NCBI GenBank assembly: GCA_016125425.1
Contig: WGLT01000022.1
Span: 1 to 64,000, forward strand
Source: Alphaproteobacteria bacterium
GTDB lineage: Bacteria; Pseudomonadota; Alphaproteobacteria; Caulobacterales; Parvularculaceae
Reading direction: 5' to 3'
Length of the DNA: 64,000 bases
The notes beneath the pieces are model-generated. The model was not told where the DNA came from and did not search any database. It saw only the letters and a list, made by a program, of their open reading frames with translations. A program made the translations under genes and the position numbers. This document shows, one piece after another, positions 1-64,000 of the stretch; position 1 is the first letter of the stretch; the number at the start of each line of letters is the position of its first letter.

Positions 1-95
1 CGGCTGAAACCGCTCGATAATCCGTAAACAACCAATTGGCGAATCGACGGGTTTCGGGGGTCCGGAATTGTGAAATTTTATGGTTAATTGAGAGC

Positions 96-276
96 CGTCA
101 TCCCGTGCGCGGCGCAGCGCGAAGCGGTGCGCCGCAGACACCTCCGTCATCCCGTGCGCGGCGCAGCGTGCAACGCTGCGGCGCAGACACGGGATCGCGC
201 GCCAACAGGCAAGAACCGCCAACCGATCCCGGACCAGCGGCGCGTCATTTCATGCCGCGCCGCATCCGGGATGACG
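96..276. repeat. Palindromic intergenic repeat, copy 1 (one partial and one full unit)
   Basis: A partial unit (96-140) is followed by a full unit (145-276). The full unit opens with CGTCATCCCGTGCGCGGCGC and closes with CGGGATGACG, so its outer ends are complementary. Inside lies a shorter hairpin of the form GCAGCGTGCAACGCTGC. The same text recurs at 595-766 and 794-1007. This looks like a REP/RUP-like element of the kind common in alphaproteobacterial intergenic DNA. The open frames crossing it in several frames are repeat shadows. Confidence 0.8.
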
Positions 277-277
277 G

Positions 278-565
278 TCAGTGCATGATGGTTTCGTAGA
301 GGTCGCGCCAGCCGGGATTCATGTCTTCGATCAGCCTGATTTTCCAGTCGCGACGCCATTTCTTGATCCGCTTCTCGAAGGCGATGGCGTCCTCGATGCG
401 TTCGAAACGCTCCGACCAGACGAGCCGGTCAATCCCGTATTTCCGGCAGAACGCCGAGCCTTCGCCATTCCTGTGCTGATGAATGCGACGCCCGAGATCC
501 GCCGTGACGCCGACATAGAGAACGCCGTGCGGCCTGTTCGCCATCATGTAAACCCATCCGCCCAT
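278..565 (-). CDS. GIY-YIG nuclease family protein
   Basis: A small 95-residue protein that is essentially one GIY-YIG domain. The GIY element appears as VYMM near residue 5 and the YIG element as YVG near 17-19. They are followed by the conserved helix containing LGRRIHQH and by the downstream EDAIAFEKRIKKWRR segment with its conserved Glu and Lys. This matches the short UPF0213/YhbQ-like single-domain proteins, which are presumed DNA nucleases, though their biological role is mostly unknown. No convincing ribosome binding site precedes the ATG. The gene sits between copies of a palindromic repeat and ends two bases from the outer arm of the first one, so an association with the repeats is possible but unproven. 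Confidence 0.8.
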   Translation of the reverse strand: MGGWVYMMANRPHGVLYVGVTADLGRRIHQHRNGEGSAFCRKYGIDRLVWSERFERIEDAIAFEKRIKKWRRDWKIRLIEDMNPGWRDLYETIMH

Positions 566-594
566 AGGCGCCGTCTATGGGAATTCGGCCTCAC

Positions 595-766
595 CGTCAT
601 CCCGCGCGCGGCGCAACGTGCAACGCCCGCATCTGCAACGTCGTCATCCCGTGCGCGGCGCAGCGTGAAACGCTGCGGCGCAGACACGGGATCGGCCTGC
701 CACCTGCCGGGAGCGATCCCGGACCAGCGCTGCATCACTTCGTGCTGCAGCGCATCCGGGATGACG
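595..766. repeat. Palindromic intergenic repeat, copy 2
   Basis: A partial arm at 595-641 leads into a full unit at 642-766 that starts CGTCATCCCGTGCGCGGCGC and ends with a complementary CATCCGGGATGACG. The internal hairpin reads GCAGCGTGAAACGCTGC. The unit is nearly identical to 145-276. It lies just upstream of the GIY-YIG gene's start. The region 566-1230 holds no supported gene apart from these repeats. Confidence 0.8.
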
Positions 767-793
767 GGCGTGGTTTTCTTGAGTGGCCTCAAC

Positions 794-1007
794 CGTCATC
801 CCGTGCGCGGCGCAATGCGAAGCATTGCTCCGCAGACACGGGATCGGCCAGCCACATGCCGAGGGCGATCCCGCATCTGCGCAGCAGCACTCTTCATCCT
901 GAGGAGCCCTTGTCGCTTCGTCCTTCGTGACGCGCCGCTTCGCGGCGCCCTCAGGATGAAGCGCAAGGGCGTCTCGAAGGATGTGTCGCAGCGCGTGCGG
1001 GATGACG
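794..1007. repeat. Palindromic intergenic repeat, copy 3, with a second palindrome nested inside
   Basis: The left arm (CGTCATCCCGTGCGCGGCGC, from 794) and the right arm (GCGGGATGACG, ending 1007) match the other copies. The unit is split by a different inverted repeat whose arms are CTTCATCCTGAGG (892-904) and CCTCAGGATGAAG (949-961), a perfect 13-base match. Around 1012-1038 lies another short palindrome built on CCTCCCCGCTTGCGGGGG. The arrangement suggests one repeat family inserted into another. Confidence 0.75.
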
Positions 1008-1230
1008 TTGCCTCCTCCCCGCTTGCGGGGGAGGCACAACGCGCAACCCCAAAGCTTTGTTCTAGGCGAGAGCGCCGATCTGCCCGGCGGACGGAGCGAT
1101 ACAATATCCGCGCGCGCTTATGCTGAAAAAGAGACGTCAGCGTCTTCCTCATAGGGCAAGAAAGAGCGCAAGTTAACTAACTATTAACCAACTGAGCAAA
1201 GCAATACGTGTGTGAACACAGGAGGGTAGC

Positions 1231-1842
1231 ATGAAAATAGCGTTATGTGCGCTTGCTCTTGCCGTTGTTGCCCCTTCAGCAGCGGTTGCTGGCGGCGATT
1301 CCGCCGCCGGGCGGTTCGACCGCGCGGCCGACTACGCTTCGTGGCGCAATAGATTTTTTGTGCGCGGCGGATATGCATTTCACGGTCACATAGCCGGTGT
1401 TAGCGGGTCAATCAGCGATCCGGAAGGCGCACTTGGATTCGACCACACGATCTCGCTCTATGGGCGCAGCCGAATTCTTTTTGAGACGGAGGCTGTGTAC
1501 GTGCGCGATTCAGAGCGCATCCCCGGTGTAATATCTGCGCGAGCATGGAGCCTTTCCGGTCTGGCCGGATTTCGATGGCAGTATGATACGCGGGCCGGCG
1601 TCAGCCCCTTCATCTCCGGCGGCATTGGCCCCAATTATTCCCATGCCAAAGTGAATCTGGTCGGCATAGGGAGCGCGGCCGATCATTCTTGGGCGTTCGG
1701 CTATTCGGGTCGCGCGGGTATAGAAGCGTTCATAGCGAAACGTGTTTCGATCGAAGTCGCTTACCGCTATCTCGGCGCCACGGACAAAAACGCGACGGGC
1801 GGCATCCACGCAGCGGAAGCGGGCATTAATTTCAATTGGTGA
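1231..1842 (+). CDS. Outer-membrane beta-barrel protein (porin/OmpA-like family)
   Basis: A 203-residue exported protein. The first 20 residues form a clear signal peptide ending AVA-GG. The rest alternates aromatic and small residues in beta-strand style (RFFVRGGYAF, SLSGLAGFRWQY, SIEVAYRYLGA). The chain ends in FNW, an aromatic C-terminal residue typical of proteins assembled by the BAM machinery. Its size fits an eight-stranded barrel of the OmpA-like/outer membrane protein beta-barrel family. A strong AGGAGG lies 6 bases before the ATG. It stands alone between the repeat region and the convergent uvrB. The specific function cannot be told from the sequence. Confidence 0.8.
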   Translation: MKIALCALALAVVAPSAAVAGGDSAAGRFDRAADYASWRNRFFVRGGYAFHGHIAGVSGSISDPEGALGFDHTISLYGRSRILFETEAVYVRDSERIPGVISARAWSLSGLAGFRWQYDTRAGVSPFISGGIGPNYSHAKVNLVGIGSAADHSWAFGYSGRAGIEAFIAKRVSIEVAYRYLGATDKNATGGIHAAEAGINFNW

Positions 1843-1908
1843 CGCGGATGCATCTCATATGCGGGCCGGGGTGGGATGAATTGCGCCGCGGCAAGCACGC
1901 TTCGCAAA

Positions 1909-4290
1909 TTACCGTCTTCGCCCGCGATGACCGTTTGTCCCCCTCGGCTTGCTGAGCAACCGGCTCACCGTTCCTTCTGACTTTTTGATCCGGCCTTCCG
2001 ATCCTTCGGCGATGCGGTTTTCGACTTCGTACTGACGGACCATCGGGTCATCGGCGACGGCGAGTTCGACTTCCTGCAGGCGCTTGATTTCATCGCGCAG
2101 GCGCGCCGCCTCCTCGAATTCGAGATTGGCGGCGGCCTCGCGCATCTCCTTTTCGAGGCCGGCGAGCACGGCTTTCAGATTGTGCCCGGCGCCCGCAAAC
2201 TCCGCTTCGCCCTCGGCGAACCCGGCCGCGATCTCGCCGCGTCCGCGCGCGCGGACGTTTCTGTGCCCGACAAAGGTCTGGCCCATGGCGGCCTTGCGGC
2301 CCTCGTCGTCGTCGCGGGCGATGTCGGCGATGGCGGCCTTGACGGTCGCGGGCGTGATGCCGTGCGCCGCGTTATGCGCGAGCTGCTTTTCGCGCCGGCG
2401 CGTCGTTTCGGCGAGCGCGCGCTCCATCGAACCGGTCATCCCGTCCGCATAGAGAATGACGCGGCCGTCGACATTGCGCGCCGCGCGGCCGATGGTCTGG
2501 ATGAGCGAGGTTTCGGACCTGAGGAAGCCTTCCTTGTCGGCGTCGAGGATCGCCACCAATTGGCACTCGGGAATGTCGAGCCCTTCCCGGAGCAGGTTGA
2601 TGCCGACGAGAACGTCGAAGGCGCCGAGACGCAGGTCGCGGATGATCTCGATCCGCTCCAGCGTGTCGATGTCGGAGTGCATGTAGCGCACGCGCACGCC
2701 CTGTTCGTGCATATATTCGGTGAGGTCTTCGGCCATGCGCTTCGTCAGCGTGGTGACGAGCACGCGCCCGCCGCGCTTGGCGACCTGTTTGGCCTCCGCG
2801 ATCACGTCGTCGACCTGATTGGTCTTTTCTCCCGTGACGGGGCGGATTTCGACTTGCGGGTCGACAAGGCCGGTCGGGCGGATCACCTGCTCGACGAAGA
2901 CGCCGCCGGTGCGTTCGAGCTCCCACGCGCCCGGCGTCGCCGAGACATGAATCGTCTGCGGGCGCATCTTCTCCCACTCCTCGAATTTGAGCGGCCGGTT
3001 GTCCATGCAGGAGGGCAGGCGGAAGCCGTATTCGGCGAGCGTGCGCTTTCTGTTGAAGTCGCCGCGGAACATGGCGCCGATCTGCGGCACGGTGACGTGG
3101 CTTTCGTCGCAGAAGATCAGCGCGTTTTCCGGGAGATATTCGAACAGCGTCGGCGGCGGCTCGCCGGGCTTCCTGCCCGTCAGATAGCGCGAATAGTTCT
3201 CGATGCCGGGGCAGGAGCCGGTCGCCGCCATCATCTCCAGATCGAATTGCACGCGCTGTTCGAGGCGCTGGGCTTCGAGCAGCTTTCCCTCCGCGCGCAT
3301 GACCGGCAGGACCTCGTTCAGCTCCTTCTTGACGCCCTCGATCGCCTGATTCAGCGTCGGGCGCGGCGTCACATAATGCGAATTGGCGTAGACGGAGATT
3401 TCTTCGAGCTCGTCGGTCTTCTGGCCTGTCAGCGGGTCGAATTCCGAAATCGCCTCGATCTCGTCGCCGAAAAGCGAGACGCGCCAGGCGCGGTCCTCAT
3501 AGTGCGCCGGGAAGATCTCGATGACGTCGCCGCGCGCCCGGAACGAGCCGCGCGCGAACGCGGCGTCGGCGCGGCGGTATTGCAGCGCGACGAGATCGGC
3601 GAGCAGCTTCGAGCGCGCGATGGTCTCGCCGACTTTCAGCGAAAAGGTCATCGCCGTATAGGTCTCGACCGATCCGATGCCGTAAATGCACGAGACGGAG
3701 GCGACGATGATGACGTCGTTGCGCTCGAGGATGGCGCGCGTCGCGGCGTGGCGCATGCGGTCGATCTGCTCGTTGATCGAGGATTCCTTTTCTATGTAGG
3801 TGTCCGTACGCGGAACATAGGCCTCCGGCTGGTAATAGTCGTAATAGGAGACGAAATATTCGACCGCATTGTCCGGGAAGAAGGCCTTGAACTCGCCGTA
3901 GAGCTGGGCGGCGAGCGTCTTGTTCGGCGCGAGGATGAGCGCGGGGCGCTGCACGGCCTCGATCACCTTCGCCATCGTGAAGGTCTTGCCGGTGCCGGTC
4001 GCGCCGAGGAGCACCTGGTCGAATTCGCCCGCCTTAATTCCGGCGACGAGCTCGGCGATCGCAGCCGGCTGGTCGCCCGCCGGCTGATAGGCGGAGACGA
4101 CGCGCAAGGGCTTCGACTTGCCCGAAACCAGCGGGCGTTCGGGCCGGTGCGGCGTCCAGTCGGCGGCGCGGACCCGGTCGTGATAGGCCGCGACGGCTTC
4201 GGAAAAGCCGCCCGGCGTCAGATCGGCCTTCGCCGTGACGGGCTGCGAATTCGGTTTTCTTCTGCGGGTCGGTTTTCCGGGCGCGGGCAT
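1909..4290 (-). CDS. uvrB: UvrABC excinuclease subunit B
   Basis: Nucleotide excision repair helicase-like subunit that receives damaged DNA from UvrA and recruits UvrC. At 793 residues it is longer than the roughly 670 of E. coli, mainly through an N-terminal basic/Ser-Thr extension and a longer C-terminus, both common in alphaproteobacteria. Visible motifs are the Walker [14 protein letters not shown] near residue 97, the beta-hairpin [13 protein letters not shown], the [13 protein letters not shown] box, the helicase motifs IGRAARN and EGLDIPE, and a UVR motif near the C-terminus ([17 protein letters not shown]) that contacts UvrC. It appears monocistronic, and the MFS gene upstream on the same strand ends 46 bases away. 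Confidence 0.97.
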
Positions 4291-4336
4291 GGGCGGAACA
4301 TAGGCGGAACCTCCGGAAAAGGAAGGGGCGGCGCGC

Positions 4337-5584
4337 TCAGCCTGTCGGCGCGTGGTCCGGGTGGCGCTGCTCTTTGACGAGGATCGCCAGCGCTGCGGTC
4401 AAAGCCAGCGCAATCGGCACGACGGTCAGCGCTTCGGCGAAGTTCTGCCCCGTCGCCTCAAGCAGGTAGCCCGTCAGCGGCTGGAAGACCATCGCGCCGC
4501 CGATGCCGATCATGTTCACAAAGGCGACGATCGTGCCCGTGATATTCCGGCTGTGGGATTCCTTGGCGAGCGCGAAGGTCAGCATTTGCCCGCCCGCGAA
4601 AAAGCCGACGAGAAAGAGCAGGGCGCTGATAATGACCGTCGAATGCAACGGCAGGTAGATCACCGGGCAAAAGGCGCAGGCCGTCGCTGCGGCGCCGCCA
4701 ATCACGAGCCATTTGCGATGGCCGATGGCGTCCGAGATCCAGCCGAAAGCGACGCTGCCGGCCGCCATGCCCCAGAACATCATGGAGACGGCGGTTTCCG
4801 CCTCGACGCTCGTCAGTCCGTTTTCGGAGGTCAGCGCGTCATTGCCCCACAGGACGCCGAAGACGTTGATCGGCGTATAATAGAGCATTCCCAGCAGCGC
4901 GATCAGCCATGTGCGCCAGTCAGCGGCGACGGCGGCGAGCTTTGAGCGCGCCTCCCCGAGGAGCGGTTCTTGCGTTGGCGCCGGCGAGCCCGGCGCATCG
5001 CGAAGGAACAGGAGGGCGGACAGGAATATGATGACGCCGAAAGCGGCGATCGCGAAGAAAACGTCGCGCCACCCGAAATGGCCGATCAACGCCGTCAGGA
5101 ACACCGAACCGATCGCCGTGCCGATCATGCCGATGGCGTTCACCGCGCCCGAGAAAAACGCGAAGCGTTCGGGCGGAAACCAGTGGTTGACGAGGTAAAG
5201 CGCGCCGACAAAGGCGAAGGACGCGCCAAAACCTGTCAGCATGCGTCCGACCGCGCCGATGAATGGAGTCGACGTTGCTGTGAAAATGAAGAAACCGGCG
5301 GCGCAGGCAAGCGATCCGATAAGCGCGAGCGGGCGCGCGCCATAGCGGTCGAGCAACAGGCCGACCGCGATCTGCATCGGCGCGTAGATCCAGAAGAACG
5401 TGCTGGCGAGCGTCCCGAAACCGTCATTCGACAGGCCGAAATTGGCCGCGATCTGGTCGACCGCCAGGCTCGGCGCGACGCGCGCGACGAATTCGAAGAG
5501 GTAATAGGTCGCACCAATGACGAGCGCCGCATAGGCGAGGGCGCGGCGGGGCGAGCTTTGGCTTTGCGCTTTTCGTGTATCCAT
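4337..5584 (-). CDS. MFS transporter
   Basis: A 415-residue inner-membrane carrier with about 12 hydrophobic segments in two halves separated by a charged loop near residue 200. The loop between TM2 and TM3 carries [10 protein letters not shown], a variant of the MFS signature DRxGRR, and the equivalent loop of the second half has [10 protein letters not shown]. The family resembles nitrate/nitrite and hexuronate or oxalate-formate type MFS carriers, but the substrate cannot be inferred. The ATG at 5584 is preceded by an AAAGG-type ribosome site. No substrate-related enzyme sits beside it. Confidence 0.85.
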
Positions 5585-5729
5585 GCGCCTTTCCCGTGCA
5601 GGCGCGGTGTAGCAGATTCAATCGCCTGGTAAAAACGGGCCGCGCCGAGCGCGGCGGGCGGGGTCGCCCGCGCGATTGCGGCCGCGCGGATTCTCCCTAA
5701 GATGGCCGGCTTGTCTTCGGAGGCCCCTG

Positions 5730-7490
5730 ATGATTCGCTTGCTCGCCGCCGCGCTCGCGGCCGTTGTTCTCATATCGCCTGCGCTTGCAGCGCCCTCGGA
5801 CGACCTCAAGCAGCTGTTCTCGGATTACTGGGCGAATGAGCTGAAGGAGGATCCCTTCGGGGCGACTTTCGCCGGCGTCAATGATTATAACGACAAGGTT
5901 CCAGGCGTCGCGCCGGCGGACTTTGCGCGCCAGAACGCCGAGCACGAAGCCTTTCTGAAGCGGCTCGACGCGATCGATCTGTCCGGGGTCAGCGAGACGG
6001 ATCGGGTTTCGGCCGAAATTCTGCGCTTCATTTTGAGGCACGAGATCGAACTTGCGAAATTCGACAGCTGGCGCATCCCGTTTCTCGCCGATACCGGGTT
6101 TCATTCGAATGTGGACTATCTCGTCAGCGCGACCCCGTTCCGCACCAAAAAGGACTACGAGAATTACATCAAGCGGCTCGAAGGGCTGCCGGCCTATTTC
6201 GATCAGGAGATCGCGAATATGCGGCAGGGACTCGCCGACGGCTTCGCGCAGCCGAAGGAGATATTGCCCGGCGTCATGCCGTCTTTCGAAGCGCAGGTGA
6301 CGAAAACGGCCGAGGCGCATCCGCTCTACGCGCCTTTCAAATCGTTCCCCGACTCGATCTCCGCGAAGGATCAGAAGGCGCTTCGCGCGAAGGGGCGGGA
6401 CGTCCTGACGCATGAAGTGATCCCGGCCTACGCGCGCGTCCTCGATTTCATGGAGAATGAGTACGCGAAAAAGGCGCAGGATCATGTCGGCGCCGAATAT
6501 CTGCCGGACGGGAAGGAATATTACGCCGCGCTCGTGCGCTACTACACCAATCGCGACGATCTCACGCCGGATGAGGTGCACAAGATCGGTCTGAAGGAGG
6601 TCGCGCGCATCCGAAAGGAAATGGACGCCGTTATCAAAAAGTCCGGCTTCAAGGGCTCATTCGCCGACTTCCTGCATTTTCTCAGGACGGATCCGCAGTT
6701 CTATGCGAAGACGCCGACGGAGCTGTTGCGCTACGCCGCCTGGGTCGCAAAGTCGATCGACGGCAAGCTGCCCGGCTATTTCGGCAAACTGCCGCGCCAG
6801 CCTTATTCGGTGCAGCCTGTGCCCGCGGCGATTGCGGAGAATTACACGTCGGCGCGTTATTCGGGCGCGCCGCCGGGAAGCGATCATGGCGGCGAGTACT
6901 GGGTGAACACGACGCATCTCGACAAGCGTCCGCTCTACGAAATTCCCTCGCTCACCCTGCATGAGGCCGTCCCGGGCCATCACTTGCAGATCGCCCTCAG
7001 CTATGAAGTCGAGGGCGCGCCGGAATTCAGAAAACAGTTCTATTCGCACGCATTCGGCGAGGGCTGGGGCCTTTATTCCGAAAAGCTCGGCGAAGAAATG
7101 GGCGTCTATCAAACGCCTTATGAGGAGTTCGGCCGGCTGTCGATGGAGATGTGGCGCGCTTGCCGGCTCGTCATCGACACCGGGCTCCATGCGGAGGGAT
7201 GGACGCGCCAGCAGGCGATGGACTATCTCGCCTCGAACACCGCGCTGTCGATGAAGAACGTGCAGACCGAAGTCGACCGCTACATCGCCTGGCCCGGACA
7301 GGCGCTCGCCTACAAGATTGGAGAGCTGACAATTCTGGATTTGCGCCGCAAGGCGGAAAAGGCCCTGGGCGACAAGTTCGACATCCGCAAGTTCCACGAC
7401 GCCGTTCTCGATCAGGGCAGCCTGCCTCTGCCCGTGCTCGAGCAGCAGATCGACGACTATATCGCGAAGACGAAGGCCGGAGAAAAATAA
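5730..7490 (+). CDS. Exported DUF885 family protein (putative zinc peptidase)
   Basis: A 586-residue protein with an N-terminal signal peptide (MIRLLAAALAAVVLISPALA). The ATG at 5730 was chosen because it begins the signal peptide and follows CGGAGG by 6 bases; an upstream in-frame start would add 18 arginine-rich residues. The DUF885 hallmark LHEAVPGHH in the C-terminal half supplies an HExxxGHH-like metal-binding motif, and a glutamate in the following FGEGWGLYSE segment is the likely third ligand. The family is thought to be periplasmic metallopeptidases, but substrates are largely unknown. It overlaps the next gene by one base (TAATG), so the two are probably translated together. Confidence 0.88.
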   Translation: MIRLLAAALAAVVLISPALAAPSDDLKQLFSDYWANELKEDPFGATFAGVNDYNDKVPGVAPADFARQNAEHEAFLKRLDAIDLSGVSETDRVSAEILRFILRHEIELAKFDSWRIPFLADTGFHSNVDYLVSATPFRTKKDYENYIKRLEGLPAYFDQEIANMRQGLADGFAQPKEILPGVMPSFEAQVTKTAEAHPLYAPFKSFPDSISAKDQKALRAKGRDVLTHEVIPAYARVLDFMENEYAKKAQDHVGAEYLPDGKEYYAALVRYYTNRDDLTPDEVHKIGLKEVARIRKEMDAVIKKSGFKGSFADFLHFLRTDPQFYAKTPTELLRYAAWVAKSIDGKLPGYFGKLPRQPYSVQPVPAAIAENYTSARYSGAPPGSDHGGEYWVNTTHLDKRPLYEIPSLTLHEAVPGHHLQIALSYEVEGAPEFRKQFYSHAFGEGWGLYSEKLGEEMGVYQTPYEEFGRLSMEMWRACRLVIDTGLHAEGWTRQQAMDYLASNTALSMKNVQTEVDRYIAWPGQALAYKIGELTILDLRRKAEKALGDKFDIRKFHDAVLDQGSLPLPVLEQQIDDYIAKTKAGEK

Positions 7491-8017
7491 TGGGCGTTAC
7501 GCCGGTCGTGGAAACGCCGCGGCTTATTCTCCGTGGGCGGACTCTTGATGATTTTCCAGCCTATTGCGCCATGTGGGCGGACCCACAGGTCTCGCGTTAC
7601 ACGACGGTGACGCCGCTCAATGAGGAGGACGCCTGGACGAAGTTCGCGCGCATGTCGGGCTATTGGGACATTTGCGGCTACGGCTTCTGGATCGTCGAGG
7701 AGAAAGAAACCGGGCGGTTTCTCGGCGAGGTGGGCCTTGCGGACTTCAAGCGAAATATCGATCCGCCTTTGACGGGAAAGCCCGAATTCGGCTGGGTGAT
7801 CGTCGCCGATGCGCATGGCAAAGGCTATGCGACGGAGGCGGCGCGCGCGGCGATCGAGTGGAAGGACGCGAATCTTCCCGGTTCGCCGGCCTGTTGCATC
7901 ATCGATCCCGAAAACGCCAGGTCGATCCGCGTCGCCGAGAAACTCGGCTTCCGCGAAGTCGCGCGCACGAAATATAAGGACCGCCCGATCAATATCTACG
8001 AACGGGCGGCGCGATAG
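7490..8017 (+). CDS. GNAT family N-acetyltransferase (RimJ/RimL type)
   Basis: A 175-residue acetyltransferase of the RimJ/RimL-like group. It opens with the usual VETPRLILRGRTLDDF start, contains the acetyl-CoA loop region HGKGYATEAARAA (motif A, RxxGxG/A variant) around residues 104-116, and ends with the conserved ENARSIRVAEKLGFRE motif. The likely acceptor is a protein N-terminus or a small amine; nothing here says which. Its ATG overlaps the stop of the DUF885 gene by one base, indicating translational coupling. A longer in-frame extension exists upstream but lies inside DUF885. Confidence 0.9.
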   Translation: MGVTPVVETPRLILRGRTLDDFPAYCAMWADPQVSRYTTVTPLNEEDAWTKFARMSGYWDICGYGFWIVEEKETGRFLGEVGLADFKRNIDPPLTGKPEFGWVIVADAHGKGYATEAARAAIEWKDANLPGSPACCIIDPENARSIRVAEKLGFREVARTKYKDRPINIYERAAR

Positions 8018-8032
8018 CCGGGCGCGGCGGCG

Positions 8033-9946
8033 CTATCCCAGCGTCTTGTCGAGCCGGCGCTGCGCGACGGGATGATAGTCCGGCCGCGCTTCGGCGTAGA
8101 TCTGCCTGGCGAAATCCTCGCGGCCGTTTTCTTTCAGCGCCGCATAGAGCGGATAGATGAACTTGCCGCGTCCGACGCGGATCAAAAACGCCTCGATCGC
8201 CGGCATGGCGGGTTCGTAACCGGCCTTGATCGCCTTCATATACCAGGCGAAGGCGATTTCGGCGTTTTTCGTTGCGGTGAAGCCGAAGGCGGCGTCGAGA
8301 TCGGCCATTTGCGCCGGCGTCGTCCCGTCCGGCAGCGAGCCGACAAAATGCAGGAATTCGAGCGCCGACCAGTGACGGGCGTCAATGTCCTTGGCGGCGA
8401 TCTTGCCGGCCAGCCAGTCGGCGCGCTCGGCGTCGACGCGATCGAAGGCGTCCGAATGGGGAACGGGAAGCGTTGAGGGAAGGCCGGGCTCGTAAACCCA
8501 CGCATTGATCTCATCGTCGGTGACGGCGCCCGGATGCGCCGCCATCAGATGCGACTTCAGATAAGCGACGAAATCTTCCGTCGTGATCGACTGGAAGGCG
8601 AAGTGATCGAAATAGCTTTTGAGGAAGCCGTCGAACGCCTCGCGGCCGAACCGGCTTTCAAGGAAGAACAGGAAAAACGCGCCCTTGTTGTACGAAATAT
8701 CCGAAAAGGCGTCGTCCGGATCCGCCATGTCGGCGGGCATTTTGAGCGCCGTCAATTCAGGTCGGTCCTCATCCGCCACGGTCTGTTTCAGGTCCTTGAG
8801 TTCGAGCACGCGTTCCATCTCCGCGCGCTCGCGGCCATAGACCTTTTCGACGATGCGGTTCTCGACATAGGTCGTCACGCCTTCGTTCAGCCATGCGTCG
8901 CGCCAGGTCGCATTGGTGACGAGATTGCCGGACCAGGAATGCGCAAGCTCATGGGCGACCGTATCGACAAGGCTCTTGTCGCCCGCCAGCAGCGTCGGTG
9001 TCAGAAAGGTGAGGCGCGGATTCTCCATGCCGCCATAAGGAAAGCTCGGCGGCAGGATGAGCATGTCATAGCGGCCCCAGCGATAGGGACCGTAGAGCGC
9101 CTGCGCCGCCGCAATCATTTGCGGCGTGTCTTCGAATTCCTTCGCCGCATCCGCGACGACGGAGGGTTCCGAATAGGCGCCGACCTCGTTGGAAATCGCC
9201 TTAAAATCGATATCGCCGACGGCGAGCGCGATCAGATAGGACGGTATCTTCTGCGGCATCTTGAATGTGTAGTCGCCGTCCCGCGGGCCGCTGTCCTGCT
9301 CGGCGCTCATCACCGCGCGCAGCCCCTTGGGGACGCGCACATGCGCCGTATAGGTCATCCGCACCGCGGGGGTATCCTGCAAGGGCGCCATCGAGCGCGC
9401 GCCGAGCTCTTCGTTCTGGCTGTAGACATAAGGCGATTTCTTGCCGGCGGTCTGCGCCGCGTCCAGCCATTGCAGGCCGATCGCGCCGGGGCTGGTCTCG
9501 TAGGCGATGCGGACTTTGGTCGCGCCTTCCGGAATCTCGATTTCAAGTTTTGATCCTTTGAGCGGCGCGTCCGGCCCGAGCGAATATTTGGCGGGCGTCC
9601 ACGAACCGTCGCCGGCGCTGGTTTGCGCCCATTTTATGGTCAGATCGTTCGTATCAAGATCGAGCACCGGCGCTCCCGCCTTTTCACGGACGAAATCGAG
9701 CGTCGCAACGCCGTCGATCACTTTCCGGTCGAAATCCACGGTCAGATCGAGATCGGCGTTGGTGACGCGCGCATCCATGTAGTTGGCGTAGGTGAAGGCG
9801 TCGCCGACCGGGGCGCGTTTTTCTTCGCTGGCGGTCGCCGATTGTTCGGGCCCGGCGCCGGCGGCGGGCGGGACGGCGTTCTTTCCGCAGGCGGCGAGCG
9901 AGAATGCGAGAACGGCTGCGCTGGCGACGGAGCGGAGATTCATCAT
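8033..9946 (-). CDS. M1 family aminopeptidase, leukotriene-A4-hydrolase-like lipoprotein
   Basis: A 637-residue exported zinc aminopeptidase. The N-terminal segment MMNLRSVASAAVLAFSLAAC has a lipobox (LAAC), predicting a lipoprotein. The ATG at 9946 follows AAAGGG and begins this signal. The M1 features are the exopeptidase motif GGMENP, the zinc motif VAHELAHSW and, downstream, the third ligand in NEGVTTYVENR. The C-terminal helical domain with repeated short helices matches the leukotriene A4 hydrolase C-terminal domain. It probably trims peptides in the periplasm. The gene is divergent from the squalene-hopene cyclase, with about 130 bases between them. Confidence 0.92.
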   Translation of the reverse strand: MMNLRSVASAAVLAFSLAACGKNAVPPAAGAGPEQSATASEEKRAPVGDAFTYANYMDARVTNADLDLTVDFDRKVIDGVATLDFVREKAGAPVLDLDTNDLTIKWAQTSAGDGSWTPAKYSLGPDAPLKGSKLEIEIPEGATKVRIAYETSPGAIGLQWLDAAQTAGKKSPYVYSQNEELGARSMAPLQDTPAVRMTYTAHVRVPKGLRAVMSAEQDSGPRDGDYTFKMPQKIPSYLIALAVGDIDFKAISNEVGAYSEPSVVADAAKEFEDTPQMIAAAQALYGPYRWGRYDMLILPPSFPYGGMENPRLTFLTPTLLAGDKSLVDTVAHELAHSWSGNLVTNATWRDAWLNEGVTTYVENRIVEKVYGRERAEMERVLELKDLKQTVADEDRPELTALKMPADMADPDDAFSDISYNKGAFFLFFLESRFGREAFDGFLKSYFDHFAFQSITTEDFVAYLKSHLMAAHPGAVTDDEINAWVYEPGLPSTLPVPHSDAFDRVDAERADWLAGKIAAKDIDARHWSALEFLHFVGSLPDGTTPAQMADLDAAFGFTATKNAEIAFAWYMKAIKAGYEPAMPAIEAFLIRVGRGKFIYPLYAALKENGREDFARQIYAEARPDYHPVAQRRLDKTLG

Positions 9947-9993
9947 GCGGCCCTTTGAAAATCGGAGGCCGGACCTTAGTCGCATCGCCATTC

Positions 9994-10050
9994 AGTGTCA
10001 TCCCGGGCGCAGCCGTCGCTGCGCCATCTTGACGGGCCCGGCGTCATTCC
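9994..10050. repeat. Short palindromic intergenic element
   Basis: TCATCCCGGGCGCAG resembles the arm of the repeats near the window start, and 10006-10025 form a perfect 8-base-pair hairpin (GGCGCAGC / GCTGCGCC) with a 4-base loop. It lies between the divergent M1 peptidase and cyclase genes. It is either a degenerate repeat copy or a local regulatory hairpin. Confidence 0.4.
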
Positions 10051-10080
10051 CGAAGAAAGTGCGGCAAAATAAGGCGGGTC

Positions 10081-12138
10081 ATGACCGGGGCTGAAATTCT
10101 CAAGGACGGCGAGGGAGCGCGCGCGCGCGGGGACAATTTCGCAGCGGCGCTCTCGCGCGCCATCGACAGCGCGGGCGATTGGCTCGCGAGGAGCCAGAAA
10201 GCGGGCGGTTATTGGGTCGGCCGGCTTGAATCCAATTCCTGCATGGAGGCGCAGTGGCGCCTCGCGCTCTGGTTCATGCGGCTCGACGATCACCATTTGA
10301 ACGCGCGGCTCGCGCAGTCTTTGCGCGACGCGCAGAGCGAGGATGGCTCCTGGCGCATTTATTACGGCGCGCCGGCCGGCGACATCAACACGACGGTGGA
10401 GGCCTATGCGGCGTTGAGGTGCGAGGGCGACGATCCGAACGCGCCGCATATGCGCCGCGCGCGCGAATGGATTCTCTCCAGGGGCGGACTGAAGAATGTG
10501 CGCGTCTTCACGCGTTACTGGCTGGCGCTCATCGGCGAGTGGCCGTGGGAGAAGACGCCGAACCTGCCGCCCGAGGTGATCTGGTTCCCGAACTGGTTTG
10601 TCTTTTCAATCTACAATTTCGCGCAATGGGCGCGCGCGACCTTGATGCCGATTGCGATTTTGTCGGCGCGCCGGCCGGCGCGCCCGCTGCCGGCCGATCG
10701 CCGCCTCGACGAGCTTTTTCCTGAAGGCCGCGAACGCTTCGATTACGAACTGCCGCGCAAGCCGCAGGCCGATTTCTGGGACCGATTTTTCCGCACGGCC
10801 GACAAGGCGTTGCATGCGCTGCAAAGCTTCGGCGCCAGAACCGGAATCGGCCTCTTTCGGAACGCGGCGGTCAAGCGCGTGCTCGAATGGATCATTCAGC
10901 ATCAGGACGCCGACGGCGTGTGGGGCGGCATCCAGCCGCCCTGGATCTATTCGCTCATGGCGCTCTACACGGAAGGCTATGCCGTCGATCACCCGAATCT
11001 TGCGGCCGGAATCGGCGCGCTCGACGACCCGCGCTGGCGCGTCGACGTCGGCGGGGCGACTTACATCCAGGCGTCGACCTCGCCCGTATGGGACACCGAA
11101 CTGGCGCTGCTCGCGCTCGACGATGCGGCGCTGATCGAGAAATATCCGGCCGAGGTCGACAAAGCCGTTCAGTGGCTGCTCGACCAGCAGGTCAGGCGCC
11201 CGGGCGACTGGCAGGTGAAGGTTCCGAACGTCGCGCCGGGCGGCTGGGCCTTCGAATACAAGAACTACTTCTATCCCGATACGGACGATACCGCCGTCGC
11301 GCTGATCATTCTCTCGCAATTCCGGGACGATCCGAAATGGAGAGAGCGGGGCGTTGAGGAGGCGATCCGTCTCGGCGTCGATTGGCTGACCGCCATGCAG
11401 TCGGCCTCCGGCGGCTGGGGCGCCTTCGACAAGGACAACACCAAGCAGATCCTGACCAAGATTCCGTTCTGCGATTTCGGCGAAGCGCTCGACCCGCCGT
11501 CGGTCGACGTCACTGCGCATATCATCGAGGCGTTCGGCAAGCTTGGGTTTAACAAGAGCCACCCGGCGATGGTCCGCGCGCTCCAATGGATAAAGAACGA
11601 GCAGGAGGCGGACGGCTCCTGGTTCGGCCGCTGGGGCGTCAATTACGTCTACGGCACGGGCGCCGTGCTGCCGGCGCTTGAAGCGATCGGCGAGGACATG
11701 TCGGCGCCCTATGTCGCGCGCGCCTGTGACTGGCTTGTCTCCATGCAGCAGCCGGATGGCGGCTGGGGCGAATCTTGCGCCTCTTATATGGACCCGGCGA
11801 TGAAGGGACGCGGGACGACGACGGCCTCGCAGACAGCGTGGGCGTTGATGGGACTCGTCGCGGCGAACCGGCCGCAGGACCGCGATGCGATCCAGCGCGG
11901 CCTCGCTTTTCTCATCGAGCGGCAAAAGGAAGGCACGTGGGAGGAGCCGGAATATACGGGAACCGGATTCCCCGGCTATGGCGTCGGCCAGACGATCAAG
12001 CTCGGCGATCCTCTGCTTACGGAGCGCCTGAAGCAGGGCCCGGAGCTCTCGCGCGCCTTCATGATCAACTACAATCTCTACCGCCACTACTTCCCGCTAA
12101 TGGCGATGGGCCGGGCAAGGAAGGCGCTCGGCGCATAG
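10081..12138 (+). CDS. shc: Squalene-hopene cyclase
   Basis: This enzyme cyclises squalene to hopene, the committed step to hopanoid membrane lipids; it acts as a monotopic inner-membrane enzyme. The 685-residue length is typical. The catalytic acid motif DTDDTA is present at residues 400-405, and several QW repeats are visible (DGVWGGIQ, ASGGWGAFDKDN, DGSWFGRWG, DGGWGE, KEGTWEE). The C-terminus carries the conserved YRHYFPLMAMGRA block. No hpnCDE squalene-synthesis genes or hopanoid-tailoring genes accompany it here, so the rest of the pathway must lie elsewhere. The start ATG is 10081, with no strong ribosome site; it overlaps nothing. Confidence 0.96.
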   Translation: MTGAEILKDGEGARARGDNFAAALSRAIDSAGDWLARSQKAGGYWVGRLESNSCMEAQWRLALWFMRLDDHHLNARLAQSLRDAQSEDGSWRIYYGAPAGDINTTVEAYAALRCEGDDPNAPHMRRAREWILSRGGLKNVRVFTRYWLALIGEWPWEKTPNLPPEVIWFPNWFVFSIYNFAQWARATLMPIAILSARRPARPLPADRRLDELFPEGRERFDYELPRKPQADFWDRFFRTADKALHALQSFGARTGIGLFRNAAVKRVLEWIIQHQDADGVWGGIQPPWIYSLMALYTEGYAVDHPNLAAGIGALDDPRWRVDVGGATYIQASTSPVWDTELALLALDDAALIEKYPAEVDKAVQWLLDQQVRRPGDWQVKVPNVAPGGWAFEYKNYFYPDTDDTAVALIILSQFRDDPKWRERGVEEAIRLGVDWLTAMQSASGGWGAFDKDNTKQILTKIPFCDFGEALDPPSVDVTAHIIEAFGKLGFNKSHPAMVRALQWIKNEQEADGSWFGRWGVNYVYGTGAVLPALEAIGEDMSAPYVARACDWLVSMQQPDGGWGESCASYMDPAMKGRGTTTASQTAWALMGLVAANRPQDRDAIQRGLAFLIERQKEGTWEEPEYTGTGFPGYGVGQTIKLGDPLLTERLKQGPELSRAFMINYNLYRHYFPLMAMGRARKALGA

Positions 12139-12174
12139 CGCGGAAAAAACCGCGCGAGGCGCGCGCGACGCCCT

Positions 12175-13305
12175 TTACGAGCAACTTCCTTTCATCTCCT
12201 TGATCCACTGACGGATCAGCGCGACGCCTTCTTCATGTTCGACGGCGCGGCCGAGCTCCGGCATCATCGCGCCGGGATCGTCGATCTCCATGCGGTAAAG
12301 AAGGATCGATCGATCGGGTTCGCCCGGTACGATGTCGAAGGGCCGCCCGCCCGTTCCCGCGCCCGCCGCGATCGGCGACTTGCACAGACCCGTGCGCGGC
12401 CCGAATTCGGCCATCGGGCGAAGATCGAGGCCGGATGTGTCGGCGGGGCCCGTGGGGCTGTGGCAATGGCTGCAATTGGCGTCGAGATAGGCGCGCGCGC
12501 GCGCGTCGAGCGGCGCGGACGCGTCCGTCCAGTCGGCGTTTTTCGGCGCCTTATCCGCGCCCGGATAGCCGGCGAGCATGCCTTTTTCGTCCCAGACATC
12601 GAGCTGGTTCTTTCCGGCGACGAAAGTCGACATCTTGTTTAGGTGCCGCGCCTTCGGACCGATGGGACGCAGTTCGCGCGTTTTGAGAGTCGTCGCATGG
12701 CAGCCTTTGCACTGATTGGCGTTCGGGACGAGATAGTTGAATTTCTCCTCGCGCCCGTCGGGCCGGCGCATCGTCATCGGAATAATCTCGCCCGCGCGTT
12801 TGAGAACCGCGTCCGTCTGGTCGGCGTTCCAGACATAGGGCAAGCCTACCCAGCCGTTCTTGCGGCGGGCGAGAATGCGCGTTTCGACAAGATGATAGCC
12901 TTTCAACGACATTGCGCCGTTCTTGACAGTGTGGTCGGCACCGTAAGTGACTTTGCCGTCCCAGGTTCCGTCCGCTTCCGGATAAAAGAAAGTCTTGGCG
13001 ATAATCGTGCCGACCGGAAAATCGAACGCCTCGCTCGCGTTATAGACCGCCTTCCTTCCTTCAGGCAAAGCGACGGCGCGCAGCTTCAGCGCATAATCGG
13101 AAAAGAGAGGCGTCGCGATGTCATAGGGAACGACACCCTTCGACAGCGCGAGTTCGCCGTCATGAACGCTGATCACGCCCCAGTCGCTGAGATGTTCGGG
13201 AAAGCCCTCGGCGTGGAATGTCGGCGTCGGCGCCGGCCTCGAGCAGGCCGCGAGCGCCGCAGCGGCGGCGATAATCGCCGCGATCCGAAGCTTCGCCGCG
13301 CGCAT
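12175..13305 (-). CDS. SO_2930 family diheme c-type cytochrome lipoprotein
   Basis: A 376-residue exported protein with a lipoprotein signal (lipobox LAAC near residues 18-21) and two covalent heme motifs, CKGCH near residue 199 and CSHCH near 280. The order and length match the SO_2930 (HNE_0200) cytochrome family. Its partner in many proteobacteria is the parallel beta-helix protein encoded immediately upstream here, with only 2 bases between the genes. The heme domains suggest periplasmic electron transfer, but no enzymatic partner for the pair is known to me. The gene converges on shc. Confidence 0.88.
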   Translation of the reverse strand: MRAAKLRIAAIIAAAAALAACSRPAPTPTFHAEGFPEHLSDWGVISVHDGELALSKGVVPYDIATPLFSDYALKLRAVALPEGRKAVYNASEAFDFPVGTIIAKTFFYPEADGTWDGKVTYGADHTVKNGAMSLKGYHLVETRILARRKNGWVGLPYVWNADQTDAVLKRAGEIIPMTMRRPDGREEKFNYLVPNANQCKGCHATTLKTRELRPIGPKARHLNKMSTFVAGKNQLDVWDEKGMLAGYPGADKAPKNADWTDASAPLDARARAYLDANCSHCHSPTGPADTSGLDLRPMAEFGPRTGLCKSPIAAGAGTGGRPFDIVPGEPDRSILLYRMEIDDPGAMMPELGRAVEHEEGVALIRQWIKEMKGSCS

Positions 13306-13307
13306 CG

Positions 13308-14561
13308 CTAGCCGGCCTTCAGCAGATTGGCCGGAAGTTCGACCGGCGGCAATTTCTTCAGCGCGCAGGCGTGGGCCGCCGTATCGATCTTCGGATTCTT
13401 GTAATCGTCCGGCGCGTCGATATCGAGAACCTCGGCGCCGTCATTCTGCACACAGAGTTTCAGATCGTCCGGAAGCGCGCCGTTTTGAAGCTTGTCGGGA
13501 TTGACATAGCCGTCCCAGAGTATGTCGGGCAGCGCGCCGGTCGGGCCGAACATGGCGACGCGCAACGCCTGCAGCTTGAGGTTGTCGGGATTCTTGCCGC
13601 CGTCCGAGAGGCGGTTGCCGTAAATATAGACGCCCTCCGGATAGGGATCGAAGGCGCTTGTCATGCCCTCGCGCGACAGGCCGGAGGAATAGACCGACGC
13701 GACAATGATATTGGCTGTCTTGTTGCCGGAAATGTCGTTGTCGAAAATCTCGACCTGGTCGTTCGAATTGACGACCACGCCCGAACCGGCCGGAACGGAC
13801 GAGACCGCCGAGCCCGGAAGGCCGAAATTCTTGTGGTTGTTGTCGACGATCTTGTTGTGAAACACGCGAGTGCGCGCGCCGGGCTGGGCGAGATTGGGCA
13901 TGTTGAAGACGAGAATGCCGCCGGTATTGCCGGTCGCGACATTGTCATGCACGTCGGCGTCATAGGTATTCTCGATCTCGATGCCGGCGACGTTTTTCTC
14001 CGCGCGGCTGTTCCGGACGATGACGTTTTTCGACTGGCCGACATAGATACCGGCGTCCGAGGCGCCGATGGCGACGCATCCGTCGATCAGCACATTCGTC
14101 GTGCGAACAGGGTAGAGCCCGTAGGCGCCGTTGGAGGTTTTCGGCTCGCCGGTCCATTCGGCGCGCACGCGGCGGATGATGATGTTTTCGCCTTCATTGA
14201 TTTTCAGCGCGTCGCCCTTGGTGTCTTCGATCGCGAGATCCTCGATCGTGAAATTATTGGCCGTCACAAGCAGGCCTTCCGCGCCCGCGACCTGCCCCTT
14301 GAAGCTGAGGACCGTCTTGTCCATCCCCGCGCCTTTGATCGTCACGCCGTCAATATCGAGCGAAAGCGAGCGGTCGAAGGAATAAGTCCCGGCGGGAATC
14401 GTGATGACATCGCCGGGTTTTGCATCGAGAAGCTGCGTTTGCAGCCTGTCCTGATAGGAGGAGTCCGCAGCCGGAGACGGGCCCTCCGCCTTTTCCGGCT
14501 TCTGGCCGCACGAAAGGAGCGCCAGAGCGCTCGCCGCGATCAGCAGAATTTTGCCTGTCAT
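13308..14561 (-). CDS. Parallel beta-helix repeat lipoprotein (SO_2929-type partner)
   Basis: A 417-residue exported protein. The ATG at 14561 was selected because it follows GGGAGGAAAA and starts a lipoprotein signal (MTGKILLIAASALALLSC). After a short linker come many 20-25 residue turns with N/D/G-rich corners (VTIKGAGMDKTVLSF, NVLIDGCVAIGASDAGIYVG, GIEIENTYDADVHDNVA), typical of right-handed parallel beta-helices of the pectate-lyase/NosD kind. It is co-transcribed with the diheme cytochrome. Families with this fold bind or cleave polysaccharides or mature metal centres; the actual role of this pair is unknown. Confidence 0.85.
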   Translation of the reverse strand: MTGKILLIAASALALLSCGQKPEKAEGPSPAADSSYQDRLQTQLLDAKPGDVITIPAGTYSFDRSLSLDIDGVTIKGAGMDKTVLSFKGQVAGAEGLLVTANNFTIEDLAIEDTKGDALKINEGENIIIRRVRAEWTGEPKTSNGAYGLYPVRTTNVLIDGCVAIGASDAGIYVGQSKNVIVRNSRAEKNVAGIEIENTYDADVHDNVATGNTGGILVFNMPNLAQPGARTRVFHNKIVDNNHKNFGLPGSAVSSVPAGSGVVVNSNDQVEIFDNDISGNKTANIIVASVYSSGLSREGMTSAFDPYPEGVYIYGNRLSDGGKNPDNLKLQALRVAMFGPTGALPDILWDGYVNPDKLQNGALPDDLKLCVQNDGAEVLDIDAPDDYKNPKIDTAAHACALKKLPPVELPANLLKAG

Positions 14562-14640
14562 GCCCGCATTTTCCTCCCGCCTAGATTTTTGCGGCGAGGA
14601 TAGGCGATCGCGCCTTCGGGACAAAGGCCGCGCCGCAGTC

Positions 14641-15303
14641 TCACGCCGCCGAGTCGATGACGCCCTTGAAGAAGGACAGGCCGTCGACGCCGCCGAGCAG
14701 CGGCGAAATCACGCGCTCGGGATGCGGCATCAGGCCGAGCACATTGCCGGATTCGTTCAGAACGCCGGCGATGTCGCGGGCCGATCCGTTCGGATTGTCG
14801 ACATAACGGAAGGCCACGCGGCCTTCGCCTTCGAGGCGGTCGAGCGTCTCATCGTCGGCGAAATAATTGCCGTCATGATGGGCGACCGGGAAATCGACAT
14901 ACTGGCCTTCGTAAAAACCGCTCGTAAACATCGATTGACTGTTTTCGACGCGCAAAGTCGTCATGCGGCAGACGAAATTGAGGCCGGCGTTGCGCAAGAG
15001 GGCGCCCGGGAGCAGCCCCGCTTCGGTCAGGATCTGGAAGCCGTTGCAGATGCCGAGCACCGGCGTTCCCGCTTTCGCGCGCTCGACGACGGCGCGCATG
15101 ATCGGCGATCGGGCGGCCATCGCGCCGGAGCGCAGATAGTCGCCATAGGAAAAGCCGCCCGGCAGAACGATGAAGTCCGTATCGGGAAGATCTGAGTCGG
15201 CGTGCCAAACCATCGCCGGCGCCTTGCCGGTCGTCTTTTCGAGAGCGACGGCGACATCCCGGTCGCAATTGGAGGCGGGGAATACGATGACGGCGGGTTT
15301 CAT
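14641..15303 (-). CDS. purQ: Phosphoribosylformylglycinamidine synthase, glutaminase subunit PurQ
   Basis: Provides ammonia from glutamine for the fourth step of purine synthesis, in complex with PurS and PurL. The 220-residue class I glutamine amidotransferase carries the nucleophile Cys86 in GICNGFQ and the His194/Glu196 dyad in MPHPE. Length and the start SNCDRD are typical. It is the last gene of a purS-methyltransferase-SDR-purQ run, 14 bases after the SDR stop. purL, normally next, is not found; the gene that follows on this strand is the beta-helix lipoprotein. Confidence 0.97.
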
Positions 15304-15317
15304 GCGAGTGCCTTCTC

Positions 15318-16256
15318 TTATATCGGCCAGACGACGCCGGTGAGCTCTTCAGAGACATCCCAGAGGCGCCTGGCGTCCTGTTGGTTGCGCGCCTGCGGGG
15401 CGGTTCTGGCCGCGCCGACAGGCCCTGTCATATCGTAAAACCCGGTCGGTCCGTAATAGCCGCCCGGCCTGGCTTCCTCGCCGGCGGCGCAGAGCACCGT
15501 CGGGACGGCGCCCTTGGCGGCGGGCTGCGCGAACATCGCATTCAGCGGGCGAAAGGCGAGGGCGGCGAAGCGGGACGGTCCGGAAAACTGCAAATTCGTA
15601 TCCGAATAGCCCGGATGGCAGGCGTAGCTCCTCGAGCGCCGCCCGCCTTGTTCGAGGCGGCGGTTGAGCTCCAGCGCGAAGACCAGATTGGCGAGTTTGC
15701 TCTGGGCGTAGGCGCGCGTCGGCGAATAGGCGCGCCCGGACATCAGATCGTCGAAGCGCAGCGCCCCGAATCGATGCGCGATGCTCGAGACGGAGACGAA
15801 TCGGCCGCCGGCTTTCTCCACGAGGTCGAACAGAAGACCCGCCAGGGCGAAATGTCCCAAATGATTGACGCCGAACTGCATTTCGAAGCCGTCCGCCGTC
15901 ATCTGCCTTTGCGGCGCCATCATGATTCCGGCGTTGGCGATGAGGCCGTCGATCGCTGCGAGATTCTCGCGCAGCCTCTTGGCCGCAAGGCGCACGGAGG
16001 AAAGATCGTTGAGAAGCAGCGGCGCGTAATCGAAAACGCCCCCCGGCGCCACGGTCCGCAGATGCGCGACCGCGGCCTCGCCTTTCTCCTTGCTCCGCGC
16101 CAGAATCGTCACGCGCGCGCGTTTGCCTCCGAGAAGCCGCGCCGCCTCGATGCCAATGCCGCTATTGCCGCCGGTGATCACAAAGACGCGGCCGTCGAGA
16201 TCCGGGAGACGATCCGGCGTCCAGCCTCTCGGCCCGAATCCGGCGGCCTCGTTCAT
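15318..16256 (-). CDS. Short-chain dehydrogenase (retinol-dehydrogenase/oxidoreductase-like SDR)
   Basis: A 312-residue SDR enzyme with the NAD(P) motif TGGNSGIG near residue 28, a LIANAGIM motif, and the catalytic Ser-Tyr-Lys set (SVSSIA, then YAQSKLAN). The wide C-terminal region with [10 protein letters not shown] resembles the retinol/WW-domain-oxidoreductase-like SDRs often annotated as protochlorophyllide reductase-like. The substrate is unknown. The ATG at 16256 overlaps the methyltransferase stop (ATGA). An in-frame extension further upstream lies inside that gene and was rejected. It sits inside the purine run, between purS and purQ. Confidence 0.88.
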
Positions 16257-16966
16257 CCCGCGCTTCCCTTCCTGCCGATCAGCACGAAATGGCCGAAGCC
16301 AGCCTCCGCTTTGAGCGACCGCTCGATCGCGAAGCCTGCTTTTTTCATCTGCTCCGAGAGAGTCTGCTCGGTCGTGAAGGAGATCATCACGTCTCGTCGC
16401 AGCAGGCGCGCGAGGCGCTGGCGCCAGGGCGGGCGAAACTGCTTTGTATGCTGCGGATGGTTCCGGTCGAGATAGGAGCAGATAACCGCGCCGCCGGGCT
16501 TCAGGACGCGCGCCGCCTCCGCGAGAAGCATTTGCGGCTCGCCGGGCTTTAAATGCGTGAACACAGACATGAAGAGGACAATGTCGGCGCTGGCGTCCTC
16601 GGCGGGAATGGCCAACGACGTCACTTCTTCGAATCGCCAGTCTGGGCGGGCGACCTTTTTGCGCGCAAAATCGAGAAGGGCGGGCACGACATCCGTGCCG
16701 AGATAGTCGAGCCGTTCGACATGACGCAGGGCGAAAGCGGCGCGGCCCGATCCGCATCCGACATCGATCAGCCGGAACGGCCCTTTCGGAGCGGTCTCAA
16801 GAACGAGTTCGGCCTGTTTCGCGCCGGCCTTTTCATAGCCGCCGCCGACGGCGCGCTCGGCGAGATCGAATTCGCTTTTCGCGTCCCGGGCGAGAAAGGA
16901 GACAAGATTTCGGTATTCGCGGACGAAGTGCGGAGGACGGGCTGCGAGCAACCTGTCAAACATCAT
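16253..16966 (-). CDS. Class I SAM-dependent methyltransferase
   Basis: A 237-residue methyltransferase. The SAM-binding motif I is VGCGSGRAA (in RLIDVGCGSGRAAFAL), followed by the acidic YLGTDVVP, the DIVLFMSVFTHL motif IV region and RVLKPGGAVICSYL. It resembles UbiE/Coq5-like small-molecule methyltransferases, with no indication of substrate. Two adjacent ATG codons are possible; the first, at 16966, overlaps the purS stop codon as TGATG, which argues for coupling to purS. The downstream overlap with the SDR gene is also ATGA. Confidence 0.87.
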   Translation of the reverse strand: MMFDRLLAARPPHFVREYRNLVSFLARDAKSEFDLAERAVGGGYEKAGAKQAELVLETAPKGPFRLIDVGCGSGRAAFALRHVERLDYLGTDVVPALLDFARKKVARPDWRFEEVTSLAIPAEDASADIVLFMSVFTHLKPGEPQMLLAEAARVLKPGGAVICSYLDRNHPQHTKQFRPPWRQRLARLLRRDVMISFTTEQTLSEQMKKAGFAIERSLKAEAGFGHFVLIGRKGSAG

Positions 16967-17208
16967 CACACCGAGAGTTCGATCGCGTAATTTTCCATCA
17001 CCGGATTGGCGAGGAGCTTCTTGCACATTTCCTCGACGCGGGCCCGCGCGGCGTTTTCATCGGTTTCGGAGAGCGTCATCTCGATAACCTTGCCTTGCCG
17101 GACATTTGCGGCGTCGTCGAAACCGAGTCCTTTGAGCGCGCCTTCGATGGCTTTGCCCTGGGGGTCGAGGACTCCGGGCTTCAGGGTGATGTGAATTCTG
17201 GCCTTCAT
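16966..17208 (-). CDS. purS: Phosphoribosylformylglycinamidine synthase subunit PurS
   Basis: An 80-residue small subunit that bridges PurL and PurQ in the FGAM synthase complex. The start MKARIHITLKPGVLDPQGKA and the ending NPVMENYAIEL are typical of the family. It is the first gene of a minus-strand run in which a methyltransferase and an SDR gene follow with overlapping start and stop codons before purQ. The 153 bases upstream, shared with the divergent antiporter gene, presumably hold the promoter. Confidence 0.96.
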   Translation of the reverse strand: MKARIHITLKPGVLDPQGKAIEGALKGLGFDDAANVRQGKVIEMTLSETDENAARARVEEMCKKLLANPVMENYAIELSV

Positions 17209-17373
17209 GGCGGCTCCGTCGCAGGCGATCCGGGCAAGGGCGGCCTTGCGGGGTCCGGCTTAGCCCGCGCCGGGCCCTGCGGCAAGGTTTCGCGATTGCG
17301 CGGAGGGCGGGCATTGAATAGGGTCCCGCGGCTCAGGGGGGCGGGCTCGCGCTAGGAGAGGGTGATTTCAATC

Positions 17374-18774
17374 ATGACAGGAGTTGTGTTGGGCGACGCT
17401 TCGGGCGCCGCCGCGGGGGTGATTGACGCTGTCGCGAAGACAGCGGCGACCGTGGGGATGAACGTCAAGCCGGGACCCGGCATCCTGGTGTTCGGCATCC
17501 CGCTCGAATTCTTTCTGTTCGCGCTGACGCTGCTCGGCGTCGCGCTGTTCCATCACCGGACGTTTACGGTGGCCGTCACCGGCCTCGCCGCGATCATCGC
17601 CTACAAGCTTTTCTTCACCGGTTTCCATGTGGCCGGCCAGGCGCCGGAGCCGGGGGTGACGGGACTTTGGCATCACTTCTGGCTCGGGCCGGAACGCACC
17701 ATCATCTCCAACCTCTTCCTGCTTCTGCTGGGTTTTTCCGTCCTCTCGCGCCAGTTCGAGCTCAGCAAGGCGCCTGACGCCATGCCGCGCATCCTGCCGG
17801 ACGACTGGACCGGCGGCGTCGCGCTTCTCGCCATGATCTTTTTCATTTCGAGCTTTCTCGACAACATCGCGGCGGCGCTGATCGGCGGCGTCGTCGCGCG
17901 GCACGTCTACAAGGGCAAGGTGCATATCGGCTATCTCGCGGCGATCGTCGCGGCTTCCAATGCGGGCGGGTCGGGCTCGGTCGTCGGCGATACGACGACG
18001 ACCATGATGTGGATCGCCGGCGTCAGCCCTCTCGACGTCGTTCACGCCTATGTCGGCGCGGGCGTGGCCTTCCTCGTCTTCTCCCTGCCGATCGCGCTCA
18101 TCCAGCAGCGCTACCAGCCGATCCAGAAACACAAGGCCCCGGACCTCAAGGTCGACCGGGTCCGGCTCGGCGTTGTTTTCTTCATCCTGCTCTGCGCCGT
18201 CGGAGCCAATGTCTACGCCAATCTCGAAATGCCGGACCTGCTCGACGTCTATCCGATCATCGGCATCGGCGTCTGGGCGGCGATCATTGTCTCTTCCGTC
18301 GTGCGCTGGCCGGACTGGAAAGTGGTGCCGGCGAACTTCAAGGGCACGCTGTTCCTGCTTGCGCTTGTTTCGGCGGCCTCGCTGATGCCGGTCGAGAGCC
18401 TGCCGCGGGCGGCCTGGCAGACAGCGGGCGGTCTCGGCTTCGTCTCGGCGGTGTTCGACAACATCCCGTTGACGGCGCTCGCGCTCAATCAGGGCGGCTA
18501 TGACTGGGGCGTTCTCGCCTATGCGGTGGGCTTCGGAGGCTCGATGATCTGGTTCGGCTCTTCGGCGGGCGTTGCGCTTTCGAACATGTATCCGGAAGCC
18601 AAGACGGTCGGCGGCTGGCTGAAAAACGGCTGGTGGGTGACGGCCGCCTATGTCGCCGGCTTCGCCGCGTTGATCACGGTGATGGGCTGGCGCCCGCATC
18701 CGGAGCATTCGCATGTCCACACGCGCGCGCCGGCGGCGGTCACGGCGCCGGCGAGTCCTGAGGGCGGGCGTTGA
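17374..18774 (+). CDS. NhaD/ArsB-like (ion transporter superfamily) putative Na+/H+ antiporter
   Basis: A 466-residue inner-membrane protein with about 11-12 hydrophobic segments. The signature region SFLDNIAAALIGG followed by AASNAGGSGSVVGDTTTTMMW matches NhaD-type sodium/proton antiporters and related citrate/arsenite carriers of the ion transporter superfamily; the Asp and the Ser/Thr-rich loops are the usual transport residues. Ion specificity cannot be settled from sequence. A GTG at 17362, only a few bases after AGGAG, could add four residues; the ATG was preferred. Divergent from purS. Confidence 0.85.
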   Translation: MTGVVLGDASGAAAGVIDAVAKTAATVGMNVKPGPGILVFGIPLEFFLFALTLLGVALFHHRTFTVAVTGLAAIIAYKLFFTGFHVAGQAPEPGVTGLWHHFWLGPERTIISNLFLLLLGFSVLSRQFELSKAPDAMPRILPDDWTGGVALLAMIFFISSFLDNIAAALIGGVVARHVYKGKVHIGYLAAIVAASNAGGSGSVVGDTTTTMMWIAGVSPLDVVHAYVGAGVAFLVFSLPIALIQQRYQPIQKHKAPDLKVDRVRLGVVFFILLCAVGANVYANLEMPDLLDVYPIIGIGVWAAIIVSSVVRWPDWKVVPANFKGTLFLLALVSAASLMPVESLPRAAWQTAGGLGFVSAVFDNIPLTALALNQGGYDWGVLAYAVGFGGSMIWFGSSAGVALSNMYPEAKTVGGWLKNGWWVTAAYVAGFAALITVMGWRPHPEHSHVHTRAPAAVTAPASPEGGR

Positions 18775-18916
18775 CCCTTGCGGCGCCCGCGCGTTCCCGC
18801 GAAGGCTGGCGGGCCGGCGGCGGCGACGCTATCGTGCGCGCTCCGATATGACAGCACGACCGATCGACCGCCGTCCGGCCTCCGGGAGAGGCCGGCTATC
18901 CCTCGCGCGCTCGCGA

Positions 18917-19468
18917 ATGCGCGCCCGCCCGCCCGAGAGATCGGGCGCGCTCGTCAGCATACGGAGCGCTGAGCCGCGCGACGTCAAGGCGCTGGTTGCG
19001 ATGTGCGACGCGCTCAACGCCTATTCGGGGCTGCCGACCGGCAGGCTGGATCCGAAAGCCTACCGTTCGGCGCTTTTCGGCAAGGACGCCTTTCTGTTCG
19101 CCGAAATCGCCGAGGCGGAAATCTACGATCGGGCGCGCCCGCGCGCGGCGGGTTATGTGCTTGCCCATGACGCCTTCACGACCGACTTCGGCGAGCGCGG
19201 CATGTATATTGTCGATCTTTACGTCGAAGAGGAATGGCGCCGCGCCGGCGTCGGACGGCGCCTTGTGGAGGCGGCGGCGGCGCGGGCGAAGGCGCGCGGC
19301 GGCACGCATCTCTGGTGGGCGTCGATGCCCGGCAACTATGCGGCGCGCCGGTTCTACGATTCGCTCGGGGCGAGCGACGAACGCATTCACAGCCATGCGG
19401 TGTTCGGCAAGGCGTTCGAGCGGCTCGCCGAAGGCGGCGGGCGCCGGCGCAATGGCCGCGCCAGATAG
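18917..19468 (+). CDS. GNAT family N-acetyltransferase
   Basis: The core of the protein (from SIRSAEPRDVKALV onward) is a complete GNAT domain with the acetyl-CoA loop EEWRRAGVGRRLVEAA and the terminal NYAARRFYDSLGA motif. The acceptor is unknown. The start is uncertain: the ATG at 18917 and one at 18848 are both in frame and neither has a convincing ribosome site. The stretch before the domain is arginine-rich and probably partly non-coding. The stop lies 9 bases from the end of the convergent gene. Confidence 0.75.
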   Translation: MRARPPERSGALVSIRSAEPRDVKALVAMCDALNAYSGLPTGRLDPKAYRSALFGKDAFLFAEIAEAEIYDRARPRAAGYVLAHDAFTTDFGERGMYIVDLYVEEEWRRAGVGRRLVEAAAARAKARGGTHLWWASMPGNYAARRFYDSLGASDERIHSHAVFGKAFERLAEGGGRRRNGRAR

Positions 19469-19477
19469 CCCCGGAGT

Positions 19478-19855
19478 TCACTCGCGGCTTTTGTCGCCGG
19501 CCGACAGGTCATAGGACAGGAAAAGGCGGACGACTTCATTGCGGGCCGGCCCCGCTCCGTTGTCGAGCAGGGCGGCGTTGTAGCTCAGCGGCCCGGCGAG
19601 TTTGCGCGTATAAATAAGACGTATGCCGCGTTTTTGCTCGCGGAAGGGCCTGAACGGCGCCGCGTCGAACGCGCTCCAGCCGCCGTCGTCGACTTCGCTC
19701 GCCGCCGCCTCCGGCGTTCGCCACGGGCCGTAAAAATGCTCGGGAATGTCCGCATTCGGGACGCCGCCCGCGGCTCCCGCGAGGGCGGGCGCGCAGACAA
19801 ATCCCGGCCACAAGGCCATGAAAAGCAAGGCTGCCCGCCGAGCGCGCTGACGCAT
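19478..19855 (-). CDS. Hypothetical exported protein
   Basis: A 125-residue protein I do not recognise. The first 27 residues (MRQRARRAALLFMALWPGFV, then CAPALAG) look like a signal peptide, so it is probably periplasmic. The remainder has a conserved-looking FYGPWRTPEAAASEVDDGG segment and a C-terminal RLFLSYDLSAGD. The ATG at 19855 was picked because it starts the hydrophobic signal; the reading frame stays open 63 codons further upstream. No functional partner is evident: the neighbours are a GNAT gene (convergent) and a broken membrane gene (divergent). Confidence 0.55.
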   Translation of the reverse strand: MRQRARRAALLFMALWPGFVCAPALAGAAGGVPNADIPEHFYGPWRTPEAAASEVDDGGWSAFDAAPFRPFREQKRGIRLIYTRKLAGPLSYNAALLDNGAGPARNEVVRLFLSYDLSAGDKSRE

Positions 19856-20075
19856 GGTGAATCGCCGCCCGCGCCCCGTCGGGGCGCTCGTTGTCTCCCG
19901 CGACCGGCTACAAGAACCGGGCCGCGCGCTGCGGCGCCGAAATGGCGGAAAACGCGGGCGGTCTGACGCGGGCCGGACCGGCAAATCATCCGTGTAGCCA
20001 GCATTAGGGTTTCCGGCCAGGCTTTCATCCTTCGGAGGGCGCAAGTATTGGGCCCTCGATCTGCAGGAGGCGAAG

Positions 20076-20500
20076 ATGGCGGTGGAAGTCGCGAGGGGAG
20101 CAGCCTCGAATGTGTCTGTGGGGTTCGGATTATTCGTATGCGGCGACGGCCAATCACGGCCCGGTCGACATTAAAAAATCAGACCGTTAGCATGCGTATT
20201 GACGGCGAGCCCGTGCAGTTCCGCACGCGCTCTCTGCCGTCTGTCAACGACGGCGACGAAGTCGCCGCCGCGGGCGCCTCGAAAAACGGCACGCTTGACG
20301 CGCTCGCTATGCGCAATGTGACGACGGGCGCGTCCTATTTTCCGCCGACCCTGACGCCGATGATTCTCGGCGGAGTGCTCGTCGTCATCGGCATTCCTTT
20401 GATCCCGCTGCTCGGCATCGGCTTGTTTTTCGCCGGTTTCGGCGGCTGGGCGCTCTTCAAGGCGTACAATGTTCGCAAGGCGATAAAGGCGCTCGGCTGA
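20076..20500 (+). pseudogene. Membrane protein gene interrupted by two homopolymer indels
   Basis: A strong ribosome site (CAGGAGG, 20064-20070) stands 5 bases before an ATG at 20076, but that frame stops at 20172. Dropping one G from the G4 run at 20120-20123 and one A from the A6 run at 20073+100 (20173-20178) restores a single frame of about 140 codons. The joined reading passes through VSVGSDYSYAA and GPVDIKNQTVSM into a soluble beta-rich part and a hydrophobic hairpin (PMILGGVLVVIGIPLIPLLG) near the C-terminus. As written, only the distal part (from about 20138) is open. It is either a recent pseudogene or carries sequencing errors. I do not recognise its function. Confidence 0.65.
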
Positions 20501-20521
20501 GACAGGGCCGGCGCAAGCGAG

Positions 20522-20552
20522 GCCGCTCCGTGAAGAATGGAGCGGCTATTTC
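20522..20552 (+). terminator. Bidirectional terminator-like hairpin between convergent genes
   Basis: Perfect 8-base-pair stem GCCGCTCC (20522-20529) / GGAGCGGC (20539-20546), followed on the plus strand by the T-rich TATTTCTC. It lies exactly between the membrane gene and the end of purC, and its right arm touches the purC stop codon. Confidence 0.55.
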
Positions 20553-21322
20553 TCGTTGTCGGTCACAAGCACCGGGCCGCGCGCGCCCGCGCCCTCCACA
20601 TCGCGCAAGACGCCGAGCCGGCGCGCGACTTCCCGATAGGCTTCGGTGACGCCGCCGAGATCTTTGCGGAAGCGGTCCTTGTCCATGATATCGCCGGACT
20701 CCATGTCCCAGAGCCGGCAGGAATCGGGGCTGATCTCGTCGGCGACGACGAGGCGCATCATGTCGCCTTCATATTGCCGGCCGAACTCGCATTTGAAGTC
20801 CACGAGCTTGATGCCGACGCCGGCGAACAGGCCTGAAAGAAAATCATTGATCCTGAGCGCGAGCGACATCATGTCGTCGATTTCCTGCGTATTCGCCCAG
20901 TTGAACGCCGTAATGTGCTCTTCAGCGACGAGCGGATCGCCGAGGGCGTCATTCTTGTAATAGAACTCGATGATCGAGCGGGGCAGGGCCGCGCCGTCTT
21001 CGAGGCCGAGCCGCTTCACGATCGAGCCGGCCGCGACATTGCGAACGACAACCTCGAGCGGGACGATCTCGACGTGACGAACAAGCTGTTCGCGCATATT
21101 CAGTCGACGGATGAAATGCGTCGGCACGCCGATTCGCTCGAGCCCGATCATGATGAATTCGGAGATGCGGTTGTTGAGAACGCCCTTGCCTTCGAGGATG
21201 GCGCGCTTTTGATTGTTGAAAGCCGTGGCGTCGTCCTTGAAATACTGGATCAGCGTGCCGGGCTCCGGACCCTCGAAAAGAATCTTGGCCTTGCCTTCGT
21301 AAACCTGCTTGCGCCGCGCCAT
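20546..21322 (-). CDS. purC: Phosphoribosylaminoimidazole-succinocarboxamide synthase
   Basis: SAICAR synthetase, which joins aspartate to CAIR in purine synthesis. It is 258 residues, standard for the bacterial family. Visible signatures are the start [20 protein letters not shown], the nucleotide-binding ATAFN and the C-terminal VDFKCEFG and [12 protein letters not shown]. The ATG at 21322 follows AAGGAAG; an upstream extension was rejected. It lies about 3.3 kb from purS with unrelated genes between, so it is probably a separate transcription unit here. Confidence 0.97.
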
Positions 21323-21586
21323 CGGCAACTTCCTTATATCTGCATAGTCGGCTCGCCCGCGCTTCGCGGGCTCGGTCAAAGCGCGTCATCCGAATCGCGC
21401 CCGGCGCCGGCTCCAGTCATCGCTAGCACACCCCCCTTTGGGGGAGAAGCGGGGGTCTTAAGGCGTAAGGCCCCGCGTGGGAACCCCCGGCGAGTTTGAC
21501 GGGGCGCATTGCGCATGCGCGCTTCCCGCACTATCTCCCTTTCGGGACGATGGGGGGCCTGAGGGCGTTGCGGGAGCGAGAGCGCG

Positions 21587-21910
21587 ATGACGACGTTTGA
21601 TGAACGCAAGGACCGGTACGAGAAGAAATTCGCCCATGACGCGGAGCTGAGATTCAAGGCCGAGTCGCGGCGCAACCGCCTCGTCGGGCGCTGGGCGGCC
21701 GGGCTTCTCGGTCTCGAGGGCGACAAGGCGGAAGAATATGTCTCGAGCGTCATTCGCGCCGATCTGAAAGAGGCCGGAGACGCCGACGTCCTTGCGAAAA
21801 TCCGCGCCGATTTCGAAGCGGCGGGCGTCCAGCAGAGCGAACACCAGATTCGCCGCCACATGGATGAGTTCATGGCGGAGGCGATGCGACAGCTCCAGGA
21901 CGAGGGCTAG
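21587..21910 (+). CDS. DUF1476 protein, ATP synthase inhibitor zeta subunit
   Basis: A 107-residue protein of the DUF1476 family. Members characterised in Paracoccus denitrificans are the zeta subunit, an intrinsic inhibitor of F1FO-ATPase. The N-terminal inhibitory-helix region (TTFDERKDRYEKKFAHDAEL) and the following four-helix region with GLEGDKAEEYVSSVI are characteristic. It is cytoplasmic. Homologues frequently sit near purC/purS in alphaproteobacteria, as here, where it is divergent from purC. A GCGAGAGCG lies just upstream of the ATG, a weak ribosome site. Confidence 0.92.
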   Translation: MTTFDERKDRYEKKFAHDAELRFKAESRRNRLVGRWAAGLLGLEGDKAEEYVSSVIRADLKEAGDADVLAKIRADFEAAGVQQSEHQIRRHMDEFMAEAMRQLQDEG

Positions 21911-21965
21911 ACGTCTTGCCCGCGCCGGATCGCCGACGGGCGTCGGGCGCGCATGCGAGGACGCG

Positions 21966-22586
21966 GTGATCGAACCCGGCCATTTCTGGCTTTTCATGAC
22001 GGGCGCGCTCGCGCTCAATGTGACGCCCGGCCCCGACATGGCGTTCACGCTCGCAAGCTCCATGCGCGGCGGGGCGCGATCCGGGCTCGCCGCCGCCGCG
22101 GGCGTCTGTGTCGGCTCGCTTGGCTGGGCTGCGCTCGCTGCAGGCGGGCTCGCCGCCATTCTCGCCGCATCGGATTACGCTCTCCTGGCGCTGCGCATTG
22201 CGGGCGGCGCCTATCTCCTCTTTCTCGCAGCGCGGGCCGCGAGGCGTCTCGACGCCCTTCCGCATGCGCGCGGCGCGGCGACGGCCGCCGGCGCTTTCCG
22301 GTCGGGCGCGCTGACCAATCTCTTCAATCCGAAAGTCGGCCTGTTCTTTCTGGCGTTTCTGCCGGCGTTCGTCGCGCCCGGACCGGTTCCGGTTTGGCTT
22401 CAGACGCTCGCGCTCGGGTCGGCGTTTTCCCTGTCGGGCGGCTGCGTCCTGGCGATCGTCGCCATCGCGGCGGGCGCCGTTCGCAGACGGCTTGAGGGAT
22501 CGGCGCGGCTGCGGCGGTTATTGAACGCCTTCGCCGCGTCAGTGTTCGCAGCGCTCGGACTGAGGCTCATCTTGGCGCGCCCGTGA
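21966..22586 (+). CDS. LysE/RhtB family amino-acid exporter
   Basis: A 206-residue inner-membrane protein with six hydrophobic segments. The opening (NVTPGPDMAFTLASSMRGG) and the GALTNLFNPKVGLFFLAFLP block are hallmarks of the LysE/RhtB family, which exports amino acids such as lysine, threonine or homoserine. The GTG start at 21966 follows GAGGA by 4 bases; no ATG is suitably placed before the first membrane segment. It is 55 bases downstream of the zeta-subunit gene on the same strand and may be co-transcribed with it. Confidence 0.88.
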   Translation: MIEPGHFWLFMTGALALNVTPGPDMAFTLASSMRGGARSGLAAAAGVCVGSLGWAALAAGGLAAILAASDYALLALRIAGGAYLLFLAARAARRLDALPHARGAATAAGAFRSGALTNLFNPKVGLFFLAFLPAFVAPGPVPVWLQTLALGSAFSLSGGCVLAIVAIAAGAVRRRLEGSARLRRLLNAFAASVFAALGLRLILARP

Positions 22587-22666
22587 CGGGCTGCGATTGA
22601 CGCTGGCGTTGCGCGCGCGGGCATGCGATTCGCGTTTGGCGCATTTGCATTGAATGGAGGCGGTCC

Positions 22667-23440
22667 ATGGGACGCGTTGCGGGCAAGAAGGCATTCATCA
22701 CCGGCGGCGCCCAGGGCCTCGGCGCATGTTTTGCGCGCATGCTCGCGCAGGAGGGGGCGCAGGTCGCCGTCACTGACGTCAATGTCGCCGGCGCGGAAAA
22801 GACCGCCGCCGAAATCAACGCCAGACATCCCGGCGCGGCGTGCGCGTTCGCTCACGACGTGACGAAGAAAGCAGACTGGGAAAGCGCGCTTGAAGGCGCC
22901 GCGAAAGCGATGGGCGGGATCAGCGTTCTCGTCAACAACGCCGGCGTCGGAGGCTGGGGCAATATCGAGAGCGACAGCTTCGAAAACTGGCGGCGCACAT
23001 TCGATATCGATGTCGACTCGATCTTCACCGGCACGCAGCTTGCGATTCCCTATCTCAAAGCCTCTCAGCCGGCGTCGATCATCAATATTTCGTCCGTCGC
23101 CGGGCTCATCGCGCACGGACAGATGCTCGCCTATAATGCGGCGAAGGCGGCTGTTTGGATGATGTCGAAATCCATCGCGCTGCACTGCGCGGCGGCGGGC
23201 TATGACATTCGCTGCAACTCCGTCCATCCGGTCTTCACGCGCACGCCGATCATCGATCCCCTGATTGCGATGGGCGGGGGCGGGGCGGAGGGCGAAGCCA
23301 AGCTCGTCCGGCAGATTCCGATGAAACGCCTCGCCGAGCCGGAAGATGTCGGTTACGCGGTACTCTATCTCGCATCGGACGAAAGCCGGTTCGTCACCGC
23401 GGCGGAATTCAAGATCGACGGCGGAATCACCGCGCAGTAG
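22667..23440 (+). CDS. Short-chain dehydrogenase/reductase
   Basis: A 257-residue classical SDR. Cofactor motif TGGAQGLG near residue 13, an Asp ending the second strand (VAVTDVN) that favours NAD, the NNAG motif, and Ser-Tyr-Lys in ISSVAG and YNAAK. The closing FKIDGGITAQ is standard. It most resembles the cyclopentanol or 3-alpha/beta-hydroxysteroid dehydrogenase subgroup, but the substrate cannot be named. A strong GGAGG stands 6 bases before the ATG. It appears to be expressed on its own. Confidence 0.9.
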   Translation: MGRVAGKKAFITGGAQGLGACFARMLAQEGAQVAVTDVNVAGAEKTAAEINARHPGAACAFAHDVTKKADWESALEGAAKAMGGISVLVNNAGVGGWGNIESDSFENWRRTFDIDVDSIFTGTQLAIPYLKASQPASIINISSVAGLIAHGQMLAYNAAKAAVWMMSKSIALHCAAAGYDIRCNSVHPVFTRTPIIDPLIAMGGGGAEGEAKLVRQIPMKRLAEPEDVGYAVLYLASDESRFVTAAEFKIDGGITAQ

Positions 23441-23455
23441 CCGGCGCCGAAACCG

Positions 23456-24040
23456 TCAAAAGGCGCCCGCCGCCTGTTTGAGGCGGCTGCGAATCTGGGC
23501 GGCGCGCATTGAAGCGACGATACGGCTCGGCGCCCAGAGAAGTCCGAAAACCACGGCGCCGACGATCAGGCCGCCGACGACGCCCACGAAAAAGCGCTCG
23601 CCGAATCCGCCTTCGCTCATCAGCATTGCAAGAAGGGTCAGCGCCGCCGCGCCGAATGCGCCGCCAAAGACGACCAGATCAGGAAAGGCGTATTTGGCGA
23701 GACCCCGGCCGTCTTCGAAGGATTGGCCGGTGCTGTGGTTTGTGACGTCGAACCATTTCCGCTTGTCCGCGCCTCTCACCGTCAGCTTGTGGCCCTCCCG
23801 GCACGGAATGACGAAGTCGACCAGTTCGACGGCGTATTGGCCGCCGTCTTCGTCCTTCAGATAGATCGTCTGGTAACGCGTCGTTTTCGATTCGACGCGG
23901 CCGGGGAAAGGGCCGCTATTGCTGGGTATTTCCCCGCGCACCTCCGTTTCGGCGCGCGTTGTTTCGCTTTCGACCTCGCCGGTCACCTCGAAGAGGGCGT
24001 ATTTCATGAACAGGGCGACGCCGTCTGCGATTTTTTTCAT
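23456..24040 (-). CDS. Hypothetical membrane protein
   Basis: A 194-residue protein that I do not recognise. The N-terminal two thirds are soluble and beta-rich, with a Thr/Glu-rich region and a conserved-looking YAVELVDFVIPCREGHKLTVRG block. Two hydrophobic segments follow (around FPDLVVFGGAFGAAALTLLA and FVGVVGGLIVGAVVFGLLW), and the end is basic. The soluble domain may be an OB-like sensor fold, but that is a guess. GGAGAAGCGG precedes the ATG. It converges on the SDR gene. Confidence 0.65.
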   Translation of the reverse strand: MKKIADGVALFMKYALFEVTGEVESETTRAETEVRGEIPSNSGPFPGRVESKTTRYQTIYLKDEDGGQYAVELVDFVIPCREGHKLTVRGADKRKWFDVTNHSTGQSFEDGRGLAKYAFPDLVVFGGAFGAAALTLLAMLMSEGGFGERFFVGVVGGLIVGAVVFGLLWAPSRIVASMRAAQIRSRLKQAAGAF

Positions 24041-24109
24041 TTCCGCTTCTCCTGTGATTGTCGTCGTCCGCCGGCAAAGGGCATCAGCGGGGCGCGTTCT
24101 GCGCGCCCG

Positions 24110-24472
24110 TCAGCCGCACAGCACTTGCAGCCGGTCGGATTCGCACCGCACTTTGCCCTGGAATTTGAGGCCGGCGTCGGCGCAGATCTTGTACATGATC
24201 TGAACGGAGGTCCCGGCGCTGGCGGAGTCATCGAGCGCCTTCTGCGCCATGGAAAGCATCCTCTCGCAGCTTTTGTCAGCCGCATAAGGGTCGCGTCCGG
24301 CGTTTATCTCGTCGATCCCAATCTGGCCCTCGTAGATGAGTTCGACCCCTCCGGCGTCGAACCACTTGCCGTCCGCTTTCGAAGACGTGTCCCCGCGGTT
24401 GCAGGCGGCGATCGCGCCGAGCGCGGCCGCGAGCATTGCGGAGCCGACCATCCTGATGCGCAGATGCTGCAT
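24110..24472 (-). CDS. Hypothetical lipoprotein
   Basis: A 120-residue exported protein. The ATG at 24472 follows GAGGTGAT and begins a lipoprotein signal (MRMVGSAMLAAALGAIAAC region, lipobox AIAAC). The mature part contains three further cysteines (DKSCERML, YKICAD, RCES, VLCG), probably disulfide-bonded in the periplasm. No family recognised. It may be co-transcribed with the preceding-strand neighbour at 23456-24040, which starts 69 bases downstream. Confidence 0.6.
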   Translation of the reverse strand: MQHLRIRMVGSAMLAAALGAIAACNRGDTSSKADGKWFDAGGVELIYEGQIGIDEINAGRDPYAADKSCERMLSMAQKALDDSASAGTSVQIMYKICADAGLKFQGKVRCESDRLQVLCG

Positions 24473-24664
24473 ATCATCACCTCTTTCTTTCTCGCCGGAG
24501 CGCGCGCAGGAGCGGGCCGACGGCATTGCGTCGCTATCAATATGAATTTGCAGAGAAAAATGCGTCGACAGAAACCGACGGAAATAGACACTTATCGCTA
24601 CTAGGGCTAACTTTTCGCTTCGCCTGCGGCCGGACTGTCGCGATGCGAGGGGAATTGGAGATCA

Positions 24665-26659
24665 ATGGGCGAATCGGACGCCGGATCGGTGCGGGTGAAA
24701 CGGCGCGGCGTGCGCGCGTCGCGCGTGAAACTTGAGCGCGCGCTCGCCGAATCCGATCTTCGCCGAAAAACACAGGCGGCGCTCGCCGAACGCATCGCCG
24801 ATCTCGAAGAACTCGAGGCGGCGCCGAAAGATCTCGTCAGCAAGGTCTTCCGGGAGCGTTTCGTCGATCCGCAAACGCTCGAACGCGTCGCCCGCGCGCT
24901 CGGCGTTGAAGCCGGGACGCTTTATCGCGAGGAAAACGGCGCAGGCGCCGACGGTCGCCCGCGCCCCGCGGCGGCCGCGCCGACGCCGCCGTCCCTGTCG
25001 ATCTCGCGTCGCGAGATTGTCATCGGCGCCGCCTCGCTTGGCGTCGTTCTAGTGATGGGTTTTGTTTTCGCGGCGATGGCGACGGGTCCGTCAGGTCCGT
25101 GGTGCGGGCTGCGCGAAGCGATCGAGCGTCCGCACGCCGCGCAAGACCGGCTGGGCGTTGTGATCGCCCGTTTCGCGGGCGACCCTCAAAACCGCGCGCA
25201 GCAATATCTTGCGGCGAATCTCGCCGCCGATCCCAACCTCGCGCCTTATCTGTCGGTGCTTGCGTCCTGCGCGCGTCCCCGCTGGAGCGGGCCCGGCGAA
25301 TTGCAGCGCAAGCTCGAGGCCGTTCGCGCAAGCGGACGCAAAGCGCTGACGCGCGCCGGCGCGCATGTGATGCTTTGGGGGGAAACGCAGGGCGACGACA
25401 TTGTCGTGCGGTTTATTTCGACCCGTCGCGACGCCTCGCCAATCGCCGTCGAGATCGCCGGGCGTCCCCTCAAAGTGACTGAAAGAAATCTGGAGGTGCG
25501 GCTGCCGCTCGGCCGGCCGAGCGAGTCGCTCGCCGATTTGAAGCGCTTGACTCTCGATCTCATCACGACTGACGACCACGGTCTGTCGCGGCTGCGTTCG
25601 CAGGCGATGCAATCCTACAAAAGCTCCGCCGACTGGCTGCGCGCCGCAGTCGTCAGCCAGCGAAATTTGCGGCGCACGCTCGACAGGCGGTCCGAGCCGC
25701 AGCGCTGGGCGGCGGCCAGCATGCAACTTTGTTACGATCTTCGTTTGCTGGGCGATTATGAAACGAGCGCCGAGCGCTACCGCCAGGCGATCGAAGCGTG
25801 CGATGAGGCCTTGCGCGCGCGCCCGCAAGAGCGCTTTCCGCATGATTGGGCGGCCGCGCAGATCAACAGGGCGTCTTCGCTGCTGCGCCTGCACTATTTC
25901 GCGTCGGACCGGCAGGGAGCTCTCGATTATCTGAGCCGCGCCGAGAACGCGCTTCTGGAAGTCGTCGGCGCGCTCACGCCGGGCTCGGCGCCGCAACAGC
26001 AGATCACCGCGCGGCGTAATCTCGGCGTGGTTTATCTGCGCCTCGGCGAACTTTCGGACGGCGAGGCGTCCTCCGATCATTTTGAAAAAGGCGTAAAGCT
26101 TTTGAAGTCGGCGCTCGACGCGCAGGATCCGGCCTATCAGCCGCTCGACTGGGCGATTACGCAGCAAAATCTCTGTCTTGCGCTCTATCAGCATGGGGCG
26201 CGCCTTGGTTCGCTAGGCGCATCCTTTGTGCGGGACGCAAAAAGACGCTGCGCGGACGCCGTCGACCGGCTGTCGCCGGAAAGCGCGCCGCTCGACTGGG
26301 CGATGGCGCAGAACAATCTCGCCGCGGCGACGGCCGTTCTCGCCCAGATCGATGGCGACATCGAAGGGCTGTCTTCGGCGATCGACGCCTTTACGGCGGC
26401 GCAAACTGTTTATACGCGCGATCGATTGCCCGAAAACTGGGCGGAGGTCGAACTCAATCGCGGCGAACTCGCCTGCAATCTCGCGGTCCTCAAGGGCGAG
26501 CCCGAAGAACTCGACCGCGCTCTGGCGCATCTCGACTCCGCGCTCGAAATTTTCATTGAGACCGGCAATGCGCGTTACCGCCAATATGCGGAAAACCTTT
26601 CAACGTCGATCAATGCCTGCGCGCGCGATCATGTTCAACAATGCGCCTGCGGCAGTTGA
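24665..26659 (+). CDS. Membrane-anchored HTH-like protein with periplasmic TPR-type repeats
   Basis: A 664-residue protein built from an N-terminal cytoplasmic helical part (roughly residues 20-90), in which RVARALGVEAGTLYRE looks like a Cro/C1-type helix-turn-helix end, then a Pro/Ala linker, one membrane segment (about 117-139) and a large outer part. That outer part holds tetratricopeptide-like repeats with a recurring DWAxAQxN motif (HDWAAAQINRAS, LDWAITQQNLCL, LDWAMAQNNLAA, ENWAEVELNRGE). The layout recalls CadC-like one-component membrane regulators, but the DNA-binding assignment is tentative. No obvious target gene is adjacent except the septoil-knot-like gene, which converges on it. 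Confidence 0.7.
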   Translation: MGESDAGSVRVKRRGVRASRVKLERALAESDLRRKTQAALAERIADLEELEAAPKDLVSKVFRERFVDPQTLERVARALGVEAGTLYREENGAGADGRPRPAAAAPTPPSLSISRREIVIGAASLGVVLVMGFVFAAMATGPSGPWCGLREAIERPHAAQDRLGVVIARFAGDPQNRAQQYLAANLAADPNLAPYLSVLASCARPRWSGPGELQRKLEAVRASGRKALTRAGAHVMLWGETQGDDIVVRFISTRRDASPIAVEIAGRPLKVTERNLEVRLPLGRPSESLADLKRLTLDLITTDDHGLSRLRSQAMQSYKSSADWLRAAVVSQRNLRRTLDRRSEPQRWAAASMQLCYDLRLLGDYETSAERYRQAIEACDEALRARPQERFPHDWAAAQINRASSLLRLHYFASDRQGALDYLSRAENALLEVVGALTPGSAPQQQITARRNLGVVYLRLGELSDGEASSDHFEKGVKLLKSALDAQDPAYQPLDWAITQQNLCLALYQHGARLGSLGASFVRDAKRRCADAVDRLSPESAPLDWAMAQNNLAAATAVLAQIDGDIEGLSSAIDAFTAAQTVYTRDRLPENWAEVELNRGELACNLAVLKGEPEELDRALAHLDSALEIFIETGNARYRQYAENLSTSINACARDHVQQCACGS

Positions 26660-26686
26660 TCCGCGCTTGGCGTTTGCGCGCACAGG

Positions 26687-27007
26687 CTAGGGCAGGCCGG
26701 GAAAGCTTTCGACATACCGGATTTTGATATCCGGAAAGCTGTCCACAAACTGGATTTTGAAATCGGGAAAACTGTCGACAAAGCGCCATTCGCCGCAATG
26801 GTCGGGAAAGCTTTCAACCCTTTTCACATTGAGATCGGGAAAGCTTGTGACGATCTGGACCTTGAGATCGGGAAAGCTGTCGACGACCTGGACGTCGCCG
26901 TGCAGCGCAATCGAGTTGAAGCTGCAATCGGGCCCGATCTCCGCGGCGCGTGACGTCGATCCGCCGAACAGAAAACCGGCCGCGATGAAGACGTAATGCG
27001 CATTCAC
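26687..27007 (-). CDS. Exported SFPD-repeat protein, resembling the 7(1) septoil knot family
   Basis: A 106-residue protein with a GTG start at 27007 and a probable signal peptide ending near SRAA-E. The mature part is a run of short strands built on a repeat of about 10-12 residues: VDSFPDLKVQ, VTSFPDLNVK, VESFPDH, VDSFPDFKIQ, VDSFPDIKIR and VESFPG. Two cysteines (CSFNS, HCGEW) are also present. This pattern is what I recall for the small 7(1) septoil knot domain, a highly knotted fold found first by structure prediction. Its biological role is not known to me. No protein neighbour explains it, though an OmpR-type operon follows on the same strand side. The GTG overlaps a tiny upstream ORF. 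Confidence 0.7.
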   Translation of the reverse strand: MNAHYVFIAAGFLFGGSTSRAAEIGPDCSFNSIALHGDVQVVDSFPDLKVQIVTSFPDLNVKRVESFPDHCGEWRFVDSFPDFKIQFVDSFPDIKIRYVESFPGLP

Positions 27008-27048
27008 GGCTTCGCTCGTCCTTGTGATTCGTCCTTGGCGTCTGTCAT
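27004..27048 (-). other. Possible 14-codon leader ORF upstream of the SFPD-repeat gene
   Basis: An ATG at 27048, 4 bases after AGGAAAA, opens a 14-codon frame (MTDAKDESQGRAKP) whose TGA overlaps the GTG start of the repeat protein as GTGA. Because the GTG itself has no good ribosome site, translation may reach it by coupling. This is inferred from position alone. Confidence 0.35.
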
Positions 27049-27130
27049 CGCATTTTCCTGAAAGAGAGCGACGTAAAATTATCGAATTTTGGCGGCCGAA
27101 GCGCGCATTTCGCATCCGCGTTCCGGAAAA

Positions 27131-27147
27131 ATGTAACAAGATGTAAC
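27131..27147. promoter_or_regulatory. Direct repeat resembling an OmpR-family response regulator site
   Basis: ATGTAAC occurs twice (27131-27137 and 27141-27147), exactly one helical turn apart, as OmpR/PhoB-family regulators prefer. A GATACA hexamer at 27172-27177 could be a -10 element for plus-strand transcription towards the structured region. An OmpR-type system is encoded next door (27595-29699). Proposed, not demonstrated. Confidence 0.35.
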
Positions 27148-27183
27148 GCTCATGGGCGCGCGAAACAGGTCGATACAAGCCTG

Positions 27184-27365
27184 AAGTAGCGTAGGCCCGC
27201 CATCGTTTCTAAGTCCAAGCGGTGAGTTCGAGGCATCGGGCGTTTAGCCCCCCAAGCAGGAGACCCCCTCCTCGCCCGACCTCGTTAAGTCGGCCGGTAG
27301 GTCCCATAACCGGCCGACGCCTCTTGGGGCGGTCGCCCGGCCGGACGGCCGCCCCATTTTGATTT
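27184..27365 (+). ncRNA. Candidate structured non-coding RNA
   Basis: The 27049-27594 stretch has no supported gene. Within it, four hairpins follow in a row: GGGC/GCCC (27238-27250), AGGAG/CTCCT (27258-27272), a perfect 10-base-pair stem GTCGGCCGGT/ACCGGCCGAC (27289-27318) and GGGGCGGTCG/CGGCCGCCCC (27326-27355), the last followed by ATTTTGATTT. The final T-rich tail suggests a plus-strand terminator. The boundaries are approximate, and I could not match it to a known RNA such as 6S with any confidence. Confidence 0.35.
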
Positions 27366-27594
27366 GGCGTTCGCCTCTCCCGCTTCGGGAGGTGACAGCG
27401 CCTCGAGGGACCGGCGTCGAGCGGCTGCGCCCGGCGTCGTTCAGAATCGCCGGCGCACGCGCGACAGCGCCGGCGGTCTGGCCGCGACGGTCCGCTTGGA
27501 TGCGGGCCAACACCGCGCGCCCCTGCCTTCGCGAAGCCGCCTGGGGGAGACGGCGCCAATCAGCGCCCTTTGCGAAGGCAGGCCGCAGGCGGCG

Positions 27595-28974
27595 TCAGGC
27601 AGGCAAAATCAGCTCCGCGCGAAGTCCGCCATTCTTCCGATTGTTGAGCGCAAGCCGGCCGCCATGGTCATGCGCGATCGCCTGCGCGATGGACAAACCG
27701 AGCCCGACGCCGCCGGTTTCGCGGCTGCGCGAAGGATCGCCGCGCCGGAACGGCATCAGCATTTCGCCGATGTCGTCATGGGGAATGCCGGGGCCGGAGT
27801 CGTCGACGCGAATGATGACATACTGGCCGTCGCGATGCGTGGAGACTTCGGCGCCGCCGCCATATTTGACCGCGTTGTCTATGAGATTGCGCACCGCGCG
27901 CTTCAGCGCCACGCGCTTGCAGTGCAGTGTCACAGGCGGGCCGCCTTTGCACGCGACATTCGCGCCGGCGTCCGCCATATCCGAACATATGCTTTCGACG
28001 AGGGAGTCGAGATCGACCAGCGAGCGCTCTTCGCTGCCATAAGCCGAGCGCGCATAATCAAGAAAGGTCGCGATAATGATTTCCATCTCTTCGAGCGCAG
28101 CGAGATATTTTTCGCGCTCTTCATCGTCCTCGAGGGTTTCGGCGCGCAGTTTCAATTGCGTGATCGGCGTTCTGAGATCGTGCGACACGGCGGCCAGCAG
28201 TTCGGTCCGGTTTCTCACCAGACGGGCGATCCGCTCCTGCATCAGGTTGAATGCGTGCGCGGCCCTTGAGACTTCGGCCGGGGCGTCTTCATCGATCGGC
28301 GCGGTTTGAATATCCTTGCCGAGCCGCTCGGCGGCGAGCGCGAAGGCGTTGAGCGGCTGCGTCGCCCGGTTCACAAGCCAGAACGCGATGATTGCGACGC
28401 CGACGACAATCGAGATGAGATAGCCGCCGAGCAGGCCCGGCCATACGGGCAGCTCTCTTGAAATCGCGCCGACGAAATTGAGCCAGAAGCCGTCGGGGTG
28501 GTGGATCGAAATCACGACGATTTCCGCGGCCGTCTCGATCGAGCCGGCCGTTCCCGCGCCGGAGAGTGTCTCCCGTACGGGCGGCTTGATGTTCTCAGGC
28601 AGGGCGCGCGTCAGGGACACCCTTATCTCTTGTCCGGCGAGCCGCGGCAGCAGTCGCCTCAAATAATTGATGACGCGCGCTTCGTTCTCCGACGGCGCGG
28701 CGCTTGGAAGAACGGACGCGTCGCTGGACCAGACGCGGAAGGCGCGGCTGTCCGCGGCGTCGAGCACCGCCTTGCGCCAATCCTCCGGCAAGTGACGCAG
28801 AAGGCCGACGACGCCCGAGGCGCGCTCGGCGATGTCAAACTCCTCAGTCGCCGAGACGACGTCGCTGCGATCCTGTGTGTAAAGCAGGAAACCAATGCCG
28901 TGCGATAACAACAGCCCCAGCACCAGCACGGTGATCATGTGGAAGCGGAGGCTGCGCTGCGGCGCGGGTTTCAT
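27595..28974 (-). CDS. Sensor histidine kinase (EnvZ-like)
   Basis: A 459-residue membrane sensor. One membrane segment lies near residues 13-31 and a second near 182-201, flanking a periplasmic sensing region of about 150 residues. A HAMP domain follows, then the dimerisation domain with phospho-acceptor His265 in AVSHDLRTP, and the ATPase domain with N box (NLIDNAVKYG), DSGPGIP and GGVGLGLSIAQAI. The input signal is unknown. Its ATG overlaps the response-regulator stop (ATGA), so the pair is translated together. Confidence 0.95.
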   Translation of the reverse strand: MKPAPQRSLRFHMITVLVLGLLLSHGIGFLLYTQDRSDVVSATEEFDIAERASGVVGLLRHLPEDWRKAVLDAADSRAFRVWSSDASVLPSAAPSENEARVINYLRRLLPRLAGQEIRVSLTRALPENIKPPVRETLSGAGTAGSIETAAEIVVISIHHPDGFWLNFVGAISRELPVWPGLLGGYLISIVVGVAIIAFWLVNRATQPLNAFALAAERLGKDIQTAPIDEDAPAEVSRAAHAFNLMQERIARLVRNRTELLAAVSHDLRTPITQLKLRAETLEDDEEREKYLAALEEMEIIIATFLDYARSAYGSEERSLVDLDSLVESICSDMADAGANVACKGGPPVTLHCKRVALKRAVRNLIDNAVKYGGGAEVSTHRDGQYVIIRVDDSGPGIPHDDIGEMLMPFRRGDPSRSRETGGVGLGLSIAQAIAHDHGGRLALNNRKNGGLRAELILPA

Positions 28975-29699
28975 GCAGGCGAAACGTCGGGAGTGAAGAG
29001 ATATCCGCCGCCCCAGACCGTCTTGATGATGCGCGGATCTTTTGCGTCATCTCCCAGCTTTCGCCGGAGACGGCTCACCTGAATGTCGATTGATCGGTCG
29101 AACACGACCGATGACCGGCCTTTCGCAAGATCGAGCAGTTGTTCGCGCGAGAGCACGACATGCGCGTGATTGACGAAAACCGAGAGAAGATCGAACTCGC
29201 CGGTCGAAAGGCTGACAATCACGCCGTCTTTGGCGATAAGTTCGCGCCGCGCAAGATCGAGTTTCCAGTCGTCGAAGACGACGCTGCGCGGCTGAGAGCG
29301 CGTTTCATTGGGGGCCGGCTGTTGAGTCCGGCGCAGCACCGCTTTCACCCGCGCGATCAGCTCCCGGCTGTTGAAGGGCTTTGCGATATAATCGTCGGCG
29401 CCCATTTCGAGCCCGATAATGCGGTCGATCTCTTCGCCCTTCGCGGTCAGGAGAATAATGGGCGTCTGTTGTTTCTTGGCGCGCAGGTCGCGGCAGAGCG
29501 CGAGCCCGTCCTTGCCGGGCAGCATGACGTCCAGCACGATCAGGTCGATCGCGCCCCGCTCCATGATGCGAAAGAGTTCGGCCCCGTCGGCGGCGAGGCT
29601 GGTTCGGAAGCCTTCACGCTCGAGCGCGCGTGCGACGAGGAGGCGGATCTCCTTGTCATCGTCGACGACCAGAATGTGCGGCGATTTCTTTGGCGACAT
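28971..29699 (-). CDS. OmpR-family response regulator
   Basis: A 242-residue regulator. The receiver domain has the acidic pair DDD (13-15), phospho-acceptor Asp57 in VLDVMLPG, and the conserved Lys in DYIAKPF. The C-terminal winged-helix domain includes TGEFDLL, LSREQLLDL, DRSIDIQVSRLRRKLGDD and VWGGGYLF. The ATG at 29699 follows AAGGTAAG; the frame is open far upstream but the additional sequence is not domain-like. It is the first gene of the two-gene system with the kinase. Direct repeats at 27131-27147 may be one target. Confidence 0.95.
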   Translation of the reverse strand: MSPKKSPHILVVDDDKEIRLLVARALEREGFRTSLAADGAELFRIMERGAIDLIVLDVMLPGKDGLALCRDLRAKKQQTPIILLTAKGEEIDRIIGLEMGADDYIAKPFNSRELIARVKAVLRRTQQPAPNETRSQPRSVVFDDWKLDLARRELIAKDGVIVSLSTGEFDLLSVFVNHAHVVLSREQLLDLAKGRSSVVFDRSIDIQVSRLRRKLGDDAKDPRIIKTVWGGGYLFTPDVSPA

Positions 29700-29910
29700 C
29701 TTACCTTTCGGCGCGGTTGCTGGAGAATCGACGCAATAAACACGGATGAAGACCTGCGGGCAATCGAGCGCTATGCGCGATTTCGTAACAAAGTATAGCC
29801 TTTGCGTCCGGAATATCGATGCGGCAAGGACTGGCCGCGATGGCCGGTCTCGCTGATTTCTGAGACAGATGTTTATCGGGCGATTGAGCGGGCGATCGGG
29901 AGATTGAAAG

Positions 29911-30483
29911 ATGCGCAAGCTTTTGGCGAGTGCGGCGGCGCTGGCGAGCCTGGCCGCCTGCGCGAAGGAAGCCGCCACCGCGCCGGCCGCGCCGGCCGAA
30001 AACAAGACGCACGGCGTTGCGGTCGTGACGCATGCGCCGGACTCGGCGAAGGGCAGGGCGCTTTTCATCGATAAGGGCTGCGTCATGTGCCATTCGGTGA
30101 ACGGAGTCGGCGGCAAGGCGGCGCCCGCGCTCGACGCCGAGATCGGCGCCCCGCCGATCGATCCGCTGGATTTCGCCGCGCGCATGTGGGCCGGCGCGCC
30201 GGCGATGATCGAACTGCAATCGCTGGAGCTCGGCTATACAATCTCGCTGACGGCGAGCGATATCGCCAATCTGGCGGGCTTTGCGGGCGATATCGACGAG
30301 CAGCGGAAACTGACCATCGACGCGGCGCCGGAGCCGATGCGCGACTCCCTTCTCAACGAGCGTTTCTGGGAAAAGGAAAACTGGGACGATTTCCTGCGAC
30401 AGGGGCAGGAGGGGTACGGCGAGCCGCCAGCCGATGAGGGGGAGGGCGCGCCGCCGCCGGCCGACGAGACGACGCCCGACTGA
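29911..30483 (+). CDS. Lipoprotein c-type cytochrome
   Basis: A 190-residue exported monoheme cytochrome. The signal MRKLLASAAALASLAAC carries a lipobox, so it is likely anchored in a membrane on the periplasmic side. The heme motif CVMCH lies at about residue 57, with PALDAEIG a little downstream and a likely axial Met in the RMWAGAPAM segment. The C-terminal tail is rich in Glu and Pro. It resembles small electron carriers of respiratory chains. The next gene on this strand, nuoA, is 240 bases away, so co-transcription is doubtful. Confidence 0.85.
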   Translation: MRKLLASAAALASLAACAKEAATAPAAPAENKTHGVAVVTHAPDSAKGRALFIDKGCVMCHSVNGVGGKAAPALDAEIGAPPIDPLDFAARMWAGAPAMIELQSLELGYTISLTASDIANLAGFAGDIDEQRKLTIDAAPEPMRDSLLNERFWEKENWDDFLRQGQEGYGEPPADEGEGAPPPADETTPD

Positions 30484-30725
30484 TTCCGGGCCGATGGGAG
30501 AACGGGGGCGAGGCGGCGGCCCAGAGACACATCCTTGGCTAGACGTTTGAAATATCGCCCAAAAGCCGCGCATCCGGCCGACGTCGGCGCGCTGGGCTTG
30601 GGTCCGCGCCGAGGACCTGCCCGCAAGTTCGGCGAATCGGTTGATGCGTCGCGAAAACGCGTTGCGTTAGAGGGCCTTACTGCCTAGGTTCCGCGCGACT
30701 CGCGAACCCCCTAAGGAGCGTATTC

Positions 30726-31121
30726 GTGGCGACTCCCGAATTTCTGCTGAACTGGCTTCCTATCCTTGTTTTTTTCGGCCTGGCTCTGGCCCTCGGCCTC
30801 GGATTCATGATCGCGCCGGCATTGATCGCGCCCGCTGATCCGGATCCCGAAAAAGTCTCGACTTATGAATGCGGATTCAACGCCTTCGATGACGCCCGCA
30901 TGAAGTTCGACGTCCAGTTCTACATCGTCGCGATCCTTTTCATTATCGTCGATCTCGACGTCGCATTTCTCTTTCCGTGGGCGGTGACGCTGTTCAATCC
31001 GACGCTCGGCGCCGACCGCGCCTTCCAGCTCTTCTCCTTCTGGTCGATGTTCGTCTTCCTCGCCGTCTTCGCGATCGGTTTCGTTTACGAATGGAAGAAG
31101 GGAGCGCTCGAATGGCGGTAG
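30726..31121 (+). CDS. nuoA: NADH-quinone oxidoreductase subunit A
   Basis: A small membrane subunit of complex I at the junction of the membrane and peripheral arms. The 131-residue protein has three hydrophobic segments and the conserved [21 protein letters not shown] block. The start is a GTG at 30726, 5 bases after TAAGGAGCG. First gene of the cluster; it overlaps nuoB by 10 bases. The promoter must lie in the 240 bases before it, which also hold a short GC-rich palindromic stretch (around 30690-30710) but no clear promoter box that I could assign. Confidence 0.97.
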
Positions 31122-31672
31122 AAAACGCGCCCTCGCTCAATCTCGCGACCGAGGGGCCGGTCTATTCGCCGACCGCGAAGGACCCGTTTTTCAAGGACCT
31201 GTCAGACCAGCTCGCCGATCGCGGTTTCTTCACCGCGCCGGCGGATGCGCTGATCAACTGGGCGCGCACCGGCTCGCTCATGTGGATGACGTTCGGGCTG
31301 GCCTGCTGCGCGGTCGAGATGATGCAGGCCTCGATGCCGCGTTACGACCTCGAACGGTTCGGTTTCGCGCCGCGCGCGTCGCCCCGCCAGTCCGATGTGA
31401 TGATCGTTGCGGGCACGCTCACCAACAAAATGGCGCCGGCTCTACGCAAGGTTTACGACCAGATGCCGAACCCGCGCTATGTGATCTCGATGGGCTCCTG
31501 CGCGAATGGCGGCGGCTATTATCATTATTCCTACGCGGTCGTGCGCGGCTGCGACCGCATCGTGCCGGTTGATATTTACGTGCCGGGCTGCCCGCCGACC
31601 GCCGAGGCGCTGGTCTACGGCATCCTGCAATTACAAAAGAAGATCCGGCGGGAAGGATCGATCGTGAGATAG
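31112..31672 (+). CDS. nuoB: NADH-quinone oxidoreductase subunit B
   Basis: Carries the N2 iron-sulfur cluster that passes electrons to quinone. The 186-residue protein has the cysteine ligands in [21 protein letters not shown] and [11 protein letters not shown]. The ATG at 31112 lies inside nuoA, 10 bases before its stop, so translation is coupled. A longer upstream reading was rejected because it lies entirely within nuoA. Confidence 0.97.
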
Positions 31673-31748
31673 GGACCGTGCGGTGCGGCGGCCCGGAACT
31701 GGCGGGGGGCCGGCTCGCAGCATCCTTCCGGCCGGAAAGCAATTGGGA

Positions 31749-32354
31749 ATGACCGAAGAAGAACTCAAAGACCTCGGCGAGCATATCGCGGGCGCGATCG
31801 AAAACGACGTGCGCGGCTGGAAAGTCGCGTTCAACGAGCTGACGATCGAAGTCAATGCGGCGCGCATCGTCTCCGTCCTGAAATTTCTGCGTGAGGACGT
31901 GCTCTGCCGGTTCATCGAGCTGATCGATATCACCGCCGTCGACTGGCCGGAGCGCGCCAAACGATTCGATGTCGTCTATCATCTGCTCTCTCTGCACAAT
32001 AATTCGCGTATCCGGGTGAAAGCGCAGATCGGCGAGGACGAAACCATGCCGACCGCGATCGAAGTCCATCCGTGCGCCAATTGGTTCGAGCGCGAAGTCT
32101 TCGACATGTACGGGATCGTGTTTTCCGGCCATCCCGATATGCGCCGCATCCTCACCGATTACGGCTTCGAAGGGTTTCCGCTTCGGAAGGACTTCCCGCT
32201 CACGGGCCATCTCGAGGTCCGTTATGACGACCAGGAAAAGCGCGTCGTCTACGAACCTGTGAGCCTCGTGCAGGACTTCCGCAATTTCGATTATTTGAGC
32301 CCGTGGGAAGGCGCGAAATATGTGCTGCCGGGCGATGAAAAGGCGAAGAGCTAG
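31749..32354 (+). CDS. nuoC: NADH-quinone oxidoreductase subunit C
   Basis: A 201-residue subunit of the peripheral arm (30 kDa family). The signature [29 protein letters not shown] and the ending [11 protein letters not shown] are typical of alphaproteobacterial NuoC. It is separate from nuoD, as expected outside the Enterobacteria, where they are fused. The ATG at 31749 was preferred to an in-frame GTG 66 bases upstream. nuoD begins 2 bases after its stop codon. Confidence 0.95.
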
Positions 32355-32356
32355 CG

Positions 32357-33583
32357 ATGCCTGATACCGCCACAATTGTCGAAGAATCGACCTCCGCCGA
32401 AACCGAAGGCGAGCGTCATTTCACGATCAATTTCGGCCCGCAGCATCCGGCTGCGCATGGCGTGTTGCGTCTCGTGCTCGAACTCGACGGCGAAGTCGTC
32501 GAGCGCGTCGACCCGCATATCGGTCTCCTCCATCGCGGCACCGAAAAACTGATCGAATACAAGACCTATCTTCAGGCGATCCCCTATTTCGACCGGCTCG
32601 ATTATGTCGCGCCGATGAATCAGGAGCACGCTTTCTGCCTCGCGGCGGAAAAGCTGCTCGGGATCGAGGTTCCGCGGCGCGCGCAGCACATCCGGGTGCT
32701 CTGGTGCGAGATCGGACGCATTCTCTCGCATCTCCTCAACGTCACGACGCAAGCCATGGATGTCGGCGCGCTAACGCCGCCGCTCTGGGGTTTTGAAGAG
32801 CGCGAAAAGCTCATGGTCTTTTATGAGCGCGTCTCGGGCAGCCGCATGCACGCGGCCTATTTCCGCGTCGGCGGCGTTCATCAGGACATGACGCCGCAAT
32901 TAATCGACGATATCGACGCCTGGTGCGATTCCTTCCCCAAGGTGCTCGACGATCTCGAAACGTTGATCACCGACAACCGCATCTTCAAGCAGCGCAATGT
33001 CGATATCGGCGTCGTCAGCCAGGAGCAGGCGTTCGCCTGGGGATTTTCGGGCGTGATGGTCAGGGGCTCAGGCGTTGCGTGGGACCTCCGGAAGTCCCAG
33101 CCCTATGAGACCTATCCGGAATATGATTTTGACATTCCGATCGGAAAGAACGGCGACTGCTACGACCGCTATCTCTGCCGCATGGAGGAGATGAGGCAAT
33201 CCGTCTCCATCATGAAGCAGGCGATCGAAAAGCTGCGCGCCGAAGGGCCGGGGCCCGTGATGACGACCGACGGCAAGGTTGCGCCGCCGCGCCGGTCGGA
33301 GATGAAACGCTCGATGGAAGCCCTCATCCATCACTTCAAGCTTTATACGGAAGGTTTTCACGTTCCGGAAGGCGAGGTCTACGCCCATGTCGAGGCGCCG
33401 AAAGGCGAATTCGGCGTCTATCTCGTCTCGCAGGGGCTCAACAAACCGTATCGGTGCAAGATCCGCGCGCCGGGCTATTCGCATCTGCAAGCCATGGACT
33501 GGCTCTGCAAAGGCCATCTTCTCGCCGATGTTTCGGCGATCCTCGGTTCGCTCGACATCGTCTTTGGGGAAATTGATCGGTGA
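32357..33583 (+). CDS. nuoD: NADH-quinone oxidoreductase subunit D
   Basis: The 49 kDa-type subunit that forms part of the quinone site. At 408 residues it has the expected length. Motifs seen are [14 protein letters not shown] at the start, [31 protein letters not shown] and the C-terminal DIVFGEIDR, which is the canonical end. Its stop overlaps the GTG of the next gene (GTGA). Confidence 0.97.
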
Positions 33584-33999
33584 CCCAGGTCGAGCTCAGC
33601 ATGAATTACGGGGTCGAAGCCACCGTCGCGGCGGTCGTGATGATCGCCTTCGTGCTGAATTCCGTGTTGAGCATCAAGGCGCGGCATTGCGACGGCGCGC
33701 TCTGGCATGTGCATCTGGGCGCGGCGAACTATGGCGCGCTGTTCGGCGCGGTCATCGGCTTCGTGATCGTGCCCTTGCGCGTTTATCTCACCAACGCCAG
33801 CCTGCCGCCGCAATATGCGGCCGTCTCCGGGTTTTCGGTGCTGGCGATCATGATCGCGCTGCGCCGCGGGCTGATCGGGCGTCTGCCGTTTCTGGGGCCG
33901 CAGGTTAAAGCCTATCGCCGCGCGCTTTTGCGCAAGACGATCGAAACCTCGCAAAAGCAGCTTGATAAGCTGACGCCGAAGCCGGCGGCGGCCGAGTAG
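33580..33999 (+). CDS. Hypothetical membrane protein inserted between nuoD and nuoE
   Basis: A 139-residue protein not recognised as a complex I subunit. Three hydrophobic segments (around [32 protein letters not shown] and [17 protein letters not shown]) are followed by a basic amphipathic tail ending in [10 protein letters not shown]. The GTG start overlaps the nuoD stop (GTGA), and nuoE begins 8 bases after its stop, so it is evidently co-expressed with complex I. Its position suggests an assembly factor or lineage-specific accessory subunit, but nothing in the sequence proves that. Confidence 0.7.
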
Positions 34000-34007
34000 A
34001 GGATAAG

Positions 34008-34688
34008 ATGTCCGCACGCAGACCAGCAAAGAACCAGCCCGCATCCTTCGAATGGACGCCTGAAAATCAGGCGTGGTGCGAGCGAGAGATCAAGAAATAT
34101 CCGCAAGGCCGGCAGGCCTCCTGCGTGATCCCGTTCCTGTGGCGCGGGCAAAAGCAGGAAGGCTGGGTGTCGATCCCGATGATGGAGCATGTCGCCCGCC
34201 AACTCGACATGCCTTACATCCGCGTCTACGAGGTCGCGACTTTCTACACGATGTTCAACCTCGCGCCCGTCGGCGAGTTTCATGTGCAGGTTTGCGGCAC
34301 GACGCCCTGCATGCTGCGCGGCTCGAAGGGCCTCAATGAAGTCTGCAAGCGCGTCATCGGCGACGAGATGCATGCGACGCCGGACGGCAAATTGTCGTGG
34401 CTTGAAGTCGAATGTCTCGGCGCCTGCGTCAACGCGCCGGTGGTTCAGGTGTCGACGAAAGAGAGCGATCATTTCTATGAAGATCTGACGCCGGAGATTC
34501 TGGAAGATATTCTCGGCAAGTTCCGGCGCGGCGAACCCGTGAAACCCGGCTCGCAGCACCCGGACCGCCACACTTCCGACCCCGCGGGCGGGGCGAAGAC
34601 CCTCATCGATCCGGCGCTATATGACGGCTCGGCGGCGAGGCCGATCGGCGAATTGCCGAATTCCAAACCGGCCGCGCCGAAGGCATAG
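34008..34688 (+). CDS. nuoE: NADH-quinone oxidoreductase subunit E
   Basis: A 24 kDa-type subunit carrying a [2Fe-2S] cluster; the four ligands sit in CGTTPC and CLGAC. The conserved [15 protein letters not shown] block is present. At 226 residues it is longer than the roughly 170 of E. coli because of a Pro/Ala-rich tail, a feature common in alphaproteobacteria. Followed 38 bases later by nuoF. Confidence 0.96.
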
Positions 34689-34726
34689 GCGGCGGACCGC
34701 GCGCATGTGAAACAGGACGCATATTG

Positions 34727-36025
34727 ATGCTTCAGGATAAGGACCGGATTTTCACAAACCTCTACGGGCTTCATGACTGGCGGCTCGAAGGGGCGAAGCA
34801 ACGCGGCGCTTGGAACGGGACCAAAGACATTCTCGCCATGCCGCCGGAATGGATCGTCCAGCAGATCAAGGATTCAGGGCTGAGGGGCCGCGGCGGCGCC
34901 GGCTTTCCGACCGGTCTGAAATGGTCCTTCATGCCGAAGCAGATCGGCGAGCGCCCGCATTATCTCGTCGTCAACGCCGACGAGTCGGAGCCCGGGACCT
35001 GCAAGGACCGGGACATTATGCGTCATGATCCGCATCTCCTGATCGAGGGATGCCTTGTGGCTTCCTATGCGATGCGCGCGCATACCTGCTTCATCTATAT
35101 CCGCGGCGAGTTCGTCGACGAGCGCAATAATCTTCAGGCGGCGGTCGACGAAGCCTATGCGGCGGGGCTTATCGGCAAGAACGCCTGCGGTTCGGGGTGG
35201 GATTTCGATCTGGTCGTCCATCACGGCGCCGGCGCCTATATTTGCGGCGAGGAGACGGCGCTTCTTGAAAGCCTCGAAGGCAAGAAAGGTCAGCCGCGCC
35301 TGAAACCGCCGTTTCCGGCCGGGGCGGGCGTCTATGGCTGTCCGACGACCGTCAACAATGTCGAGTCCATCGCGGTCGCGCCGACGATCATTCGCCGCGG
35401 CGCCGGCTGGTTCAAGAAATTCGGGCGCGACAACAATCACGGCACGAAGGTTTTCTGCATTTCCGGCCACGTCAATCGTCCGTGCAATGTCGAAGAAGAA
35501 ATGTCGATTCCGCTTAAGACGCTGATCGAGACCCATGCAGGCGGCGTGCGCGGAGGCTGGGAGAATCTGAAAGCCGTCATTCCGGGCGGTTCGTCCGTCC
35601 CCTGTCTGCCGGCGCCCGCTTGCGACGATATCCTGATGGATTTCGATGCGCTGAGAGAGGCGAAATCCGGGCTCGGCACCGCGGCGATCATTGTCATGGA
35701 CAAGTCGACCGACATTGTGAAGGCGATCGCGCGGATATCCCATTTCTACAAGCATGAGAGCTGCGGCCAGTGCACGCCCTGCCGCGAAGGGACGGGCTGG
35801 ATGTGGCGCGTGCTCGAGCGCATGGCGGTCGGGAACGCGACGACGGCCGAAATCGACAGGCTGCTTGAGGTCTCGACCCAGATCGAAGGCCACACGATCT
35901 GCGCGCTTGGCGACGCGGCCGCCTGGCCGGTGCAAGGGCTCATCCGGCATTTCCGCGCCGAAATTGAGGAGAGGATCAACAATTACCGCGCCGACCGCCC
36001 GCATGTGGCGGTCGCGGCGGAGTGA
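34727..36025 (+). CDS. nuoF: NADH-quinone oxidoreductase subunit F
   Basis: The NADH- and FMN-binding 51 kDa-type subunit, 432 residues. Visible motifs are [11 protein letters not shown] and [19 protein letters not shown] of the nucleotide/FMN site and [12 protein letters not shown] for the N3 [4Fe-4S] cluster. ATG 34727 was taken over an adjacent TTG. The gene that follows overlaps its stop codon (TGATG) but encodes an YciI-like protein, not nuoG, so the complex I cluster is interrupted here. Confidence 0.97.
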
Positions 36026-36339
36026 TGCGCGCGGCGATGACCGAAAAACATTTCATCCTCTTCTACGAATATGCGCCGGACTATCTCGAACGGCGCGGGC
36101 CGCTGCGGCCGGCGCATTTGAAGGCCGCTGAGGAAGCGGTCTCGCGCGGGGAATTGCAGCTTGGCGGCGCGCTCGCCGATCCGCCCGACGGCGGCGTGCT
36201 GATTTTCAAAGCACGCTCGCGGGAGATCGTCGAGAATTTCGCGAAAAGCGATCCTTATGTGCTGAACGGCGTCGTGACGTCCTGGCGCGTGCGGGAGTGG
36301 ACGACAGTGGTCGGCCCCGGCGCTCTGACCAAAATCTGA
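36025..36339 (+). CDS. YciI-like family protein
   Basis: A 104-residue cytoplasmic protein of the YciI-like ferredoxin-fold family. The start HFILFYEYAPDYLERR, the LRPAHL segment with its conserved His, and the C-terminal DPYVLNGVVTSWRVREW are typical. The family binds small ligands and occasionally catalyses simple reactions; the specific role is unknown. The ATG at 36025 overlaps the nuoF stop; a second ATG at 36037 is also possible. It forms a tight run with the GNAT gene two bases downstream. Confidence 0.85.
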   Translation: MRAAMTEKHFILFYEYAPDYLERRGPLRPAHLKAAEEAVSRGELQLGGALADPPDGGVLIFKARSREIVENFAKSDPYVLNGVVTSWRVREWTTVVGPGALTKI

Positions 36340-36341
36340 AT

Positions 36342-36860
36342 ATGACGCGGATTCGCCGAGCCGGACCCGCCGACGCCGAAACGCTCGCCGCCCTTGGCGC
36401 GCGGACCTTCGCCGATACCTTCGGCCATCTCTATCGGCGCGAGGATCTCGAATTCTTCCTGAATAAAAACCATTCGCGGGCGGTTTATGAAACGGCGCTC
36501 GCCGACGACGCCTATGCGCTGTGGGTCGCCGAAAACGACGCCGGCGAAGCGGTCGGCTACGGCGTCGCCGGGCCTTGCAGCCTGCCTGTTCCCGGCCTGC
36601 CGGAGAACTCCGGCGAACTTTCGCGCCTGTATCTGACGAGACAAGCGCAGGGATCAGGTCTCGGCGAGAGTTTGGCGCGGGCGATGCTCGACTGGCTGAC
36701 CGAGAATTTCTCGCATGTCTATCTCAGCGTCTACGCGGATAATCCGCGCGCCCAGCGGCTCTATCAAAAGCTCGGATTCATCAAGATTCACGACTATTTC
36801 TACGAGGTCGGCGAGCATCGCGACCCGGAATGGATCATGGAGCTTCAGCGCGCGGAGTGA
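36342..36860 (+). CDS. GNAT family N-acetyltransferase
   Basis: A 172-residue acetyltransferase. The core includes LSRLYLTRQAQGSGLGESLARA, with the acetyl-CoA pyrophosphate loop (QGSGLG), and a late SVYADNPRAQRLYQKLGFIK motif. The N-terminal FADTFGHLYRREDLEFFL stretch resembles the group that modifies amino acids or peptides. The substrate is unknown. It starts two bases after the YciI-like gene, completing what appears to be the tail of the nuo transcription unit. Confidence 0.88.
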   Translation: MTRIRRAGPADAETLAALGARTFADTFGHLYRREDLEFFLNKNHSRAVYETALADDAYALWVAENDAGEAVGYGVAGPCSLPVPGLPENSGELSRLYLTRQAQGSGLGESLARAMLDWLTENFSHVYLSVYADNPRAQRLYQKLGFIKIHDYFYEVGEHRDPEWIMELQRAE

Positions 36861-36967
36861 ATTCCTCCGCAGGGTGAGCGTCCATTTTGCGGCGCAGCGG
36901 GCCGCCCTGTTAACCACTCGCGATTTGAAACGCGCTATAATGGGGCATCCAGGAACTGGAGGGCCCG

Positions 36968-37114
36968 ATGCGTTATCTGGTCGAGGCGGCGATATTCGCC
37001 GTGATCTTCATTTTGGCGCGGATGGTGTTCGAGAGCAGTTTCATCGCATTTCTCGCAGGCGGCGTCGTCGCCGGAGCGGCGGAGACGATGCGCGGCGTTC
37101 CGCGGAAACGGTAA
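36968..37114 (+). CDS. Small hydrophobic membrane protein (48 residues)
   Basis: A short frame with a good ribosome site (GGAGG, 36958-36962, 5 bases before the ATG). It encodes about two membrane-spanning stretches (YLVEAAIFAVIFILARMVF and FIAFLAGGVVAGAAE) and ends in a basic tail (RGVPRKR). Its stop precedes the convergent msrA by 12 bases. I do not recognise it; the ribosome site and the regular hydrophobic pattern support expression. Confidence 0.55.
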   Translation: MRYLVEAAIFAVIFILARMVFESSFIAFLAGGVVAGAAETMRGVPRKR

Positions 37115-37126
37115 TACGCGGTCCGG

Positions 37127-37642
37127 TCAGGCGCCCTTTTTCAACGCCCATTCCGGGCGGATGAAGTGGCAGGTATAGCCTTCCGGATAACGTTCAAGAT
37201 AATCCTGATGCTCCGGCTCGGCTCTGTAAAACGGACCCGCCGGCGCGATTTCCGTCACAATGCCGTTCGGGAATACGCCGCTCGCTTCGTATTCGGCGAC
37301 GATTTCGCGCGCGGTCTTTTCCTGGTGCGGATCGCGAAAGAAGATCGCCGAACGGTATTGCGTTCCGATGTCGTTTCCCTGGCGATTGAGAGTCGTCGGG
37401 TCGTGGATCTGGAAAAAGAATTCGAGCAATTGGCGATAGCTTGTCTTCGTCCGATCGTACTCGATTTTAATCGCCTCGGCGTGGCCGGTCTTGCCGGTTT
37501 TCACATCCTTGTATCCGGGGTTTTTGAAATCGCCGCCGGTATAGCCGACTTCCGTGTCGACGACGCCCGGAAGCTTGCGGAACAAGTCCTCCATGCCCCA
37601 GAAGCAGCCGCCGGCGAGAATGGCGATGTCGGTGTCCGACAT
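37127..37642 (-). CDS. msrA: Peptide-methionine (S)-S-oxide reductase MsrA
   Basis: Repairs oxidised methionine in proteins using thioredoxin. The 171-residue protein has the catalytic Cys13 in GGCFWGMED and the family blocks [20 protein letters not shown] and [18 protein letters not shown] lies 6 bases before the ATG. It starts 8 bases downstream of trxB, whose product recharges thioredoxin, so the operon pairs a repair enzyme with the source of its reductant. Confidence 0.96.
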
Positions 37643-37650
37643 AAAATCTC

Positions 37651-38601
37651 CTAATGACGATCCGATGCGTGTTCGCGCTGCGCGAGGAATTTCTCCGCTT
37701 CAAGCGCGGCCATGCACCCCATGCCGGCGGCGGTCACCGCCTGACGGTAGATGTCGTCGGTGACGTCCCCGGCGGCGAAGACGCCCGGAATTTCCGTCCT
37801 CGTTGAATCGGGCGCTGTCACGAGATAGCCGCTTTCCTTCATCTTGAGCTTGCCTTTGAAGAGCTCCGTCGACGGCTTGTGGCCGATGGCGATGAACACG
37901 CCATGCGCGGCGATCTCGCGAGGCTCATCTTTATTGACATGCTTGAGACGCACGCCGGTGACGCCGAGCGGGTCGCGCGTTCCGAGAATTTCATCGACGA
38001 CATGATCCCAGACCACTTCGATATTGGGTTTGGCGAAGAGGCGTTCTTGCAGGATCTTTTCCGCGCGGAATTCATTGCGGCGATGAACGATCGTTACGGT
38101 CTTCGCGAGGCCTGAGAGGAACAGAGCCTCTTCGACCGCCGTGTTTCCGCCGCCGACGACGACCACATCCTTGCCGCGATAAAAGAAACCGTCGCAGGTC
38201 GCGCAGGCCGAAACGCCGAAACCTTGAAATGTCTTTTCGGAGGGAAGGCCGAGCCATTTGGCCTGCGCGCCCGTTGCGATGATCAGCGCTTCGGTCTCAT
38301 AGACGGTTCCATTGTCGCCTTTGAGCCTGAAGGGCGGGCCGGAAAGATCGACGTCGACGATCAGGTCGGAGATGAAAGCCGCGCCGACATGCTCGGCCTG
38401 TTTTTGCATCTGCTCCATCAGCCACGGGCCCTGGATCACGTCGGCGAAGCCGGGATAGTTTTCGACGTCGGTCGTGATCGTCATCTGGCCGCCGGGCTGA
38501 AGGCCGTGAATGACCATCGGTTTCAATCCTGCGCGCGCCGTGTAGATGGCGGCGGTAAGGCCGGCCGGCCCGGATCCTAGAATAATGACGCGCGATTTCA
38601 T
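37651..38601 (-). CDS. trxB: Thioredoxin reductase
   Basis: A 316-residue NADPH-dependent FAD enzyme that reduces thioredoxin. The FAD motif [16 protein letters not shown] opens the protein, the redox pair is Cys133-Cys136 in ACATCDG, the NADPH motif is [13 protein letters not shown], and the C-terminal FAD contact [17 protein letters not shown] is intact. A GAGAGG ribosome site precedes the ATG. It forms an operon with msrA and is divergent from hmgA. Confidence 0.97.
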
Positions 38602-38738
38602 GGAGCCTCTCTTGGAACTGGCGATGTGGCGTTGGCGGCCCGGCGGCGCAAGCGGAATGGCGGGCCGGTCGCGCAGGCGTTACCAAAGCTTGGCCAAGGC
38701 GCAAAGCCGCCCGTGCTTGCGGCGGGGCGCGGCGGATG

Positions 38739-38752
38739 GTAACAAATGTTAC
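38739..38752. promoter_or_regulatory. Perfect palindrome GTAACAAATGTTAC, probable operator for hmgA
   Basis: Two 6-base arms (GTAACA / TGTTAC) with AA between them end 18 bases before the hmgA ATG, adjacent to the ribosome site GGAGGA. A repressor bound here would block transcription or early elongation. The regulator is not encoded nearby, so the assignment is by symmetry and position only. Confidence 0.5.
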
Positions 38753-38770
38753 TAATTCACGGAGGAGCCC

Positions 38771-39913
38771 ATGACCCGGAAATGGATCACCGCCTCGCGC
38801 ATTGAGGGAAAAGCCTCGCGCCAGGCGCACGCCGACATGCCCGCCGGCACTTACGAGCGCGAAATGTCGAAGGAGGGCTTTTTCGGTCCCGCCGCGTTTC
38901 TTCATCACAAGCGTCCGCCGACGGGCTGGACGAGCTTCGAGGGCCCTTTGCGGCCCCGCGCCTTCAACCTCGCCGCGCTCGACGAATGCGAAGCCTCGCC
39001 CTGGGCCTCGCACCGCGTGCTGCACAACAACGCGACGGATATCCGCTTTTGGCGATTGGGGGCGGCGATGCCGGCGCTGGCGCGCAACGCCGACGGCGAT
39101 CAGATACTTTTCATCCACAAGGGCGAGGGCGATCTTTTCTGCGATTTCGGGCATCTGGCTTTCGAGGCGGGCGACTATATCGTCCTGCCGCGCGGAACGA
39201 TGTGGCGATTGAGTCCCTCGACGCCGCTCAGCATACTGATGATCGAGGCGACGAACAGCCATTTCACTTTGCCGGACAAGGGTCTTGTCGGCGGCCATGC
39301 GATCTTCGATCCGGCGGTGCTTGACGCGCCCAAGATCGACGACGCCTTTCTCGCCCATCAGCGCGAAGATGACGAAACTCGCGTCGAGATCAAAAAACGC
39401 GGCCAGGTCTCGGTCGCGACCTATCCCTATAACCCGCTCGATGTCGTCGGCTGGCACGGAGAATTGTCGCCGGTGCGCCTCAATGTGCGCGATATCCGCC
39501 CATTGATGAGCCACCGGTATCACGTGCCGCCCTCGGCGCACACGACCTTCCTGTCGGACCGGTTTGTCGTCTGCACCTTCGCGCCGCGGCCCTTCGAGAC
39601 CGACCCCGGCGCTCTGAAAGTGCCGTTCTTTCACAATAATGACGATTATGACGAAGTGCTGTTCTATCATGCGGGCGATTTCTTCAGCCGCGACAATATC
39701 GACGCGGGCATGATGACCTTCCATCCGTCCGGCTTCACGCACGGCCCGCATCCGAAGGCCCTCAAAAACATGCTGGAGCAGTCAAAGCCTGCGACCGACG
39801 AATATGCGGTGATGGTCGACACGCGCGATCCGCTCGAAATCGGCGAAGGCGCCGCAGCAGTCGAAAATGTCGACTATGTAAACTCCTGGCGCGTCCCGGG
39901 GGCGGCCGAGTAG
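38771..39913 (+). CDS. hmgA: Homogentisate 1,2-dioxygenase
   Basis: Opens the aromatic ring of homogentisate in tyrosine and phenylalanine breakdown. The 380-residue cupin protein is shorter than the roughly 440 of Pseudomonas and mammals but keeps the metal-site region FHNNDDYDEVLFYHAGDF and FHPSGFTHGPHP (His/Glu ligands). It matches the short alphaproteobacterial form. GGAGGA stands 6 bases before the ATG, and a palindrome lies just upstream. A histidine phosphatase gene follows one base after its stop. A fumarylacetoacetase-type enzyme is 3.2 kb downstream. Confidence 0.88.
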   Translation: MTRKWITASRIEGKASRQAHADMPAGTYEREMSKEGFFGPAAFLHHKRPPTGWTSFEGPLRPRAFNLAALDECEASPWASHRVLHNNATDIRFWRLGAAMPALARNADGDQILFIHKGEGDLFCDFGHLAFEAGDYIVLPRGTMWRLSPSTPLSILMIEATNSHFTLPDKGLVGGHAIFDPAVLDAPKIDDAFLAHQREDDETRVEIKKRGQVSVATYPYNPLDVVGWHGELSPVRLNVRDIRPLMSHRYHVPPSAHTTFLSDRFVVCTFAPRPFETDPGALKVPFFHNNDDYDEVLFYHAGDFFSRDNIDAGMMTFHPSGFTHGPHPKALKNMLEQSKPATDEYAVMVDTRDPLEIGEGAAAVENVDYVNSWRVPGAAE

Positions 39914-39914
39914 G

Positions 39915-40667
39915 ATGATGCCGTTCAAGCTCGCCGTCTTCGCCGCGACATTCGCTTTTATCGGCGCGACACAGGCCGCGCCTTATCGCGCGCCGGTCTA
40001 TCAATTGCCGCCGCCCGAGGCGGCGGAAGCGAACGCAAATATCATCCTTGTGCGGCACGCTTATCCTGCCTGCCATGACGTGCAATGCGGCCTCACCGAA
40101 GACGGCGACGGACAGGCGGCGCGTCTCGGGCGCATTGTCGCCGCGCTGAAAAATGACGGCTTGAAACCATCCGGCGTTTATGCGTCGGGGACATGCCGGA
40201 CGATGTTGACGGCGACCCCGGCCGCGAACGCGCTCGGGCTTCCGGTGAAAGCTTTCCCCGCACGCGAGGGAATCGCTTTTTGCGCCTATCTCGGCGAGGG
40301 CGAGGGGTTGAAGCGCCCTTCGGCGGAGCGGCGCCCGGAGAAGGGCGCGCAGACGGGCGAAGGCGAGGCGGCGAGCCGGGACGGGCTCATCGATTTTCTG
40401 AACGCTGACGCTGCGGGCGATGACTCAACAAGGCGCTTCGCCGTTGCCGTCGATCATTCGAATTTTGTCTGCGAATGGTTTCTCCGGCTCGGCGTCGACC
40501 CGAAAAGTTACGCGAAGGATTGCGTTTTCGAAGGGGGGCTGAAACTCACGGACTATGCGGACATATTCTGGCTTTATGACGCAAAGCCCGGCCCCGGCGT
40601 CGACTGGCGGCTGATTGTCCTCGAAGACGGATTCGATATCGACAAGAAGAACGCCTACGAGCCGTAA
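39915..40667 (+). CDS. Exported histidine phosphatase family protein
   Basis: A 250-residue protein with a signal peptide (MMPFKLAVFAATFAFIGATQA). The phosphatase signature appears as ILVRHAYPA, in which the usual RHG has become RHA, and the second His is likely the one in VAVDHSNFV. The ASGTCRTMLTA block is the conserved Arg region. The Gly-to-Ala change may reduce activity. Periplasmic. It begins one base after the hmgA stop, so it is co-transcribed with hmgA, but no metabolic link is apparent. Confidence 0.75.
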   Translation: MMPFKLAVFAATFAFIGATQAAPYRAPVYQLPPPEAAEANANIILVRHAYPACHDVQCGLTEDGDGQAARLGRIVAALKNDGLKPSGVYASGTCRTMLTATPAANALGLPVKAFPAREGIAFCAYLGEGEGLKRPSAERRPEKGAQTGEGEAASRDGLIDFLNADAAGDDSTRRFAVAVDHSNFVCEWFLRLGVDPKSYAKDCVFEGGLKLTDYADIFWLYDAKPGPGVDWRLIVLEDGFDIDKKNAYEP

Positions 40668-40687
40668 TTCCATTCGGCGAGGAAAGC

Positions 40688-40716
40688 GCCGGCGCCCGCT
40701 TCCGCGGAGCGCCGGC
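40688..40716. terminator. Hairpin between convergent genes
   Basis: GCCGGCGC (40688-40695) pairs with GCGCCGGC (40709-40716) across a 13-base loop. There is no strong T tract on either side, so factor-independent termination is uncertain. It separates the histidine phosphatase and the peptidase genes. Confidence 0.4.
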
Positions 40717-40736
40717 TCAATTCCAGAAAGCGTGCG

Positions 40737-42848
40737 CTAGTTTTTAGCTGGCGCAAGTCCGCGATGGATGAGCATCGGACCGACATCCGGGTCCTTGCCG
40801 TAAAACGCGCGGAACATCGTTCCGTAATCCTCCGTATGGCCTTTGGACAGGATCATGTCGCGGAAACGCTGACCGTTTTCGCGCGTCATGCCGCCATGCT
40901 CGGCGAACCACGCATAGGCGTCGTCGTCGAGCATGACCGTCCATTGATAGGCGTAATAGCCGGCCGCATAGCCGTTCGCCCAGATATGAAGGAAATAGCT
41001 GGAGCGATAGCGCGGCGGCACGTCCGCGAAGTCGGTGTGCGTGTCGGCCAGGGCCTTCTTCTCGAATGCGTCGACGTCCTGCTTCGGCGCGTCGGCGGGA
41101 AGCATGTGCCATTCCATGTCGAGCTGCGAGGCGGCGAGCAATTCGCCGAGATCGTAGCCCTGATTCCAGGTTTGCGACTTCTTGATCTTGTCGACGAGCG
41201 CCTGCGGGATCGGTTCGCCCGTTTTGTAATTCACCGCATAGTGCTTCAGCACTTGCGGGTAGAGCGCCCAGTGCTCGTTGAACTGCGAGGGGAATTCAAC
41301 CCAATCGCGCGCCGTGTTCGTTCCCGACAGCGTTTCATATTCCTGATTGGCGAACAGACCATGCAGCGCGTGGCCGAATTCGTGGAACATGGTCGTCACG
41401 TCGTCGAAAGTGAGGAGGGCGGGCTGACCCGGCGCCGGCTTGGTGAAATTCGCGACATTGTAGACAACCGGCTTCGTGCCGAGCAGTTTCGACTGCTGGA
41501 CGAAATTGCTCATCCACGCGCCGCCGGATTTGTTGTCCCGCTTGAAGTAGTCGCAATAGAACAGGCCGAGCGGCGAGCCGTCCTTGTCGAAGACTTCGAA
41601 GACGCGAACGTCCTTTTGATACACCGGAAGGTCGTGACGCTCCTTGAAGGTGATGCCGTAGAGCTGGTTGGCGGCGTAGAACACGCCGTTTTCAAGGACG
41701 TTGTTGAGTTCGAAATAGGGTTTGAGCGCATCCTGGTCGAGATCGTATTTCTCCTTGCGGACATGATCGGAATACATCTCCCAGTCCCAGGGCTTCAACG
41801 CGAACTTCTTTCCGTCCTTGTCGATCGCCGCCTGGATGAGTTTCGCTTCGTCCTTGATCTTTGCGGCCGTCGGCGCGACGAGCTGGCCGATGAATTTCTC
41901 GACCGCCTCCGGAGTCTTGGCCATCTGGTCGGAAAGCACGTAAGCGGCGTAATTCGGATAGCCGAGCAATTTCGCCTTTTCGGCGCGCAGCTTGGCGAGT
42001 TCGGCGATGATCGCGCGCGTATCGTTCGAGTCGCCTTTTTCGGTGCGCATCCATGAATTGTTGAACAGTTTCTCGCGAACGGCGCGGTTCGTCAGTTCGG
42101 CGAGCAGGGGTTGCTGCGTCGTGTTCTGCAGCGGGATCACCCATTTGTCTTTCAGGCCGCGCGCCTTCGCCGCATCGGCCGCCGCCGCGATCTCTGCGTC
42201 GCTGAGGCCGGCGAGATCGGCTTTGTTGTCGATGACGAGCGCGCCGTCTTTCGTACCGGCGAGCAGTTTCTGCTGAAACTCTGTTTCCAGCGACGCATCC
42301 TTCTTGTTTATTTCCCGGAGCTTCGCCTTGTCCTCTTCCGACAGATTGGCGCCGGCGCGGACGAATTGCTCGTAATAGATTTTCAGAAGCTGCGCGGATT
42401 CCGGATCGAGCTTCAGATCGGCGCGATGATCGTAAAGCGACTTCACCCGGCCGAACAGCTTCGAATTGAGGAAGATCGCATCCTGATGCGCTGCGAGCTT
42501 CGGCGCCTCTTCTGACTGCACCTTATCGAGCGTGTCATTGGTGTTGGCCGAGACGACGGCGAAAAACACCTCCGATACGCGGTCGAGCATTCGGCCGGAT
42601 TTCTCCATCGCGACGATGGTGTTTTCGAATGTAGGCGCGGCCGGATTGTTCGCGATCTCGTCGATCTCGGCGAGCTGCTTCTTCATCGCCTCTTCGAAAG
42701 CCGGCTGATAGTCCGTGTCCTTGATCTTGTCGAACATCGGCGCCTCAAACGGCAGCGTGCTCGGCGTGTCGAAGGGATTGGCGCTGGCGGCGCCGACGAG
42801 CATGGCGGAGGCGGCCGCCCCCAAACAGAGCATGTTGATGCGAAGCAT
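40737..42848 (-). CDS. dcp: Exported M3 family metallopeptidase (dipeptidyl carboxypeptidase-like)
   Basis: A 703-residue zinc oligopeptidase of the M3 (thimet/Dcp) family. The zinc motif is HEFGH in TMFHEFGHALHGLFA, with a further glutamate in the downstream segment. The N-terminal MLRINMLCLGAAASAMLVGAASA is a signal peptide, placing it in the periplasm, where it would release dipeptides from peptides. The ATG at 42848 was preferred because GGGAG lies 5 bases before it; another ATG is at 42860. The subfamily (Dcp rather than OpdA) is inferred from overall length and sequence. Confidence 0.88.
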   Translation of the reverse strand: MLRINMLCLGAAASAMLVGAASANPFDTPSTLPFEAPMFDKIKDTDYQPAFEEAMKKQLAEIDEIANNPAAPTFENTIVAMEKSGRMLDRVSEVFFAVVSANTNDTLDKVQSEEAPKLAAHQDAIFLNSKLFGRVKSLYDHRADLKLDPESAQLLKIYYEQFVRAGANLSEEDKAKLREINKKDASLETEFQQKLLAGTKDGALVIDNKADLAGLSDAEIAAAADAAKARGLKDKWVIPLQNTTQQPLLAELTNRAVREKLFNNSWMRTEKGDSNDTRAIIAELAKLRAEKAKLLGYPNYAAYVLSDQMAKTPEAVEKFIGQLVAPTAAKIKDEAKLIQAAIDKDGKKFALKPWDWEMYSDHVRKEKYDLDQDALKPYFELNNVLENGVFYAANQLYGITFKERHDLPVYQKDVRVFEVFDKDGSPLGLFYCDYFKRDNKSGGAWMSNFVQQSKLLGTKPVVYNVANFTKPAPGQPALLTFDDVTTMFHEFGHALHGLFANQEYETLSGTNTARDWVEFPSQFNEHWALYPQVLKHYAVNYKTGEPIPQALVDKIKKSQTWNQGYDLGELLAASQLDMEWHMLPADAPKQDVDAFEKKALADTHTDFADVPPRYRSSYFLHIWANGYAAGYYAYQWTVMLDDDAYAWFAEHGGMTRENGQRFRDMILSKGHTEDYGTMFRAFYGKDPDVGPMLIHRGLAPAKN

Positions 42849-43153
42849 GAAGACTCCCATTCGTTGTCTTATTCTTTTGAACGCCGACGGTCTCGCTGCG
42901 GCGGGATGAACGACGCCCCCGGCGCGCTGTCTAGCCGATTGACGGGGACCCGCCAAATGCTGCGCCAAAGGGGAACGATTCTGCTCTGCAAGCGCCGAAT
43001 TCGGTCCCTTGAGGCATTCAGAAGGCGCGGCCCTGAGCGGAAAACGCTAGCCTCTCCGGCGGCGGCGGCGGGCTGGCGGCGCGGGCCCGGCCCCGCCCGG
43101 TGTTGCCCAGCGCGCGGCTGGCGGGCTATCCCACGGGCGGAAAGGGAGCCGCC
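42849..43153. other. Divergent intergenic region, no gene seen
   Basis: A 305-base stretch between the divergent peptidase and FAH-family genes. It must hold both promoters. I see GC-rich DNA with no convincing small gene, hairpin terminator or recognisable operator. Confidence 0.5.
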
Positions 43154-44164
43154 ATGAAACTCGCCTCGCTCAAGCACGGCCGCGACGGCCGCCTCGTCGT
43201 CGTCTCGAATGACCTGACCCGCTGCACGGACGCGGCGCGAATCGCGCCGACGCTCCAGGCGGCTCTCGATGACTGGGAGCGCGCCGAGCCGCATCTGCGC
43301 GAGCTGGCGCAAAGCCTCGAAGCGGGCGCCGCGCCGGTCGAGCGCTTTCACGAACGCGACTGCGCTTCGCCGCTTCCGCGAAGCTTTCAGTGGGCGGATG
43401 GTTCGGCTTACGTTAATCACGTCGAGCTCGTACGCAAGGCGCGCGGCGCGGAAATGCCGGCGAGTTTCTGGACGGACCCGCTCATGTATCAAGGCGGCTC
43501 GGACGCATTTCTCGGTCCGCGCGACCCGATCGCCATGCCGACCGAAGACTGGGGCGTCGACATGGAGGCCGAAGTCGCGGTCATCACGGGCGACGTGCCG
43601 ATGGGCGTGACGCCGGAGGAGGCGAGGGGCTTTATCAGGCTCGTCATGCTCGTCAATGACGTTTCGCTGCGCGGCCTCATTCCGGCCGAGCTGGCGAAGG
43701 GCTTCGGCTTCTTCCAGTCGAAGCCGTCTTCGGCCTTCAGTCCCTGCGCCGTGACGCCCGACGCGCTCGGCGAGGCGTGGGACGGGGCCAAGCTGCATCT
43801 GCCGCTGCTGGTGCGGTTGAATGGCGAGGAGTTCGGCCGCGCCAATGCCGGGATCGACATGACTTTCGATTTCGGCCAGCTCATCGCCCATGCGGCGAAA
43901 TCGCGTCCGCTCGGCGCGGGCGCGATCATCGGGTCCGGCACCGTCTCGAACAAGCTCGACGGCGGGCCCGGCAAGCCGGTCGCTCAAGGCGGCGCCGGTT
44001 ATTCCTGCATCGCCGAGATCCGGATGATCGAAACGATTGAAACGGGCGCGCCGAAAACGCCCTTCATGCGCTTCGGGGACCGGGTGGAGATCGAGATGCT
44101 CGACGCGGCCGGCCATTCGATCTTCGGCCGGATCGATCAGAAACTTATCCGGTATGAGCGATAG
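43154..44164 (+). CDS. Fumarylacetoacetate hydrolase family protein
   Basis: A 336-residue enzyme of the FAH superfamily. The metal-binding signature is visible in DWGVDMEAEVAVITGDVPMG (two Glu and Asp ligands), followed by RLVMLVNDVSLR, KPSSAFSPCAVTPD and GSGTVSNK. The family includes fumarylacetoacetase and related C-C hydrolases. The presence of hmgA 3.2 kb away supports the homogentisate route, with this as the last step, but a different diketone substrate is possible. AAAGGGAG precedes the ATG. Confidence 0.85.
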   Translation: MKLASLKHGRDGRLVVVSNDLTRCTDAARIAPTLQAALDDWERAEPHLRELAQSLEAGAAPVERFHERDCASPLPRSFQWADGSAYVNHVELVRKARGAEMPASFWTDPLMYQGGSDAFLGPRDPIAMPTEDWGVDMEAEVAVITGDVPMGVTPEEARGFIRLVMLVNDVSLRGLIPAELAKGFGFFQSKPSSAFSPCAVTPDALGEAWDGAKLHLPLLVRLNGEEFGRANAGIDMTFDFGQLIAHAAKSRPLGAGAIIGSGTVSNKLDGGPGKPVAQGGAGYSCIAEIRMIETIETGAPKTPFMRFGDRVEIEMLDAAGHSIFGRIDQKLIRYER

Positions 44165-44224
44165 AGCGCCCTTGCTGCGGCGCGCGGATGACATTGGCGG
44201 GCGGACCGATTAGCTTTGCGCGCC

Positions 44225-45121
44225 ATGCCGAGCCTGCGCGCCAAACTCGTCAATCGCTATGTCCGCACGGTGATGAAGCCGAAGCCGCTTCATCAGATCG
44301 AGCCGCCGGTTTTGCGCGCTTGGATCGAACAGCGCACGCTCCCGCTTCTCCCCAAAGGCGTCGCCAAAGAAGAAGCGGCAGGCGCAGTCCGGGGCGAATG
44401 GCATCGTCCGCACAACGCCGAAAGCGGCCGAGCGGTCTTGTATCTCCATGGCGGCGGTTATGTGTTCGGCTCGCCGAGAACGCATCGGACAGTGACTTTT
44501 CCGCTGGCGCTCGCCGCCGGAGCGGACGTCTTTTCGCTCGACTATCGCCTTGCGCCGGAACATCCCTGTCCGGCGGCGATTGAAGACGCCGTCGCCGCTT
44601 ATGAATTTCTTCTGTCGCAGGGGCGCGAGCCTGGCTCCATCGTCTTCGCCGGGGATTCGGCGGGCGGCGGCCTGGCCGTGACGACTTTGCTCGCGCTTAA
44701 GGAGCGCGGCGCGCCCATGCCGGCGGGGGCGGTGCTTTATTCGCCATTTGTCGATTTTACGATGACCGGAGAGTCGCTCGATCGCAACGAAGAGAGCGAC
44801 GCCATGTTCAACAAGGCCTCGATCGTTGAAGGCTCGAAGCATTATCGCGGCGGGCTCGATCCGAAGGACTGGCGCCTGTCGCCGATTTTCGCCGACCTCG
44901 GCGGTCTGCCGCCGATGCTCGTCTTCGCCAGCCGGTCGGAAATGCTCTTTGACGACGCCGTCCGTCTCGCCCTCAAGGCGCGCGAAAGCGGGGTCGACAT
45001 GCGTTTCGAGGAACGCGACGGCCTGGTTCATGTCTGGCCGGTCTTCCATCCCTTGCTGCCGGAGGCGAAAGAGACGATCGGCGAAAGCGCGGACTTCATA
45101 CGCGAGCGGACGAAGGGCTGA
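44225..45121 (+). CDS. Alpha/beta hydrolase (hormone-sensitive-lipase family)
   Basis: A 298-residue esterase/lipase. The oxyanion motif is HGGGY in VLYLHGGGYVFGS, the nucleophile Ser lies in FAGDSAGGGLAV, and the late Asp and His are in EMLFDDAV and GLVHVWPVF. These mark the HSL (type IV) family acting on short-chain esters. It begins at an ATG at 44225 after a weak upstream context; a TTG nine bases earlier was rejected. Its stop overlaps the start of the next gene (TGATG). Confidence 0.9.
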   Translation: MPSLRAKLVNRYVRTVMKPKPLHQIEPPVLRAWIEQRTLPLLPKGVAKEEAAGAVRGEWHRPHNAESGRAVLYLHGGGYVFGSPRTHRTVTFPLALAAGADVFSLDYRLAPEHPCPAAIEDAVAAYEFLLSQGREPGSIVFAGDSAGGGLAVTTLLALKERGAPMPAGAVLYSPFVDFTMTGESLDRNEESDAMFNKASIVEGSKHYRGGLDPKDWRLSPIFADLGGLPPMLVFASRSEMLFDDAVRLALKARESGVDMRFEERDGLVHVWPVFHPLLPEAKETIGESADFIRERTKG

Positions 45122-45384
45122 TGCGCGCTGACGCTGTAAAGCTCGTCATCGCTGTCTTTCTTGACCTTTTGGATTTTTCGCTCGGCCGCATCATCGGCTA
45201 CGGAACGATTCTCGACGTCGCATTCGCCGCGATCGCCTTTCTGCTTTGGGGGCCGATCGGGTTGTTGCAGCTTTGGGAGGCGCTCGATCCGACCGATCAG
45301 ATCGACGGCTTTGTTCCGACCATGACCTTGATCGCGCTCACGCAGATGCGGCGCATAGGAAAGACGAAAGGGGAGGAAAGATGA
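45121..45384 (+). CDS. Small membrane protein of unknown function
   Basis: An 87-residue hydrophobic protein: one segment at VKLVIAVFLDLLDFSLG, a second at ILDVAFAAIAFLLWGPIG, then a soluble stretch and basic end. I do not recognise it, though such proteins often accompany esterases or DUF2834 proteins. Its ATG overlaps the esterase stop and its stop overlaps the following ATG (ATGA), so the three genes make one translational unit. Confidence 0.7.
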   Translation: MRADAVKLVIAVFLDLLDFSLGRIIGYGTILDVAFAAIAFLLWGPIGLLQLWEALDPTDQIDGFVPTMTLIALTQMRRIGKTKGEER

Positions 45385-45803
45385 CGCGCTTCCAATGGAT
45401 ACGCATCGGTTATTGGCTGCTCGCGCTGGTCGCGCTCTTGGCGACCTGGAGCCAGAACCTGCACTATTTTGCAAACGGCGGCGCCGGCGCGGCCTTCATC
45501 CTCGACCTTAAGGTCAATCCGGCGGCGCGGTCGATATCGGTCGATATCGGTCTGTTTTTTCTCGCCGCCGCCGTCTTCATGGTGAGCGAGGCGCGCCGCC
45601 TCGGCGTCCGCTTCGTATGGCTCTATATTCTCGGCGGCTTGTTGATCGCGATCAGCGTGACCTTTCCGCTGTTTCTCGCGGCGCGGGAGATGAAATCCGG
45701 CGCCGCAGGCGCGTCGGCGAAGTGGACGCTTTTCGATATCGCCGCTTTCGCAGCCCTGGCCGCGCTCGTCATCGGGCTCGGCGGGTTTATCCTCGCCTCC
45801 TGA
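45381..45803 (+). CDS. DUF2834 family membrane protein
   Basis: A 140-residue protein with four hydrophobic segments. The conserved DIGLFFLAAAVFMVSEARRLG and PLFLAARE blocks fit DUF2834, a family of small inner-membrane proteins of unknown role. GGGGAGGAAAG stands directly before the ATG at 45381, the strongest ribosome site in the run. Confidence 0.75.
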   Translation: MTRFQWIRIGYWLLALVALLATWSQNLHYFANGGAGAAFILDLKVNPAARSISVDIGLFFLAAAVFMVSEARRLGVRFVWLYILGGLLIAISVTFPLFLAAREMKSGAAGASAKWTLFDIAAFAALAALVIGLGGFILAS

Positions 45804-45872
45804 AAATAGGATGGGTCCGCGCGCGGACCCCTCCTCCCCAGGCTGCAAAAACTTGATCTGCGCGCCGCCGGC

Positions 45873-46247
45873 TCAGTAGCGGCGCGGATGGTCGGGCGGG
45901 CGGCGATTGCCGTAGCGGCGGAAGGTTCCGTCTTCCCAATAGGTGTCGCCGTAATAGGGATCTTCGTAGTAATAGCGCCGCGAATAGCGGTCGTAATAGC
46001 GCGGGCCCCGGTCATGCGCGCGCGCAAAACAGGTGCCTGCGCGCGTGCAGCCTTCATAGGCGCCGACCGCCGCGCCGATCAGCGCGCCGGCGGCCGCGCC
46101 TTGTCCCGGCCGACCCGCAAAAGCCTGTCCGGCGACGGCGCCGGCGGCCGCGCCGATCGCCGCGCCGTAAAGGGCGCCTTCGCCCGTCGATTGACAGCCC
46201 GCCGCGCCGAGTGCGAGCGCTGCGGCGCCGATCAGCATCATTCTCAT
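45873..46247 (-). CDS. Glycine-zipper lipoprotein
   Basis: A 124-residue protein with a lipoprotein signal (lipobox AAGC near residues 15-18). Then comes a glycine-zipper region (GALYGAAIGAAAGAVAGQAF, ALIGAAVGAYEG) like those of Rcs- and 17 kDa-type surface antigens, and a tyrosine/arginine-rich tail (YDRYSRRYYYEDPYYG). Probably an outer- or inner-membrane-associated structural protein. AAGGAGAG precedes the ATG. It converges on the DUF2834 gene. Confidence 0.75.
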   Translation of the reverse strand: MRMMLIGAAALALGAAGCQSTGEGALYGAAIGAAAGAVAGQAFAGRPGQGAAAGALIGAAVGAYEGCTRAGTCFARAHDRGPRYYDRYSRRYYYEDPYYGDTYWEDGTFRRYGNRRPPDHPRRY

Positions 46248-46450
46248 CTTTCGCTCTCCTTCGAAGCCCGGGGCCTTCTGAATGACGCGACTGTGTTCCG
46301 CCCCTTTCGCTGCGAACTTCGCTCCTCAGCAAGGCGAGATTGCGGCTCGGGCGGGGCGAAATATGGCCGTCCGGCCACGTCTGCGCGCCGGCCTTGCAGG
46401 CGCGCGCGCGCGCACTAGGCTGGCGGCGGCGGCAAAAAAGGAGACGAGCC

Positions 46451-47488
46451 ATGGGCGCGCGCAAGGGAAGAGCGATTTTCCTCAAGGCTTTCCCGCAGGG
46501 AATGCCGACGCCGGATCTGTTCGAGATTCGCGACTATGAAGCGCCGGAGCCGAAGGATGGCGAGCTTCAGATCCGCGCCGTCTGGATGTCGGTCGATCCT
46601 TATATGCGCGGGCGCATGCGGCCCGACATCAAGAGCTATATTCCGCCCTTCACCCTCGACAAGCCGCTTGACGGCGGCGTCGTCGGACAGGTGATCGCCT
46701 CGCGCCATCCCGATTTCGCCGAGGGCGATTACGTCGTCGGTTTCGAAGGCGGCTGGCGCGACTATGCGACGGTTCAGGGCGCCGGCGTGCAGAAGGTCTT
46801 TCCGGCGCTCGCGCCCTTGTCGGCTTTTCTGGGCGTTCTCGGCATGCCGGGCCTGACCGCCTGGTCCGGGCTCACGCAGATCCTGAAACCGAAAGAGGGC
46901 GAAACGCTGTTCGTCTCCGGCGCGGCGGGCGCGGTCGGCTCGCTCGTCTGCCAGCTCGGCAAGCTCAAGGGCCTGCGCGTCGTCGGATCGGCCGGCTCGC
47001 CGGAAAAATGCGCCTGGCTGGAGAAGGAGGCGGGCGTCGACGTCGCGGTCAACTACAAGGACCACAAGGACGCCGCCGCGCTGACCAAAGCGCTCGCCAA
47101 GGCGGCGCCGAACGGCGTCGACTGCTATTTCGAAAATGTCGGCGGCATGCATCTCGAAGCCGCGCTCAACTGCATCAATAATCGCGCGCGCATCGCGCTG
47201 TGCGGCCTCATCTCGATGTACAACCTGACCGCGCCTGAACCAGGCCCCTCCAATCTCGTCAATCTTCTGGCGCGCAGCGCGCTGATGCAGGGCTTCATCG
47301 TCTCGATCTATGTCGACCTTGCGCCCCAATTCGCCGGCGAGGTCGCGCCTTTGCTTGCGCAGGGAAAGATCAAATTCCGCGAGTCCGTTTATGACGGCCT
47401 CGAACGCGCGCCTGAGGCTTTCATGGGCCTCTTCAAGGGCGAGAATTTCGGCAAGGCGGTGGTGCGCATCGGCCCGGACGAAGCCTGA
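46451..47488 (+). CDS. Zinc-independent NADP-dependent oxidoreductase (MDR family)
   Basis: A 345-residue medium-chain reductase without the zinc-binding cysteines of alcohol dehydrogenases. The cofactor motif is GAAGAVGSLVCQLGKLKG, and the N-terminal block VWMSVDPYMRGRM with TFEGGWRDY-like sequence is typical of the leukotriene B4 12-hydroxydehydrogenase/YncB/curcumin reductase subgroup, which reduces activated double bonds in ketones and aldehydes. GGAGAC lies upstream of the ATG. It is monocistronic between the glycine-zipper gene and the tRNA. Confidence 0.88.
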   Translation: MGARKGRAIFLKAFPQGMPTPDLFEIRDYEAPEPKDGELQIRAVWMSVDPYMRGRMRPDIKSYIPPFTLDKPLDGGVVGQVIASRHPDFAEGDYVVGFEGGWRDYATVQGAGVQKVFPALAPLSAFLGVLGMPGLTAWSGLTQILKPKEGETLFVSGAAGAVGSLVCQLGKLKGLRVVGSAGSPEKCAWLEKEAGVDVAVNYKDHKDAAALTKALAKAAPNGVDCYFENVGGMHLEAALNCINNRARIALCGLISMYNLTAPEPGPSNLVNLLARSALMQGFIVSIYVDLAPQFAGEVAPLLAQGKIKFRESVYDGLERAPEAFMGLFKGENFGKAVVRIGPDEA

Positions 47489-47617
47489 GGGCGCGCCGGC
47501 CCGCGCCGCCCGAGCGAGGAGGGGAGGCGCCCGCGGCGCGCGCAATCTCCTTGACGACCGGCGGGGCCTATCCTAACACCGCGTCTCTCCCGCCCGGCGA
47601 GGGCGGCGAGGCGATGC

Positions 47618-47694
47618 GCGGGTGTAGCTCAGCTGGTTAGAGTGCCGGCCTGTCACGCCGGAGGTCGCGGGTTCGAGCCCCGTCACTCGCGCCA
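47618..47694 (+). tRNA. tRNA-Asp (GUC anticodon)
   Basis: A 77-base tRNA. The acceptor arms GCGGGTG and CACTCGC pair (one G-T), followed by discriminator G and an encoded CCA. The D-arm reads TAGCTCAGCTGGTTAGA, the anticodon loop CTGTCACG with GTC at 47652-47654, and the T-arm GGGTTCGAGCCCC. It stands alone. The CCA is genomic. An AT-rich stretch with repeated TTTCCACTT follows. Confidence 0.95.
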
Positions 47695-47815
47695 TTAAAT
47701 CAATGACTTAGCGTTAGCCGTTTCCTTCAATTTCCACTTTTTCCACTTCGTTGGCCGGCGCGTTTCCACTTTCGTTCTTGTGGCCCGCAAGCAGCGCTCT
47801 GCCGACTGCCCGCCG

Positions 47816-47853
47816 AAAACTGCGGCCCCGGACCGCGATCGCGCCGGGGCCGC
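47816..47853 (-). terminator. Rho-independent terminator of the peroxiredoxin gene
   Basis: A perfect 10-base-pair stem (GCGGCCCCGG 47822-47831 / CCGGGGCCGC 47844-47853) with a 12-base loop, followed on the minus strand by GCAGTTTTCGG. It lies about 30 bases beyond the peroxiredoxin stop. Confidence 0.75.
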
Positions 47854-47881
47854 CTTGTCGGCGATAAGGACGTCCGACCGT

Positions 47882-48511
47882 CTATTTGAGTTTGGTCACG
47901 CGCAGATAGGGCTTCAACTCCTCCCAGCCCTGCGGGAAAAGTTTCTTGGCCTCGTCGTTTGAAATCGACGGCGGGATGATGACGTCCTGTCCGGGCCGCC
48001 AGTCTGCGGGCGTCGCAATGCGATTGGCGTCGCCCGTTTGCAACGAGTCGATCACGCGCAAGATCTCATCGAAATTCCGGCCGACGCTCATCGGATAGGT
48101 CATTGTCAGGCGGATCTTGTGGTTCGGGTCGATGATGAAAACAGAGCGGACCGCTTGCGTTTCGCTTTCTCCCGGATGGATCATTTCATAAAGAGTCGCG
48201 ATCTTGAGATCCGGGTCCGCGACAATCGGAAATTGAAGATCGGTATGCTGCGTTTCGTTGATGTCTCCGATCCACTTCTTGTGTTCCTCTACCGTATCGG
48301 TCGAAAGCCCGAGCGGCTTGACATTGCGCTTTGCAAATTCTTTCGCAAGTTGCGAAGTGCGGCCCATCTCCGTCGTGCAGACCGGCGTGAAATCGGCCGG
48401 ATGGCTGAAGAAGAAGACCCAGCTTCCCTTCGCCCAATCGTGGAAATTGATGTCGCCTTTTGTCGTTGCGGCGGAAAAATTCGGCGCGATGTCGCCAATT
48501 CTAAGGCCCAT
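47882..48511 (-). CDS. 1-Cys peroxiredoxin (Prx6 type)
   Basis: Reduces hydrogen peroxide and organic hydroperoxides in the cytoplasm. The 209-residue protein carries the peroxidatic Cys45 in PADFTPVCTTEMG and lacks the C-terminal resolving-Cys pair of 2-Cys enzymes; the long C-terminal arm (PADWRPGQDVIIPPSIS) is typical of Prx6. The ATG at 48511 follows GGGAG by 7 bases; an upstream in-frame extension was rejected. A strong terminator lies downstream. It follows hisC on the same strand with 154 bases between, so it has its own promoter. Confidence 0.95.
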   Translation of the reverse strand: MGLRIGDIAPNFSAATTKGDINFHDWAKGSWVFFFSHPADFTPVCTTEMGRTSQLAKEFAKRNVKPLGLSTDTVEEHKKWIGDINETQHTDLQFPIVADPDLKIATLYEMIHPGESETQAVRSVFIIDPNHKIRLTMTYPMSVGRNFDEILRVIDSLQTGDANRIATPADWRPGQDVIIPPSISNDEAKKLFPQGWEELKPYLRVTKLK

Positions 48512-48665
48512 TGAAGTCTCCCTGTCTTGGACCTGAAGGCCCGGTCTGGCGATCTTCGCCCGACAGGACGCTCCAGGAAATCGCCAGGAGGTTAAGTCGC
48601 CCAACCGGAGCCGGGTTTCAATCAAAAAATAGCAGCGGTCGGACGGACGCCCTATAAAGGCTGTA

Positions 48666-49766
48666 TCAGCGGGGAGAGCGCGCGCATTCTTCAAGAACTG
48701 AAATGACGGCTCTCATATGCTTGTCCGGACCGATGGTGATCCGCAGGAAATCCGGCATGCCGTAATTTGAAAGACCGCGGACGAGCAGTCCGCGCGAGGC
48801 GAGCCGTTGTTCCGCTTCGGCTGCGCTCGCCGGGAAGCCTTTCGGAAAACGCGCCGTCACGAAATTCGTCGCCGACGGAATCGGCTCAAGACCAAGCGCG
48901 GTCAACGCGGCTGAGAGCTGTTCGCGGCCGTGCTCCGCGAAGGCGATCGAGCGCTCGACGAAATCATGGTCCTCGAGCGCGGCCAGCGCCGCGGCCTGCG
49001 CTGGACGCGTCGTGTTGAATGGCGGGCGAATGCGCTCCAGCGCGTCAGCGACGGGCGCAGGAACATAGCCCCATCCTATGCGAAGGGCGGCGAGGCCGTA
49101 TAATTTCGAAAACGTCCGTGTCACAATAATGTTGCCGGCGTTGCGCGCTAGGCTGAGGCCGTCGTCATAATCCGACGCGCCGCGCGCATATTCCGCGTAG
49201 GCGCCGTCGAGCACGAGCAGGATGTCGGACGGAAGGTTCGCATGCAGGCGCCGGATTTCGGAAAATGGCAGGCGCGTTCCCGTCGGATTGGCCGGGTTGG
49301 CGACAAAAACGATGCGCGTGCGCGCATCGACCGCCGCCAAAAGCGCGTCGACGTCGACCGTATGGTTCTTTTCGGGGGTCGACTTCACGTCGCCGCCTGC
49401 GGCGCGCGCTGCGATCGCCCAGGCGGCGAAGCCGTATTCAGGCTGGGCAATCATGTCGCCGGGGCTGAGATAAGCCTGGGCGAGCAACGCGAAAATCTCA
49501 TCCGATCCGCAGCCGAAGACGATGCGCTCGGGCTCCAATTCGAACTTTTCAGCGATCGCCCTCCGAAGGGCGCGCGCCTGCGAGTCGGGATAAAGATGAA
49601 GCTGCGCCGAGCACCGAAGAAAGGCCGACTGGGCGAGGGGGCTGGCGCCAAGGGCGTTTTCGTTCGCCGAAAGCTTGATCGCCTTGGCCCCATCGGGCTT
49701 TGTTGCGCGGCCCGGGCTGTAAGCGGAGATTCCGAGAATGCCGGGCTTGGGCGGCGGGAATGTCAT
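48666..49766 (-). CDS. hisC: Histidinol-phosphate aminotransferase (intact copy)
   Basis: Converts imidazole-acetol phosphate to histidinol phosphate. The 366-residue PLP enzyme keeps all key elements: VANPANPTG (pyridine-ring Asn), LVLDGAYAEY, Lys221 in TFSKLYGLAALRIG (Schiff base, with its following Arg), and LRITIG (carboxylate Arg). It is the last gene of the his operon, and its ATG overlaps the hisIE stop (ATGA). The operon also holds an upstream HisC-like domain lacking these residues (see 52458-54065), so this copy must supply the activity. Confidence 0.94.
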   Translation of the reverse strand: MTFPPPKPGILGISAYSPGRATKPDGAKAIKLSANENALGASPLAQSAFLRCSAQLHLYPDSQARALRRAIAEKFELEPERIVFGCGSDEIFALLAQAYLSPGDMIAQPEYGFAAWAIAARAAGGDVKSTPEKNHTVDVDALLAAVDARTRIVFVANPANPTGTRLPFSEIRRLHANLPSDILLVLDGAYAEYARGASDYDDGLSLARNAGNIIVTRTFSKLYGLAALRIGWGYVPAPVADALERIRPPFNTTRPAQAAALAALEDHDFVERSIAFAEHGREQLSAALTALGLEPIPSATNFVTARFPKGFPASAAEAEQRLASRGLLVRGLSNYGMPDFLRITIGPDKHMRAVISVLEECARSPR

Positions 49767-50407
49767 CGCGTCGCCTCCGTCGCGCGTCGTTCCAGAACCG
49801 CCATCACGTCTTCGAGCGCCGCGCCGCGCGCGCGCAAGAGAACGAGCAAGTGATAGAGCAAATCGGCGGCTTCCTCGCAGAGCTCCTCCTTTTCGCCGGC
49901 AGCGCCTGCGAGCGCCACTTCGAGACCTTCCTCGCCGACCTTTTGCGCAGCGCGCTTTGCGCCGGCGGCGAGAAGCCGCGCCGTATAGCTTTCGCTTGCG
50001 CCCTCGGCGGCGCGGGCGGCGATAACGCGCTCCAGCGCGCCGAGGCGTCCGACTCCGGGCGCGGTCTCTTCCGTGAAGCAGCTTGTCGTTTTTTCATGAC
50101 AGGCCGGGCCCGCCGGATCGACGAGAACGAGAAGGGCGTCGCTGTCGCAATCGGCAAACACCTCCGCCTCGCGCATGACGTCGCCGGAGGTATCGCCCTT
50201 GCGCCAGATTTCATTGCGCGAGCGGCTGAAAAAGACGGCGCGTTTCGTCGCGAGCGTTTCTGCGAGCGATGCTTCGTTCATATGGGCGAGCATCAGAACC
50301 TGGCGCGTCGCGCGGTCCTGCACGACGGCGGGAACGAGGCCGCCGCCTTTCGCCCAGTCGATGCGCCTAATGTCGGCCGCTTTCAGCGGCGCACGTCGAT
50401 TGCGCAT
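49763..50407 (-). CDS. hisIE: Bifunctional PR-AMP cyclohydrolase / PR-ATP pyrophosphatase HisIE
   Basis: Fusion of steps 2 and 3 of histidine synthesis. Residues 1-110 are the HisI part, with [23 protein letters not shown] and the zinc Cys motif [11 protein letters not shown]. Residues 120-214 are the HisE part, with [10 protein letters not shown] and [14 protein letters not shown]. The fusion is common in Enterobacteria and Bacteroidetes, while most alphaproteobacteria keep two genes. Its start lies 25 bases inside hisF and its stop overlaps hisC, so it is tightly coupled in the operon. Confidence 0.95.
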
Positions 50408-51150
50408 GAGATGAGATACTCCTTGAGATCGGAAATGGAGAAGATCGATCGGTGAAATACGCTCGCGGCGAGCGCGCCGCTGACGTCGGCGATCTCGAAA
50501 ACGTCGCGAAAGTGCGTCATCGCGCCCGCGCCGCCCGAAGCGATGAGGGGCGCGCGGGCCACGTCGCGCGCCGCGCTCAATTGCCTGATGTCATATCCGG
50601 CGCGTCGTCCGTCTTCATTCATGCAGTTCAAGACGATTTCGCCGGCGCCGCGATCCTGCGCTTCCTTGATCCAGTCGAGCGTACGCCGGCCGGCCGCGCG
50701 GCTCGCAGCCGGATCGCCGGTATATTGATGAACGAAATAGTCGCCGTCCTCGGCGCGGCTGTCGACGCCGACCACGACGCATTGCGAGCCGAAGCGCGCG
50801 GCCAGCGCGTCGATCAGGCCGGGGTTCTCCAGCGCGGGAGAATTGATGGAGATTTTGTCCGCGCCGCGCTCGAGCCGGCGCGCCGCATCGTCAAGCGAGC
50901 GAATTCCGCCGGCGATGGCGAAGGGAATATCGATCTCACGCGCGACCGCCTCGACCCAGGCGAGATCGACGGGCGCGCCGCGAACGCTCGCGGTGATGTC
51001 GTAGAGGACCAACTCGTCGGCGCCTTCATCACGATAGCGCCGCGCAAGGGGCGCGATCTCGCCGACGACCTCATGGCCTTTGAATTGAACGCCCTTGACG
51101 ACGAGGCCGTCGCGAATGTCGAGACAGGGAATGATTCTACGCGCCGGCAT
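50383..51150 (-). CDS. hisF: Imidazole glycerol phosphate synthase, cyclase subunit HisF
   Basis: Cyclises PRFAR with ammonia from HisH. The 255-residue (beta/alpha)8 barrel has catalytic Asp in [15 protein letters not shown] (near residue 11) and Asp in VGVDSR (near 130), and the phosphate sites GGIRSLDDA and SGGAGAM. The ATG at 51150 overlaps the end of hisA by 14 bases, and its 3' end runs 25 bases into hisIE. Confidence 0.96.
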
Positions 51151-51868
51151 GAATCGCCTCCTCAAGCGACAGACGATTTTCGTAGAGCGCTTTGCCGACA
51201 ATGGCGGCGGCCGCGCCGGCTGAGCGCAACGCTTTGATGTCGTCGAGCGAGGCGACGCCGCCCGAAGCCTGTATGTCGAGATCGGGATAACGCGCCGAGA
51301 CATCGCGAATAAGATCGAAATTCGGCCCGTTAAGCGCGCCATCGCGCGAAATATCCGTAATCAGAACATTGCGGAGTCCCGTTCCGGCGAAAGGCGCGAT
51401 CGCCTCGTCAAGGCGCAACGCCGATAATTCGCGCCAGCCATGAACCGCCACGAACGGCTTATCCTTCTCAATGCGAACATCGAAAGCGAGCGTCAGTCTG
51501 TCGGGACCGAATTCGCCGAGCCAGTCGCGAATCGTCTCCGGCTCGCGCAGGGCCAGGCTGCCGACGACGACGCGGCTGACTCCCGCTGCGAGGAGGCTGC
51601 GGACATGCGCGCGCTTGCGGACGCCGCCTGCGACCTGCAATGAGAGCGCGCTCCCTCGCGCGAGCGCGGCGATGAAATCGTGCTGGAGCGGCGCGCCGGC
51701 TCTCGCGCCGTCAAGGTCGACGACATGGGCCCAATTCGCGCCGGCTTTTTCGAAACCGGCGAGCGCGTCGGCAGGCGCGAGCGGGTAGCGAGTCTGCGCG
51801 CCGAAATCGCCTTGGTAGAGGCGAACGCAGGCGTTTCCCATGAGATCCATCGCGGGCAGTATGATCAT
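51137..51868 (-). CDS. hisA: ProFAR isomerase HisA
   Basis: Phosphoribosylformimino-5-aminoimidazole carboxamide ribotide isomerase, 243 residues, a (beta/alpha)8 barrel. The catalytic Asp is in [19 protein letters not shown] (Asp8) and the second in ISRDGAL. The phosphate loops QVAGGVRK and QASGGVAS are conserved. ATGA overlaps join it to hisH, and a 14-base overlap joins it to hisF. Confidence 0.95.
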
Positions 51869-52461
51869 GACGCGTTCAGAAAGTTGGAGAGAACGCGCGC
51901 GCCGGCGGCGCCTGAGCGCTCAGGATGGAACTGACAGCCGAAACGCCGCCCGTCTTCGACAGCCGCTGAAAACGCCTCGCCATATTCGGCGACGCCGATC
52001 GTCGCCGCGCCGGGCGGAGCGGCGTATCCGTGCACGAAGTAGAAAAAGGCGCCGTCTTCGACTCCCTCGAGCAAGCGCGACCCGGCGCGCGTCTTGCGCA
52101 CTCGGCTCCAGCCCATATGCGGCCATGGCGCGTTTTCGCCGGCGTCGAGCCTTGCGACGCGACCAGGCAACAGGCCCAAACCGGTCGCATCGCCCTCTTC
52201 GGACGCTTCAAAGAGCAGTTGCATGCCGAGGCACAGTCCGAGCAGGGGCGCGCGCGAGCCGCGAAGCGGTTCGGCAAGGCCCCTTTTGCTGAGTTGCTCC
52301 GCCGCATAGGCGGCCGATCCGACGCCAGGAAAAATGAGGCGCTCCGCGCGCGCAATGTCCGCCGGCTCGCGCGCAATATCCGCGCCGGCGCCCAGCCTTT
52401 CGAGGGCGAATATGACGGATGCGAGATTGGCGCATCCGATATCGATGACGGAAACCCTCAT
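51865..52461 (-). CDS. hisH: Imidazole glycerol phosphate synthase, glutaminase subunit HisH
   Basis: Releases ammonia from glutamine for HisF. The 198-residue class I amidotransferase has nucleophile Cys77 in GLCLGMQ and the His179/Glu181 dyad in CQFHPER; PGVGSAA holds the oxyanion strand. Its ATG overlaps the hisCB-fusion stop (ATGA) and its stop overlaps hisA in the same way. Confidence 0.95.
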   Translation of the reverse strand: MRVSVIDIGCANLASVIFALERLGAGADIAREPADIARAERLIFPGVGSAAYAAEQLSKRGLAEPLRGSRAPLLGLCLGMQLLFEASEEGDATGLGLLPGRVARLDAGENAPWPHMGWSRVRKTRAGSRLLEGVEDGAFFYFVHGYAAPPGAATIGVAEYGEAFSAAVEDGRRFGCQFHPERSGAAGARVLSNFLNAS

Positions 52462-54065
52462 GCGAGAACGCCTTTCGTGCTCGGCATGTCGTCGCCTTCA
52501 ACGCGAACCGCCTCGCGCAGCGCGCGGCCGAGCGCCTTGAAGCAGGCCTCTGTCTTGTGGTGGTCGTTCCGGCCGGACGTCGAAATATGCAAGGTCGCGC
52601 CGAGGCTGTCCGCGAAAGAGCGGAACGCGTGCTCGGTCATTTGCGTCGGATAGGCGCCGATCAACGGCGCCTCGAATGCGCCGTCAAAGGATAGAAACGG
52701 GCGCCCGGACAGGTCGAGCGCCACCTCCGCGCGCGCTTCGTCCATCGGCAGGGCGACAGCGAAACGTCTTATTCCGCGCTTGTCGCCAAGCGCCCTGCGC
52801 AGCGTCTCCCCGAAGGCGAGCATGCAGTCTTCAATCGTGTGATGCGCATCGACGTCCACGTCGCCGCTGCAGGACAGGACGAGCGAGAAGCCGCCATGCT
52901 TGGCGATTTGTTCGAGCATGTGGTCGAAGAAGCGGACGCCTGTGGTGATTCTGATTGGCTGCGTATTTTCGAGATCCACCGAAACCGCAATATCCGTCTC
53001 TTTGGTGCGCCGGGCGAGATCTGCGCGCCGCTCCCGGCGCGGAGCGGCGGCGACGCCGAAAGCGTCAAGCGCGAGATCGTTCTGAGAGGGCGTGCCGATC
53101 GTTAGCCGGAGCCCGGCAGGCGCACTGTCAGGCCGCCAGCTCACGCGAACGCCGCGCGCTGCGAGCCGGCGTGCGAGCGCGTCTTTGTCGCTCGCCTCAA
53201 GGAACAGGAAATCGCCGCCGCTTTCACGGATGCTCGCGACGAAAGGCGAGCCTTGAAGAGCGCGCCGCATGCGCGCGCGTTCGGATTTGATTTCGGCGAT
53301 GCGTTTTTGAACGATCGGCGCCTGAACGGGCGACAGCGCCGCGAGCGCGGCGCGAATGGTCGGCGAAGGAAGGGCGGACGCCGGCGAGACCTTGCGCAAG
53401 ACGGCGACGACGCTGGGATCTGCGATGACGGCGGCGCAAGGCGCGCCGGCGAGACCGTAAGCAGACGACAGGCTGCGCAAGACGACGAGATTTTCGACAT
53501 CGCCCGCAAGGCCGGCAAGGCTTTCGGCGTCCGAAAATTCCGCAAAGCTCTCGTCGACCACGATGATCGTATCGGAAAGTCGGGAGCACAGCGCGCGGAT
53601 CGTCTCCGGCGCGATGACGTCGCCGGTAGGGTCGGCCGGCGACGACAGAAGAGTCAGCCGCGCGCGGCGGGCCCTGTCCAAAAAATCCTTACTCTCAAGA
53701 GCCGACTCTTCGACGGACGCGCCCTGAATGATTGCGGCGCGTATGGCAAAATCGGCCGCCGGGGCGGCGATAACGACCAAGTCCCCGGCGGGCCGGCAGA
53801 ATGCGCGCAACAGAAGATCAACGGCGTCCTCAACGCCGCGCGCCGCGAGAATTTTCTCCTCCGAGACGCCGTAAATGGCGGCGAAACGCGATATCAGGGC
53901 CGCTGGCTGGTTTGCGGCGCGACGGTTGAGATCGCCGCCGTCGAGCGGCGGATAGGGGTTTTCGTTTTCATCGAGTCGAATGTCGTCCGGGCCGGCGAGG
54001 CGAGGGCGATGCTCCGGCAGCGCCAAGACTTCCGGGCGCGCAAGGCGTTCTGCGAGAGAGGTCAC
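52458..54065 (-). CDS. hisB: Fusion of a degenerate HisC-like domain with imidazoleglycerol-phosphate dehydratase (HisB)
   Basis: A single 535-codon frame. Residues about 346-535 are a complete IGP dehydratase with all manganese-binding histidine motifs (FDHMLEQIAKHGG, DVDAHHTIEDC, TEHAFRSFADSL, GRNDHHKTEA), starting as free-standing HisB proteins do at ADLARRTKETDI. Residues 1-340 are clearly HisC-like (LDENENPYPP, DPTG, VVDESFAEFS, LSSAYGLAG, LRLTIGTP), but the PLP-binding lysine is Ser201, the ring-binding Asn is Asp145, and the Arg following the lysine motif is lost. The dehydratase should work, and the aminotransferase domain should not. In E. coli the HisB partner is a phosphatase domain instead. 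Both ends show ATGA overlaps. Confidence 0.93.
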   Translation of the reverse strand: MTSLAERLARPEVLALPEHRPRLAGPDDIRLDENENPYPPLDGGDLNRRAANQPAALISRFAAIYGVSEEKILAARGVEDAVDLLLRAFCRPAGDLVVIAAPAADFAIRAAIIQGASVEESALESKDFLDRARRARLTLLSSPADPTGDVIAPETIRALCSRLSDTIIVVDESFAEFSDAESLAGLAGDVENLVVLRSLSSAYGLAGAPCAAVIADPSVVAVLRKVSPASALPSPTIRAALAALSPVQAPIVQKRIAEIKSERARMRRALQGSPFVASIRESGGDFLFLEASDKDALARRLAARGVRVSWRPDSAPAGLRLTIGTPSQNDLALDAFGVAAAPRRERRADLARRTKETDIAVSVDLENTQPIRITTGVRFFDHMLEQIAKHGGFSLVLSCSGDVDVDAHHTIEDCMLAFGETLRRALGDKRGIRRFAVALPMDEARAEVALDLSGRPFLSFDGAFEAPLIGAYPTQMTEHAFRSFADSLGATLHISTSGRNDHHKTEACFKALGRALREAVRVEGDDMPSTKGVLA

Positions 54066-55366
54066 GACGCATCCCCGGATTCGAGGCGAGCGAGCGCCGC
54101 GCGCGCATGCGCTTCCAGACCCTCAAGACGCGCAAGCCGCGCCGCCGCCGGCGCGAGACGGCGCGCAGCCTCGGCGGTCATTTCCTGGATCGCAAATGCG
54201 CGCATGAAGGAAGAGACATTGACCCCGCTCCAGCCGCGCGCCGCGCCGTCTGTCGGCAGCACATGGCTCGGCCCGTTGATGTAATCGCCGAACGCTTCGG
54301 CCGCGCGCGCGCCGCAAAAGATCGCGCCCGCCGTGGCGATCTCGCCGGCGAGCGCGCCTGGATCGCGGACATGAAGAGCGAGGTGTTCGGGCGCGTACAA
54401 ATTGGCGGCGCTCGCCGCGTCGGACAAATCGTCGACGATGATGAGGCGGGCGCTCTCAAGCGCGGCGCGCGCTATCGGCGCGCGCGGCAAATCGGCGAGT
54501 TGATCTTCAATGTCAGCGGCGACTGCATTGGCCAATCGCTCATCAGTACACGCAAAAAGAACTTGCGCGTCGCGATCGTGCTCGGCCTGGCTTAAAAGGT
54601 CCGCGGCGACAAGCGCGGGGTCCGCCGAATCGTCGGCGATGACGAACAGCTCCGAAGGCCCGGCGGGCAAGTCGATTGCAGGTCCGCCGGGAAGGCTCGC
54701 CGCATATGTCTTCGCAGCGGCGACAAAGGCGTTGCCGGGGCCGAAGATTTTGGCGACTGGCGGGATGGTTTCGGTGCCCAATGCGAGCGCGGCGACAGCC
54801 TGTGCGCCGCCGAGAAGTCGAAGCTCCGGCAAACCGCAGAGCGAAGCGGCGATGATCATCGCGGGCGCAACCCCGTTTTCGCCCGAGGGCGGGGTCACAG
54901 CTGCGATGTCGCAGACGCCGGCGACGCGCGCAGGAATCGCCAGCATTAGCAGGCTGGAGATGAGCGGCGCCGATCCTCCAGGAACGTAGAGCCCGACCCG
55001 TTCCAGAGGGCGATACACGCATCGGCATGTGACGCCGGGCGCGGTTTCGACGGCGCAGTCTGCGGGGCGCGTTCCGCGATGATAGGCGATAATTGTCTCG
55101 GCGGCCTGTTCGAGCGCAGCGATATCGCGCGCATCAAGCGCGCCGCGCGCGGCATTGACCGTCTCATCGTCGATTACGACGACGTCCGGCGCTTTGCCGT
55201 CGAATTCGAGCGAGAAATCGCGCAGGGCGGCGTCGCCTCGCTCGGCTACGCCCGCGAAGACGCGCTCGACCGTTTTGATAACGCGCGGGTCAGCGCCGCG
55301 GGCCGGCCGCGCAAGCGCGCGCCTGCGCTCCCGGTCATCGAGGTTCGCCCAGAATATCCGCTCCAC
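54062..55366 (-). CDS. hisD: Histidinol dehydrogenase
   Basis: Oxidises histidinol to histidine in two NAD-dependent steps. At 434 residues it is of normal length. Zinc ligands are seen in SQAEHD (Gln/His), FGDYINGPSHVLPT (Asp) and GLEAHARA (His), and the general-base region in LYAPEHLALHV. The VPGGSAPLISSLLMLAIPA loop is present. It begins 13 bases after hisG and overlaps the hisC-hisB fusion by ATGA. Confidence 0.96.
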   Translation of the reverse strand: MERIFWANLDDRERRRALARPARGADPRVIKTVERVFAGVAERGDAALRDFSLEFDGKAPDVVVIDDETVNAARGALDARDIAALEQAAETIIAYHRGTRPADCAVETAPGVTCRCVYRPLERVGLYVPGGSAPLISSLLMLAIPARVAGVCDIAAVTPPSGENGVAPAMIIAASLCGLPELRLLGGAQAVAALALGTETIPPVAKIFGPGNAFVAAAKTYAASLPGGPAIDLPAGPSELFVIADDSADPALVAADLLSQAEHDRDAQVLFACTDERLANAVAADIEDQLADLPRAPIARAALESARLIIVDDLSDAASAANLYAPEHLALHVRDPGALAGEIATAGAIFCGARAAEAFGDYINGPSHVLPTDGAARGWSGVNVSSFMRAFAIQEMTAEAARRLAPAAARLARLEGLEAHARAALARLESGDAS

Positions 55367-55379
55367 CGCGCCGCCTCCT

Positions 55380-56270
55380 TCAGATCATCATCTTTTCGAT
55401 CGGCACGAGGAGGATCGAAGAGGCGCCGGCGCGCTTCAGCCGCTCCAGCGTCTCCCAGAAGACGGACTCCTTGCAGACGGCGTGCACGGCCACGGCGCCC
55501 GGCCGGCCTGCGAGAGGCACAACAGTCGGCGCTTCCGCGCCCGGCAGAATCTCCGCGATTTCGTCAAGCGCGCTCTCGGGCGCATTCATCATGATATATT
55601 TCGATCCGCGGCTCGCGAGCACGCCGTCAACGCGGGTCAAGAACCGCGCGCGCACTTCGAGCAGCCGGTCATTGAGAGGCCAGCCGCCCTGAACCAGCAC
55701 GGCCTCGCTGTCGAGAACGGTTTCGACCGCGCGCAGTCCGTTGGCGTCGAGCGTCGCGCCCGTCGAAACGAGATCGCAAATCGCCGTCGCAATATGCAGT
55801 CGCGGCGCGACCTCGACTGAGCCGCTCATTTCGACGATCTCGGCGCGAACGCCTTTCTCATCGAGATAGCGGCGCAGGATGCCCGGATGCGAACTTGCGA
55901 TGCGCGCGCCTTCAAGATCGCGGAGACCGCCATATTCGACGTTTTCAGGCACGGCGATCTTCAGGGCGCACCGGCCGAATCCCAGTTCGGCGATCACGTC
56001 CGGCGCATCGATCCTGTCGGTGAGCCGGGCCTCTTCAAGCGCATTGCGGCCGACGATGCCGAGATCGCAAACGCCCTTCGCGACGAAATTCGCGATGTCG
56101 TCGTCGCGCACCCGCAAGACGTCGATCGGCGCGTCCTCGACCCGCAGGAGCAGATCGTCCTTGCCGCGGCGGAATCTGAGGCCCGTCTGCTCGATCAGTT
56201 GAAGGCTTGCTTCGGCGAGCCGGCCTTTGCTCTGGACCGCAATCCTGAGCCGTTTTTCGCGAGGCTCCAT
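55380..56270 (-). CDS. hisG: ATP phosphoribosyltransferase, long form HisG
   Basis: First committed enzyme of histidine synthesis. At 296 residues it is the long form: a catalytic part (IAVQSKGRLAEAS, DIANFVAKGVCDLGIVG, ATAICDLVSTGATLDANGL) followed by a C-terminal ACT-like regulatory domain (about 216-296, with TVVPLAGRPGAVAVHAVCKE) that mediates histidine feedback. Many alphaproteobacteria instead use short HisG with HisZ, and no hisZ is present. It begins 5 bases after the TrpR-like gene. Confidence 0.95.
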   Translation of the reverse strand: MEPREKRLRIAVQSKGRLAEASLQLIEQTGLRFRRGKDDLLLRVEDAPIDVLRVRDDDIANFVAKGVCDLGIVGRNALEEARLTDRIDAPDVIAELGFGRCALKIAVPENVEYGGLRDLEGARIASSHPGILRRYLDEKGVRAEIVEMSGSVEVAPRLHIATAICDLVSTGATLDANGLRAVETVLDSEAVLVQGGWPLNDRLLEVRARFLTRVDGVLASRGSKYIMMNAPESALDEIAEILPGAEAPTVVPLAGRPGAVAVHAVCKESVFWETLERLKRAGASSILLVPIEKMMI

Positions 56271-56275
56271 GGGGC

Positions 56276-56626
56276 TTACTCCTTCGCTCGATCGAGAACG
56301 AGGCGATAGCCTTCGTGCGGTTCTTCTTTGAGAAAGCGCGCGACCCGAACAATCGTCGCCGTCGAGACGCCGGTCTCAGCGCTGATCTCACGATAGGATA
56401 GATCGCCTTCGTCCAGGAGGCGCGCAACCTGCCAGCGTTCGGCGAGCGCCTTGATTTCCCCCGGCGTGCACAGATCGGTCAGGAAACGGCGCGCTTCGTC
56501 CTCGGTCTTCAGACACAGCAGGGCGCGCAGGAGGGCGCTTGTCGGATCTTCGGACAGCGGTCCGGCCGCCGCCTTGGTCGGGGCGGGAGATTTGCGGCGG
56601 GCGGCGCGTTGAGCGGCGGCGGGCAT
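56276..56626 (-). CDS. TrpR-related (YerC/YecD family) putative regulator of the his operon
   Basis: A 116-residue protein. After an Ala/Lys-rich N-terminus (about 35 residues) comes a TrpR-like domain: LLRALLCLKTEDEARRFLTD, CTPGEIKALAERWQVARLL, then the helix-turn-helix SYREISAETGVSTATIVRVARFL. The family is called YerC/YecD TrpR-related. It is the first gene of the his unit, 5 bases before hisG, which makes it a candidate local regulator. The ATG at 56626 follows GGAG; an upstream TTG is possible. Confidence 0.8.
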   Translation of the reverse strand: MPAAAQRAARRKSPAPTKAAAGPLSEDPTSALLRALLCLKTEDEARRFLTDLCTPGEIKALAERWQVARLLDEGDLSYREISAETGVSTATIVRVARFLKEEPHEGYRLVLDRAKE

Positions 56627-56645
56627 GGCGGCTCCGGTCAATATC

Positions 56646-56690
56646 CTGACTTGTTTATGTGTGCTATCATGCTAATACGATAAGTCAAGC
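56646..56690 (-). promoter_or_regulatory. Probable promoter/operator of the his operon
   Basis: An AT-rich island in GC-rich DNA. On the minus strand TTGACT (56688-56683) can serve as the -35 element. The region to the ATG includes the weak inverted pair GACTT (56648-56652)/AAGTC (56682-56686) 29 bases apart. The -10 hexamer is unclear. A TrpR-like repressor would plausibly bind here. Confidence 0.35.
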
Positions 56691-56789
56691 GGGAAGACGC
56701 TGGCTCGCCCGTCCGCCGGTCGCGGGCGCTTGATTTGGAGATCGGCGCACGCTCTGAATGCGCTCCGCGCGCCGCATTGCAGGTGACCC

Positions 56790-58013
56790 ATGGCCGAGAC
56801 AGAAGAGTTCTACCGAATAAAACAGTTGCCGCCCTATGTCTTTGAGGAGGTGAATGCGCTCAAAGCGCGGCTCCGCGCGCAGGGGCGCGACATTATCGAT
56901 CTCGGCATGGGCAATCCGGACATGCCGACGCCCCCGCACATCGTCGATAAGCTTGTCGAAGCGGCGCGCAATCCCCGCGCGCATCGTTATTCCGTCTCGA
57001 GAGGGATTATCGGTCTTCGGCGGGCGATGGCGCGCTATTACGAACGGCGCTTCGGCGTGAAGCTCGATCCGGCGAAGGAAATCGTCGCGACGCTCGGCTC
57101 GAAAGAAGGCTTCGCCAATCTTGCGCAGGCGATCACGGCGCCCGGAGATGTCGTCCTCGCGCCCAATCCCGCCTATCCGATCCATGCTTACGGATTCATC
57201 ATCGCAGGCGGCTCTATTTGCGCCGTGCCCGCGTTGACGCCGGAAAGTTATCTGAACGGCCTTGCTAAAGCGATCGAGGATTGCGCCAGAGCGCCGCGCG
57301 CCATCGTCGTAAATTATCCGTCGAATCCGACTGGCCAGACGGTCGATCTCGACTTTTACAAGGAAATCGTCGCGCTAGCGCGCCGTCGCGAGATTCTAGT
57401 TCTCTCCGATCTCGCCTATAGCGAAATCTATTTCGGCGCGCCGCCGCCTTCTATTCTAGAAGTCGAGGGCGCCAAAGAAATCGCCGTCGAAGTGAACTCC
57501 CTGTCCAAAACTTTCGCAATGGCCGGTTGGCGCGTCGGTATGGCTGTCGGCAACGAGCGGCTGATCAATGCGCTTGCCCGGGTCAAATCCTATCTCGATT
57601 ACGGCGCGTTCACGCCGATTCAGGTCGCCGCCGCCGCCGCTCTTGACGGTCCGTGGGACTGCGTCGACGCGATCCGCGAGACATATCGGCGCCGGCGCGA
57701 AACGCTGATCGAAACCTTCGGCAAAGCTGGCTGGCAGGTTCCTCGACCGGATGCGACCATGTTCGCCTGGGCGCCTGTTCCCGAGCGCTATCGCCATTTG
57801 GGTTCGGTCGCGTTTTCAAAGCTCCTGATCGAGAAGGCGGATGTCGCGGTCGCGCCGGGATTGGGCTTTGGCGAATTCGGCGACGGTTTTGTGCGCATCG
57901 GGCTCGTCGAAAACGAGCAGCGCATCCGGCAGGCCGCACGCAACATCAAAAGATTGCTGCAAAATGAGGCGGGCGCGTCGGCCAGGCCGAAAGTCGCAGA
58001 TTCGGCGCTGTAG
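56790..58013 (+). CDS. Alanine-type aminotransferase (AlaC/LL-DAP aminotransferase-like)
   Basis: A 407-residue class I/II PLP aminotransferase. The motifs are NYPSNPTGQTV (Asn), LSDLAYSEIYF (Asp/Tyr) and SLSKTFAMAGWRVG with the Schiff-base lysine, and VRIGLVEN near the end for substrate carboxylate. It matches the group named AlaC or LL-diaminopimelate aminotransferase. The real substrate is probably pyruvate/glutamate/alanine. It is divergent from the his operon, with 163 bases between, and lacks a visible partner. Confidence 0.88.
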   Translation: MAETEEFYRIKQLPPYVFEEVNALKARLRAQGRDIIDLGMGNPDMPTPPHIVDKLVEAARNPRAHRYSVSRGIIGLRRAMARYYERRFGVKLDPAKEIVATLGSKEGFANLAQAITAPGDVVLAPNPAYPIHAYGFIIAGGSICAVPALTPESYLNGLAKAIEDCARAPRAIVVNYPSNPTGQTVDLDFYKEIVALARRREILVLSDLAYSEIYFGAPPPSILEVEGAKEIAVEVNSLSKTFAMAGWRVGMAVGNERLINALARVKSYLDYGAFTPIQVAAAAALDGPWDCVDAIRETYRRRRETLIETFGKAGWQVPRPDATMFAWAPVPERYRHLGSVAFSKLLIEKADVAVAPGLGFGEFGDGFVRIGLVENEQRIRQAARNIKRLLQNEAGASARPKVADSAL

Positions 58014-58121
58014 CCGCTCTCGCGAAACGCGGGGTCCGGAAATGATCAGGAGGCCGCGCATCGGTTGGCCCGCCGGCGCCGCCGTGCTAGCTTCCATAGA
58101 GGGGTGCTGCGCGGGACGCGA

Positions 58122-58754
58122 ATGTCCGAAATCTTGCAGGCGTTTATCGAGAACGAGCGGGCGATCCGGCGTATTTTCGCCCGCTACTGCTCGCGCGCCG
58201 AGGACGTCGAGGACCTGACGCAGGAGACTTTCCTCAAATGCTTCGCCGCGGAGATGACGACCGATATCCGCGAGCCCAAGGCCTTCCTCCTGCGGGCGGC
58301 CAAGAACCTCGCCCTCAGCGAACTGAAGCGGAAGGCCAACAAAACGACGAGCTTTATTGAGGATTCCGGCGGGCCGGACGTCTTAGGGAATGACGGACAG
58401 GTCTCAGTGGAGGCCGATATCGACGGCCGGCGGAAGCTCGTTGCGCTCGCCAAGGCGATCGCGAGCCTGCCGGCGCCGCACCGGCGCGCCCTACTGATGC
58501 GCAAAATGGAGAACCTTAAGATCAGGCAGATCGCCAAGCGCCTTAATGTTTCGGTCAGCACGGTCGAAAAGCGGGTCGCCGCCGCGCTCGTCATGTGCGC
58601 CTCCTATTTGCGGGCGGAGGGCTATGATCTGGCGGAATTCGGAGCAGCGGCGTTCGCGCCGGTTCAAAGAAAGCCGGGAGATGCGGCGTCTGTCATCGCC
58701 ATGACGCCGCAGACGGGCGCGCGGTCTCCGGATGGAAGCAAGCGCCATGAGTAA
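58122..58754 (+). CDS. ECF RNA polymerase sigma factor (FecI type)
   Basis: A 210-residue sigma-70 family ECF factor. Region 2 includes the conserved DVEDLTQETFLKCF, and region 4 the ALLMRKMENLKIRQIAKRLNVSVSTVEKRV helix-turn-helix. The C-terminal extension (from about residue 165) is longer than usual. It overlaps fecR by 8 bases. With FecR and an STN-bearing receptor downstream it forms a cell-surface signalling set. Confidence 0.92.
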   Translation: MSEILQAFIENERAIRRIFARYCSRAEDVEDLTQETFLKCFAAEMTTDIREPKAFLLRAAKNLALSELKRKANKTTSFIEDSGGPDVLGNDGQVSVEADIDGRRKLVALAKAIASLPAPHRRALLMRKMENLKIRQIAKRLNVSVSTVEKRVAAALVMCASYLRAEGYDLAEFGAAAFAPVQRKPGDAASVIAMTPQTGARSPDGSKRHE

Positions 58755-59811
58755 GTCTGACAACGTTGTGCCCTTGCCGGAGGCCAAGGATATCGAGGCC
58801 CAGGCCGCCGCTTGGGTTATGCGCTTCGAGGACGGCGAGGCGACGGCGGGAGATCTTGCGGCCTTTCGCGCCTGGCGGAACGCGAGCGAGCAGCATGCGA
58901 ACGCTTTCGACCGGATGAACGCGCTATGGGGCGCGCTGGACGCAGTGGAAGAGCTCAAGGATTATGCGGCGGCCGATGACAACGTCGCGCTTATCGAGGA
59001 GCAACGACGCGCCGGCGGAATTTTCGCCCGACGGACGATTTTCGCCGCTGCGGCGGCGTCTCTGGCGGTCGCGGCCGGGGCCGGCGTCGTCTATGAGCTG
59101 ACGCGCGGCGCGAAAGGCGAGACCGGAACCTTTCGCACGGCGGTCGGCGAGCAGAAGACAGTCAGGCTCGCTGACGGTTCAGCGATCGAGCTCAATACCG
59201 ATACGGCTGTTGACGTCCGCTACACGCACAGCGCCCGCATGATCACCCTCTTGCACGGGGAGGCCTACTTCTCCGTTGCGCCGAATAAACGCAGGCCGTT
59301 CACGGTGTATGCCGGCAAGGGCGCAGTCACGGCTGTAGGCACGGCGTTTTCCGTCAGGCTGCGGGGGGCGTTGATTGACGTTCTTGTGGCGAAGGGGCGC
59401 GTCGCCTTGTCGACGGGCGCGCGTGCGCCGGCGAAGGACGCCGTGACGCCGAGAACTGCGCCCGCCAAGCCTTTGATCGAAATCTCAAAGGGCGAAAACG
59501 CGGTCTTTGAAGACAAGATCGAGCATCTCGATCGCATCCCGCCGGCCGCGCTCGACCGGAGGCTGTCATGGCGCGACGGCATCCTTGAATTTTCGGGCGA
59601 AAAGCTCGCCGATGTCGTTTCCGATGTGAGCCGTTACACCAACACCCATATTGAAATCGACGGCGAGGCTCTGCGCGATCTTCCCGTCACCGGCTATCTG
59701 AAGGTCGGGCAGGTCGACGCGATGTTTGAGGCTCTCGCGGTTATGGCGGACGTGCAGGTTGACCGGGTCTCGGCGGATCATGTGCGCCTGTCGCGCAAAG
59801 AAAAAGAATAG
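58747..59811 (+). CDS. FecR family anti-sigma/transducer protein
   Basis: A 354-residue inner-membrane signal transducer. An N-terminal cytoplasmic DUF4880-type helical domain (AAAWVMRFEDGEATAGDLAAFRAW) contacts the sigma factor. A membrane segment near residues 96-118 follows, then the periplasmic FecR domain (FRTAVGEQKTVRLADGSAIELNTDT, ARMITLLHGEAYFSVAPN, GTAFSVR) and a C-terminal receptor-interaction domain (ILEFSGEKLADVVSDVSRYT). It overlaps the sigma gene, and the receptor gene follows after 210 bases. Confidence 0.93.
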   Translation: MSKSDNVVPLPEAKDIEAQAAAWVMRFEDGEATAGDLAAFRAWRNASEQHANAFDRMNALWGALDAVEELKDYAAADDNVALIEEQRRAGGIFARRTIFAAAAASLAVAAGAGVVYELTRGAKGETGTFRTAVGEQKTVRLADGSAIELNTDTAVDVRYTHSARMITLLHGEAYFSVAPNKRRPFTVYAGKGAVTAVGTAFSVRLRGALIDVLVAKGRVALSTGARAPAKDAVTPRTAPAKPLIEISKGENAVFEDKIEHLDRIPPAALDRRLSWRDGILEFSGEKLADVVSDVSRYTNTHIEIDGEALRDLPVTGYLKVGQVDAMFEALAVMADVQVDRVSADHVRLSRKEKE

Positions 59812-59924
59812 GACAAGAAAGAGCGATTGCAGGGGGCTATCGCCGGCGACATGATGACAAAATGCGGCCGCCGAGGGGCGATCATACGGCGCAAAAAACC
59901 GTGCTGCGCGCTGAGCGGCCGTGA

Positions 59925-59930
59925 TAGAAT
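59925..59930 (+). promoter_or_regulatory. Possible -10 element before the receptor gene
   Basis: TAGAAT, within TGATAGAAT, matches five of six positions of TATAAT and is followed by a poly-A stretch. There is no clear -35 at 17 bases, so an activated or ECF-type promoter is just as possible. Confidence 0.3.
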
Positions 59931-59961
59931 TAAAAAAACAAAAAAATCGGGAGGAGAGGTT

Positions 59962-60027
59962 ATGGATTTGGCGTTCTCGGTCGTCTTTCCCTGTAAGGCC
60001 GGTGTGAAGATCCGAACCTTGTGCTGA
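59962..60027 (+). other. 21-codon leader ORF upstream of the TonB-dependent receptor
   Basis: An ATG at 59962 sits 7 bases after GGAGG (59950-59954, in GGAGGAGAGG), a very strong ribosome site, and opens a 21-codon frame (starting MDLAFSVVFPCKAG) that ends in TGA at 60025-60027. That stop overlaps the receptor GTG start region (60021), as expected for translational coupling. The peptide itself shows no obvious attenuator composition. Confidence 0.55.
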
Positions 60028-62684
60028 CCGCCGGTCCAATGCATGGGGATGCGTCGCGTTTGACATGGGCCCGCTTCTCCGGCTGTCTTGCAGCCGTGAT
60101 GCTGGTCTGCGCGAACGCGCAAGCCGCAGCGTCCGCGCCGCGATACGATTTTCGTATCGAGGACAGCACGCTTGGCCGCGCGCTCGACAAGCTCGTCCGT
60201 ATTACGGGGGCGCAGCTTCTTTATCCTCATGATTTGGAAAATGCGACGGGGGTGCATCCCGTCATTGGTCGGTACACGGTTGATGAAGCGCTGCAGATCA
60301 TGCTGCGCGGCACGGAGCTTTCCGGCGGCCTGACAAAGGGCGGGGTGATTGTCGTCTCGCTCGATAAAGAAAAAGCAAGGCTTGCGAGGGAGGACGATGT
60401 GTCGAGAAAGAAGTTGAAAAAAACGTTGCTGGCGAGCGTTTCCGCATTTCTGTTCGGGGCGGGGGGCGTTCACGCGCAGGATCAGGCGGCCGGCGCAGCG
60501 CAGAATACGACTGATACCGAAGCGATCGTCGTTATCGGGACCCCGGGCGAGGCCGGCGTCAACCGGCAGGAGGCGAGTTTCGCCGTCACGACGATCAATC
60601 CTGATCAAATTCAGAAATTTTCTCCCAAGAGCACGGCCGACCTCTTCAAGGCGATCCCCGGCGTTTGGGTTGAAAGCTCGGGCGGCGTCGCCGGCGCCAA
60701 TATCGACGTGCGCGGTCTGCCGGGCGGGGGCGACGCGCCTTTCGTCACGCTCGCGATCAATGGTTCTCCGATTTACGGCACAGAGACTCTTTCCTTTTTT
60801 GAGCAAAGCTCCATTTTCCGTGTCGACGAAACGGTGGGTGACGTCGAAGGCCTGCGCGGCGGGCCGAACGCCGTATTCGGCAAGGGCGAGCCGGGCCTCA
60901 CCGTCAACTTCAATCTGCGGGAAGGCGGCGAGCAGACCAAGGGCCGCCTCAAATACACGACATCCGATTACGGCGAGCAGCGTTTCGACGCCTATATGAG
61001 CGGGAAGCTCGCCGAAGATTTCTATTACATGATCGGCGGATATTTCCGCGCGTCGCATGGCATTCGCGATACGCAATTCCAGTCGGAAAAAGGCGAGCAG
61101 GTCACGGTTAATCTCACGAAGCTGTTCGACAACGGAAAGATAAACCTTTTCGTCCGCCAGACCGATGATCACGGCCAGTGGATTTTGCCGATGGCGCTGA
61201 ATACGAGCAATGATCTCGGCACGTTTGCGCAATTGGGCAATTATACGCGTTTCCGAGAACTTCAAATCGACGCGGCCGGCGATACGAAGATCTTTGATTT
61301 CTCGAAAGGACGCGGCTGGAAAGGCGTCGTCTCCGGCGCAAACGCCAATTTCGATCTCGGCGACGGTTTCCAGGTTCGCGACAACCTGACCTATACGAAT
61401 GGCGACGCCGACACTTACGGCTTCGTTCCGTCGGGAAGCCCCGTGACCGCCGGCGCAATCAGCTTGGTGACGGGCAATCCCGTCGTCACGGAAAGCGGCG
61501 TTACGCTCGCGGATAGCGATTACGTGCAGACCTACGGGCACTGGGTCGTGCAAAAGAGCCTCAAGGCCTTCATCAACGACCTTTCGCTCAACAAGACATT
61601 TGCAGGCGGACACGACATCACGATCGGCTATTACGCGTCGAGCTTCTCCTCGGACGACTTCTGGACGATCGGAAACCCGATCCCGGTCTGGAACGTCGCC
61701 AATGGCGACTTCCTCGATCCGATGTCGGTGACGCCGGCGGATGTCGCGGCGGCCGGGGGCGATGCAGGATTTGAGTTCGGCCTGCAGTCAGCGGGCGACG
61801 CACGCACCATGGCGGTCTATGGCGCTGATTCCTGGCAGGTCACGGATCAGCTTCGCATTGACGCCGGGGTTCGCCATGAATGGCTGACGCTCAATTACAT
61901 CGCCGACACCGGCCCCGGCTATCCCGACGGCACGACGGACATCGTCGCGTCTGACCTTAGAGACAATCAATGGGCCTATACCGGCGCGCTGAATTACGAC
62001 GTGACGAGCAGTTTCGGCCTCTTTGCGCGGTATTCGAAAGGCTATCTGTTCCCGAACTTTGACGACGTTCGTCAGAGCCAGACCAATGTGAACAGCGTCA
62101 AGCAGCTCGAAGGCGGCGTCAAATTTTCGGGCGACTGGCTGAAAATGTACGCCACTGTCTATTACAACAAGAATGACTCGTTCAAATCAGACGTCGGCAG
62201 CGTTACGGCGGCGGAAGCGTTCAAGACGCGCGCCGTCGGCGCCGAACTTGACGGATCGGTCTTCTATGGTCCGTTTTCGGTCGGTTTTCTGAGCACGATT
62301 CAGAACGCCAAGATCACCGATTCGACGACCGCCAGCGATATCGGCAACAAGGTGCTTCGTCAGCCGGACTGGCAGGCGCGCATTTCACCTGCCTATACGC
62401 TGCAAGGTCGAGATTTTGACGCGACAATCTACGGGGCCGTCAGTCTGATCGGCCATCGTTACGGCGATAATGCGAACACTGTTGACCTGCCGCGCTTCAC
62501 GAAGGTCGACGCGGGAATCGTCATCCATCATACGTCGGGTCTGTTCCTTCAGGTGCATGCGGACAATCTCAACGATTCGCACGGCATCACAGAAGGCGAT
62601 CCGCGTAATCCGTTGGCGCCGAACGGGCGCCCGATCCTCGGTCGGTCTGTGCTATTCAGTCTCGGCTACGACTTCGGAGAGTAA
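60021..62684 (+). CDS. TonB-dependent receptor with N-terminal STN signalling domain
   Basis: An 887-residue outer-membrane receptor. Segments in order: a signal peptide (LTWARFSGCLAAVMLVCANAQA region), an STN domain (about 48-120, YDFRIEDSTLGRALDKLV to KGGVIVVS), a second signal-like stretch (about 127-153: lysine-rich start, hydrophobic core and VHAQ), a TonB-box/plug region (TEAIVVIG, DLFKAIPGVWVESSGG, VRGLPGG) and a beta barrel ending LFSLGYDFGE. The substrate is unknown, but the trehalase next door hints at a sugar. The start is taken as the GTG at 60021 coupled to a leader ORF; an ATG at 60039 is an alternative. An in-frame GTG at 60399 after GGGAGG could make a form without STN. Confidence 0.92.
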   Translation: MLTAGPMHGDASRLTWARFSGCLAAVMLVCANAQAAASAPRYDFRIEDSTLGRALDKLVRITGAQLLYPHDLENATGVHPVIGRYTVDEALQIMLRGTELSGGLTKGGVIVVSLDKEKARLAREDDVSRKKLKKTLLASVSAFLFGAGGVHAQDQAAGAAQNTTDTEAIVVIGTPGEAGVNRQEASFAVTTINPDQIQKFSPKSTADLFKAIPGVWVESSGGVAGANIDVRGLPGGGDAPFVTLAINGSPIYGTETLSFFEQSSIFRVDETVGDVEGLRGGPNAVFGKGEPGLTVNFNLREGGEQTKGRLKYTTSDYGEQRFDAYMSGKLAEDFYYMIGGYFRASHGIRDTQFQSEKGEQVTVNLTKLFDNGKINLFVRQTDDHGQWILPMALNTSNDLGTFAQLGNYTRFRELQIDAAGDTKIFDFSKGRGWKGVVSGANANFDLGDGFQVRDNLTYTNGDADTYGFVPSGSPVTAGAISLVTGNPVVTESGVTLADSDYVQTYGHWVVQKSLKAFINDLSLNKTFAGGHDITIGYYASSFSSDDFWTIGNPIPVWNVANGDFLDPMSVTPADVAAAGGDAGFEFGLQSAGDARTMAVYGADSWQVTDQLRIDAGVRHEWLTLNYIADTGPGYPDGTTDIVASDLRDNQWAYTGALNYDVTSSFGLFARYSKGYLFPNFDDVRQSQTNVNSVKQLEGGVKFSGDWLKMYATVYYNKNDSFKSDVGSVTAAEAFKTRAVGAELDGSVFYGPFSVGFLSTIQNAKITDSTTASDIGNKVLRQPDWQARISPAYTLQGRDFDATIYGAVSLIGHRYGDNANTVDLPRFTKVDAGIVIHHTSGLFLQVHADNLNDSHGITEGDPRNPLAPNGRPILGRSVLFSLGYDFGE

Positions 62685-62695
62685 GTCCTCCCGTG

Positions 62696-62733
62696 GGGGC
62701 GCGGGCGCTCTTTGGGCGTTCGCGTCCCTTTTT
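62696..62733 (+). terminator. Rho-independent terminator of the receptor gene
   Basis: A 13-base-pair stem (62696-62708 with 62716-62728, three or four G-T pairs) across a 7-base loop, followed by TTTTT (62729-62733). It begins 11 bases after the receptor stop, on the same strand. Confidence 0.85.
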
Positions 62734-62813
62734 CTGCGGCGCGGCTTGCGCAGCGCGCGCTGTCGGGCATTCTGAGCGGCGCGCCAATCGCGTATGGGCT
62801 GCGGGAGGGCCGA

Positions 62814-64000
62814 ATGAGAACGATATTGGCATCTTGGCTGTGCGCCTTGGCGTTGTGCCTTGCGGGCGGGCCTTTCTCGCCTGTCGCCGCCGAGGGCGCC
62901 GAACGTGCGGAAACGCCGCAACCGCCCTCGATATTGTTTGGCGAACTGTATCGGCGTGCGGCGTTAAGCGGCGTGTTTCCGGACAGCAAAGCGCTCGCCG
63001 ATGCGATTCCCCTGGAATCGCCGACCGTTATCATAAGAGATTTCAAGACGGCGGATCCGGACTCCGACGAGGCGCTCGCCGCGTTCATGCGCAAACATTT
63101 CCAATGGCAACCTGCTGAAGGCGGCGGCGCGCCGCCGCGCGGCCTGTCGCTTTCCGCGCATATCAGGGCGTTGTGGCCGATCCTCACACGCAAAGCGGAC
63201 AATCCGCCGCCTCATTCTTCGCTCTTGCCTTTGCCTGAACCCTATATCGTCCCCGGCGGCCGCTTCACGGAAGTCTATTACTGGGATTCCTATTTCACGC
63301 TGCTTGGTTTCGGGCCGGCGCAGGCTGAATTGAAGCGCCATATCGTCAATAATTTCGCGTATCTCATCCGGACTTACGGCCATATACCGAACGGCAACCG
63401 GACCTATTATCTGAGCCGGTCGCAACCGCCATTCTTTTTCAAGATGGCGGGGCTCCTTTCTCCCGATGATCCGGCGGAGGCCTATGCAGCCTATCTTCCC
63501 GAGCTCAAGGCGGAATATGCGTATTGGATGAAGGGCGCCGAGACCGTGAAAGCGGGCGAGGCGACGCGCAATGTCGTGCGCCTCGAAGACGGAGCGATTC
63601 TCAATCGTTACTGGGACGAGCGCGCGGCGCCGCGCGATGAATCCTACCGCGAAGATGTCGCGACGGCGCGCAAAACCAACCGGGACGCGGAGAGGGTCTA
63701 TCGCGACATTCGCGCGGCCGCGGAGAGCGGCTGGGATTTCTCCTCGCGTTGGTTTGCAGACGGAGAGTCGCTCTCGACCATCGAAACGACAGATATTATT
63801 CCTCCCGATCTCAACAGCATTCTCTATGGGCTCGAGCGCGCCATATCGGAAGGCTGCGCCAGGGTCGCAGACAAGGCCTGCAAGAAGGCGTTCAAGGCGA
63901 AAGCGAAAGCGCGGGCGCGGGCGATTCGCGCATATCTCTGGAACCAGAAGACAGGCCTGTTTGATGATTATCAATGGCGTGAAAGAAAACTGCTGGACCA
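62814..64000 (+). CDS. treA: Exported alpha,alpha-trehalase (partial, runs off the window)
   Basis: Glycoside hydrolase family 37 enzyme that splits trehalose to glucose. 395 codons are present before the window end, and the 3' part with the second signature is missing. Visible are a signal peptide (about residues 1-26), the family signature PGGRFTEVYYWDSYF, the RSQPPFFFKM block and ESGWDFSSRW, which contains the catalytic Asp. The C-terminal stretch of the visible part has an unusual alternating Lys/Ala helix. GGGAGG precedes the ATG by about 5 bases. It lies 80 bases beyond the receptor terminator, so it probably has its own promoter. Confidence 0.93.
   Translation, partial: MRTILASWLCALALCLAGGPFSPVAAEGAERAETPQPPSILFGELYRRAALSGVFPDSKALADAIPLESPTVIIRDFKTADPDSDEALAAFMRKHFQWQPAEGGGAPPRGLSLSAHIRALWPILTRKADNPPPHSSLLPLPEPYIVPGGRFTEVYYWDSYFTLLGFGPAQAELKRHIVNNFAYLIRTYGHIPNGNRTYYLSRSQPPFFFKMAGLLSPDDPAEAYAAYLPELKAEYAYWMKGAETVKAGEATRNVVRLEDGAILNRYWDERAAPRDESYREDVATARKTNRDAERVYRDIRAAAESGWDFSSRWFADGESLSTIETTDIIPPDLNSILYGLERAISEGCARVADKACKKAFKAKAKARARAIRAYLWNQKTGLFDDYQWRERKLLD

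Follow-up and report, generated by a model that had tools for sequence, protein, structure and literature searches.

Why should a histidine operon keep an aminotransferase domain that has lost its cofactor site, fused to a dehydratase that looks intact? The question is raised by a locus in a 64,000-nucleotide stretch of DNA (the window: contig WGLT01000022.1 of assembly GCA_016125425.1, Parvularculaceae, Caulobacterales), in which the IGP dehydratase (IGPD) HisB is encoded as the C-terminal part of a longer protein. An earlier reading of the sequence (the original prediction) took the N-terminal part for a dead HisC-like domain.

Architecture of the locus

The operon follows the order TrpR-like regulator, hisG, hisD, fusion, hisH, hisA, hisF, hisIE, hisC (Table 1). 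The fusion overlaps both of its neighbours: its GTG start and the hisD stop share the letters GTGA, and its stop and the hisH start share ATGA. Its reading frame runs without interruption from the end of hisD into HisB. The aminotransferase-like N-terminus that had been proposed is borne out by Pfam, TIGR01141 and structure matches. Pfam finds Aminotran_1_2 at residues 41-335 (98 bits; cut-off 19.7) and IGPD at 375-516 (194.4 bits), and the NCBIfam hisC model TIGR01141 matches the N-terminal domain with 177.5 bits (178.9 in a genome-wide search), below its curated cut-off of 276.55. A histidinol-phosphate phosphatase was rejected for this domain, as Pfam and structure both indicate an aminotransferase fold.

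Table 1. Features of the his locus in window coordinates; residues in the fusion are compared with E. coli HisC, whose numbering is given for reference.
Feature	Position	Strand	Remarks
TrpR-family regulator gene heading the operon (HisR-like)	56276..56641	(-)	
hisG	55380..56270	(-)	
hisD	54062..55366	(-)	
Fusion gene, pseudo-HisC + HisB (IGP dehydratase)	52458..54065	(-)	535 aa
Pseudo-HisC domain	53037..54065	(-)	residues 1-343; fold match from residue 42
Arg48 replacing Tyr55	53922..53924	(-)	alignment and index check
Ala104 replacing Tyr/Phe110	53754..53756	(-)	alignment and index check
Asp145 replacing Asn157	53631..53633	(-)	alignment and index check
Phe174 replacing Tyr187	53544..53546	(-)	alignment and index check
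Ser201 replacing PLP lysine Lys214	53463..53465	(-)	alignment and index check
Pro209 replacing Arg222	53439..53441	(-)	alignment and index check
IGP dehydratase (HisB) domain	52461..53036	(-)	residues 344-535
hisH	51865..52461	(-)	
hisA	51137..51868	(-)	sequence motifs and place; homologues in the same place in relatives
hisF	50383..51150	(-)	start set by eye at a motif; homologues in the same place in relatives
hisIE	49763..50407	(-)	homology to relatives' operons
Intact HisC (Lys221), operon tail	48666..49766	(-)	presumed active aminotransferase

Structure prediction gave a confident AlphaFold2 single-chain model of the fusion (mean pLDDT 89.2, pTM 0.87, residues 21-40 weak), which contains the full HisC fold from residue 42 (Z 36.3 and 1.9 A over 298 residues with HisC 7szp) and an IGPD part that is normal in the prediction (Z 29.1 with 4mu0). 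The best solved relatives of the N-terminal domain, 7szp and 1fg3, place it with HisC of the E. coli type. It is also 48% identical to the N-terminal domain of the live fusion of genome G009, the nearest fusion to that of the window (56% identity over the whole length). By descent and fold, the domain belongs to the HisC family.

The HisB domain looks intact, as had been stated. Residues D381/H382, H408/H409/E412, H479 and H502/H503/E506, which we take to be its metal ligands, occupy columns that are invariant across 25 aligned fusions. Among NCBIfam models it is best matched by PRK05446, in the HisB half of that model (residues 164-355), and the alignment to the HisNB model is confined to residues 343-534 of the fusion.

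The gene at the head of the operon belongs to a family that also heads many related his operons. HisR of the TrpR family has been described, Caulobacterales included, in PMC9413887, and the proteobacterial consensus for its operator given there has no match in the window at three or fewer mismatches.

Loss of the cofactor site

Index checks confirmed the three residues named in the original prediction, namely Ser201, Asp145 and the lost arginine (Pro209), and the same table of residues shows that Tyr55, Tyr110 and Tyr187 are likewise lost. HisC of the E. coli type (1fg3/1gex; Klebsiella 7szp) shares the fold over residues 42-339 (Z 35-36, 30% identity) and keeps Lys214, Asn157, Tyr110, Tyr187, Tyr55 and Arg222, whereas the window replaces all six, in a chain fused to HisB. 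We assume that Arg222 contacts the PLP phosphate, that the Tyr or Phe at position 110 stacks on the ring, and that Tyr55 is donated across the HisC dimer. Asp184, Ser213, Arg335 and the N-terminal LDENENP motif are retained.

Judged by its residues, the loss in the window is aimed at the cofactor site. Among positions invariant in live fusions and E. coli HisC, 7/9 of those that we presume to be PLP contacts are lost, against 19/64 of the others (p=0.008). The domain falls short of an active HisC in the lysine, in other PLP contacts and in its TIGR01141 score, and these substitutions support the view that PLP chemistry by the usual mechanism would be impossible for it.

Some sugar aminotransferase relatives bind PMP with a His in place of the Lys, and the fold and Asp184 are kept here, so that new chemistry, or PMP binding without the lysine, might be imagined. 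We consider this very improbable, given that Asn157, Tyr110, Tyr187 and Arg222 were lost with the lysine in the window, and that the lysine site of 40 dead domains from the order holds Leu, Ser, Tyr, Phe, Ala, Ile, Gln, Met or a gap, with no common substitute. An assembly or sequencing error in a single metagenome-type genome, here in 31 contigs, is scarcely credible. As many as 26/73 invariant positions are changed in an open frame with the fold intact, which means that the window copy is not a simple sequencing error, and 39 other dead loci occur in other genomes.

Live, dead and reduced relatives

Of 398 genomes in the order to which the window belongs, 172 encode a HisB of this type at E <= 1e-50; a few lie close to that limit and may have an ordinary HisB. 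The 121 loci examined are the window and 120 of the loci found in this way. Alignment to E. coli HisC divides them into 24 live fusions, 40 that are dead but HisC-like, 27 with a reduced N-terminal part of 182-219 aa (stubs), 29 HisD-HisB fusions and one cut by a contig end. HisB is found behind HisC, pseudo-HisC, a stub or HisD in 120/121, the exception being the locus that is cut.

Live fusions keep Lys214, Tyr55, Phe110, Asp184, Tyr187, Ser213 and Arg222 in 24/24 cases and Asn157 in 23/24. Among the dead domains, Lys214, Asn157 and an aromatic residue at 110 are each present in 0/40, Tyr187 in 6/40, Tyr55 in 18/40, Arg222 in 25/40, Ser213 in 29/40, Arg335 in 33/40 and Asp184 in 39/40. The frequent retention of the last four, together with that of Tyr55 in the Brevundimonas-like group and of Arg335, Ser213 and LDENENP in the window, would suit a ligand sensor, in which a pocket free of PLP takes up imidazole-acetol phosphate, histidinol phosphate or phosphate and so regulates IGPD. 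Such a function seems improbable to us, since Tyr20, Tyr55, Arg222 and Arg322 are all lost in the window and the pocket region is absent from the stubs.

The original prediction would have been contradicted by lysine-bearing homologues in the clade, and here it stands in part. The nearest homologues of the window, in G009, G027, G021 and G029, carry the lysine; thus, the domain is not a pseudoenzyme throughout the clade. The window copy itself is, by its sequence, dead through a change of its own. In a wider contig search, from which 80 loci were kept, the lysine is found in four loci labelled as proteobacterial (L002-L005) and in 13 from Bacteroidota/Balneolota; the Brevundimonas loci L006-L010 lack it, as do L012, L013 and L025. 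L013 is labelled Hydrogenophilaceae and lies at zero distance from the alphaproteobacterial L150; it is probably a mislabelled metagenome bin.

The N-terminal domain forms a size series of ~355 aa, ~280, ~200 and 0. The model of a shrunken Brevundimonas domain still has the HisC fold (Z 28.3 over 264 residues). Against a HisC profile built from dead and live domains, the stubs match with a probability of 95.4% (21 stubs) or 96.6% (all 26), over the C-terminal half only; they lack the central PLP half, pocket region included. The match is weak with a profile from live fusions alone (6.4% and 33.8%), and four g15 stubs by themselves reach only 16.2% with the HisC profile, so that their descent from HisC is putative. 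Seven control profiles gave at most 1.7% with the short N-terminal domains of family f5, and an origin of these from a phosphatase or another his protein was rejected in view of the 95.4% for HisC. At the end of the series are the 29 HisD-HisB fusions, which come from three genera and are in frame, with 4-8 aa between the domains (e.g. L126, L127, L128, L193). The frame is open over the whole HisD in 27/29 of them; one of the others has masked bases and stops, and one meets a contig end.

Supply of the aminotransferase

The intact HisC that had been reported at the end of the operon has its lysine (Lys221, confirmed by index) and scores 295.6 bits with TIGR01141, above the cut-off. The proposed duplication of hisC inside the operon was not supported. 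The tail HisC shares only 28.8% identity with the dead domain, against 43-60% with 34 HisC proteins of related genomes that stand alone or close an operon, and the dead domain is of the E. coli type. A local duplication was rejected on these grounds, and the tail HisC looks like a replacement. In a HisC tree, the operon-tail HisC of the window, G004, G005 and genus g22 split from separately placed HisC (99, starred). The neighbours of the window differ between this tree and the operon tree, a conflict that suggests either transfer or differential loss.

A search with TIGR01141 (E <= 1e-45) was made in 60 genomes, selected so that the classes of locus were represented; weaker aminotransferase matches occur in most genomes, and an only HisC is here an only strong match. 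In 22/60 genomes, a live fusion is the only such match, and in 5/60 (G027, G065, G073, G150, G240) a live fusion occurs with a separate HisC. Where the fused HisC is dead, reduced to a stub or absent, a separate HisC is found in 33/33 genomes, that of G004 with 275.6 bits, just under the cut-off of TIGR01141. The rule that a dead domain means a separate HisC has a Fisher p of 5.7e-12 with kinship ignored; with kinship allowed for, there are only 3 independent live/not-live pairs, and 0.05 is out of reach. G027, with both a fusion and a separate HisC, has already lost Asn157 (Ser).

A live partner in the same operon also invites an analogy. HisC forms dimers whose active sites are shared between the subunits, and in serine palmitoyltransferase LCB1, a protein of fold type I, lacks the PLP lysine and is kept beside a live paralogue. 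The dead domains keep the fold, and by analogy with LCB1-LCB2 the pseudo-HisC could pair with the live HisC, tie IGPD to the next enzyme and let imidazole-acetol phosphate be passed along. LCB1 is, however, a separate subunit of a live enzyme, whereas the dead domain of the window shares a chain with the enzyme that acts one step earlier. The low identity between the two HisC sequences of the window also speaks against such a heterodimer, as do the Arg in place of the cross-dimer Tyr55 (kept in fewer than half of the dead domains), the lack of a HisC in the examined downstream stretch of 28/40 dead loci and the loss of the central PLP half from the stubs. We therefore give it little credence.

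History of the operon

A tree of HisB, HisH, HisA, HisF and HisIE (62 rows), in which gain and loss are not told apart, groups the window operon with those of the live G009 and G027 (SH-aLRT 100, starred). The transition between live and not live requires 4 changes on it, of which 3 are forced by starred branches and the window is one. These changes are read as losses because regain of a whole PLP site is implausible. HisD-HisB likewise requires 4 changes, 3 of them forced by starred branches. Live and decayed forms also meet within groups: g11 has one live genome (G150) and 20 others examined that are dead, and g34 has one live (G240) and one stub (G168).

The window's genus mates G004 and G005 (L116, L117) lie among the dead operons of family f4. 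Their his operon, with a shrunken pseudo-HisC, is on another branch than that of the window, which suggests that entire his operons have been exchanged between members of the order. Three further genus mates (G002, G003 and G007, the last 98% complete) have no match to the whole fusion, HisB included, at E <= 0.001, and are perhaps histidine auxotrophs.

Constraint and a possible role of the dead domain

Among dead and stub loci, 57/65 are open from the end of hisD to HisB and the other 8 are open for 300-344 codons; both other frames are broken by stops in 65/65. For close pairs chosen by eye from related dead and stub groups (the window is without a close relative), pooled pN/pS of the domain is 0.244 in dead g11 (6 pairs; HisB 0.063), 0.312 in dead g50/f4 (4 pairs; HisB 0.123) and 0.314 in 5 stub pairs (HisB 0.068). 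Live pairs were discarded as a control (0.236 for the N-terminal domain, 0.153 for HisB), as their silent sites are saturated and the values are not comparable. The open frames and pN/pS of 0.24-0.31 indicate that the sequence of the dead and reduced domains in these related groups is constrained; it appears to matter, if less than before.

This constraint bears on one alternative, a neutral relic without a role that is on its way out and persists as an in-frame deletion up to HisB is rare. Such a relic would fit the size series, the removal of the domain in HisD-HisB and its pace of change: median dN of the domain relative to HisB is 3.0-3.4 in dead groups and 3.8-6.8 in stubs, against 1.8-2.0 in live groups. 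The pN/pS values of the three pooled sets are, however, far from 1, and of the 73 live-invariant positions, 34 are conserved in 90% or more of the 20 sequences from the Brevundimonas-like group. We regard a neutral relic as unlikely, if worth keeping in mind.

The reading towards which we lean, at somewhat better than even, is that the pseudo-HisC is kept as a structural N-terminal partner of HisB after HisC was replaced, and is slowly eroding. The order of events that we infer would begin with a bifunctional HisC-HisB ancestor, which made imidazole-acetol phosphate and then transaminated it. In the window lineage, transamination would have passed to another HisC, encoded on its own at the end of the operon, and the fused HisC domain would then have lost the PLP lysine and most PLP contacts. 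Once relieved, it would have been kept since HisB of this type would never be made without a partner at its N-terminus. Production of the pseudo-HisC would continue, as translation yields HisB only as the C-terminal half of the same chain, and the domain would most probably serve as a non-catalytic structural partner that helps IGPD to fold or assemble, as well as coupling HisB translation to hisD.

Residues 316-362 of the window fusion contain no ATG, GTG or TTG; thus, there is no start just before HisB in the window. In relatives, a possible start codon lies near the HisB boundary in 33/38 dead and 25/27 stub loci, so a free HisB could be made there, which counts against the structural reading. 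So does the fact that HisB of other lineages manages without any fused partner, and the 29 HisD-HisB loci show that the domain is not indispensable. The N-terminal domain of the window has also changed faster than those of its sisters (distance to G021 of 1.19 versus 0.87 for G009; in HisB, 0.42 versus 0.46), as would be expected of relaxation too.

A wider form of the structural reading, plausible but somewhat short of probable, is that the HisC part of HisC-HisB turned several times independently into an obligate, non-catalytic assembly domain for IGPD. After relief by another HisC, the PLP core would have been mutated and cut and the C-terminal half adjoining HisB kept, with HisD replacing the N-terminal partner in some lineages and so creating a new HisD-HisB enzyme; the window, at full length and freshly dead, would be the earliest stage. 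If so, one operon place in one order would hold a series from a working half through a dead scaffold and a stub to nothing, and its live and dead sisters would let one ask what keeps a pseudoenzyme domain after catalysis is gone.

Relation to known histidine fusions

The original prediction knew of no standard HisC-HisB architecture. This agrees with the literature searched, in which no HisC-HisB or HisD-HisB fusion was found (most subscription papers lay outside the search, and some matches were judged by title), nor a decay series of HisC-HisB. Two matches to hisCB were set aside as gene lists, hisCBHAFI and hisCBHAF. In genomes, however, the fusion is common, with the 24 live fusions among the 121 loci of the order and those of the 13 Bacteroidota/Balneolota loci. 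Live HisC-HisB fusions, in the same order and in Bacteroidota, have the domain order and operon place of the window, but retain the lysine and other PLP contacts that the window does not. Histidine synthesis serves as a model for gene fusion, and HisC-HisB and HisD-HisB would extend its list of known fusions. Where a genome owes its HisC annotation to such a fusion, that annotation may have to be checked again.

The HisNB of gammaproteobacteria has a HisB part of the same type and the same operon order, hisG-D-x-B-H-A-F-IE. Its N-terminal partner is a HAD phosphatase, whereas that of the window is a relic of HisC. PMC8305728 reports hisNB in Bacteroidetes and, for Balneolota, a short N-terminal domain that is left unexplained. 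A Balneolales HisB in our set (L042:1985-2875) has an N-terminal part of ~107 aa without a HisC match, which may be that domain. In the window genome, a HisN of the IMPase type is encoded elsewhere (G000:C10; 278.6 bits, cut-off 275.15).
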